A stretch of DNA of 34,598 nt from Cytophagales bacterium CG12_big_fil_rev_8_21_14_0_65_40_12 (GTDB lineage: Bacteria; Bacteroidota; Bacteroidia; Cytophagales; Cyclobacteriaceae). The notes under the pieces were generated by a model, which saw only the letters and a program-made list of their open reading frames with translations, had not been told where the DNA came from and made no database searches. A program made the position numbers and the translations under genes. How positions within the stretch are numbered: the first letter of the stretch is position 1; every line of letters starts with the position of its first letter. The stretch covers positions 1 through 34,598 of the forward strand of contig PCUU01000045.1 of NCBI GenBank assembly GCA_002786855.1, given 5' to 3'. Shown here one piece after another: positions 1-34,598 of this stretch.

Positions 1-1
1 A

Positions 2-439
2 AACACACAAGTAGTTGAATCATTAAAGCAGCTATTAATTAACTATCAGGTACATTATCAAAACCTTAGACTATTTCATTGGAATGTTAAAGGCCCATTC
101 TTCTTCGTTCTGCACGCTAAATTTGAAGAACTTTATTTAGACGCTGCGCTGAAAGTAGACGAAATTGCCGAACGCATTCTCGCCTTAGAAGGTACACCAA
201 AAGGTTCGTTGAAAAACATTTTAAAGCATGCACAAATCGAGTCATATGACGAGGTGATCAATGCCGAAAATATGGTAGAAGCCATCGTGAGTGCAAATGC
301 CATTTTGATTGCCAATGTAGAAGAACTTTTAAAAATAGCTGCTGAGGCCAATGACGAAGGTACTCTTGATATCTTTACCAGCTACATCCAGTTATTGCAG
401 AAAGAGAATTGGATGTTGAAATCGTTTTTAAAAAGCTAA
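2..439 (+). CDS. dps: Dps/ferritin-like DNA-protecting protein (5' end outside window)
   Basis: Dps proteins are dodecameric miniferritins that oxidise and store iron with hydrogen peroxide and protect DNA in stationary phase. The reading frame is open from base 2, and about 10-15 N-terminal residues appear to be missing. The visible part begins with a helix containing FHWNVKGPFF, followed by HAKFEELY and then LKVDEIAERILALEG. This is the standard Dps ferroxidase layout, with the His of HW, the His upstream of FEELY, and the Asp and Glu of DEIAE at the subunit interface. The C-terminal helix ends in LLQKENWMLKSFL, as in Dps, with no long DNA-binding tail. The stop codon is one base before the next gene, so the two are probably co-transcribed. 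The family call is firm; the symbol follows the family. Confidence 0.9.
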   Translation, partial: NTQVVESLKQLLINYQVHYQNLRLFHWNVKGPFFFVLHAKFEELYLDAALKVDEIAERILALEGTPKGSLKNILKHAQIESYDEVINAENMVEAIVSANAILIANVEELLKIAAEANDEGTLDIFTSYIQLLQKENWMLKSFLKS

Positions 440-440
440 T

Positions 441-827
441 ATGAATTTTCATACCAGGAAATGGGTAAAGCCAGAAGACCTCAATCCGAATGGTTCATTA
501 TTCGGAGGTCGTCTTCTGGAATGGATTGATGAGGAAGCGGCACTTTACACCATTGTGCAGCTTGAAAATAAGCGCATTGTCACCAAATTCATTTCAGAAA
601 TTAATTTCATCAACGCCCCAGTCCAAGGCGATATTATAGAAATAGGTATTGAAGCCGTTGCCTTTGGTAACAGCTCGATTACGCTTCGATGCGAAGTAAG
701 GAATAAACTTACCCGAGAGGATATTCTGAGCATTGACAAAATCATTATGGTGAACCTCGGAGAAGACGGCAAACCCGCTGCTCATGGTAAAACGAAGATT
801 CAGTTTGTAAGGGATAGGTTAGGTTAA
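441..827 (+). CDS. acyl-CoA thioesterase, hotdog fold, YciA/BACH-like
   Basis: A 128-residue single hotdog domain that hydrolyses acyl-CoA thioesters in the cytoplasm. The diagnostic region NPNGSLFGGRLLEWIDEEAA (residues about 15-34) carries the N-x-x-G-x-x-FGG motif and the Asp of the hotdog helix used by YciA-type acyl-CoA hydrolases. The segment after it (FISEINFINAPVQGDIIEI) matches the family's second strand region. The length is usual for a single-domain bacterial member. The gene starts one base after the dps stop codon, suggesting translational coupling. The natural substrate cannot be told from sequence. The partner (Dps) does not point to a specific pathway. Confidence 0.85.
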   Translation: MNFHTRKWVKPEDLNPNGSLFGGRLLEWIDEEAALYTIVQLENKRIVTKFISEINFINAPVQGDIIEIGIEAVAFGNSSITLRCEVRNKLTREDILSIDKIIMVNLGEDGKPAAHGKTKIQFVRDRLG

Positions 828-863
828 GATTCAAACTCTGGGATTATCAACCCATGTCATTGA

Positions 864-915
864 ATAGATTTTCATCCTGAGGCACGAAGGAACTTAAGAC
901 CCTTCGTGTCTTAGG
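864..915. repeat. REP-like intergenic hairpin, copy 1
   Basis: Downstream of the thioesterase gene. Arms CCTGAGGCACGAAGG (876-890) and CCTTCGTGTCTTAGG (901-915) pair over 15 positions. Thirteen pairs are perfect and two are G-U in RNA, around a 10-base loop. There is no T-run, so this is a dispersed hairpin repeat rather than a clean terminator. A decayed relative lies at 2785-2830. The remaining part of the 828-1101 gap shows no gene. Confidence 0.6.
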
Positions 916-1101
916 GAAAGAATATTAAGGGCTAACTGCTATTCCTGAAATTTCGCCTTCAGGGGAAAAGGATGAATCACTAATATAGATTTTTCACAAA
1001 AGATTAATATAGAAAAAAGGCGGTTCATCGGAGAAGATTTAAGATATTGATTTGCATTAACTTGAATTGTCTTTTTAAAGCATCAATCAACCTTTAACCC
1101 A

Positions 1102-2736
1102 ATGAACATTCTTCTCAGTTACCCTATTTTTCCAACAAGTTTTTGGTCATTTGAAAAAGCAGTGCAAGGCATTGGTAAAAAGGCATTTATGCCGCCATTA
1201 AGTCTCGTAACTGTCGCTGCTTTGCTCCCTCAAGAATGGAATTACCGATTGAAGGACAGGAACATTGAGCCTGTAACAGAAGACGATTGGGAGTGGGCCG
1301 ATATGGTAATGTTTTCTGGCATGATTGCTCAAAAGGAAGACTTTATGGGGCAAATCAAAGAGGCAAAAAGGCGAGGAAAACCCGTAGTGGTAGGAGGGCC
1401 TTATGCGACTTCTTTGCCTAACGATATGCTCAATGCTGGTGCTGACTTTCTGGTATTGGATGAAGGGGAATATACAATCAGTTTATTTGTTGATGCGCTA
1501 AAAAGAGGTGAAACATCGGGTATTTTTCGATCAAAGGACAAGCCAGACGTAACATTAAGCCCTGTGCCACGCTTTGATTTACTTGATATGGATGCTTATT
1601 TCTTGATGGCCATCCAATACTCAAGAGGCTGTCCTTTTCAGTGTGAATTCTGTGATATTATTATTTTGTATGGTCGAAAACCACGCACAAAAACGTTTAG
1701 TCAAGTTGAAAAGGAATTGGATGCACTACTGAAATTAGGCTGGAAAGGCGGTATTTTCTTCGTTGATGATAACTTTATCGGAAATAAGCGAACCGTAAAA
1801 CCATTCCTTGAAAAACTCATCGATTGGCAGACCGATAATGGTTATCCTTTCAGTTTTACCACTGAGGCATCCATAGATATGGCGCAAGATGATGAGCTGC
1901 TTCGATTGATGGCAGTGAGTAAATTTTCTACCGTTTTCATCGGTATCGAAACGCCTGATACAGATAGTTTGAAGCTTACGCTTAAGCATCAAAACAACAG
2001 GCAGCCAATGAACGAGTCGTTGGAGAAAATTGCTAAATCTGGACTTAGGATTATGGCTGGGTTCATCATTGGTTTTGATGGTGAAAAGAAGGGAGCAGGG
2101 CCTCGTGTTTTTGAATTCGCAACACAAAATGCAATTCCAGGAGTGACATTCAGTATGTTGCAAGCGCTGCCCGGCACTGCTTTATGGGACAGACTCAAAG
2201 TTGAAAATAGGCTCTTGGATGATGCTAACCTCAATCAAACCACCTTATTGAATTTTATACCCACTCGACCTATAGAAGATATTGCCGAAGAATATGTAGA
2301 GACGTTCTGGCAACTCTACGATCCTAAAAATTACCTTAAACGAGTGTTTGATCACTTTATGTTGGTTGGGCAAGCAGAGGTACACCGTAACCCCGAGCTG
2401 CGTAAGAAAATGGCCAATAAGCACAAGTCTGATTTCGATTTGAAAGGTGTGATTTTTGGCTTGAAAATGTTCGTGAAGATGGGATTAATCCGAAGCACAA
2501 GATTCGTGTTTTGGAAGTACTTACTCAAAATGTACAAACACAATCGAGGAGGCATTGGTAACTTCTTGACATTTGTCGTTTTCATGGAGCACTTTTTACC
2601 TTATCGCAAATTAGTGAAGAAGGAAATTGAAGCTGCTCTTAAGGCACGTGTCCATGAAGAACTTAAGGTGATGGATCCTAAGATTGAATTGTCTGAGACT
2701 TTAGAGAGTGGGATAGAGTGGTATAAAGCGAGTTAA
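1102..2736 (+). CDS. B12-binding-domain radical SAM protein with DUF4070-type C-terminus
   Basis: A 544-residue protein of the class B (cobalamin-dependent) radical SAM type. Residues about 1-150 form a Rossmann-like B12-binding domain (VVVGGPYAT and a following DEGE segment), without the DxHxxG motif, as is common in this class. The [4Fe-4S] motif CPFQCEFC is at Cys177, Cys181 and Cys184 (CxxxCxxC), followed by GRKPRTKT. FVDDNF and IGIETPD match the radical SAM barrel strands. The C-terminal 180 residues, rich in Lys and aromatics, resemble the DUF4070 region found with HpnP-like methylases. It stands alone between two intergenic repeats, so the substrate is not suggested by context. A radical SAM methyltransferase is possible, but this is inference. 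The ATG at 1102 gives a complete N-terminal domain. Confidence 0.85.
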   Translation: MNILLSYPIFPTSFWSFEKAVQGIGKKAFMPPLSLVTVAALLPQEWNYRLKDRNIEPVTEDDWEWADMVMFSGMIAQKEDFMGQIKEAKRRGKPVVVGGPYATSLPNDMLNAGADFLVLDEGEYTISLFVDALKRGETSGIFRSKDKPDVTLSPVPRFDLLDMDAYFLMAIQYSRGCPFQCEFCDIIILYGRKPRTKTFSQVEKELDALLKLGWKGGIFFVDDNFIGNKRTVKPFLEKLIDWQTDNGYPFSFTTEASIDMAQDDELLRLMAVSKFSTVFIGIETPDTDSLKLTLKHQNNRQPMNESLEKIAKSGLRIMAGFIIGFDGEKKGAGPRVFEFATQNAIPGVTFSMLQALPGTALWDRLKVENRLLDDANLNQTTLLNFIPTRPIEDIAEEYVETFWQLYDPKNYLKRVFDHFMLVGQAEVHRNPELRKKMANKHKSDFDLKGVIFGLKMFVKMGLIRSTRFVFWKYLLKMYKHNRGGIGNFLTFVVFMEHFLPYRKLVKKEIEAALKARVHEELKVMDPKIELSETLESGIEWYKAS

Positions 2737-2784
2737 TAAGGGCTTTTTGTTCCATCTAGTAAGCGTTTCAATTGCTGTTATTAT

Positions 2785-2830
2785 ATAGATTTCTATCCTG
2801 ACGTAGGAATGAACTTTTAGACCCTTCGTG
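2785..2830. repeat. degenerate copy 2 of the 864-915 hairpin repeat
   Basis: This segment shares ATAGATT, then TATCCTGA, then GAACTT and AGACCCTTCGTG in the same order and spacing as the copy at 864-915. Its left arm has decayed (CGTAGGAATG in place of GGCACGAAGG), so the hairpin is mostly lost. The two copies flank the radical SAM gene in the same orientation. Confidence 0.5.
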
Positions 2831-3011
2831 CCTGCACTACTCTTTGGCGCAGACTTGAACAAACTAGGAGCGGAAGACGATGGTAGAGATGATCTATTCA
2901 TTTCATGCTTTCTGCCTCTGCTGTTCAAAACCAACCCCAATAAAGAGTAATTTTTTTGTGTCCTGCGCAGCCAAACTTCAACGAGAGCAGTAAGGGGGAA
3001 AACTGCTGATT

Positions 3012-3593
3012 ATGAAAAAGAATTTTTTACACTTGATGTTGCTTGTCACTTTTGTCATTTCTGCTTGTGGTGGTGGCAGTGAAAGCGAACCTGACCCTTG
3101 TAGCATTCCCATTAACCTCACTGTTTCTAATCAACAAAACGCTGCCGCTGGTCAATCAACAGGCTCGTTTGTGGTGATGGCTACTGGTGGGAATGGGGGA
3201 TTTCAATACCAATTGAACAATGGTAGCTTTCAGTCTTCGGGTACTTTTAATGGGTTGGCAGCTGGTAGCTATAATGTTACCGCAAGAGATAGTCAGCAAT
3301 GTACCCAGACGATTCAAGTTACGGTAGATGAAGACGCCCAAACCAGCGTGCCGTCTTTTGCCAATGTAGTATTGCCAATTATGCAAAGTTTTTGTGCTAC
3401 CTCTGGGTGTCACGTGACAGGAGGCTCGGCACCTTTTACAATTACAGGACATGAGGACGTTGCACCGAGGGCGACCAGTATTAAATCCCGCGTGGCAGCG
3501 CAAACAATGCCACCATCGGGTTCAGCATCATTAAGCAGCAATCAAATCTCTGCTATCGTGGCATGGGTAGATGGAGGGGCGCCAAATAATTAG
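3012..3593 (+). CDS. lipoprotein with SprB-like repeat and cytochrome-c-like tail
   Basis: A 193-residue predicted lipoprotein. A signal peptide ends in a lipobox-like VISAC followed by GGG, so Cys19 is the likely lipidated residue. Residues about 30-105 resemble one SprB-type repeat found in Bacteroidota surface proteins (GGNGGFQYQLNNG, then FNGLAAGSYNVTARD). The C-terminal about 75 residues carry FCATSGCHVTGG. This is a Cys-x4-Cys-His arrangement rather than CxxCH, followed by a MPPSG segment and IVAWVDGGAPNN. This tail pattern is common in Bacteroidota c-type-cytochrome-like domains, where the Met of MPP is a candidate axial ligand. Covalent haem attachment to the CX4CH form is uncertain. 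Hairpin arms AGCAGT/ACTGCT (2986-3007) sit just upstream. No partner genes suggest a pathway. Confidence 0.7.
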   Translation: MKKNFLHLMLLVTFVISACGGGSESEPDPCSIPINLTVSNQQNAAAGQSTGSFVVMATGGNGGFQYQLNNGSFQSSGTFNGLAAGSYNVTARDSQQCTQTIQVTVDEDAQTSVPSFANVVLPIMQSFCATSGCHVTGGSAPFTITGHEDVAPRATSIKSRVAAQTMPPSGSASLSSNQISAIVAWVDGGAPNN

Positions 3594-3607
3594 TAGGCGT
3601 TTTTAAT

Positions 3608-3640
3608 TTTGACTTTCTGAATAAAAGTTAGTTACTTTTG
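3608..3640 (+). promoter_or_regulatory. Bacteroidota-type promoter of divIC
   Basis: TTTG at 3608-3611, a 21-base spacer, and TACTTTTG at 3633-3640 match the primary-sigma consensus TTTG-N19-21-TAnnTTTG exactly. Only four bases (TAAT) separate the -7 box from the ATG at 3645, so the predicted start of transcription falls on or within about two bases of the start codon. Confidence 0.8.
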
Positions 3641-3644
3641 TAAT

Positions 3645-3944
3645 ATGAAGACTTTCACCAAAGTACCCCGCTTCATGAAAAGTTTCTACTTTCTTTTCGG
3701 AGCCTTCTTCGTTGTTTGGATGTTGTTTGTGGATTCAAACGACTTCGTGACCCAGATTAGATTACGATCTAAACTCAATGCACTTGAGGGTCAAAAGGAA
3801 TATTACCTTGAAAAAAAGGTTGAGGTCCTGAAAAATCGTGAAGAGCTAACCACCAACCAAGAATTGTTGGAAAAATTTGCTCGTGAGAAATATTTAATGA
3901 AAAAAAGTTCGGAAGATCTCTATGTTGTCGTAACCGAAGATTAG
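3645..3944 (+). CDS. FtsB/DivIC-family septum formation initiator
   Basis: A 99-residue bitopic membrane protein of the divisome. A short basic N-terminus is followed by one transmembrane helix (about residues 14-30, FYFLFGAFFVVWMLFV). A periplasmic coiled coil then runs from about residue 38 to 80 (heptad-like LRSKLNALEGQKEYYLEKKV). It ends with EKFAREKYLMKKSSEDLY, matching the conserved FtsB/DivIC segment A-R-E-K-Y-x-M/L-K. In other bacteria this family binds FtsL and FtsQ and regulates septal peptidoglycan synthesis. The ATG at 3645 is preferred over Met11 (3675) because the KVPRFMKSFYFLFG segment looks family-conserved. That choice implies an almost leaderless mRNA. A terminator follows directly. 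Confidence 0.85.
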   Translation: MKTFTKVPRFMKSFYFLFGAFFVVWMLFVDSNDFVTQIRLRSKLNALEGQKEYYLEKKVEVLKNREELTTNQELLEKFAREKYLMKKSSEDLYVVVTED

Positions 3945-3965
3945 CCAAATAAAATATTCAAGATC

Positions 3966-3990
3966 AAGTCCTCAAACGAGGACTTTTTTC
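3966..3990 (+). terminator. intrinsic terminator after divIC
   Basis: The perfect 8-bp stem AAGTCCTC/GAGGACTT has a four-base loop (AAAC) and is followed by a T-run interrupted only by the C at 3990. It lies 21 bases after the divIC stop and separates it from the outer membrane protein gene. Confidence 0.85.
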
Positions 3991-4001
3991 GTTCTACCAA
4001 T

Positions 4002-4589
4002 ATGAAAAGATTCTGCACCTTATACATTGTGCTCTTTGCCATCGCTCCTGCTTTAAATGCTCAGGTGTACTTCGAAGAAAAAGAGGAACAAAAGACTGAT
4101 TCTGTAAAGACCAGTGATTTTAAAGAACGAGTGTATACTGGAGGCAATTTTTCATTGAACCTTGGTAGTAACTTCAGCTATATCGACATCTCTCCTTTGG
4201 CGGGTTACATGCTAACGCCAACTTTGTCGGTTGGCTTAGGGGCCACTTATCTATACCTTTCGCGCAAATATGTTATTCTTCCTTCAGGAAATACCTTTAA
4301 GGTAAACAGCAGCGTGTATGGCGGAAGGACCTTTATGAGGAAGAATATCCTTGAAACCTATTTTGCACATATGGAATTTGAAGCCTTGAATGTTGAGTTT
4401 GCATCGAATACCAATAATGAGAATACGATAAGGGAATGGGTGCCTGGTTTATTTATTGGTGGTGGCATTTTTCAACCTGTGTTGGGCAGAGGAGGCGTCA
4501 ACCTTACCATTCTCTACAACCTATTGCACGATGAGCTTAAATCACCCTATAACAGTGCATTTGTAATTAGGGCTGGGGTAACGCTTTAA
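4002..4589 (+). CDS. predicted outer membrane beta-barrel protein
   Basis: A 195-residue protein with a clear Sec signal peptide, cleaved probably after ALNA (residue 20). After a charged stretch (EEKEEQKTD) come repeated amphipathic strands with Gly/aromatic alternation, such as GGNFSLNLGSNFSYIDISPL and VGLGATYLYLSRKYV. The protein ends in FVIRAGVTL, with alternating hydrophobic residues typical of the last strand of an outer membrane barrel. It resembles the small eight-stranded-type barrels common in Bacteroidota, but no specific family is recognised. Its stop codon directly abuts the stop of the convergent Ldh-family gene, with no base between. It lies just after a terminator and so must have its own promoter, although no good box is visible in the 11-base gap. 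Confidence 0.65.
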   Translation: MKRFCTLYIVLFAIAPALNAQVYFEEKEEQKTDSVKTSDFKERVYTGGNFSLNLGSNFSYIDISPLAGYMLTPTLSVGLGATYLYLSRKYVILPSGNTFKVNSSVYGGRTFMRKNILETYFAHMEFEALNVEFASNTNNENTIREWVPGLFIGGGIFQPVLGRGGVNLTILYNLLHDELKSPYNSAFVIRAGVTL

Positions 4590-5666
4590 CTACTTAAACT
4601 CAACCCCAAACTTTTCTCCAACAGCTTTTAAGTCATCAACGACAGGTTGCAATAACGGAATACCTTCAGCCATACGGATCGCTTCCATTTTTCTTTCTGG
4701 GTCTCCAGGGATCACAACAGGCTGACTAGGATCAATAGGGGTAGAATTTCTAAAACGCTGGATCCAATTGTCCATATGAGATTTGAAATCTTCCGCAGGT
4801 CGGAATGCATCTACTCTCATAGCGCCAAAGAAATGCCCTAAACCTTCGCCTACTGGATCGCTCACCGGATCAATAAAGCTTACAAATGGCGGAGCCCAAG
4901 GCCCGTAATTTGCCCCTGAAAGTACAGCCGAAAAAATATCCACTATCGAACCGAGAATATAGCCTTTATGGCTACCATGCAAGCGGCTTCCACCCAAAGG
5001 CCTTAATGCACCTCCCTCATTTACTCCGAAAGAATTTGTGGTTTCTAAGCCCTCTTTGTCTTGAAGCCAGCCTTGGGGGGCAGGGTCGCCTTTGCGCTGA
5101 AGTATCTCTAGTTTGCCATTGGCGGCAGTAGTGGTTGCAAAATCACCTACAAAATGAGGTTCTGTTCCTGCTGGAATGGCCACGGCTATAGGGTTGGTGC
5201 CGAGCATTCTTTCTTTCGAGAAAGTCGGAGAAACTAATGGACTGGCATTGGTCATCGAAATGCCAATCATATCCTTTTCAACCGCCATTAGTGAATGGTA
5301 GCCAGCAATTCCATAATGATTAGAATTTCTAACAGCGACCCAGCCAGTGCCTACTTTTTCGGCTTTTTCCATCGCAATTTTCATTGCGAAAGGAGCTACT
5401 ACAAGCCCCAAGCCCGCATCTCCGTCCACAACAGCCGTACTTGGCGTTTCATGAACTACCTTAATATTAGGAGTAGCGTTGATTCTACCCTTTTCCCAAA
5501 GTCTTACATATCCCTTAAGTCTTGCAACGCCATGAGAATCAATTCCTCTTAAATCTGCTGAAAGCAATGTCTTTGTGGCTTGATCTGCCTCGACTTCGGG
5601 ACAGCCCATGGCCAGAAAAACAGATTTTGAGAAATTGAAAAGGGATTTATATGCGTAATTGGCCAT
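4590..5666 (-). CDS. Ldh-family (malate/L-lactate dehydrogenase type) oxidoreductase
   Basis: A 358-residue NAD(P)-dependent 2-hydroxyacid (or delta1-piperideine-2-carboxylate-type) oxidoreductase of the Ldh2/MDH2 family. This family is unrelated to classical MDH. Family segments are present in order: DLRGIDSHGVARL near residue 38 with the conserved Ser-His, VVDGDAGLGLVVAPFAM, RNSNHYGIAGYHS with the conserved Asn-His-x-Gly, MTNASPLVSP, LGTNPIAVAIP, and LGGSRLHGSHKGYILG. Length is normal for the family. Members act on malate, lactate, ureidoglycolate, sulfolactate or cyclic imino acids, and sequence alone does not choose among them. The gene lies 15 bases downstream of ppx/gppA, probably in one transcript, though no functional link is obvious. 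Confidence 0.85.
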   Translation of the reverse strand: MANYAYKSLFNFSKSVFLAMGCPEVEADQATKTLLSADLRGIDSHGVARLKGYVRLWEKGRINATPNIKVVHETPSTAVVDGDAGLGLVVAPFAMKIAMEKAEKVGTGWVAVRNSNHYGIAGYHSLMAVEKDMIGISMTNASPLVSPTFSKERMLGTNPIAVAIPAGTEPHFVGDFATTTAANGKLEILQRKGDPAPQGWLQDKEGLETTNSFGVNEGGALRPLGGSRLHGSHKGYILGSIVDIFSAVLSGANYGPWAPPFVSFIDPVSDPVGEGLGHFFGAMRVDAFRPAEDFKSHMDNWIQRFRNSTPIDPSQPVVIPGDPERKMEAIRMAEGIPLLQPVVDDLKAVGEKFGVEFK

Positions 5667-5681
5667 AAATGGAGGGTTTTA

Positions 5682-6644
5682 TTACTGATTAATTTCCTCT
5701 TCCTTTTCTTCCTCTATCGAAGAAAGAAGCGAAAACAATACACCTTCTTTAAGTGCATAAGCACAAGCGGTGATGGTATTGGTTTTTAAATGCTGAAGAA
5801 CAAAGTTGATTAAACAAGCCGCAACTACAATCATATCCACTCTCATGGTGACCATGCCGGGTATTTCTAGTCGTTGCTGTTTGTTTTTTGTAATCAATTC
5901 TTGATAAATATTTTGAAAATCAGATCGACTTAATTCGAAGGTCAGCGATTCCGAATCTTTTATGATGTTATTTTCTTGGGTATGAATTTCGGTGAGCGTG
6001 TCGAATGTTCCTGAACAACCAATTAGGTTTTGAGGCTTGAATTCTTCAATGGCAAGCAATAGCGAATCTAATTCAGCTGCCAGCCAAATACCCATTTCTT
6101 CTATCTTAGAGGCGGGCATAGGGTCAATGCCATGAAACTTGTCCAACAGACGTTGTGCACCAATTTCAAAACTTTGCTTCCAGAGTATTTGGCTTTCCGT
6201 GCCAATGATAAACTCTACACTTCCGCCACCAATATCCATTACCAATTGTGGTCTGTCATCGAAAGGGACGGCCCATTTGGCACCGTAAAAAATAAGCTCA
6301 GCCTCTTTGTCGCCAGAGATGATATTAATTTCTATTCCAGTTTGTGATTTGATCTCATCGAGCAGTTGTTGCCCGTTTTTGGCTGATCTGATTGCGCTGG
6401 TTGCCACACCAGTGATTTTTGAGACATGAAATTGATCGGTAACCGTCTTAAAAACCTTAAGCGTATGGAGGGCACGCTTTTGTGCATCGGCTGAAATTCT
6501 ACCTTTACTGATGCCGTTTTTGCCAATTTTTACCGCTATTTTTTCTTTATAGAGCGTTTTTAACACCTTGTTCTCACTGATTTCAACAATGAACAAGTGA
6601 AAGGTGTTGGTGCCTAAATCTATAATTGCAATGCGCTCTTTCAT
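5682..6644 (-). CDS. Ppx/GppA family exopolyphosphatase
   Basis: A 320-residue protein of the ASKHA fold that removes phosphate from polyphosphate or from pppGpp. The ATPase-like phosphate-1 motif IIDLGTNTFHLFI is at the very N-terminus. The phosphate-2 motif VMDIGGGSVEFIIG and an IGCSGTFDTLTEI segment follow. The protein is of the short type, lacking the C-terminal HD-like domain of E. coli Ppx. An upstream extension to 6764 is open, but the Met at 6644 places the motif correctly and has AGAGGG directly before it. A one-mismatch -7 box (TATCTTCG, minus strand) lies upstream. Whether the substrate is polyphosphate or pppGpp is not decidable here. Confidence 0.88.
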   Translation of the reverse strand: MKERIAIIDLGTNTFHLFIVEISENKVLKTLYKEKIAVKIGKNGISKGRISADAQKRALHTLKVFKTVTDQFHVSKITGVATSAIRSAKNGQQLLDEIKSQTGIEINIISGDKEAELIFYGAKWAVPFDDRPQLVMDIGGGSVEFIIGTESQILWKQSFEIGAQRLLDKFHGIDPMPASKIEEMGIWLAAELDSLLLAIEEFKPQNLIGCSGTFDTLTEIHTQENNIIKDSESLTFELSRSDFQNIYQELITKNKQQRLEIPGMVTMRVDMIVVAACLINFVLQHLKTNTITACAYALKEGVLFSLLSSIEEEKEEEINQ

Positions 6645-6746
6645 CCCTCTGGCAATTTGGGCGAAGATAAAGTATTCTACATTAAAACGAATATTTAAAG
6701 CTGGTGAATAGATGGCGAATATGTTCTTTTTTTGTCCCTGCCTCCA

Positions 6747-6754
6747 TATATTTG
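6747..6754 (+). promoter_or_regulatory. -7 box upstream of acyl-CoA carboxylase
   Basis: TATATTTG matches TAnnTTTG exactly and lies 22 bases before the ATG at 6777. No TTTG/TTG occurs at the right distance (the TTTG at 6731 is too close), so only the -7 half is supported. Confidence 0.5.
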
Positions 6755-6776
6755 ACCACCACAAAAAAGCATACCT

Positions 6777-8351
6777 ATGGCTGAGAAAAACACTCCGAAT
6801 TATAAATCAAAAGCAGAAAAGTTAGCGCTTCTTACACAAAAAAATGAAGAGGCCTTGTTGGGTGGAGGCCAAAAGAGAATTGATGCGCAGCACAAAAGAG
6901 GGAAGCTTACAGCGCGCGAAAGAGTAGAATTGCTTTTGGATGAAGGTAGTTTTGAAGAAATCGGAAAATTTGTAGAGCACCGCGCTACCGATTTTGGCCT
7001 TGAAAAGGAAATTTATTTAGGGGATGGTGTAGTTACAGGCTATGGGACTGTGCATGGTCGTTTGGTTTATATTTATTCGCAAGATTTCACCGTGTTTGGC
7101 GGCTCGCTTTCAGAAACCCATGCCGAAAAGATTGTGAAGATCATGGAACTGGCCATGAAAAATGGAGCGCCAATCATAGGTTTGAATGACTCGGGCGGTG
7201 CCCGAATTCAAGAAGGCGTAGTGTCGCTAGGCGGCTATGCCGATATTTTCTATCGCAATACATTGGCATCAGGAGTTGTTCCTCAAATCTCAGCCATTAT
7301 GGGCCCTTGCGCAGGCGGTGCCGTTTATTCGCCCGCCATTACTGACTTTATTTTCATGGTGGAAAATACCTCTTATATGTTCGTGACGGGTCCAAATGTG
7401 GTGAAGACCGTAACACAAGAGGAAGTTACTTCTGAAGAACTGGGCGGAGCAAGCACCCACAGCACCAAAAGTGGCGTTACACATTTTTCTTCTGCCAATG
7501 AGGTACAGTGTATCAACGAAATCAAACAGTTGCTCTCTTATATTCCTCAAAATTGTGAAGATACAGCTCCGGTTTATGCTTATGAATTAGGGGATGAGCA
7601 AAGGAAGAAATTGGATGATATCATCCCAGAAAACCCAAATCAACCTTACGATATGCGCGAGGTGATTGATGGTATTGTGGATGAAGACTCATTCTTCGAG
7701 GTACATAAGAATTTTGCTGAAAATATTGTGGTTGGCTTTGCACGAATTGGAGGCAGATCAATTGGGATTGTAGGCAATCAGCCTGCTTCAATGGCCGGGG
7801 TTTTAGATATTAATGCAAGTGTGAAAGGTGCTCGATTCGTGCGTTTTTGCGATTGTTTCAATGTGCCATTGCTTGTGCTAGAAGATGTTCCGGGCTTTTT
7901 ACCGGGCACAGACCAAGAATGGAATGCCATTATCACGAATGGAGCAAAGCTACTTTATGCCTTTTCAGAAGCTACAGTTCCAAGAATTACAGTGATTACT
8001 AGAAAAGCATATGGTGGAGCCTATGATGTGATGAATTCGAAACACATCGGAGCTGATATGAATTATGCGTGGCCTTCGGCCGAAATTGCAGTAATGGGGG
8101 CTAAAGGGGCTGCTGAAATTATTTTCAAGAGAGAAATTGCGACTGATTCTGATCCAGAAGTCAAACTGCAAGAGAAGGTAGATGAGTATACTGAAAAGTT
8201 CGCTAATCCATATCGCGCAGCCCGAAGAGGTTATGTGGACGAAGTGATTTTCCCTAATGAGACTAGAAAGAAATTAATCAGAGCTTTTGGAATGTTAGAG
8301 AATAAGGTGGCTACGCTGCCCAAAAAGAAACATGGTAATATTCCACTTTAA
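6777..8351 (+). CDS. pccB: acyl-CoA carboxylase beta subunit (propionyl-CoA carboxylase type)
   Basis: A 524-residue carboxyltransferase subunit that moves the carboxyl group from carboxybiotin to an acyl-CoA. The N-terminal half has [20 protein letters not shown], then [17 protein letters not shown], and the oxyanion-hole glycines in [12 protein letters not shown] and [13 protein letters not shown]. The C-terminal half has [31 protein letters not shown], and [15 protein letters not shown], with a second glycine pair. This is the PccB/AccD5-like architecture and length rather than the shorter AccD. In Bacteroidota such subunits usually act in propionyl-CoA to methylmalonyl-CoA conversion. The biotin-carrying alpha subunit is not adjacent, so the propionyl specificity in the symbol is inferred from family resemblance. 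Expression is probably from the -7 box at 6747. Confidence 0.85.
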
Positions 8352-8406
8352 TAGGGAAGGCCTTGAGGATTACAAAGTATCAAACGAGATTACTAAAAAC
8401 AGATAA

Positions 8407-9480
8407 ATGATGGATAAGCACAGCGAGAGTTTTTTAGTTAAATATTTAAATAATGCATCACCGACAGGTTTTGAGTCTTCAGGCCAGCAAATTTGGTTGG
8501 ACTATGTGAAGCCTTATGCGGATACTTATTTCACAGATAAATACGGAACCGCAGTGGCTGTATTCAATCCTGATGCGCCCTATAAAGTGGTGATCGAAGC
8601 ACATGCTGATGAAATCAGTTGGTTTGTAAATTATATCGATGACAACGGTTATATCTATGTCATCAGAAATGGTGGATCGGACCATCAAATTGCACCATCA
8701 AAGCGGGTTAATATTCATACTGAAAAAGGAGTGGTCAAAGGTGTATTCGGTTGGCCGGCAATTCATGTTCGAGATAAGGAAACGGAGAAAACCCCAACGC
8801 TTCGCAATATCTTCATCGATGTGGGAGCAGCGAATAAAGCTGAGGTACTTGAAATGGGCATCCACGTTGGAACGGTCATCACTTTCGATGATGAGGTGTT
8901 CAAGTTGAACAAGAAATTCTGGTGCGGAAGAGCTTTAGACAACCGAATTGGAGGTTTTATGATTGCTGAGGTAGCGAGAAGAATTCATGAAAGTGGTAAG
9001 AAACTTCCTTTTGGGCTTTATGTTGTCAACTCAGTGCAAGAAGAAATTGGCTTGCGTGGTGCCGAAATGATTGCGGCAAGAATTAAACCTGACGTTGCAA
9101 TTATTACCGATGTTTGTCATGATACAGCTTCGCCAATGTATGAAAAGCAATTGCAAGGTGACCAGAAATGCGGTTTGGGCCCTGTGCTTTCTTATGGGCC
9201 AGCAGTGCATAATAACTTGTTGAAGATGCTGATCGAAGTTGCTGAAAAGAACAAGATAGCCTTCCAACGTCATGCAAGTTCAAGATCAACTGGAACGGAT
9301 ACGGATGCCTTTGCTTATTCTAATGAAGGAGTGCCTTCAGCTTTAATTTCTTTGGCGCTGAAGTACATGCATACCACAGTAGAAACCGCAAGTGAAAGTG
9401 ATATAGAGCAAGTAATCCAGTTGATGTATCAATTTGTGATTCAACTTGGTGCTGATCACGATTTCAGCTATTTGAAATAG
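8407..9480 (+). CDS. M42-family glutamyl/deblocking aminopeptidase
   Basis: A 357-residue cytoplasmic metallopeptidase with a two-zinc active site. Visible are SPTGFES near the N-terminus and VVIEAHADEISW (first zinc His and Asp of the H-A-D-E motif). GRALDNRIGGF carries the bridging Asp, and SVQEEIGLRGAEM holds the catalytic Glu-Glu. ITDVCHDTASP carries a further Asp ligand, and the C-terminal LISLALKYMHTTVE carries the final His. The order and length match M42 (FrvX/TET/PepA-type) enzymes, which form dodecameric peptidases acting on oligopeptides. The first two codons are both ATG (8407, 8410) and either could be used. It follows the carboxylase gene by 55 bases with no terminator between, so partial read-through is likely. 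Confidence 0.88.
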   Translation: MMDKHSESFLVKYLNNASPTGFESSGQQIWLDYVKPYADTYFTDKYGTAVAVFNPDAPYKVVIEAHADEISWFVNYIDDNGYIYVIRNGGSDHQIAPSKRVNIHTEKGVVKGVFGWPAIHVRDKETEKTPTLRNIFIDVGAANKAEVLEMGIHVGTVITFDDEVFKLNKKFWCGRALDNRIGGFMIAEVARRIHESGKKLPFGLYVVNSVQEEIGLRGAEMIAARIKPDVAIITDVCHDTASPMYEKQLQGDQKCGLGPVLSYGPAVHNNLLKMLIEVAEKNKIAFQRHASSRSTGTDTDAFAYSNEGVPSALISLALKYMHTTVETASESDIEQVIQLMYQFVIQLGADHDFSYLK

Positions 9481-9528
9481 GTGAGCACACAGGATCTAAA
9501 GCTGAACTCTCCTTTAAAACCTGCTTGA

Positions 9529-9604
9529 CCCTCCAAAAGTTGAAGTCATTATTTAAGAAGGAATGAATAGGAGCAGCTAAAATGTAAAATATACTTTTGG
9601 AGGG
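9529..9604. repeat. 12-bp perfect inverted repeat spanning a promoter
   Basis: CCCTCCAAAAGT (9529-9540) and ACTTTTGGAGGG (9593-9604) are exact reverse complements separated by 52 bases. The right arm contains most of the -7 box of the next gene. It could be a looping operator or a long-range RNA hairpin. No T-run follows, so it is not a terminator. Confidence 0.6.
9592..9599 (+). promoter_or_regulatory. -7 box of the BtuF-like gene
   Basis: TACTTTTG matches TAnnTTTG exactly. It lies 48 bases before the ATG at 9648 and rules out the TTG at 9597 as a start. No TTG is found at the proper -33 distance, so the upstream half is weak and an activator may be involved. Confidence 0.5.
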
Positions 9605-9647
9605 CTTAAAACTTAATCGTAGAAGCGGAGAGAATATTGAGAATTCA

Positions 9648-10421
9648 ATGAATAAGCTACTCAGAGTAAGAGATCAAATGGGGAAGGAAGTTATTATTTC
9701 TTTCCCACCTCAACGCATTATATCACTTGTTCCGTCTCAAACCGAATTGCTTTATGATTTAGGTTTGGAAGATAGGGTGGTTGGGATCACCAAATTCTGT
9801 GTACATCCGAAGGCTTGGCAGCAGTCGAAAGCTATTGTAGGAGGAACAAAGCAATTCAAATTCGATGTAATAGACTTGCTAAAACCCGATTTAATCATTG
9901 GAAACAAGGAGGAAAACTACAAAGAAGGTATTGATCAATTGAGCGCTAAATATCCTGTTTGGATGAGTGATATTGCTAGTATCGATCAAGCCTTAGATAT
10001 GATCTTGGCGCTGGGAAACATTACAGATGAACGAGTAAAGGCTATTTCTCTTTCTGAAAGAATTAAGGAGGGCTTCGCGAGTTTCGGTTACAAAAAAAGG
10101 AAGAAGACCATTTATTTGATTTGGAAGGCGCCTTATATGGCTGCTGGTCGAGGTACTTTCATTGATGAGATTATGGATTTTTCTGGCTTTGAAAATGTAA
10201 TTGAAGCACCTCGATATCCAGAATTAATATTTGATCAAATTGTGAATCTCGCCCCAGAGGTAATTCTACTTTCTTCTGAACCTTACCCTTTTAAAGAAAA
10301 GCATATTGAAGAATTTAGAACAGCGCTTCCAAATTCTGAAATCAAATTAGTCGATGGGGAAATGTTCAGTTGGTATGGAAGTAGAATGCTCCGTGCCGTG
10401 GATTACTTAAAGGCACTATAG
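9648..10421 (+). CDS. BtuF/TroA-like helical-backbone metal or cobalamin-binding protein
   Basis: A 257-residue periplasmic-binding-protein fold of the BtuF/FepB class. It begins with PPQRIISLVPSQTELLYDLG and GLEDRVVGITKFCVHP, the standard first lobe of cobalamin/iron-complex binding proteins. LKPDLIIGNKEEN and LAPEVILLSSEPYPF follow, and the protein ends with DGEMFSWYGSRMLRA, as in BtuF-like proteins. No signal peptide or lipobox is present with the start at 9648. The only upstream alternative (TTG at 9597) overlaps the -7 box and adds no hydrophobic stretch. The protein therefore appears cytoplasmic, which is odd for a transporter subunit, and no permease or ATPase gene is nearby. Ligand unknown; corrinoid or metal binding is inference from the fold. 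Confidence 0.75.
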   Translation: MNKLLRVRDQMGKEVIISFPPQRIISLVPSQTELLYDLGLEDRVVGITKFCVHPKAWQQSKAIVGGTKQFKFDVIDLLKPDLIIGNKEENYKEGIDQLSAKYPVWMSDIASIDQALDMILALGNITDERVKAISLSERIKEGFASFGYKKRKKTIYLIWKAPYMAAGRGTFIDEIMDFSGFENVIEAPRYPELIFDQIVNLAPEVILLSSEPYPFKEKHIEEFRTALPNSEIKLVDGEMFSWYGSRMLRAVDYLKAL

Positions 10422-10451
10422 AAAAAATGGGGAAGACCCAGCATCTTCCCC
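10421..10451 (-). terminator. intrinsic terminator of the minus-strand hypothetical gene
   Basis: Arms GGGGAAGA (10429-10436) and TCTTCCCC (10444-10451) form a perfect 8-bp stem. Read on the minus strand, the hairpin is followed by ATTTTTTC, so it terminates the leftward gene ending at 10460. The plus-strand side lacks a T-run. Confidence 0.75.
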
Positions 10452-10459
10452 GAATGAGG

Positions 10460-10975
10460 TTACTCGAACACCGCAAAAGCGTTGCACGTGTCAGTACTGT
10501 AACACTCCCAAATATCTTGTTTTGTAAAGCCTAATCTATTCATGGCCTCTTCATGTATACCCGATCTATATTTAGCGGCCAAGGCCTTTTTATTCAGTCC
10601 CTTTGATGATGATGCGCGATAGAAATAGGTCTTTGAATAACTAATGCCCATCTCTTGTTCTTCACCTGGTTTTAAAATTTCAGGTGTATTGATCGTCCAT
10701 TCACCACTTTCAGTTTTAAATCGAATGGCAACTTCTAATTTTTTAGAAGACCTGTTTTTAAAGAATATTCGATACCTCTTTTTTGTAGGTATGGTTAATG
10801 AATCATGAAAATATTGCTGGGAAGGGGAACTGTAAAAACTGACCTCCATCGAGTCTTCATAAGAAGCCAAAAGAGCACTTTCGGAGTTGCCGGTAGCTTT
10901 TTCAACATTGCGCATGTTGAGTAAGGCCACCAGACCCGTGTACAACACGAGCACTGAAATCGTGACAGTTTTCAT
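10460..10975 (-). CDS. hypothetical membrane-anchored/secreted protein
   Basis: A 171-residue protein not recognised with confidence. Residues about 1-20 (MKTVTISVLVLYTGLVALL) form a signal anchor or uncleaved signal peptide. The body is a compact, probably beta-rich domain: YRIFFKNRSSKKLEVAIRF, then ESGEWTINTPEILKPGEEQ, then ISYSKTYFYRASS. This faintly recalls the DUF1036-like layout of charged strand, Trp segment, Pro-Gly and aromatic strand, but the match is only an impression. Two Cys (ECYSTDTC) near the C-terminus could form a disulfide outside the cytoplasm. It is flanked by its own terminator and an upstream palindrome (11010-11035), so it is a single-gene unit. Confidence 0.6.
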   Translation of the reverse strand: MKTVTISVLVLYTGLVALLNMRNVEKATGNSESALLASYEDSMEVSFYSSPSQQYFHDSLTIPTKKRYRIFFKNRSSKKLEVAIRFKTESGEWTINTPEILKPGEEQEMGISYSKTYFYRASSSKGLNKKALAAKYRSGIHEEAMNRLGFTKQDIWECYSTDTCNAFAVFE

Positions 10976-11009
10976 AACGTTTAGGTGAAACGGACTTAAA
11001 GATGAGAGA

Positions 11010-11035
11010 TAAATATGTAATATTCAACATATTTA
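11010..11035. promoter_or_regulatory. operator-like palindrome upstream of the hypothetical gene
   Basis: TAAATATGT (11010-11018) and ACATATTTA (11027-11035) are perfect 9-bp inverted arms with an 8-base spacer. They lie 35-60 bases upstream of the minus-strand start at 10975, where a promoter should be. The size suits a dimeric repressor site, but the AT-rich content makes chance possible. Confidence 0.4.
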
Positions 11036-11051
11036 CATAAAAAGTTTTGTT

Positions 11052-11068
11052 GACTGAGGTGCTCAGTC
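11052..11068 (-). terminator. hairpin downstream of the SGNH hydrolase gene
   Basis: The perfect 7-bp stem GACTGAG/CTCAGTC has a three-base loop and lies 71 bases past the SGNH hydrolase stop on the minus strand. It is followed by AACAAAACTTTTT, so the T-run is displaced and terminator function is only likely. Confidence 0.4.
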
Positions 11069-11138
11069 GTTTGAAGGGCTTGAGAAACCCATCTGGAATG
11101 GAGATTTGGCTGTTTTCAGTACCTAATCAGGGTAGAAT

Positions 11139-11795
11139 TTATTTTGATTTTAACACAAGGGGTGCTATGACCTGAATCCAAAGGTCATAACCTTTTTTAT
11201 TCATGTGCAATCCATCTTCAATAAAAAGCTCCTTTTTGAGAGAGCCATCAGGGTTGAGCATTGGAGGCCAGATATCGGCAAATTGAACTCTGGTGGAAAG
11301 CTCAGTGGAGGCTTTGATCACTTTGTTCATCTTCTCATATTCGGTGCGGAGGGCCGCGCGGGCGATACTTGGCTTTGGGGAAATGATCACAATGCTTTCT
11401 ATAATTTTGTTTTCTAGTAGACTTGATACCAAGGCCGTAAGGTCACTCACGATTTGAATTGGGGATTTACCAGAATTAAGGTCATTATCTCCTTCGTATA
11501 TGAAAACTTGGCGAGGGTTGAATTGATCAATAAGAAGGCTTTTATAATGGATCAAATCTGATGTTTCTGATCCTCCAAAACCTGTATTGATCACATTATC
11601 GTTTGGGAAGTAAGATTTGAAATCCACCCAAAGTCTTATGCTGGAACTACCCGTGAAAACAATTCTGTTGGCCTCAGGATAATTATTTGCTGTATTCTCA
11701 AATTTCTTTACCTCTTCCGCAAAACGCAAGGGGTCTTGTGCAAAAGCTGTGAATGATAATAGGAGGATTAAAATAGAGGCATAAATACGTTTCAT
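11139..11795 (-). CDS. secreted SGNH/GDSL-family hydrolase
   Basis: A 218-residue exported esterase/lipase-like enzyme. The signal peptide is probably cleaved after SFTAFA (residue 19). Block I is VFTGSSSIRLW with the nucleophilic Ser in GSSS. Block II is NTGFGGSETSD with the oxyanion Gly. Block III is YEGDNDLNSG with the conserved Asn. Block V is IEDGLHMNKKGY with the Asp-x-x-His dyad. All four SGNH blocks are intact. The nucleophile block is GSSS rather than GDS, as in the platelet-activating-factor-acetylhydrolase-like branch that often deacetylates carbohydrates. The gene begins 22 bases after the ABC exporter stop, so the two are probably one transcript. Substrate unknown. Confidence 0.85.
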   Translation of the reverse strand: MKRIYASILILLLSFTAFAQDPLRFAEEVKKFENTANNYPEANRIVFTGSSSIRLWVDFKSYFPNDNVINTGFGGSETSDLIHYKSLLIDQFNPRQVFIYEGDNDLNSGKSPIQIVSDLTALVSSLLENKIIESIVIISPKPSIARAALRTEYEKMNKVIKASTELSTRVQFADIWPPMLNPDGSLKKELFIEDGLHMNKKGYDLWIQVIAPLVLKSK

Positions 11796-11817
11796 GCCTC
11801 AAAGTAATCAATCCCTA

Positions 11818-13572
11818 TTAAATTCTTGCTTGATAAGTATACAACTGGAAGTATCGTCCTTCTTTTGCAATAAGTTCGTCATGCGTTCCCCTTTCAGCTA
11901 TTTCACCATTTTCTATTACTAGAATTTGGTCGGCTTTGCGAATGGTACTTAAACGGTGAGCAATTACAAAAGTGGTTCTGCCTTCCATCAAAGTCGATAA
12001 ACTTTCTTGAATGAATGATTCACTTTCAGTATCAAGATTTGAAGTAGCTTCATCTAAGATTAGAATTCGGGGATCGGCCAATACTGCTCTTGCGATTGCA
12101 ATTCTTTGACGTTGACCTCCTGATAATTTTACACCACGCTCGCCAATAACGGTTTCTAATCCCAAGTCGAATCTATCTGTAAATTCATTTACATAAGCCG
12201 CTTTCACCGCTGCTTGAACTTGATCTTCTGTGGCGTTTGGCCTAGGGAAAAGTATGTTTTCTCTAATAGTGCCTTCGAACAAAAAGTCATCTTGTAAAAC
12301 CACCCCTAATTTTCTGCGGTAACTTTTTAAAAGCACAGTGGAAAGATCAATTCCGTCAATCGTGATTTTACCTTCTTTTGGGTTTAAGAATGTAGCTGCT
12401 AAACCAGCAATGGTTGATTTTCCAGAACCTGAAGTACCTACCAAGGCAGTAACAGAACCCGAAGGTGCTTTAAAACTGATATTCTTCAATACATCAACTC
12501 CTTCTTCGTAAGAAAAGGTAACGTTATCAAAGCTCATATCAGCTCTAGTGTCTTTTAGCTCAACTGTTCTATTTTCATCTTCGTCTTCGGCTTTCATTTT
12601 CATGATTTCCTCAGTACGATCAAGTCCTGCGAAAGCCTCGGTAATCTGACTTCCAATATTTGACATTTGAACGATTGGAGCGATCATAACGGCTAAATAG
12701 GCAATAAAGGCCACCAATTCACCTGGAGTCATGTCTCCTTGAATAATGTAGTAACCACCTATGCCTAGGATTCCAGTACTGGCTACTCCTGCTAAAAGAA
12801 AAGTAGCTGAGCTAGTGACAAGCGCAGTGGCTGTTAATGTTTTCTTTACGTTTTGATAGAGTTCATCTACGCCTTTTTCGAAGGTTGCGATTTCTTGAAG
12901 CTCTGCACCAAAGCCTTTAATTACACGAACACCATTTAATGTTTCGGTTAACCTGCCAGTTACTTCTGCGTTCAATTGGCCTCTTTTTCTGAAAATGGGA
13001 CGCAAATAACCAAAGGCTTTCATGGCAATGAGCCCGAAAATGATCACCGGAGCCAACACAAAAGCAGTTAGTTTTGGACTCATGTCAATCAACATGTACA
13101 TCACGCCAACAGAAGTAAGTAAACCACCTACCAGCTGTACTAAGCCAGTTCCAACTAAGTTTCTAACCCCTTCAACATCAGTCATTATCCTAGAAACTAG
13201 CGCTCCAGATTTTGTGCTATCAAAGTAGTTGATGGGTAGAGAGAGTATTTTCTTTTGGACCTTAACCCTTAGTTCTGAAATCAGTTTTTGAGCTTGAACG
13301 CTTAATAAGCGTGTTAATGCAAAGCCTGTAACTGCCGAGGTAATAATAGAGGCAATAGTAATTGAAATCACCCACTTTAGTTCGCCAAGGTCTTTGTTAA
13401 TGACCACATCGTCCAACAGGTATTTTGTTGCCCAAGGCAATACAAGGCTAGCCCCGCTACGAAGAAGTATCAATAATAAACCAAATAGGAGCAAGCCCCT
13501 TTTCGGCCAAATAATAGTGTTGAAGACCTGTTTTGTGGTGATGTTGTTGAGTTTTTTCTTCTTGGCAGCCAT
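11818..13572 (-). CDS. ABC exporter, fused permease-ATPase (MsbA/BmrA type)
   Basis: A 584-residue half-transporter that functions as a dimer. Residues about 25-310 hold six transmembrane helices, beginning LLLFGLLLILLRSGASLVLP. The nucleotide-binding domain follows with Walker A GTSGSGKST (about residue 378), Q-loop VVLQDDFLFEGTI, signature LSGGQRQRIAIARA, Walker B ILILDEATSNLD and the H-switch IAHRLST. All catalytic residues are intact. This is the exporter class that moves lipids, lipopolysaccharide precursors or drugs; MsbA-like lipid flipping is possible but not proven. It lies 79 bases downstream of aroA and 22 bases upstream of the SGNH hydrolase gene. Confidence 0.88.
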   Translation of the reverse strand: MAAKKKKLNNITTKQVFNTIIWPKRGLLLFGLLLILLRSGASLVLPWATKYLLDDVVINKDLGELKWVISITIASIITSAVTGFALTRLLSVQAQKLISELRVKVQKKILSLPINYFDSTKSGALVSRIMTDVEGVRNLVGTGLVQLVGGLLTSVGVMYMLIDMSPKLTAFVLAPVIIFGLIAMKAFGYLRPIFRKRGQLNAEVTGRLTETLNGVRVIKGFGAELQEIATFEKGVDELYQNVKKTLTATALVTSSATFLLAGVASTGILGIGGYYIIQGDMTPGELVAFIAYLAVMIAPIVQMSNIGSQITEAFAGLDRTEEIMKMKAEDEDENRTVELKDTRADMSFDNVTFSYEEGVDVLKNISFKAPSGSVTALVGTSGSGKSTIAGLAATFLNPKEGKITIDGIDLSTVLLKSYRRKLGVVLQDDFLFEGTIRENILFPRPNATEDQVQAAVKAAYVNEFTDRFDLGLETVIGERGVKLSGGQRQRIAIARAVLADPRILILDEATSNLDTESESFIQESLSTLMEGRTTFVIAHRLSTIRKADQILVIENGEIAERGTHDELIAKEGRYFQLYTYQARI

Positions 13573-13651
13573 AGTAAGGTAAGATTAACGAACTTCCAAC
13601 CGTATTGAAAGCCAGTAAGTTCAATCGATGAAAAGTAATTTAAGCGACTTT

Positions 13652-14863
13652 TTATTGAGTAGCCAATTCAACATCTTTCCAGAAGCCAGGGTATGATTTT
13701 TTAACCACATCGGGGTTTTTAATGACTATTTCTTGCTGAGTACAGAGGGGGGCAAAAGCCATGGCCATTCTGTGATCATCGTAAGTCTCAATTTCGATGG
13801 GTGCTGTGGACACCTCAAAATTTGATCTTAACTCAAATACTTCTGGTTCAATCTCTTTCAACTTAACATTGAATTTTTTGAGCTCTTTTTTCAGTGCCTT
13901 GATACGATTGGTTTCTTTAATGCGAAGACTTTCAAGGCCAGTCATGGTGCATTTGATTTTTTTAGCTGCACAGACAACCGCGATGGTTTGCGCCAAGTCC
14001 GGGCTGTCACTAAAGTCTATGCTGACTTCGCTGGCATGAGGAATTTTTTGGAGTAGCACTCCATCCGCTTCAAAGGTGCTCATTACGCCCAATTGGTTCA
14101 TCATATGAACAATGGCTATATCACCTTGAAGTGACTTTTGCCGTAAGCCCTTAAGTTTTAAGGTGGCATTGTCAGCAAGTGCAACAAAACTATACCAGTA
14201 GCTAGCCCCAGACCAATCTGATTCTACTGTATAAGGATACTCCTTGTATTGCTGCGGACGAATTTCTATAGTTTGATTGGTCCAATTGGCTCCTACTCCG
14301 AACAAACGCATCATGTCCAATGTCATTTGGATGTAGGGACGAGAGCCGATTTTGCCTTTCAACTCTAAGCTCAAACCCTTGGGAAGGGAAGGGGCAATCA
14401 TTAAAATAGCGGATATAAACTGAGAGCTGACATCCCCTTTCATTTTAATATGATTGGTCTTTTGCTCAATAATTGGCTTTACCCTCAGCGGTGGATAGCC
14501 TTCATTTTTCAGGTATTTGACTTTAGCGCCAATTTGTTTGAGCGCAACTCCCAAAATCTTGATTGGCCTTTCTTGCATTCGAGGAGTGCCTGTAAGGATT
14601 CTTGTTTGATTGCCCACTGCCGTTAATGCAGTCAGAAAACGCATTGTGGTCCCAGCATCAAGTACATCCAATGTTTCTTCTTCGCTGGCGAGCAACTTGA
14701 GCATGGTTTGGGTATCGCGTGCTTCGGAAATGTTTTGAATCTGAGAAAGATTGCCTGAAAGTGCGTTGAGAATTAAAGCCCTATTGCTCTCACTTTTCGA
14801 TGCGGGAAGAGGAATTTCAACTTCCTTTATGATGGGTGAGTGCTTAAGATGAATCTTATCCAC
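13652..14863 (-). CDS. aroA: 3-phosphoshikimate 1-carboxyvinyltransferase (EPSP synthase)
   Basis: Transfers enolpyruvate from PEP to shikimate-3-phosphate, step six of the shikimate pathway, in the cytoplasm. The 403-residue protein has LPASKSESNRALIL near the N-terminus (Lys and Ser substrate ligands) and LDAGTTMRFLTAL, the counterpart of the canonical GNAGTAMR. GDVSSQFISAILMIAP follows, then SDSPDLAQTIAVVCA and ETYDDHRMAMAFAP, with the DHRMAM signature. It is slightly short (typical 420-430), as seen in other Bacteroidota. It is the last gene of the attenuator-controlled unit and starts four bases after the aroB stop codon. The following ABC exporter is 79 bases away, with no clear terminator between. 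Confidence 0.93.
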   Translation of the reverse strand: MDKIHLKHSPIIKEVEIPLPASKSESNRALILNALSGNLSQIQNISEARDTQTMLKLLASEEETLDVLDAGTTMRFLTALTAVGNQTRILTGTPRMQERPIKILGVALKQIGAKVKYLKNEGYPPLRVKPIIEQKTNHIKMKGDVSSQFISAILMIAPSLPKGLSLELKGKIGSRPYIQMTLDMMRLFGVGANWTNQTIEIRPQQYKEYPYTVESDWSGASYWYSFVALADNATLKLKGLRQKSLQGDIAIVHMMNQLGVMSTFEADGVLLQKIPHASEVSIDFSDSPDLAQTIAVVCAAKKIKCTMTGLESLRIKETNRIKALKKELKKFNVKLKEIEPEVFELRSNFEVSTAPIEIETYDDHRMAMAFAPLCTQQEIVIKNPDVVKKSYPGFWKDVELATQ

Positions 14864-14867
14864 GATA

Positions 14868-15902
14868 TTATTGCTTGAGTTTGGTGAAGTAAAAAAGGGA
14901 ATCGATTACGTCTTTTTCGTCCACTGCGATGTCATAAGTGGCGCTGCCAATTCCCCTTAATAGCGAATGATTAAGTTGACGGCCTTGGTTTTTTTTGTCT
15001 TGGTACATGAGTTTCACGATGCCTACAAAATCCTCTTTTCTGATGTTAATGTCAGGATAAATTTTGAGAATTGAATCAGAAATTTGCTTTAGATTTTCAG
15101 CGGAAAGACCCAAAAGTTTTTTTGACAAGTAGGCTTCACAAATCATCCCGATGGCAATCGCCTCGCCATGAAGTAGCTTGAATTCGCTTGGTAGATAATA
15201 GCTTTCGATCCCATGGCCAACGGTATGTCCAAAATTTAAAATCTTTCTTAAACCAGCTTCTTTTGGGTCGGCTTTGACTACGGCATTTTTGATTTCTACA
15301 GAGTGTGCAATTACTGCTTCCCAATTGTCAATCTCCAAACCTTTGGTGATTGCTTGGTCGAAATAATCTGCATCTGCAATAAGTCCGTGCTTTATCACTT
15401 CAGCAAAGCCTGATCGAAGTTCTTTATTAGATAATGTTTTCAGGAATATGGGGTCGATCAATACAGCTTCAGGGTCTTGAAAAAAGCCAAGGTGATTTTT
15501 GAAGCCCATAAAATCGATGCCCAGTTTTCCACCAACATTGGCATCAACTGCTGCTAATAAGGTGGTTGGAATATTGACAAAACGAATACCTCTTTTATAA
15601 GTGACCGCACAAAAACCACCCATATCGCCAATCACGCCACCACCCAAATTGATCAAGAGTGCTTTTCTGTCGAAGTTATTGAGGGTCATTTGCTCCCAAA
15701 TGTGTTCGCAAGTGCGGAGGGTTTTGTGTTCTTCGCCCGAACTGATTTCTATCAGTAAATGCGGAGGAAGCAATTCCTTGATTAAAGGATAGCAATTCGC
15801 AAGCGTGTTCTCATCGACAAGAACGGCCAATTGCGAATGGCTAATTTCCTTTAAGCAAAGAGGTAAAGTGGTTTTTATTTTATCTATTATGATGTCACTC
15901 AT
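14868..15902 (-). CDS. aroB: 3-dehydroquinate synthase
   Basis: Converts DAHP to 3-dehydroquinate with NAD and a divalent metal, step two of the shikimate pathway. The 344-residue protein has SSGEEHKTL (NAD/phosphate contact) and NLGGGVIGDMGGF (dinucleotide-binding loop). IPTTLLAAVDANVGGKLGID, the signature strand-turn, follows. Metal ligands are in GFAEVIKHGLI, NFGHTVGHGIES and LLHGEAIAIGM. All catalytic segments are intact. Its ATG overlaps the stop of the upstream DAHP synthase by four bases (ATGA), indicating translational coupling. It is controlled by the attenuator at 17008-17172. Confidence 0.95.
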   Translation of the reverse strand: MSDIIIDKIKTTLPLCLKEISHSQLAVLVDENTLANCYPLIKELLPPHLLIEISSGEEHKTLRTCEHIWEQMTLNNFDRKALLINLGGGVIGDMGGFCAVTYKRGIRFVNIPTTLLAAVDANVGGKLGIDFMGFKNHLGFFQDPEAVLIDPIFLKTLSNKELRSGFAEVIKHGLIADADYFDQAITKGLEIDNWEAVIAHSVEIKNAVVKADPKEAGLRKILNFGHTVGHGIESYYLPSEFKLLHGEAIAIGMICEAYLSKKLLGLSAENLKQISDSILKIYPDINIRKEDFVGIVKLMYQDKKNQGRQLNHSLLRGIGSATYDIAVDEKDVIDSLFYFTKLKQ

Positions 15903-16993
15903 AGGTTGGCCATTGGGCGCATTTCTTTTAGTTGGGCTTCCTGCTTTTTAACGGATTCCTCATGGATGGCAAATAAAAGGCTTTTCATGAACTTTTCGGT
16001 CATGTTTTTCTTAATGCCTTCTTTAATCCTGCTGTCCATTACTTCTTGCCAACGACTAGGCTGATAAACGGCCAAATTGTGTTCCCTTTTGTATTCGCCT
16101 ACTTGCTCTATGACTTTGAAACGTTCTGAAAAAAGCTCTAAAATTTGAGAATCTAGTAAGTCGATTTTGTGACGGTACTTGTCAATTTCAGTGAGCATTT
16201 CTGGATGCTCATCAACATTTTCTCTGAAGATGAGGCTATCATAAATGATCTTCAGCATGTCAGGAGTGATTTGCTGCTTGGCATCACTCCATGCATTATC
16301 AGGATCGTGATGAGTTTCAATCATCAATCCGTCCAATCCAAAATTGATGGCGCGTTGGCTCACCGCACCAATGATTTCGCGTGTTCCGCAAATGTGGCTT
16401 GGATCACAAATCACAGATAAGCCCGGTACCATTCTCTTCAAGTGAATTGGCATTGACCATTCTGGCTTGTTTCTGTAGCGCTTTTCGTAGGGATCAGAAA
16501 ATCCTCTATGTATTCCAGCTACTTTATTAATGCCAACTTTATTCAATCTTTCAAAAGCTCCTAGCCAAAGCTGCAAATCTGGATTGATAGGGTTCTTCAC
16601 CATTACAGGAATATCAACACCCTTGAGCGCTTCGCATATTTCTTGTACCGAAAATGGATTTACCGTAGTTCTTGCCCCAATCCAAAGCACTTCAACGCCA
16701 GCTTTCAATGCAGCTTCTACATGCTTGGTTTTGGCTACTTCAACCGTAACAGGCACATTCAGAATTTCCTTGGCCGCATCTAGCCATTCCAATGCTTCAG
16801 ATCCAACCCCCTCAAAAGAGCCGGGTCTCGTTCGGGGTTTCCAAATACCTGCCCTGAATAATTCAACCGGACTGCCTTTCAATCCTTTGGCAATAGTTTC
16901 AATTTGCTGCGGGCTTTCTGCGCTGCATGGGCCAGCAATCAGAACATGTTCTGATAATCCTAAGCCCCAATCTTTAATGTCGATGATGTCCAT
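15899..16993 (-). CDS. bifunctional DAHP synthase / chorismate mutase (attenuator-controlled copy)
   Basis: A 364-residue fusion that opens the shikimate pathway (PEP plus erythrose-4-phosphate to DAHP) and also converts chorismate to prephenate. Residues about 1-255 are a type I-beta DAHP synthase. They contain LIAGPCSAES, GIWKPRTRPGSFEG, WIGARTTVNPFSVQ, MVKNPINPDLQLW, ICDPSHICGTRE and METHHDPDNAWSDA, with the metal Cys, His, Glu and Asp positions present. Residues about 265-355 are an AroQ-type chorismate mutase (DKYRHKIDLLDSQILELFSE, then KREHN). The catalytic mutase Arg and Lys positions appear intact. It is the first gene of the unit with aroB and aroA and is preceded by a Phe/Tyr leader peptide and terminator. 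A paralogue lies at 17737-18834. Confidence 0.92.
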   Translation of the reverse strand: MDIIDIKDWGLGLSEHVLIAGPCSAESPQQIETIAKGLKGSPVELFRAGIWKPRTRPGSFEGVGSEALEWLDAAKEILNVPVTVEVAKTKHVEAALKAGVEVLWIGARTTVNPFSVQEICEALKGVDIPVMVKNPINPDLQLWLGAFERLNKVGINKVAGIHRGFSDPYEKRYRNKPEWSMPIHLKRMVPGLSVICDPSHICGTREIIGAVSQRAINFGLDGLMIETHHDPDNAWSDAKQQITPDMLKIIYDSLIFRENVDEHPEMLTEIDKYRHKIDLLDSQILELFSERFKVIEQVGEYKREHNLAVYQPSRWQEVMDSRIKEGIKKNMTEKFMKSLLFAIHEESVKKQEAQLKEMRPMANL

Positions 16994-17007
16994 AATAATG
17001 TTTAGTC

Positions 17008-17039
17008 AAAAAAAAAGCCCGACTCTTTCGAACCGGGCT
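17008..17039 (-). terminator. attenuator terminator upstream of the aro unit
   Basis: On the minus strand, AGCCCGGTTC (17039-17030) pairs with GAGTCGGGCT (17025-17016) over ten positions, two of them G-U, closing a GAAA tetraloop. A run of nine T follows (17016-17008). It lies between the leader peptide stop (17061) and the DAHP synthase start (16993), so termination here would silence all three genes. Alternative pairings exist. GAGCCTG (17079-17073) can pair with the right arm at 17021-17015. CTTTAGAAC (17100-17092) can pair with GTTCGAAAG (17033-17025) with one mismatch. Confidence 0.85.
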
Positions 17040-17060
17040 ATGAAATTTCTTTAAGTTTTT

Positions 17061-17138
17061 TCAATGTAAGCGCAGGCTCGATCTCTCGTGAGTTCTAAAG
17101 TAAAAGAAGTAATAAAAGAAGCCTGCTGTATTGATCAT
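17061..17138 (-). CDS. aromatic leader peptide of the aro attenuator
   Basis: A 25-codon reading frame starting with ATG at 17138 and ending with TGA at 17063-17061. After MINTAG comes FFYYFFYF, eight consecutive Phe/Tyr codons (17120-17097), then RTHERSSLRLH. The eight aromatic codons use both synonyms (TTC/TTT, TAT/TAC). The start is four bases after a near-consensus -7 box, so the transcript may begin at the start codon. Segment GCAGGCT (17126-17120), just before the aromatic run, is the exact complement of AGCCTGC (17078-17072) near the stop codon. A ribosome stalled on the aromatic run would cover the first and leave the second free. A ribosome at the stop codon would cover the second. 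This is the geometry of pheL/trpL-type attenuation. The peptide is too short for protein searches to find. Confidence 0.85.
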   Translation of the reverse strand: MINTAGFFYYFFYFRTHERSSLRLH

Positions 17139-17142
17139 GGCA

Positions 17143-17172
17143 TAAACTTAGGTATCTAATCCGTAAGTCAAA
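17143..17172 (-). promoter_or_regulatory. promoter of the attenuator-controlled aro unit
   Basis: On the minus strand, TTTG (17172-17169), an 18-base spacer, and TAAGTTTA (17150-17143) match TTTG-N19-21-TAnnTTTG with one base off the -7 box and a one-base-short spacer. It lies 33 bases after the stop of the upstream prephenate-dehydratase-like gene, giving the second unit its own start. Confidence 0.7.
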
Positions 17173-17204
17173 ACATTATTAATAAAATTTTTTGTGCAAT
17201 CGAT

Positions 17205-17744
17205 TTACCCCTCGATTAGTGTGAAGGTTGTTTTGTTGTCAGGATGATCTTCTATGTTTTCAGCAATAAGCAATAGATTATTTGTTTCGATCGCTTCTTT
17301 GCTAGAGATTACTGCTGCCGTTTTCTCGCGATTGTTCACTAACTCTTGAATTGCGCCAGCGGTACTGGTGCTTGATATAAAGGTGATGTGGCTATATTTA
17401 GAAAAGAACTTTTGAGTCTCTTTAATGGCCATGGTATGAGAATATATCTTGGTGATTTCTCTCAACGAAAGTGGCCGATTGCTTCCCAAGCACAGGTTGA
17501 CAGGCAAATCATATTCTTGAACAATCTTGAACTGGGCAGCTCTTATGCGTTCCAAGTTATTGCTCACCAATCCAGAGGCGTTGTTGCGCACTGCAATCAA
17601 TGCTTTTTTGATTTTCCCTTCTTTTAATGCTGTGAAGATGTCATCAAAATTATTGAAGAAGGAAAAGCTCAAATTGGGCAAGAAACGCTGCCTTGCAATG
17701 TCGTGATATGTGTTTTCGGGGCCGAGTAGTCCTAGGTCAGTCAT
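17205..17744 (-). CDS. degenerate prephenate-dehydratase-like protein lacking an ACT domain
   Basis: A 179-residue protein with the prephenate dehydratase fold and no C-terminal ACT domain. Recognisable segments are GLLGPENTYHDIA (canonical G-P-x-G-T/S-F/Y), ALIAVRNNASGLVSNN (canonical A-I-E-N-S-x-x-G), YSHTMAIKETQKFF (canonical S-H-P-x-A-L-x-Q-C), STSTAGAIQEL, and DNKTTFTLIEG (canonical N-x-T-R-F). The key residues are altered: Glu to Arg53, Gln to Glu or Lys near 108-110, and Arg to Thr173, while Asn54 and Thr172 remain. It is therefore probably inactive or altered in activity. Its ATG overlaps the stop of the upstream DAHP synthase by eight bases, so the two are translationally coupled. 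A role as a regulatory partner of the fused enzyme is inference. Confidence 0.75.
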   Translation of the reverse strand: MTDLGLLGPENTYHDIARQRFLPNLSFSFFNNFDDIFTALKEGKIKKALIAVRNNASGLVSNNLERIRAAQFKIVQEYDLPVNLCLGSNRPLSLREITKIYSHTMAIKETQKFFSKYSHITFISSTSTAGAIQELVNNREKTAAVISSKEAIETNNLLLIAENIEDHPDNKTTFTLIEG

Positions 17745-18834
17745 TTGTTTTCGATGCTTTGTCCGAATTAAATACGGAAGTCTGTATTCTTACGGATTGT
17801 TGGTGAATATGTCGATAAAGTTCGCGAATAAATTCTGGATCTAGGTTTAAAGATTTTGCCCATTCTGATCTCGACTGCAAAATCTCTTTCCAACGGCTGA
17901 TTTGAAAAATGGCAACGTTGTTTTCTTTTTTATAATCACCAATTTTTTCCACCAGACTTAAGCGGGTTGCGATGGCTTCTAAAATTTCTCTGTCGGCTTG
18001 GTCGATTTGTTCTCTGATGATTTCAAGTTGATTAATAATGCTTTCATCATTGAAAGCATGTTCCCGAAGGATCAATTGATCCAAAAGTATTGTGAAATTG
18101 GCAGGAGTGAGTTGTTGTTGGCTATCGCTCAAGGCATTGTCAGGGTCAAAATGCGTTTCGATCATTAGGCCATCATAGTCTAAATCAAGCGCCCTTTGAG
18201 AAAGTTCGCCAATCAAAGCCCTTTTTCCGCCCATATGGCTCGGATCGCAAATCATTGGGATGTTTGGAAATTCACTTTTGAATTCCATGGCAATTTGCCA
18301 AAATGGGGTATTCCTGTATTTACTAGGTTGAAAAGTTTGAAAGCCTCTATGGATTGCGCCCAATTGCTCAATGCCGTTTTTCACGAAGCGTTCAATGGCA
18401 CCTTTCCAAAGTGCCAATTCTGGATTGATTGGATTTTTAACGAATACAGGAATTTTCACGCCCTTTAAGGCATCTGCAATTTCTTGAACATTAAATGGGT
18501 TCACAGTGGTCCTTGCGCCAATCCAAACCATAGATACGTCATTTTTCAATGCAATTTCAACATGTTCTGCCGTGGCCACTTCGGTAGCAAACTTGATATT
18601 AAAAACAGATTTAGCCTCTTCAATCCATTCAAAAGCGGCTTCTCCCATGCCCTCAAAAGAGCCTGGCCGGGTTCGGGGTTTCCAAATGCCACCACGCACA
18701 TAATCTAGTTTGGCCAATGGGAGTCCCTCTAAAGTAGAGAAGAGTTGTTCCTTACTTTCTACACTACAGGGTCCCGCTATGATTAGTGGTTTAGTACGGT
18801 TCAAAGGCCGTTTATCTAAGCTCTTTTCGGACAT
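17737..18834 (-). CDS. bifunctional DAHP synthase / chorismate mutase (first copy)
   Basis: A 365-residue paralogue of the protein at 15899-16993 with the same two-domain order. The DAHP synthase part (about residues 15-255) has IIAGPCSVES, GIWKPRTRPGSFEG, WIGARTTVNPFNVQ, FVKNPINPELALW, MICDPSHMGGKRA and METHFDPDNALSDS. The chorismate mutase part (about 268-350) has IREQIDQADREILEAIATRL and KKENN. All active-site segments are present in both copies. This copy is not preceded by a leader peptide with aromatic codons. It is transcribed from a -7 box at 18862-18869 and shares an operon with the prephenate-dehydratase-like gene. Two copies suggest separate regulation or different end-product sensitivity. 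Confidence 0.9.
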   Translation of the reverse strand: MSEKSLDKRPLNRTKPLIIAGPCSVESKEQLFSTLEGLPLAKLDYVRGGIWKPRTRPGSFEGMGEAAFEWIEEAKSVFNIKFATEVATAEHVEIALKNDVSMVWIGARTTVNPFNVQEIADALKGVKIPVFVKNPINPELALWKGAIERFVKNGIEQLGAIHRGFQTFQPSKYRNTPFWQIAMEFKSEFPNIPMICDPSHMGGKRALIGELSQRALDLDYDGLMIETHFDPDNALSDSQQQLTPANFTILLDQLILREHAFNDESIINQLEIIREQIDQADREILEAIATRLSLVEKIGDYKKENNVAIFQISRWKEILQSRSEWAKSLNLDPEFIRELYRHIHQQSVRIQTSVFNSDKASKTND

Positions 18835-18861
18835 GGATCAATCGTTTGCTTATCGTCATAA

Positions 18862-18869
18862 CAAAGGTA
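18862..18869 (-). promoter_or_regulatory. -7 box of the first DAHP synthase operon
   Basis: On the minus strand TACCTTTG (forward CAAAGGTA) matches TAnnTTTG exactly, 27 bases before the ATG at 18834. The -33 element is weak. It faces away from the proline dehydrogenase -7 box 20 bases further along, so the two promoters overlap. Confidence 0.55.
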
Positions 18870-18889
18870 GGAGACTATCTGTTTGTTAC

Positions 18890-18897
18890 TATATTTG
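18890..18897 (+). promoter_or_regulatory. -7 box of proline dehydrogenase
   Basis: TATATTTG matches TAnnTTTG exactly and ends 11 bases before the ATG at 18909. Its position argues against the longer open frame from 18846. No proper -33 TTG is visible. Confidence 0.55.
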
Positions 18898-18908
18898 CCC
18901 CTTCGAAT

Positions 18909-20105
18909 ATGGCTATGGAACTAAAAAAGTTTGTTGATTTTGACAACCTTACGAACGCCTTTGCAGCACGGACTGACGAGGCGTTGAAAAAGGCAAATTT
19001 TGTATTTTCAACAATGCAGTCGCCTACCTTGGTGAAGGTGGGTTCTCAACTCATGGAATTCTCTCTGAATGTTGGTCTTCCGGTGAAGGGATTAATTAAG
19101 AAAACCATTTTCAACCTTTTTTGCGGTGGCGAAACCTTAGATGGTTGTCAACGCGCTACAAATCAACTTGCTGCCTTTAATGTGGGGGCCATTTATGATT
19201 ATTCTGTCGAAGGAGAAAAGTCAGAAGAGGGTTTTGATGCCACCACAGAAGAGATTTTGAAGACCATTGAACGCGCTGGTCAATTTGAATTTATCCGCTT
19301 CTCTGCTTTTAAGGTGACAGGGTTGGCGCACTTTGATTTGCTGACCAAAATTCATGCAGGTGAGAAGTTGAGTAAAGAAGAGCAGGCGGCTTATGCGCGG
19401 GTGCATGATAGAGTAGACCGTATTTGCGCTTTAGCCAAGAAAATGGATGTCTCTGTATTGATTGATGCCGAAGAAACTTGGATTCAAAAGCCAATTACAG
19501 AAATTACGGTAGCCATGATGGCCAAATACAATACCGAAAAGGCACTGATTTACTATACTTTTCAAATGTACTGCCATGCCATGTTAGCCCATTTGAAAGA
19601 ACTGCATTTGCATTCAAAAGAAAATGGATACCGACTTGGTGCCAAATTAGTGCGTGGTGCATACATGGAAAAGGAAGCTGCCAGGGCTGAGGCGATGGGC
19701 TATGAAAATCCAATTCAACCCAGTAAAGAAGCCACCGACAGAGATTTCGACTTAGGCACTAAATATTGCATCGAACACATTCATGAAATTGGCCTTTTTG
19801 CTGGTTCTCATAATGAAAAGAGCAATTATTTAATCACCCATTATTTAGAAGAATTTGGATTACCAAGGAACGATCACCGCGTTTATTTCGGTCAACTTTT
19901 TGGCATGAGCGACCATATTTCTTTCAATTTGGCTGAGGCTGGGTTTAATGTGATCAAGTACGTGCCTTATGGCCCAATCAAAGCTACCATTCCTTACCTG
20001 ATTCGCAGGGCCAATGAAAATACGTCTGTAAAAGGACAAAGTGGAAGAGAGTTGACTTTGATTAGAAAAGAACGGGCGAGAAGGAAGGGACTAAAAAAAG
20101 GTTAA
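18909..20105 (+). CDS. proline dehydrogenase
   Basis: A 398-residue FAD-dependent enzyme oxidising proline to pyrroline-5-carboxylate, feeding electrons to quinones. The barrel strands contain FIRFSAFKVTGLAHFD, VSVLIDAEETWIQ and LGAKLVRGAYMEKE, the last holding the FAD- and substrate-contacting Arg-Gly. AGSHNEKSNYL and KYVPYGPIKATIPYLIRR follow, the last matching the conserved Y-x-P-Y-G-x(7)-Y-L-x-R-R-x-x-E-N signature, with ANENTSV behind it. It is the monofunctional type, without the P5C dehydrogenase domain of PutA. The start at 18909 is chosen because the -7 box at 18890 would lie inside any longer version. A strong terminator follows. Confidence 0.9.
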   Translation: MAMELKKFVDFDNLTNAFAARTDEALKKANFVFSTMQSPTLVKVGSQLMEFSLNVGLPVKGLIKKTIFNLFCGGETLDGCQRATNQLAAFNVGAIYDYSVEGEKSEEGFDATTEEILKTIERAGQFEFIRFSAFKVTGLAHFDLLTKIHAGEKLSKEEQAAYARVHDRVDRICALAKKMDVSVLIDAEETWIQKPITEITVAMMAKYNTEKALIYYTFQMYCHAMLAHLKELHLHSKENGYRLGAKLVRGAYMEKEAARAEAMGYENPIQPSKEATDRDFDLGTKYCIEHIHEIGLFAGSHNEKSNYLITHYLEEFGLPRNDHRVYFGQLFGMSDHISFNLAEAGFNVIKYVPYGPIKATIPYLIRRANENTSVKGQSGRELTLIRKERARRKGLKKG

Positions 20106-20140
20106 ACCAATAAGTTGCGGCCATATTTTGCTATAAATAA

Positions 20141-20175
20141 AAGCCTTAATTAGTATTCCAATTAAGGCTTTTTTT
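20141..20175. terminator. bidirectional terminator between proline dehydrogenase and the M56 gene
   Basis: The perfect 11-bp stem AAGCCTTAATT/AATTAAGGCTT has an 8-base loop. A T-run on the plus strand (20169-20175) and a T-rich flank on the minus strand let it serve both convergent genes. Confidence 0.9.
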
Positions 20176-20186
20176 GATGGACATCC

Positions 20187-21392
20187 TTATTTCTTAATTA
20201 GTACCTCGCTAGCTTCCTTTAAGGTAAACTTGATCATTGGCACTTCATTTATACTTTCGTGCTTTGTAATATTTACCCTTACATCCTCTCCCTTTATGTT
20301 TAAGTCATCAGGCATTTCTAAAATAGCGTCTTTTCCATAGATGCGCATTTTTTCCTTTATCTCGCGTAATGTCCCTGTCAATTTAACCTCCAAAACTTCA
20401 GGCTTAGGGCCTTGGTTATAGAAGTAAAACTTAACATTCTTAGAAGTATTCACTGTGTCCATTACATCTTCAGTAATCGTTTCGGATTTCACATTTAAAT
20501 CAACAGCAATTTCTTTGAATTCATCTACTAATGCAGGTTCAGCCACATCGGTACAAGCATAAGCAATTAATAATGTGCCTAAAATAGGCAAAGCGAGTAA
20601 CGGTTTTAATTTGTTCATGATATTTGAGTTTAATTGTTGTATCATTTTTAACCTTTTCTGAATTGGATGCTCATTGAAACCAGACAGAAGTGAGTTGTCA
20701 ATTTTTGATAAGGTAAATTGAAGTAATGAGCGTTCGTAACTTTTGGCATTAACATAGTTCACAACCTCTTGATCTGCGATGTACTCATGTTGCAGTCGAA
20801 TCGACTTCGCATACAGATAACTGATGGGATTGAACCATAAAATGCATTTGAGTAGCTCGAAAAGAAGAATATCCAAAGAATGCTTGCCATCAATATGGGC
20901 CAATTCATGCCTGATGATTTGATCCTTTAAATTTTGGTTCGCATTGAGTTCCTTTCCTATAAATATGGAGTTGAAGAAGCTAAAGGCTTCCATTCCTTCT
21001 ATTTCAATCACTTCGATTTGCCCACTTTTTAATGAAGGCCAATGGATGATTTTCTTCTTAACACCCATCAATTTATTCACAAGTAAGGCAATCGATATAA
21101 TCAGACCAGCGATATAAACTGTTGCTAAAATGGCTGTTGGGTTGGATGTTCCGTGGTCTAACAGAATGGTATGTCCGGGCAGATCCATCGCTCCAGATGC
21201 GATTTGTTCCTCTGCTTTCACAAAAGGCAAGCTGACTTGGATGCTCAGAAAAGGAATGATCAAAGAAGTCAGTACAGAAATTAGTAGGTAAATTCTGTTG
21301 ATAGAAAGGAGTTTCTGGTTCCTTAGAAACAACCAGTAAAAGCCATAGAAACTTGCCAAGCAAACGGACGATTCGAAAAGAAAATTATTCAT
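20187..21392 (-). CDS. BlaR1/MecR1-type M56 membrane metallopeptidase
   Basis: A 401-residue integral membrane zinc protease paired with a BlaI-type repressor. Helices are visible at about residues 5-22, 32-55 and 95-112. The cytoplasmic zinc site is HELAHIDGKHSLDIL (HExxH), followed by LKCILWFNPISYLYAKSIRLQHEYIADQ, split by the family's E-x-x-A-D motif. A fourth helix follows near residue 270 (LPILGTLLIAY). The C-terminal about 110 residues are probably periplasmic and are not a penicillin-binding sensor domain, so the signal is unlikely to be a beta-lactam bound as in BlaR1. On induction such proteases lead to repressor cleavage. It overlaps blaI by eight bases. Confidence 0.85.
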   Translation of the reverse strand: MNNFLFESSVCLASFYGFYWLFLRNQKLLSINRIYLLISVLTSLIIPFLSIQVSLPFVKAEEQIASGAMDLPGHTILLDHGTSNPTAILATVYIAGLIISIALLVNKLMGVKKKIIHWPSLKSGQIEVIEIEGMEAFSFFNSIFIGKELNANQNLKDQIIRHELAHIDGKHSLDILLFELLKCILWFNPISYLYAKSIRLQHEYIADQEVVNYVNAKSYERSLLQFTLSKIDNSLLSGFNEHPIQKRLKMIQQLNSNIMNKLKPLLALPILGTLLIAYACTDVAEPALVDEFKEIAVDLNVKSETITEDVMDTVNTSKNVKFYFYNQGPKPEVLEVKLTGTLREIKEKMRIYGKDAILEMPDDLNIKGEDVRVNITKHESINEVPMIKFTLKEASEVLIKK

Positions 21393-21744
21393 TGTCTTTG
21401 AGTTTTTTCATTAAGTCTTCTACCTGATCCACACTCAATTTTTTCTCTTGCACCATAAATGAGAAGAGCTTTTCGGCCGAGCCTTCAAAATGACTGCTTA
21501 AAAATCCATTGATGAAATTTTTAGTGTAAGCCTTCTTTTTTACCGCTGCGGAATACACAAAAGTGTTCCCCACCTTTTCTCGGGTTACAAAACCTTTGCC
21601 TTCTAAAAGTTTAATAAAGGTGCCTACCGTATTATAGGCTGGTTTTGGATCGGGCATTTGTTCGACAATGTCTTTGATAAACATCTTTTCGTTAGCCCAA
21701 ACGATCTGCATGATTTGCTCTTCTGCTTTTGTTAATTCTTTCAT
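21385..21744 (-). CDS. BlaI/MecI/CopY-family transcriptional repressor
   Basis: A 119-residue winged-helix dimeric repressor. The N-terminal wing-helix is in MKELTKAEEQIMQIVWANEK and AYNTVGTFIKLLEGKGFV, with the standard recognition helix, followed by the wing TREKVGNTFVYSA. The C-terminal half (FINGFLSSHFEGSAEKLF and beyond) is the dimerisation helix bundle. It is co-transcribed and overlapped with the M56 protease gene, the usual pair in which the protease relieves repression. Three 20-bp direct repeats abut its start codon (21745-21804) and are the likely autoregulatory operators. What else it regulates is not visible here. Confidence 0.9.
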   Translation of the reverse strand: MKELTKAEEQIMQIVWANEKMFIKDIVEQMPDPKPAYNTVGTFIKLLEGKGFVTREKVGNTFVYSAAVKKKAYTKNFINGFLSSHFEGSAEKLFSFMVQEKKLSVDQVEDLMKKLKDNE

Positions 21745-21804
21745 AACTCCTAATTCTTTCGGAAAACTCTTAAAACTTTCGGATAACTCCTAATTTTTTA
21801 GGAG
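21745..21804 (-). promoter_or_regulatory. triple 20-bp direct repeat, candidate BlaI-type operator array
   Basis: Three consecutive 20-base units (21745-21764, 21765-21784, 21785-21804) all begin AACTC(C/T)TAA. Units 1 and 2 share TTTCGGA. Unit 3 ends in a palindrome, CTCCTAA-TTTT-TTAGGAG (21787-21804). The units touch the blaI start codon. A 20-base period keeps sites on one helix face. The rest of the gap (21805-22049) holds a further CTTAGGAGTCC at about 21930 and no recognised gene. Confidence 0.7.
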
Positions 21805-22049
21805 AAAAATGTTTCAGTGGCCTTTAGATAACTTGTTTCCTTATTTTCCGCTTTAGCTTCTTAAACTTCATAAGTACGATTCTCGAGCCTCGAACTGCGA
21901 AAATCCAAAATCGTCCATCGTAAATGGTCCAACTTCTTAGGAGTCCAATTTAAGTCACTCTAAAAACTCAGGAACTTTCGATTCAGAGAGGTTTAATTGT
22001 TTAATAAATCTTATTGAATCGCTAAATTGCGCCTCGAAAAATTTAAGCA

Positions 22050-23768
22050 ATGCAGATTTTAAGCGAACAGGAAATTGTTAGAAGGCAAGAAAGGGAAGAA
22101 CTCCAACAGCTTGGTATTAACCCGTATCCATCAGAAACTTACGAGGTAACTGCGCTTTCGAAGGATATTTTGGAAAACTTCGAAAAGGAGCCTGAGCGCT
22201 TTAAGGAAATCACCATTGCGGGGAGAATGATGAGCCGTAGAATCATGGGTTCGGCCTCTTTTGCCGAAGTTCAGGATTCAGCCGGTAGAATTCAGGTCTA
22301 TGTGCGCAGAGATGATATTTGCCCAACTGAGGATAAAACCCTCTACAATACGGTATTCAAAAAAACCTTGAGCATTGGCGATTTTATCGGCATCAAAGGC
22401 TATGTATTCGTGACGCAAGTGGGAGAAATTTCAGTGCACGTTACTGAAATGAAAATATTAACGAAGGCGCTAAAGCCTTTGCCATTGCCTAAAACCGATG
22501 CAGAAGGCAAAATCCACGATGCCTTCACCGATCCAGAACAACGATACAGACAGCGTTATGTTGATTTGGTGGTGAATCCACATGTGAAAGAAGCTTTTAT
22601 CAAGCGCACGAAAATGGTGAATTCTATGCGTCAATTCTTGGCGGATAGAGGTTACCTAGAAGTAGAAACGCCAATTCTTCAGCCGCTTTATGGGGGTGCT
22701 GCTGCGCGACCTTTCAAAACGCATCACAATACTTTGGACATGACCCTCTATTTGCGAATTGCGAATGAGTTGTATCTGAAAAGATTGATCGTGGGTGGTT
22801 TCGATGGGGTTTTCGAATTCTCTAAAGACTTTAGAAACGAAGGAATGTCTCGTTTCCATAATCCAGAATTTACCCAAGTAGAGCTGTACGTAGCTTACAA
22901 AGATTACAATTGGATGATGGACATGGTGGAGGAAATGGTAGAGAAAGTGGCAATTGATCTTCATGGTACCACCAAAGTGCAAGTGGGTGAAAACCTGATC
23001 GATTTCGCCAGACCTTGGAAGCGTTACACCATGTTCGAAGCCATTGAGCACTTTACTGGAATTGATATTTCTGCAATGGATGAAGCTGAGCTGAGAGAAA
23101 CAGCGAAAAAGCTAAAAGTGGACACTGACGATTCGATGGGTAAAGGAAAACTGATCGATGAAATTTTTGGAGAGCATTGCGAAGGCAAATTGATTCAGCC
23201 GACATACATCACCGATTATCCAGTGGAAATGTCGCCTTTGGCGAAAAAGCACAGGACCAAGGAAGGCTTGGTAGAAAGATTCGAAGCCATTTGTAATGGT
23301 AAAGAAATTTGTAATGCCTTCTCTGAGCTGAACGACCCTATCGATCAAAGAGAACGATTTGAAGAGCAATTGGAGTTAGGTAAAAGAGGGGATGACGAAG
23401 CCATGACCCTTGACGAAGATTTCCTCCGTGCTTTGGAATATGGTATGCCGCCAACAGCAGGTTTGGGCATTGGTATTGATCGTTTGTCCATGATCATGAC
23501 CAATTCTAATTCCATCCAAGATGTGTTGTTCTTCCCTCAAATGAAACCAGAGAAGAAAGCCAAAATGACTACCGATGAGGAGTTTGTAGCGCATGGTGTG
23601 CGGTTGGAATTGGTGCAAATCTTAAGAAAACTGAACATCAATACCCTCAATCAATTGAAGGAGCAAACCGCTTCTAAATTGTTGAATGATTTAGGCGGCA
23701 TGAGAAAAAAGCTGAAACTTCAGGATGTTGCGGCAGCTACTTTAGACGAGATTCAAGGCTGGTTGTAA
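22050..23768 (+). CDS. lysS: lysyl-tRNA synthetase (class II) with C-terminal extension
   Basis: A 572-residue class II enzyme charging tRNA-Lys. The N-terminal OB-fold anticodon-binding domain runs to about residue 150 ([20 protein letters not shown]). Catalytic motif 1 precedes [18 protein letters not shown]. Motif 2 is [18 protein letters not shown]. Motif 3 is [19 protein letters not shown] near residue 475. The protein then continues about 65 residues past the usual end of about 505, as a charged helical domain ([15 protein letters not shown], then [16 protein letters not shown]). That extension resembles a helix-hairpin-helix-like appendage seen in Bacteroidota enzymes. There is no T-box or other recognisable leader upstream. 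A strong terminator follows. Confidence 0.95.
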
Positions 23769-23794
23769 AGATTAGAAAAAGCTAAAAATTAGAA

Positions 23795-23824
23795 AGCCAT
23801 TTTGCGAAAGCGAAATGGTTTTTT
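23795..23824. terminator. intrinsic terminator after lysS
   Basis: CCATTTTGC pairs with GCGAAATGG around a GAAA tetraloop. The stem is nine pairs, one of them T-G, and continues as A/T pairing into a T-run at 23819-23824. It is convergent with the DUF4238-like gene, whose end lies 46 bases beyond. Confidence 0.9.
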
Positions 23825-23870
23825 GGTTTCTTAAATATTGGAAGGGGTTTGTGTTTTAAGCAGTTCTTTG

Positions 23871-24719
23871 TTAAGTGCCACTAATTTTAATTAATTGTTT
23901 TTCGGAAGTTCCAATTATACTGTTTTCGGAAGTTTCATACGTCAATCTATTGTATTTGATCATTTCTTTTTTGTTAAACATTGATTTATGAATCGTTCTG
24001 AATTCAACTGGTACTTTAACAGAAAGATCAATTTTCAATAGGAGATCGGGAGCAATGGCTATCCATAGGTATTTGTGATCCTCAATTATAGGTTTGTCAC
24101 CAAGAATTAATGATGGTTTTTTATATCTATATAAAGTCCATTTAGAGCTCAAAATATCTATTATTGAGCTCATTAATTCATCACGATCTGTGTAAATATT
24201 AATAAAGTGTAAAAGCCGTTCAAACTTCGCTAACCCATTATTTTCAAAATTTTCTTTCTGCTTTTTTTGATAGTAAATGTTTCGTGTTTTTTGGAGATAG
24301 ATAAATATTGAAATCTCAGTTTTGGATTTTATGTCGGGTATTTTTCTAATTTTTATTACTTGCTCTAGTGAGTCTTTTACACTGTTTTCTATTCCTGTAT
24401 ATTTATTTTCAATATTAAGTAATAGTAACCCAGTGTTAGTTCTATAGTAATCTGTTACTTTTGAGTAGTGTTCGGGGAAATAACGGAGACAATAGTCCAA
24501 AACTTCAGATTCGTTTAGTTCAGCGATCCCGCCATTACGCTCGATGAATAAATTGGCTGTTTTATCCGTTCTGATTTTAAGATTTTTCAAGGATAAAGCT
24601 TTAACCAGAACTTCGCGAGCTTTGACTCCTACATTTTTTTGATGTCTAAAATTATTTAGATAATCGGTATTCCAAAAAGCTGTCCAGAAACATGGATTGT
24701 AATGTGGTTTGTTCGTCAT
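23871..24719 (-). CDS. DUF4238-like hypothetical protein, AT-rich
   Basis: A 282-residue protein of unknown function. It opens with KPHYNPCFWTAFWN, recalling the H-Y-x-P-x-x-x-L-x-x-F start of DUF4238 proteins. Around residue 200 it has SKWTLYRYKKPSLILGDKPI, recalling that family's W-x-x-x...F-x-x-x-D-x-P segment. The match is partial and remembered, not computed. The protein is rich in Lys, Asn and Ile, and the gene is visibly more AT-rich than its neighbours, suggesting a recently acquired accessory gene. It has no signal peptide or transmembrane segment. It stands alone between the lysS terminator and a dispersed repeat. DUF4238 genes often occur in variable regions, but no defence partner is present. 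Confidence 0.55.
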   Translation of the reverse strand: MTNKPHYNPCFWTAFWNTDYLNNFRHQKNVGVKAREVLVKALSLKNLKIRTDKTANLFIERNGGIAELNESEVLDYCLRYFPEHYSKVTDYYRTNTGLLLLNIENKYTGIENSVKDSLEQVIKIRKIPDIKSKTEISIFIYLQKTRNIYYQKKQKENFENNGLAKFERLLHFINIYTDRDELMSSIIDILSSKWTLYRYKKPSLILGDKPIIEDHKYLWIAIAPDLLLKIDLSVKVPVEFRTIHKSMFNKKEMIKYNRLTYETSENSIIGTSEKQLIKISGT

Positions 24720-24850
24720 TAAAATGTAAGCTATAAAACAATAGCAAGTTCTAGAAAGTAAGAGCTTTATTACAATGAAGTTTTTTAATTATCTAATAAA
24801 TGTATCGTTCTGAAATTGAATAAACTATTTCAGAGCGATTTCACCCCCAC

Positions 24851-24957
24851 AAGTCATCTCGCAGATTCCGAGGCATCGGAATTTCACGATAGAAAGTTAA
24901 CCTGTTGCTATTTCTCATATTCCTGGTTTACTGAAAAAGATTCCTGCGGAATGACTT
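24851..24957. repeat. REP/MITE-like element with inverted ends
   Basis: AAGTCATCTCGCAG (24851-24864) and CTGCGGAATGACTT (24944-24957) are inverted arms differing at two positions. They enclose about 79 bases with an internal hairpin ATTCCGA-GGCA-TCGGAAT (24865-24882). No open frame is inside. The type resembles the GTCATTCC hairpin repeats scattered through many Bacteroidota genomes. The rest of the 24720-25101 gap is AT-rich with no gene seen. Confidence 0.55.
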
Positions 24958-25101
24958 AAAATGGGGAGGAGATTAATTCGATGTTCGCAGCTTGGCTTAC
25001 TTTAAAGAAATTGAAACATGATTTTGAGTTTTTCATCGGCTGAATATCTATTTTAGTCGGACTATTAGTAAACCTATTTTTTAGCTAATGGCCAGTCCAA
25101 C

Positions 25102-26574
25102 ATGATTTCATTCAAATCCCTTATTCAATTGGATCGCGATGCCGATCTGCCAATCTACTTACAATTGCACAACGCCTTGGTGAAATTGATCAAGTCGGGA
25201 ATTTTAAAAGGAGGAACAAAATTGCCAGGAACTAGAAGCTTGGCTGAGCAACTCACCCTGCACCGGAAAACCGTGATTGCGGCCTATGACGAGCTTTTGA
25301 GTCAGGGCTGGACAGAAGCCACACCTTCGAAGGGGACATTTGTGAGCAATAAATTACCAGAAATTCAGCCTGTGGGAAATGCTACCGATGGTAGACATCA
25401 GGCGAATGCGGGTTTTAGTTTTGATCCTAATAGGAATTTGCATCGGCACTATCCTACCAAAAAGCAACAACTTGTCCTTGATGAAGGGATTCCCGATGTA
25501 AGAATTGCTCCAATGACTGAAATTCTGAGACACTATCGAGGGATTATTTCGCGAAGCTATAATGCGAAACACTTGGCTTATGGCTCATTTTATGGCGATG
25601 AGTCATTAAGAATAACCCTCGCAAATTATCTACAAGAAACCAGAGGAATTGCTTGCACTCCAGAAAATGTGATGATCACCCGAGGTAGTCAAATGGGCAT
25701 GTATTTGTCTTCGCAGTTGATCCATAAATCAGGCGGTTATAGCGTGGTAGGAAATACAAATTACATCGCGGCAAATCTTACTTTAGAAGATGCTGGAGCC
25801 AAGTTGCTCTTCGCTAAGGTGGATGAAAATGGTTTGGTGACAACCGATATTGAGGCTTTTTGTAAAACATATGACGTCAAATCAGTCTTTGTAACCTCTC
25901 ACCATCATCATCCCACCACAGTTACTTTGAGTCCCGAGCGAAGGCTTCATTTGGTAGAATTAGCGCGAACCTATGGCTTTGCTATTTTAGAGGACGACTA
26001 CGATTATGATTTTCATTATCAACGTGCTCCATTGCTGCCTTTGGCGAGCACAGATGCTGGCAATCATGTGATTTATATGGGAGCGATGTGTAAAATAGTG
26101 GCTCCCGCTATTCGAGTAGGTTATTTGGTTGGGCCGAAGGATTTTATTGAAGCTGCTGGTCATTTTAGAAGGATTATCGATAGACAAGGCGATGCCATCA
26201 TGGAAAGGGCCATCGCTCTAATGATTGAGCAAGGAGATTTACAAAGACATATTCGAAAGGCGCTGAAGACCTATCAAGAAAGACGGGATCATTTTTATCA
26301 GTTACTTCAAACTCATTTATCACCTTATTTAGAATTTCAAGTACCAGAAGGAGGGATGGCCTTCTGGGTAATTCTTAGAAAAGATATCAATTGGGCTAAA
26401 GTGGCGCAAAGTTGCTTAGAAAAGGGTTTAATTATTCCTGATTATGTGAATTATGATCCTTACAATGCTGGTCATAATGGAATTAGAATGGGCTTTGCTG
26501 CTTTGAATAAAGATGAACAAATAGAAGTAGTTTCAATCCTCAAGTCATGTTTAGAAAAAATTTCTGCAAATTAA
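25102..26574 (+). CDS. MocR/PdxR-type regulator (GntR HTH fused to aminotransferase fold)
   Basis: A 490-residue transcription factor. Residues about 12-80 are a GntR winged helix (LPIYLQLHNALVKLIKSG, GTKLPGTRSLAEQLTLHRKTV, YDELLSQGWTEATPSKGTF). Residues about 120-485 are a fold-type I aminotransferase domain. Its PLP-contacting segments are AYGSFYGDESLRITLANYL, ITRGSQMGMYL, EDDYDYDFHY and GAMCKIVAPAIRVGYLVGP. The last contains the Lys that would form the PLP aldimine. PLP or an amino compound is the usual effector, as in PdxR and GabR. No vitamin B6 or GABA genes are next door. The YCII-family gene follows by 90 bases and may be a target. Length is typical for the family. Confidence 0.9.
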   Translation: MISFKSLIQLDRDADLPIYLQLHNALVKLIKSGILKGGTKLPGTRSLAEQLTLHRKTVIAAYDELLSQGWTEATPSKGTFVSNKLPEIQPVGNATDGRHQANAGFSFDPNRNLHRHYPTKKQQLVLDEGIPDVRIAPMTEILRHYRGIISRSYNAKHLAYGSFYGDESLRITLANYLQETRGIACTPENVMITRGSQMGMYLSSQLIHKSGGYSVVGNTNYIAANLTLEDAGAKLLFAKVDENGLVTTDIEAFCKTYDVKSVFVTSHHHHPTTVTLSPERRLHLVELARTYGFAILEDDYDYDFHYQRAPLLPLASTDAGNHVIYMGAMCKIVAPAIRVGYLVGPKDFIEAAGHFRRIIDRQGDAIMERAIALMIEQGDLQRHIRKALKTYQERRDHFYQLLQTHLSPYLEFQVPEGGMAFWVILRKDINWAKVAQSCLEKGLIIPDYVNYDPYNAGHNGIRMGFAALNKDEQIEVVSILKSCLEKISAN

Positions 26575-26664
26575 TTTTTGAAAATGTCCCCAGAAGTTCT
26601 GAGTCATCGTCATTGGGCAAATCACGTACAATTCAATTTTTTGAAACCAAAAATTTTTAACAAC

Positions 26665-27009
26665 ATGAAGAAGTTTTTATACCTGTTTAGAGGTGGCGAT
26701 GCTAGAATGGCCGAAATGTCACCAGAAGAAGTACAAGCGGAAATGGCCAAATGGGGAGTTTGGATGCAAGGATTGGCCGAAAGAGGTCAATTGATAGATG
26801 GTTTGCCCTTAAAAGCTGAAGGCATGCAAGTGTCTAAGAAAGGTCAATTGATTACCGATGGGCCATTTGCCGAAGGTGCTGAAATTGTTGGGGGCTATTT
26901 AATGGTCAATGCCACAGACTTAAAACAAGCAGTCGAAATTTCAAAAGGCTGCCCAATTTTAGAGGCCGAAGATGGTAATATTGAAGTAAGAGAAATTGCT
27001 GATATGTAA
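26665..27009 (+). CDS. YCII-related (DGPF-domain) small protein
   Basis: A 114-residue single-domain protein of the dimeric alpha-beta YCII/DGPF family. MKKFLYLFRGGDARM forms the first strand. The signature LITDGPFAEGAEIVGGYLMV lies around residues 68-87, and the C-terminal helix (ATDLKQAVEISKGCPILEA) and IEVREI close the fold. The Met at 26665 is preferred to the TTG at 26578, because upstream residues do not resemble the family and the strand starts at MKKFLYLF. Members are often encoded with ECF sigma factors and have no firmly known reaction. Here the neighbour is a MocR regulator instead. It ends before a bidirectional terminator. Confidence 0.8.
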   Translation: MKKFLYLFRGGDARMAEMSPEEVQAEMAKWGVWMQGLAERGQLIDGLPLKAEGMQVSKKGQLITDGPFAEGAEIVGGYLMVNATDLKQAVEISKGCPILEAEDGNIEVREIADM

Positions 27010-27049
27010 GTCTTGGCACTAGATTTCGGTCTATTTTTTGGTGCTATTC

Positions 27050-27079
27050 AATCTCCTTTCTGAATTCAGAAAGGAGATT
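27050..27079. terminator. bidirectional terminator between the YCII and cyanophycinase-like genes
   Basis: A fully palindromic 30-base sequence (AATCTCCTTTCTGAA and its reverse complement) folds into a long stem. It abuts the stop codon of the minus-strand gene at 27081. T-rich sequence follows on the plus strand (TTTTCATTT). Confidence 0.75.
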
Positions 27080-27080
27080 T

Positions 27081-27917
27081 TCATTTCAAACTAAACTCAT
27101 CTCCAGCTAAATAAATTGAGAGTTTGATATCCTTTTGGCCTAATTTTTTTCCTTGAAGTTTAGCCTTCTTGCCTCCCGCATCGAACACTAATACCTGAGA
27201 AGCACCAACCACTTTTACCTTATCGCCCGAAACCACAATGGCGGTGGACTCATCAATGCCAATACATTTAATTTCTGGATGCTCCATGGTCAATGTCAGC
27301 ATACGGTTATAGCGGCTTCTTTTTACAAAATGTTGGTCGATGATGGCTTTCTTCAAGAATCCCAAACCATTGGCCAATTCGACATTGCCTTGCTCCATCA
27401 CCTTAAAGCCGCCTTCTTCATCGGGGTAAGCCACTTGAGTTCCAGTGATCATTTTTTCACTCATTACTGCCGCACCCGCACTTGTGCCTGCAATCATTCC
27501 TCCGTTATTAAAGCAATCCCAAATGGCTTTTTCAATTTCAGTGCCTGCCACAATTCCCATGAATCTATTTTGGTCACCACCAGAAATGTAAATCAACTTG
27601 GCTTTTCTAATGGAATCAAGCAAAACAGGGTTTGGCGTTTCACCTTTCTCGAAGTTAAAAGCGGTAGCGTTTTTAATACCATTATCGGTGAATTGCTTTT
27701 TGCCAGAGGCCATAGCTTCATCGCCATACATTGTTGACATTGGCAATACCACAGCGTATCCTTCGGTTCTTAAACCAGCTTCATCAATCATGGCATTGAT
27801 CAATGAAGCAGGCCGACTACCACCGCCTATGATAAAGAGCTTGCCTTGTTTCTTTTGGGCGATACTTACCTGACTGAATAAAATAAGGCTTAAAAATATT
27901 AGTAGTGGTCTTTTCAT
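27081..27917 (-). CDS. exported cyanophycinase-like S51-family peptidase
   Basis: A 278-residue protein with a Sec signal peptide cleaved after about residue 20 (FSQVSIA). The class-I-glutaminase-like fold carries LFIIGGGSRPASL, LIYISGGDQNRFM and MIAGTSAGAAVMS, with the nucleophile Ser147 in G-T-S-A-G. IIDQHFVKRSRYNRM follows, the His/Arg-rich cyanophycinase signature, and then IGIDESTAIVV. These match cyanophycinase (CphB), which releases beta-Asp-Arg from cyanophycin. The signal peptide makes it extracytoplasmic, as in CphE-type secreted forms, so external polymer degradation or another isoaspartyl peptide is more likely than storage turnover. No cyanophycin synthetase gene is in the window. 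It lies 60 bases downstream of the M61 peptidase gene. Confidence 0.85.
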   Translation of the reverse strand: MKRPLLIFLSLILFSQVSIAQKKQGKLFIIGGGSRPASLINAMIDEAGLRTEGYAVVLPMSTMYGDEAMASGKKQFTDNGIKNATAFNFEKGETPNPVLLDSIRKAKLIYISGGDQNRFMGIVAGTEIEKAIWDCFNNGGMIAGTSAGAAVMSEKMITGTQVAYPDEEGGFKVMEQGNVELANGLGFLKKAIIDQHFVKRSRYNRMLTLTMEHPEIKCIGIDESTAIVVSGDKVKVVGASQVLVFDAGGKKAKLQGKKLGQKDIKLSIYLAGDEFSLK

Positions 27918-27977
27918 AATTGATTTGCTTCAGGCTTTGGGCTAGTTTCGTTTCTTAAATTTCAATCAAGTTATCAA

Positions 27978-29651
27978 TTATTCTCCAAGCCATTGATTAC
28001 GAGCCATTTCGCCTTGGTCAGATAATGACACTTGGTAAATAGAGAAGTAATTTCCTTCATCGGCAGTCAATTCGAAATTCAGCTTTCTTCCAAATCTGTT
28101 GATTTCAAGTTGAATGGTTTGAGATTTTTCAAAATCTAAAGTTCCATAATTGAGTACTTCATCTTTAAGGCTAAGCACTTCTTCGGCAGGTGAGTTGGGT
28201 GCTAAGGCATCAATAAAATGGCGTCCTCCTTGTTCAGTCACTTTAATTCCGAAACGCTTTTCTTCTGGCTTTGCCGAAGATTTAAGTTCGAAATTCAAAC
28301 CAAATTGAGGGAATAAAATGGAAAGTTCCTTTTCGAATGATTCAGTCCCTGAGATGTAATGCTCGAAATAATCGCTTAATGAAGACTCATAAACTTCTTC
28401 GCAAATTTGTTGGTAATCTTCGAATGTATACCCCTTTTGGTTTTCCCCAAACCGAATCCACATCAACTTCATTACATCATCCAGGCTTTTCTTATGATCT
28501 GTTTTGATTCGAATTTTAAGATCAAGGATCAAAGCCAATAATGCGCCTTCATTATAAATGGACACTTTTCTGCCTGGCACGCCTTTTTCATAGCCGTCCA
28601 ACCATAAGTCATAGGAAGAACTTGCAACGGACATGTTCTTGCGTCCATCATTTAAATAGTGTCTTTCGAGGAGTTTATTTAACTCAATTAGATATTCTTC
28701 CAAACTGAATACACCACTTCGTTGTAAGAAAAGGTCGCCATAATAGGTGGTTACACCTTCAGTCACAAAACCTGTTTCATGATAGTTTTCGGATTGAAAA
28801 TCATAGGGCACCATCTCCTTCGGTCGAAGCCGGATGACATTCCAGGTATGGAAAAGCTCATGGCAACTCACACCAAGGAATTCCTTATAAAGCGGTCTTT
28901 CATTCAACTCAGAAGAAGGCCCCAAAGTGATTACTGTAGAATTCCAATGTTCAACGCCATGGTAATGTCGGTAGGGCAAACACTGATAAATAAAGTGGTA
29001 GTCTTTGCATGGAAAACCGCCCATGACTTCAATTTGTAATTCGGTAAATCGTCTAAAATCATGGACAACATCCTCTTCAGTTCTCGGAAATTCACCTACA
29101 ATCCATAGATAGAATTGATATCCTTGAACTTCATAGCTTATCTTTTTCAATTTTTTGGTAGCCACTAATGGGCTATCCACCAAATGATAATAATTATCTG
29201 TTTTAAAGAGTTGCGGACCTACTTGCGCTAAGCCCGTTGCAAATTGATAATCTTCGGGCACTTTGATCTCAACGGAACAAGACTCGCTCAATCTACCTTC
29301 TGCATAAAGCAAACAATTGATGAAGTTAATATAAAGCTGTTCTTCGTCTAACCAAGAATTCCCGGCATCCATTAAAAAGGCATAGTAGCTATACTTTATG
29401 GTGAGCTGCTTTAATCCGACACTTTCAACAATCCATTTGTCCTTAGTTAACTTATTGTAGGCTATGGTATTTCCATTTTCATCATAAGCCTTAATGTTCA
29501 TGATGTTTTTAGCGAAGTTTTGAATAGTATATCTCCCCGGTCTCCACGAAGGTAAATTGAGTATTATTTGGTCTTGCTCAATGTTGGATAGCTTAAGTGC
29601 GATATCAATAATATGCTTATTCGGATTGCCGTAAGAGATGGTATAATGCAT
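27978..29651 (-). CDS. M61-family (glycyl aminopeptidase-like) metallopeptidase
   Basis: A 557-residue protein. The N-terminal half is beta-rich (LPSWRPGRYTIQNFAKNI, the typical M61 start). The zinc site is CHELFHTWNVIRLRP, with His264, Glu265 and His268, followed about 25 residues later by the ligand Glu in FVTEGVTTYYGDL. A C-terminal PDZ-like region is suggested by residues about 450-540 (DALAPNSPAEEVLSLKDEVL). Members are aminopeptidases with a preference for Gly/Ala. No signal peptide is visible, so it is probably cytoplasmic. A promoter at 29684-29714 drives it, divergent from rpmH. The cyanophycinase-like gene follows in the same direction, possibly co-transcribed for peptide breakdown (inference). 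Confidence 0.88.
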   Translation of the reverse strand: MHYTISYGNPNKHIIDIALKLSNIEQDQIILNLPSWRPGRYTIQNFAKNIMNIKAYDENGNTIAYNKLTKDKWIVESVGLKQLTIKYSYYAFLMDAGNSWLDEEQLYINFINCLLYAEGRLSESCSVEIKVPEDYQFATGLAQVGPQLFKTDNYYHLVDSPLVATKKLKKISYEVQGYQFYLWIVGEFPRTEEDVVHDFRRFTELQIEVMGGFPCKDYHFIYQCLPYRHYHGVEHWNSTVITLGPSSELNERPLYKEFLGVSCHELFHTWNVIRLRPKEMVPYDFQSENYHETGFVTEGVTTYYGDLFLQRSGVFSLEEYLIELNKLLERHYLNDGRKNMSVASSSYDLWLDGYEKGVPGRKVSIYNEGALLALILDLKIRIKTDHKKSLDDVMKLMWIRFGENQKGYTFEDYQQICEEVYESSLSDYFEHYISGTESFEKELSILFPQFGLNFELKSSAKPEEKRFGIKVTEQGGRHFIDALAPNSPAEEVLSLKDEVLNYGTLDFEKSQTIQLEINRFGRKLNFELTADEGNYFSIYQVSLSDQGEMARNQWLGE

Positions 29652-29683
29652 GTTCGAATTTAATTTAATGGCTTTGCGCTTTA

Positions 29684-29714
29684 CACAATTACTGAAATAA
29701 TTTTGGGGGCCAAA
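29684..29714 (-). promoter_or_regulatory. promoter of the M61 peptidase gene
   Basis: On the minus strand, TTTG (29714-29711), a 19-base spacer, and TAATTGTG (29691-29684) match the consensus with one base off. It lies 32 bases before the ATG at 29651. Confidence 0.55.
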
Positions 29715-29811
29715 CGAATCGAGTTTCGAAAAACGAGCCCTGTGCCGATTTTGGGCATATTTTCATTACCTTTGATGCCAGAGGAAATACTTAAACATTT
29801 TCTTGTTCACG

Positions 29812-29842
29812 TTGGCATATCTAAAAAAGCTGCCTATCTTTG
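29812..29842 (+). promoter_or_regulatory. promoter of rpmH-rnpA
   Basis: TTG (29812-29814), a 20-base spacer and TATCTTTG (29835-29842) fit the Bacteroidota consensus very well. The transcribed start TTTGCAGTCC...AGACCA resembles that of the promoter at the window's right end. The rpmH start codon is about 40 bases further. Confidence 0.8.
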
Positions 29843-29882
29843 CAGTCCTTTTTGGAACAGACCATAAGAAATTAATTATACA

Positions 29883-30041
29883 ATGAAAAGAACATTCCAA
29901 CCTTCGCAGAGAAAAAGAAAGAACAAGCACGGCTTCAGAGCAAGAATGGAATCAGCTAACGGTAGAAGAGTTCTGGCTAGCAGAAGAGCTAAAGGCAGAC
30001 ATAAATTGACCGTTTCTGACGAGAAAAAAGGCAAGAAGTAA
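29883..30041 (+). CDS. rpmH: ribosomal protein L34
   Basis: A 52-residue basic protein of the large ribosomal subunit. [20 protein letters not shown] is the canonical L34 opening. It is followed by [20 protein letters not shown] and a short lysine-rich tail (SDEKKGKK). It is complete, ATG-initiated and of standard length plus a few C-terminal residues. rnpA begins 59 bases further, the near-universal rpmH-rnpA order. Transcription comes from the promoter at 29812-29842. Confidence 0.97.
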
Positions 30042-30047
30042 TCTTCT

Positions 30048-30079
30048 CCTCGGCCGAGGTTTTCATATTTTAAAACCTC
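30048..30079 (+). ncRNA. mutually exclusive hairpins between rpmH and rnpA
   Basis: Segment GAGGTTTT (30056-30063) can pair with AAAACCTC (30072-30079) as an 8-bp stem. Its GAGG can instead pair with CCTC at 30048-30051 around GGCC (the palindrome CCTCGGCCGAGG), followed by TTTT. The two folds exclude each other. This may tune the ratio of rpmH to rnpA expression; function is inference. Confidence 0.35.
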
Positions 30080-30100
30080 AAAGTCATCGAACCCAAGAAA

Positions 30101-30493
30101 TTGAAATACACTTTCCCGAAAACGGAGAGATTGCATAGCAAAAAAATAATTCAGGAGCTTTTCGAAAAAGGCTCCTCTTTTTATTTGTACCCCTTCAAGA
30201 TTGTTTACATATCGAATCCATACGATAATGACCAATCTTTGCCTCAATTCTTAGTTTCTGTATCTAAGAAGAAATTCAAAAAAGCCGTTGATCGAAATAA
30301 GATCAAGCGCAGAATTAAGGAAGCTTACCGTCTTAATAAGCATTCACTTGAGCATGAAGAGGCCACAACGAAGTCACTTTGCCTTGGCTTGATTTATACA
30401 GGCAAGGAAATCCACGAATACAAACTCATTGAATCGAAAGTAAAGAAGCTCATTGCAAGGCTTGTTGAGTTGAATTCAGAAGTTTCTGAGTAA
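30101..30493 (+). CDS. rnpA: ribonuclease P protein component
   Basis: A 130-residue basic protein that assists the RNase P RNA in 5' maturation of tRNA. Starting at TTG, it reads MKYTFPKTERLHSKKIIQEL, the usual L-x-x-x-x-x-I-x-x-L-F opening. FEKGSSFYLYPFKIVY and the RNR signature region SKKKFKKAVDRNKIKRRIKEAYRLNK (split here as SKKKFKKAVDRNKIKRR and KEAYR) follow, and are the RNA-binding core. The TTG start is preferred because no ATG lies upstream and the first residues fit the family. The other codons are ordinary. It follows rpmH in the expected order and probably shares its transcript. Confidence 0.93.
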   Translation: MKYTFPKTERLHSKKIIQELFEKGSSFYLYPFKIVYISNPYDNDQSLPQFLVSVSKKKFKKAVDRNKIKRRIKEAYRLNKHSLEHEEATTKSLCLGLIYTGKEIHEYKLIESKVKKLIARLVELNSEVSE

Positions 30494-30559
30494 AAAGCCT
30501 CCCATTCAACCGATTAGTTTTCCGCTTCGGTTTATGCATTCTTATTTCTTCGCCATATA

Positions 30560-30589
30560 TTGAGTCATTCTACCGAAATTGTAATTTCG
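30560..30589 (+). promoter_or_regulatory. promoter with embedded palindrome upstream of the S41 protease gene
   Basis: TTG (30560-30562), a 19-base spacer and TAATTTCG (30582-30589) match the consensus except for one base. The palindrome CGAAATT-GT-AATTTCG (30574-30589) covers the -7 box, which suggests a repressor site. Confidence 0.5.
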
Positions 30590-30626
30590 AATAACAGAAC
30601 GGCACAATGACCGTTTGGCTCACAAT

Positions 30627-32294
30627 ATGAATAAGAAGATGTCAAAGAATAAATTCAAGAAGCGATATGTGATTTTAGTCCTTTTGTCGGGCTTCGCGCT
30701 TTGGTCTTTTACGGCTCCACAAAACGATAAGTACTTCGAAATCCTTAAAAACCTCGATATTTTCGCCACAATGTATAAAGAGGTCAACGCCAATTATGTT
30801 GACGATATTAATCCTAATACTTTCATGCGAGTCGGGATTGACGAAATGCTCAACCGGCTCGATCCTTACACTAACTTTTATTCAGAAGATCAGATTGAAG
30901 ACGCTCGCACAGAAAATACAGGGGAATATGGTGGTATCGGTGCTCAAGTCGCGCTTATCGATAATAAAGTAATGATTTTAATGCCTGATAAAGGATTTTC
31001 TGCAGCCAAAGCTGGTTTGAAAAGGGGTGATGAAATTATCAGTATCGATGGAATTGATGTAAAAGGCAACTTTGAACGGGCTAGTGAATACATTAAAGGT
31101 CAGGCTTCCAAAAAAGTAAAACTAAAAGTCAATAGACAAAATGTGGGTACATTAGATATCAGTGTTGACTTGGAAAAAATAGACTTACCAAATGTGCCCT
31201 ATTTCGGAATGGTGACTGCGGATATTGGAATTATCAAACAAACTGGATTTACGAATGATGCTTCAAAGGAAGTGAAAAGTGCGCTGCGTGAACTTAAAAA
31301 GCAAGGAGCTAATAAAGTGATTCTCGACTTACGAGGCAATCCAGGTGGTTTACTCAATGAGGCGGTCAATATTTCTAACATATTCATTCCTAAAGGAGAG
31401 TTGGTAGTAACCACAAAAGGAAAGTTAGAAGAGACCAATGCGACTTATAAAACTTTAAATTCTTCAACAGATGAAGAAATACCATTGGTGGTGCTCACTT
31501 CTAGCAATAGCGCATCAGCCTCTGAGATTGTGGCTGGAGTGATTCAAGATTATGATCGTGGTGTAATCGTTGGGCAGAAATCCTTTGGAAAAGGATTGGT
31601 ACAGAGAACTTTACCACTTTCTTATAATTCTCAAATGAAGGTCACTATTGCAAAATATTACACACCAAGCGGGAGATGCATTCAAGCGCTTGACTATGGA
31701 AATCGGAATGAGGATGGCAGTGTAGGCAAGGTACCCGATTCTTTAAAAACACTTTTCAAGACAAGAGGGGGGAGGCCAGTTTATGATGGAGGCGGAGTAG
31801 ATCCTGATTTATTGGTGGATGCAAAGAAGTTGGCACCTGTGACAATTGGAATGTTAAGAGAAAGCTTGCTACTAAAATTCGGCAATCAATATGAAACACA
31901 AATCGATTCGATTGCAGACATTAAAGATTTTCAAATCACCGATAAAATATTCAATGATTTCAAGGCTTGGGCTTTAACCCAAGATTTTGATTATGCCAGC
32001 CCACTTGAGAAAGAAGTCGAAAGACTCAAGGAGGTGGCACAGTCAAATGACGCATTGGGTAAAATTCAAAGTCAGATTTCGCAAATCGAAAAGGCTCTCG
32101 GTCATGACAAGGCCGCTGATATTGAGGCTAACAAACTCCAGTTAAAGCAATTATTAAAAGAGGAATTTGTCTCTAGGTTCTATTTAGAAGAAGGAAGATT
32201 AGAAGCTTCTTTCGAAAATGACCAAGATTTAAAGCAAGCCATTCAAGTGTTGAATGATTCGGCTAAGTATGCTAAGATAATTAAGGGTCAGTAA
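30627..32294 (+). CDS. S41-family C-terminal processing peptidase (CtpA/Prc type)
   Basis: A 555-residue protease anchored or exported by a hydrophobic N-terminal segment (VILVLLSGFALWSF after a basic head). The PDZ domain runs from about residue 90 to 165 (EYGGIGAQVALIDNKVMILM, AAKAGLKRGDEIISIDG). The catalytic core contains VILDLRGNPGGLLNEAV, then TSSNSASASEIVAG with the nucleophile Ser in S-A-S-A-S-E, and GQKSFGKGLVQ with the general-base Lys. The C-terminal about 150 residues are helical and charged. Substrates are usually periplasmic or membrane proteins. The start at 30627 is chosen over the TTG at 30615; the ATG at 30639 is also possible. Its own promoter lies about 40 bases upstream. 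Confidence 0.88.
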   Translation: MNKKMSKNKFKKRYVILVLLSGFALWSFTAPQNDKYFEILKNLDIFATMYKEVNANYVDDINPNTFMRVGIDEMLNRLDPYTNFYSEDQIEDARTENTGEYGGIGAQVALIDNKVMILMPDKGFSAAKAGLKRGDEIISIDGIDVKGNFERASEYIKGQASKKVKLKVNRQNVGTLDISVDLEKIDLPNVPYFGMVTADIGIIKQTGFTNDASKEVKSALRELKKQGANKVILDLRGNPGGLLNEAVNISNIFIPKGELVVTTKGKLEETNATYKTLNSSTDEEIPLVVLTSSNSASASEIVAGVIQDYDRGVIVGQKSFGKGLVQRTLPLSYNSQMKVTIAKYYTPSGRCIQALDYGNRNEDGSVGKVPDSLKTLFKTRGGRPVYDGGGVDPDLLVDAKKLAPVTIGMLRESLLLKFGNQYETQIDSIADIKDFQITDKIFNDFKAWALTQDFDYASPLEKEVERLKEVAQSNDALGKIQSQISQIEKALGHDKAADIEANKLQLKQLLKEEFVSRFYLEEGRLEASFENDQDLKQAIQVLNDSAKYAKIIKGQ

Positions 32295-32327
32295 TTCTTC
32301 ATCCCAGACTTGATCAACCTATAAATA

Positions 32328-33137
32328 TTGGACTACATCCTGCTCTTTCTAATAGGTATTATAGGCGGTTTTCTAGCAGGCCTTATTGGAATTGGCGGAG
32401 GGGTGCTTTACATACTCATTCTGCCTTATCTACTTCTAGAGATGGGCTATCCAGATGCTGAAATTGTTCAGTTTACGATTGCAAATTCCTTGGTGGGTAC
32501 TATGTTCGCAGCGCTCTCAGGTAATATTGCACTCATTCTTAAGAAGGAATTCTACTGGAAGGAAGTGATTATTATGGGCGGTTTTGCCACTGTTTGCTCA
32601 TTGCTTTGCTTAAACTTGGTCGTCAATACACCATTTTATCAAAGAGATAAATTCAATTTGGTTGTAATTGGCTTGCTCTTGTTCATTGCCTACCGAACTT
32701 TGAAAGGGACTAGAAAGCAACCTAATCCAGAAATGCATCCAATTGAGGACCTGAAAATCGGGGGTATTGGCGCTTTGGCCGGGATACTTTCAGCGCTTTC
32801 AGGTCTTGGCGGAGGAGTCATTATTATTTCTGCCTTAAATCTCAAGTTCAATGTCGACATGAAAAAGGCAAAGTCGATTTCCTTAGGCGTCATCTTCATC
32901 AGTTCATTCATAATGTCAATTTCCAATTTGTTTGAAAGCCCAGTTCTTGAGCTCAAAGGAAATAACATAGGTTATATTGTCTGGCCGCTTGCGCTGATTT
33001 TATCTGCGGGCGTTGTAATTGGCTCTCCTTTGGGAGTAAGATTTGCTAGGAAGCTTTCTAATCGCACCATCAGTTATATCTTTGTACTGTTTTTAGTAGT
33101 GGTGATTGTAGATAAGTTACTTCAGCTTATTGCCTAA
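32328..33137 (+). CDS. TauE/SafE-family membrane permease
   Basis: A 269-residue inner membrane protein of the sulfite exporter/TauE-SafE family with about eight transmembrane helices in two inverted halves. The two repeats each begin with the family signature: IIGGFLAGLIGIGGGVLYI near residue 12, and IGALAGILSALSGLGGGVII near residue 150. It starts at TTG (32328), with no better in-frame ATG upstream. Members move sulfite, sulfoacetate, or other small organic anions, and some have no known substrate. It follows the S41 protease gene by 33 bases and precedes tsaB by 36, so it is likely in a run of co-directional genes rather than a sulfur operon. Confidence 0.85.
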   Translation: MDYILLFLIGIIGGFLAGLIGIGGGVLYILILPYLLLEMGYPDAEIVQFTIANSLVGTMFAALSGNIALILKKEFYWKEVIIMGGFATVCSLLCLNLVVNTPFYQRDKFNLVVIGLLLFIAYRTLKGTRKQPNPEMHPIEDLKIGGIGALAGILSALSGLGGGVIIISALNLKFNVDMKKAKSISLGVIFISSFIMSISNLFESPVLELKGNNIGYIVWPLALILSAGVVIGSPLGVRFARKLSNRTISYIFVLFLVVVIVDKLLQLIA

Positions 33138-33173
33138 GGCCCGTTCTGTTTTCAATTTTAACCCAAGATCATT

Positions 33174-33860
33174 GTGATCAAAATTCTAAGTATTGAGACC
33201 TCGACAACTGTCTGCTCGGTTTGTATATCTGTGGATGGAGTGCCATTAGCCTATCAGAAAATGTTTCTGGAAAAATCTCATTCCAGCTTATTGACCATAA
33301 TAATCGACCAGTTGATGAAGCAAGTAGATTTGTCAATGAACGACCTCGATGCCATAGCGGTGTCTAAAGGCCCTGGCTCATACACAGGATTAAGAATTGG
33401 AGTAAGCACTGCCAAAGGGCTTTGTTACGCGCTCGATAAGCCCTTGATAGCAATCAATACTTTGTTGGCCATGGCGCATGAGGTTAATCAAGTGAATCAT
33501 TCAAAACTGTTATTATGCCCAATGATTGATGCAAGACGAATGGAAGTTTATACTGCCATATTCGATCATGAACTCAATCAAATCGAAGCGACTAACGCAA
33601 AAGTATTAGATGAAACTTCTTTTCAAGGAACATTAGATAAAGGTCAAGCGTTGTTCTTCGGAAATGGCGCAGATAAGTTCAAGGACTTTAGAGTGGAAGA
33701 AGCCAATATTGTACTTATAGAGAATATTAGTCCGTCAGCCTCATCAATCGGCAGTTTGGCCTTTGAAGCTTATCAAAGAAATGAGTTTGAAGATTTGGCT
33801 TATTTCGAGCCCTATTACTTGAAGGACTTTATTGCTACCAAACCGAAGAAATTATTATAA
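33174..33860 (+). CDS. tsaB: tRNA threonylcarbamoyladenosine biosynthesis protein TsaB
   Basis: A 228-residue ASKHA-fold partner of TsaD needed for t6A37 modification of ANN-decoding tRNAs. IKILSIETSTTVCSVCISVD is the N-terminal ATPase-like strand pair. EKSHSSLLTIIIDQLM follows, then the signature DAIAVSKGPGSYTGLRIGVS near residue 60-78 (G-P-G-S-Y/F-T-G-L-R), and PMIDARRMEVYTAIFD. The C-terminal half is typical (PYYLKDF). Start is GTG at 33174. Functional partners TsaC, TsaD and TsaE are not in the window. It is coupled to the DUF2480 gene, which starts one base after its stop. Confidence 0.93.
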   Translation: MIKILSIETSTTVCSVCISVDGVPLAYQKMFLEKSHSSLLTIIIDQLMKQVDLSMNDLDAIAVSKGPGSYTGLRIGVSTAKGLCYALDKPLIAINTLLAMAHEVNQVNHSKLLLCPMIDARRMEVYTAIFDHELNQIEATNAKVLDETSFQGTLDKGQALFFGNGADKFKDFRVEEANIVLIENISPSASSIGSLAFEAYQRNEFEDLAYFEPYYLKDFIATKPKKLL

Positions 33861-33861
33861 G

Positions 33862-34386
33862 ATGGAAGAGAAGGAAATTATCAATCGTGTGGCAAGTAGT
33901 CCGATAGTCACCTTGAACCTCGAAGATTATTATCATGGGGGAGAAAGAGTTGAATACGATATTGCTCAACACCTCTTTCAAGGGTTGATTTTAAAGGAGA
34001 AGGACTTCAGAGAATTTATTAAAGACCACGATTGGTCAATTTATCAAGGTAAAAACGTAGCGCTTTTTTGTTCCGAGGATGCTATCGTCCCAACTTGGGC
34101 TTATATGCTCTTGGCTACGAAGCTTTCGCCTTATGCCAATATAGTTGTATTTGGAAAAAACGAAGTGCTTGAGTTCGCACTTTTCAAAGAGGCACTCTCG
34201 AAAATCGACTTGACTTTATTCGAAAATCGACCTGTCGTGATTAAAGGATGCGGAGATTTACCAATTTCTGAATCCGCATATGTAGAAATTACTCGACTAC
34301 TAATGCCTGTTGCAAAATCAATAATGTATGGTGAACCGTGTAGTACGGTACCTTTATACAAAAAATCTTCGCGCTCTAGCAATTGA
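33862..34386 (+). CDS. DUF2480 family protein
   Basis: A 174-residue cytoplasmic protein of a family that appears largely restricted to Bacteroidota. Recognisable features are the opening EIINRVASSPIVTLNLEDYY, then FCSEDAIVPTWAYMLLATKL in the middle, and VVIKGCGDLPISESAYVEIT followed by MPVAKSIMYGEPCSTVPLYK at the C-terminus. The Cys of KGCGD and the Cys of GEPCS are conserved-looking and could bind metal, but this is inference. The start at ATG 33862 rather than 33832 gives the family N-terminus. It is immediately downstream of tsaB, probably co-translated. Function unknown. Confidence 0.85.
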   Translation: MEEKEIINRVASSPIVTLNLEDYYHGGERVEYDIAQHLFQGLILKEKDFREFIKDHDWSIYQGKNVALFCSEDAIVPTWAYMLLATKLSPYANIVVFGKNEVLEFALFKEALSKIDLTLFENRPVVIKGCGDLPISESAYVEITRLLMPVAKSIMYGEPCSTVPLYKKSSRSSN

Positions 34387-34541
34387 TCTTCAAGTCGTTA
34401 ACTTTTTATTTAAAAAATCTCTGGAGAAGGTTTGGATTCCTAAGGATTACCATGCTACATTTGCATCCCGTTTGAACGAAGCGGACACAAATTGAAAAGC
34501 TTACACCAACGAAACTTTAAATTATTTTTTGATTTAGTTAG

Positions 34542-34571
34542 TTGGAATTAGAAAAGATTAGTTTACCTTTG
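34542..34571 (+). promoter_or_regulatory. strong promoter at the right edge of the window
   Basis: TTG (34542-34544), a 19-base spacer and TACCTTTG (34564-34571) fit the consensus. The initial transcribed region (TTTGCATCC, then GAGAGACCA) resembles that of rpmH, suggesting a translation-related gene just beyond the window. Nothing else is seen between 34387 and 34541. Confidence 0.7.
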
Positions 34572-34598
34572 CATCCGCTTTGGGAGAGACCAGAGGGA

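Follow-up and report, generated by a model that had tools for sequence, protein, structure and literature searches.

In the window, by which we mean the whole stretch of 34,598 nucleotides that was analysed, a DAHP synthase-chorismate mutase gene (DAHPS-CM, 364 aa, 15899-16993) is followed on the minus strand by aroB, encoding 3-dehydroquinate synthase (14868-15902), and aroA, encoding EPSP synthase (13652-14863), the latter two above the curated NCBIfam cut-offs. The DAHPS gene, which starts at 16993 and is considered here as the regulated gene, exceeds the cut-offs of Pfam DAHP_synth_1 and CM_2; the NCBIfam DAHPS models also match it, yet below their curated cut-offs. Upstream on the same strand lie a gene for prephenate dehydratase (pheA, 17205-17744, Pfam), consisting of the catalytic domain alone, and a second DAHP synthase-chorismate mutase (17737-18834; NCBIfam, Pfam). 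The two DAHPS-CM copies (15899-16993 and 17737-18834) flank pheA and are about 50% identical over the part that was compared. Elsewhere in the window, at 20187-21744, there is a gene pair composed of a BlaI-type repressor (Penicillinase_R) and an M56 (BlaR1-type) peptidase.

Between pheA and the downstream DAHPS gene, reading the minus strand base for base from 17173 to 17008 revealed a promoter, a leader ORF with a run of aromatic codons, a terminator and a T run. The leader ORF (17061-17138; MINTAGFFYYFFYFRTHERSSLRLH*) has 25 codons and a stop at 17063-17061. It is short and contains a run of codons for the amino acids that the regulated pathway makes: eight codons in succession, FFYYFFYF, at 17097-17120. 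No other ORF of 10-60 aa in the window has eight out of eight successive Phe/Tyr codons, and shuffled windows contained 0.005 such ORFs per window (200 dinucleotide-preserving shuffles). Between this ORF and the first structural gene stands an intrinsic terminator, made up of a 10-bp hairpin with a GAAA loop (17016-17039; stem AGCCCGGTTC/GAGTCGGGCT, 17039-17030 / 17025-17016) and a run of nine T (17008-17016), with 14 nt from the T run to the DAHPS start. For the leader of 146 nt, folding gave -35.9 kcal/mol (z -3.21), and none of 200 shuffles was equally stable. Among the two DAHPS-CM copies in the window, the candidate attenuator is found only on the downstream one; no leader was seen by eye in the short gap before the first DAHPS (18834).

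The promoter comprises an upstream element TTTTGAC in the -33 region (17167-17173), the same or a near string of which was seen by eye in many loci of the genus, and a -7 box TAAGTTTA (17143-17150; consensus TAnnTTTG) found by box search. An earlier note on this DNA had described a near-consensus promoter here. A promoter is indeed present, but judging from its motifs it would be better read as Bacteroidota-type than as sigma-70-type. The strings on which that note had built its case, including GCAGGCT at 17126-17120 and AGCCTGC at 17078-17072, were all found in place when the sequence was re-read base for base.

Conservation of the leader among relatives

Searching the DNA of 59 relatives gave a match in 22 genomes. 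The whole leader stands before DAHPS in 20 of these 22, namely in 18 of the 19 genomes of the genus (the window's own included) and in two of other Cyclobacteriaceae genera. Nine further rows (L021-L029), two of which were the sole match in their genome, had matches solely elsewhere in the query and were dropped. The earlier note had tied its proposal to the aromatic run and the terminator being shared by close relatives, and in these 18 of 19 genus genomes both are present. Alignment of seven run codons in the 20 loci gives 140 cells, 139 of which hold Phe or Tyr; the third bases vary synonymously (TTT and TTC, TAT and TAC all occur), and Phe and Tyr replace one another. In the case of the Algoriphagus-type leaders, the aromatic block is broken by one Thr or Ser (YFTFFYFYF). 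Outside the run the leader peptide is freer, and the frame after the run differs between L004 and L002/L003.

The same leader build was identified in 8 among the 80 named DAHPS loci listed, where no genus member is among the names and picking was by aromatic ORF; the named carriers are Cyclobacteriaceae bacterium YHN15, Algoriphagus kandeliae, Belliella buryatensis, Marivirga arenosa and MAGs. Leaders of a different build precede DAHPS in L044 (a Sphingobacteriales MAG) and L059 (a Cytophagales MAG). In L044, a SAM riboswitch (RF00162, 68.1 bits; 802-907, minus strand) lies close to the differently built Phe/Tyr leader.

With a covariance model of the leader, 54 genomes among 291 of the order were matched at E<=0.01. 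The 29 new loci consisted of six genus repeats, 21 leaders from the family's other genera and two hydroxylase leaders, and DAHPS lies downstream of 20 of the 21. No DAHPS match was present downstream of L180, a typical DAHPS leader, within the stretch fetched. A survey of the phylum was then made on prephenate dehydratase, in which 90 of the 128 genomes with a match were read (30 automatically, 60 picked to widen the taxa). Of the loci read, 22 of 31 in the same class vs 3 of 59 in other classes have an aromatic-rich short ORF plus terminator upstream of this gene. This offers a rule for annotation, namely that an aromatic leader and terminator precede pheA often in the same class and seldom in the others.

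These data can be set beside a simpler reading of the locus, in which the hairpin ends the upstream DAHPS1-pheA unit as a common intrinsic terminator and the aromatic ORF is coincidental. The hairpin does lie 166-189 nt past the pheA stop, and like terminators without a leader occur at two other places in the genome (C24, C19). However, coincidence sits badly with an aromatic block before a terminator that recurs in other genera, and with the covariation of leader and terminator described below (segment 2 with the left arm of the terminator). Moreover, a Bacteroidota promoter separates pheA from the leader, and in the two loci inspected (L017, L019) the gene upstream of the leader is not pheA. 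We therefore regard this reading as very improbable.

Alternative pairings of the leader RNA

Segment 1 (GCAGGCTT, 17119-17126) ends at the aromatic run and pairs with a portion of segment 2 (GAGCCTGC, 17079-17072) in a protector hairpin. Alternatively, segment 2 pairs with the left arm and loop of the terminator. The antiterminator supported by folding and permutation has segment 2, TCGAGCC in the DNA (17075-17081), as its left half and segment 3, GGTTCGA (17028-17034, terminator left arm and loop), as its right half. The corresponding pairs are UCGAGCC (17081-17075):GGUUCGA (17034-17028) in the window, GUGAACCG:CGGUUCAC in L007, GUCGAGUCGG:CUGGUUCGAC in L005 and UCGAAUCGG:CCGAUUCGA in L019. 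From one to another of these four leaders, the loop-adjacent pair appears or disappears by a change in both strands together, and the antiterminator shows pair exchanges of the type C-G/U-A/U-G and C-G/U-A/G-C. In the alignment with related genomes, the check that the earlier note had asked for, the aromatic-rich ORF and the stem are conserved, with compensatory changes in the antiterminator.

Permutation tests were carried out on 49 leaders, consisting of the 20 aligned loci and 29 others, where those outside the 20 had been selected for having a leader. L044 and L059 (different build) and L187 and L188 (hydroxylase leaders) were omitted, and L032 and L176, which carry an identical leader, were treated as one record. 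Pairing of segment 2 with its own left arm had a mean of -17.9 kcal/mol vs -15.5 +/- 0.36 kcal/mol for permuted partners, with none of 5000 permutations as good when kinship among the 49 leaders is ignored. The own arm beats the mean foreign arm in 43 of the 49 and is no better in the remaining 6. When genus leaders were given the arms of other leaders, the energy went from -16.5 to -11.5 kcal/mol, a cost of 5.0 on average; for other leaders given genus arms it went from -18.7 to -15.8 kcal/mol, at an average cost of 2.9. Pair counts in a free register were 393 vs 358 +/- 5, with 0 of 10000 as good (48 distinct leaders, kinship ignored). An earlier count of 236 vs 202 +/- 5 pairs (29 distinct combinations) was biased, as the register had been chosen on the own partner; in that count the automatic register looks wrong for L020, L031, L168 and L172, all four of which were kept. 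Overall, ignoring kinship, the leader has a compensatory antiterminator that is mutually exclusive with the terminator.

The protector was likewise better with its own partners than in all 5000 permutations (kinship ignored). The earlier note is right as regards a 1:2 pairing that would be broken by a stalled ribosome. The two antiterminators proposed in that note fared differently. The strings CTTTAGAAC (17100-17092) and GTTCGAAAG (17033-17025) are present in the window, but no more than 4 of the 20 aligned loci contain both. When the segment-2 region was paired with the terminator's right arm, the mean was -8.1 kcal/mol and 4035 of 5000 permutations did equally well; this pairing is weak and without a signal of co-evolution, and in 49 of 49 leaders the pairing with left arm and loop is the stronger one. 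Both were dropped in favour of the left-arm pairing.

Terminator/antiterminator switches of such a shape are also used by T-boxes and riboswitches. One could thus imagine the leader to be another cis-acting RNA, that is a T-box, a riboswitch or a protein-binding attenuator, which senses Phe or Tyr directly. Yet more than half of the leader is ORF, with codons that swap F and Y while the class is kept, and the window reached the gathering threshold of no Rfam family, T-box and riboswitch families included; L001, the locus of the window leader, was without a match at E<=1. We give this explanation hardly any probability.

Folding with assumed ribosome positions

We folded the transcript with the part up to an assumed ribosome edge (P-site + 15) kept single-stranded. 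As long as the terminator lacks its right arm, the antiterminator of the window stands at 0.97-0.98 for stalls at the aromatic codons 7-14. Stalls at non-aromatic codons also leave it high (0.98 at codons 6 and 15, 0.85 at codon 16), and in this model the release zone is therefore wider than the aromatic run. With the ribosome at codon 17 the value is 0.36, and from codon 18 on it is 0.00; in the case of no ribosome it is 0.02 (0.14 by a looser measure).

Similar behavior was found among the relatives. Before the right arm is made, and with the assumed footprints, a mid-run stall frees the antiterminator (>0.8) in 48 of the 49 leaders, and a ribosome at the stop blocks it (<0.2) in 42 of 49, the other 7 not falling below 0.2. 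With no ribosome present, just 4 of the 49 leaders have the antiterminator below 0.5, which means that most relatives have a weak protector. If left untranslated, the leader would accordingly favour read-through in most of them in this model. The protector seems to matter mainly in the window species, and rapid loading of the ribosome seems to matter in general.

In the full transcript at equilibrium, the terminator remains at >=0.5 in 42 of 49 leaders despite a mid-run stall (0.94-0.96 in the window). Therefore, the antiterminator would have to form first and be trapped kinetically. The earlier note had proposed folding with and without the masked segments as a check. In such folding the switch appears as long as the right arm has not been made, but at the equilibrium of the full transcript the terminator persists.

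Position of the start codon relative to the promoter

In 44 of the 49 leaders, that of the window among them, exactly 4 nt separate the start codon from a TAnnTTT[G/A] box before it (15 of the 20 aligned loci and 29 of the 29 others). The spacing in the remaining five aligned loci is 5 nt in two, 3 nt in one, 8 nt in one and 7 nt in L012 (by eye). Among all loci gathered up to then, 35 of 14152 ATGs, leaders included, have the 4-nt spacing. In F. psychrophilum the -7 box is placed at -12 to -5 (PMC9723704). Given this placement and the 4-nt spacing, +1 would therefore fall on the A of the leader ATG (17138), and the leader looks leaderless, with its start codon at the predicted transcription start. 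Leaderless mRNAs are given as rare, 5.5%, in the F. psychrophilum data of PMC9723704, and 5' UTRs of <10 nt as about 3.7% in those of B. thetaiotaomicron (PMC7366714).

We also looked for the -7 box in 24 of the 25 positives of the phylum survey (L220 omitted). A box was found for 15 pheA leaders across the class, and the start codon follows it at 17-24 nt in 10, at 31-41 nt in 4 and at 4 nt in 1. The last of these is L251, which comes from a different family of the class and has its GTG start 4 nt past TACATTTG; it may be a leaderless case. Because L251 has the 4-nt spacing, the leaderless arrangement is not confined with certainty to the family of the window. According to PMC9976891, Shine-Dalgarno sequences are not recognised by the ribosomes of Bacteroidota. 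We suggest that a start codon on the first base of the transcript could be a way to load the ribosome early enough for termination control.

Proposed mechanism

Altogether, we consider it very probable that the element is a ribosome-mediated transcription attenuator that couples the charging of tRNA-Phe and tRNA-Tyr to the expression of DAHPS-CM/aroB/aroA. Transcription would start at the leader ATG (17138) or at most one base off, and the ribosome would load at the extreme 5' end. When Phe-tRNA and Tyr-tRNA are ample, the ribosome would pass the eight aromatic codons to the stop (17063-17061) and mask segment 2, the 3:4 hairpin (17039-17016) would form and transcription would end in the T run. 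When either Phe-tRNA or Tyr-tRNA is short, the ribosome would stall on 17120-17097 and mask segment 1. Segment 2 (17081-17075), left unmasked, could then pair with the left arm and loop of the terminator (17034-17028) before synthesis of the right arm; the terminator would be blocked and the operon read. In the window genome, the 1:2 hairpin would also promote termination without a ribosome. The codons of the leaders follow the pathway, with Tyr/His before phenylalanine hydroxylase, WWW before trpE and HHVHHFHH before hisG. The comparative evidence hence supports the earlier note in its central proposal, namely that this Bacteroidota genome has an attenuator of the pheL/trpL type whose leader encodes both Phe and Tyr, and what we report is a ribosome-mediated attenuator of this phylum that is backed by covariation.

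The terminated leader of about 130 nt, or its peptide, could also act mainly in trans, with attenuation in cis being secondary. Action in trans has been reported for rnTrpL/peTrpL of Sinorhizobium meliloti, where rnTrpL is a leaderless attenuator-derived sRNA (PMC10117765). However, conservation of the peptide does not extend beyond the aromatic run, the frame shifts between L002/L003 and L004, and a switch in cis accounts for the conserved RNA segments. A role mainly in trans thus appears improbable to us, and we retain the attenuator in cis.

A tyrosine leader before phenylalanine hydroxylase

In the genome of the window, the first search model, which had the terminator as its only structure, gave 23 matches at E<=10, with the window's own among them by construction. 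We inspected 14 of the 23 (L111-L124), leaving out L125-L129 and two rows without loci, and obtained two leaders, L111 and a trpE leader (L122, E 1.46). None of the remaining 12 looked like more than a terminator. The trpE leader, MKNRNLHGAWWWHLTELG, is accompanied by a terminator (G000:C91 near 2843-2927) and starts 7 nt past a TAGATTTG box by eye; it scores 31.7 bits with RF00513, below the cut-off of 41, and is without a match to RF01692 at E<=1. A His-rich leader, MLKNTDIASIPAHHVHHFHHLS, precedes hisG (L283, G000:C90 upstream of 56510) and starts 6 nt past TACCTTTG, again by eye, with no obvious terminator seen.

The model built from DAHPS leaders matched, at E 2.6e-5, a second leader with terminator before the phenylalanine hydroxylase gene (PF00351) of the window genome (G000:C41:15718-15850; L111, L130), with the Tyr/His peptide MLNANTYYYHYYHHPINGTVAVCN. 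Such a leader is present in 17 of 17 readable loci of the genus, in which 18 genomes carry the enzyme and that of G009 is split between contigs. The blocks in the genus are YYYHYYHH, HHHYYYYY, YHYHYYY, YTYRYYH and the like; Phe is absent from the block, and His codons are interspersed among the Tyr codons. Among 12 hydroxylase loci of other genera a leader was found in 5 (YYCYYYH, YYYYY, YYCYYY, YYYY, HYYAHYHIY) and was absent in 6, with L153 unreadable; in all, 30 of the 42 matched hydroxylase places had been fetched and 12 left out. L187 and L188 from the covariance-model search are hydroxylase leaders with six and seven Tyr.

The hydroxylase leader of the window genome is built in a similar manner, as its segment 2, CGGAACGG, faces the left arm and loop of the terminator, CCGATTCCG. 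In the ribosome model it acts like the DAHPS leader, though less markedly, with 0.82 for a stall, 0.33 when no ribosome is present and 0.00 at codon 16 and beyond. The start codon lies 5 nt past the box in 15 of the 20 hydroxylase leaders tested. At the level of the codons, the Phe-free hydroxylase block would act as an internal check on the codon logic.

Prephenate/arogenate dehydrogenase (PF02153) is without a match at E<=0.001 in 12 of the 19 genus genomes, the window's own included, and the search control was positive in 13 of 14 genomes. The other genus genomes have four clear matches (G002, G003, G009, G018) and three marginal ones (23.9-26.9 bits, cut-off 26.5). Therefore, phenylalanine hydroxylase may be the tyrosine route in the window genome, where pterin carbinolamine dehydratase is present as well. 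With no match to tyrA and tyrosine made via the hydroxylase, a Tyr sensor before the Phe-to-Tyr step would make sense. The tyrA-bearing members G002, G003 and G018 also have the hydroxylase leader. A Tyr-specific leader in this position predicts a biosynthetic phenylalanine hydroxylase, and a species to compare with is Echinicola vietnamensis, which we take to be a member of the window species' family. There, synthesis of tyrosine by both phenylalanine hydroxylase and a dehydrogenase has been proposed from fitness data (PMC7311316), with which our prediction fits.

The prephenate dehydratase of the genus is 178-182 aa long in 17 of 18 loci, the exception being L017, where a different gene stands. 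It is thus shorter than in the same-class matches, whose frames have 275-310 aa. In the case of the window enzyme, Pfam gives the PDT domain alone and no ACT domain; for the other genus members the loss of ACT is judged by length. Attenuation may have taken over the feedback that was lost with the ACT domain. In a wider and tentative picture, to which we would give slightly less than an even chance, a set of leaderless or near-leaderless leaders reads the supply of amino acids: Phe and Tyr codons would gate DAHPS, a Phe-free and Tyr-rich leader would gate the hydroxylase, which replaces TyrA in many members, and RNA attenuation would have replaced ACT feedback.

Comparison with known systems

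The closest classical counterpart is the enterobacterial pheL-pheA leader (RF01859, Phe_leader), which likewise has an aromatic leader peptide and 1:2 / 2:3 / 3:4 hairpins before aromatic amino acid genes. By comparison, the window leader mixes Phe and Tyr codons, precedes DAHPS-CM/aroB/aroA rather than pheA and has its start codon at the predicted transcription start. The gathering score of RF01859 (55 bits) was not reached in the window, L001 had no match at E<=1, and L032 and L044 scored 27.5 and 28.8 bits (E 0.58 and 0.3). The E. coli pheM leader of pheST resembles our element in a peptide with Phe codons and one Tyr codon, and differs in standing before a tRNA synthetase operon. A Trp-codon function is known for the Bacteroid-trp motif (RF01692), a candidate cis-regulatory RNA in Bacteroidetes that is comparable to our leader, as is Trp_leader (RF00513) as the leader of an amino acid operon; the window was unmatched by both at the gathering threshold. 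The Bacteroid-trp motif is listed in Table 1 of PMC2864571.

The earlier note had considered such attenuation new for the phylum, which is not the case. Table 7 of PMC1173090 lists a putative attenuator, from the Merino database, before pheA>hisHb>aroAIbeta-aroQ>tyrA of B. thetaiotaomicron. In F. psychrophilum, strong clues for leader-peptide attenuation before amino acid operons have been put forward, and the structured 5' element before pheA there is conserved in Flavobacteriaceae without Rfam hits (PMC9723704). The attenuation mechanism and its presence in Bacteroidota were thus already known as predictions. These predictions share phylum, pathway and proposed mechanism with our element; they precede pheA, whereas the window leader precedes DAHPS, and the relevant parts of PMC1173090 and PMC9723704 give neither a leader sequence nor an antiterminator. 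In the literature searched, which covers few subscription journals, the parts seen describe no Phe/Tyr leader before DAHPS, no antiterminator between segment 2 and the left arm, no leaderless attenuator in Bacteroidota and no Tyr-codon leader before phenylalanine hydroxylase.

As regards the start of the transcript, the nearest likeness is trpL of S. meliloti (rnTrpL/peTrpL), which begins at the leader AUG (PMC10117765). It differs in phylum, amino acid (Trp) and sequence, and it is leaderless from data, whereas the window leader is predicted to be so from spacing. Overall, the kind of attenuator is classical; the apparently leaderless form and the tyrosine twin look new, and these two are of more interest than the existence of an attenuator as such.
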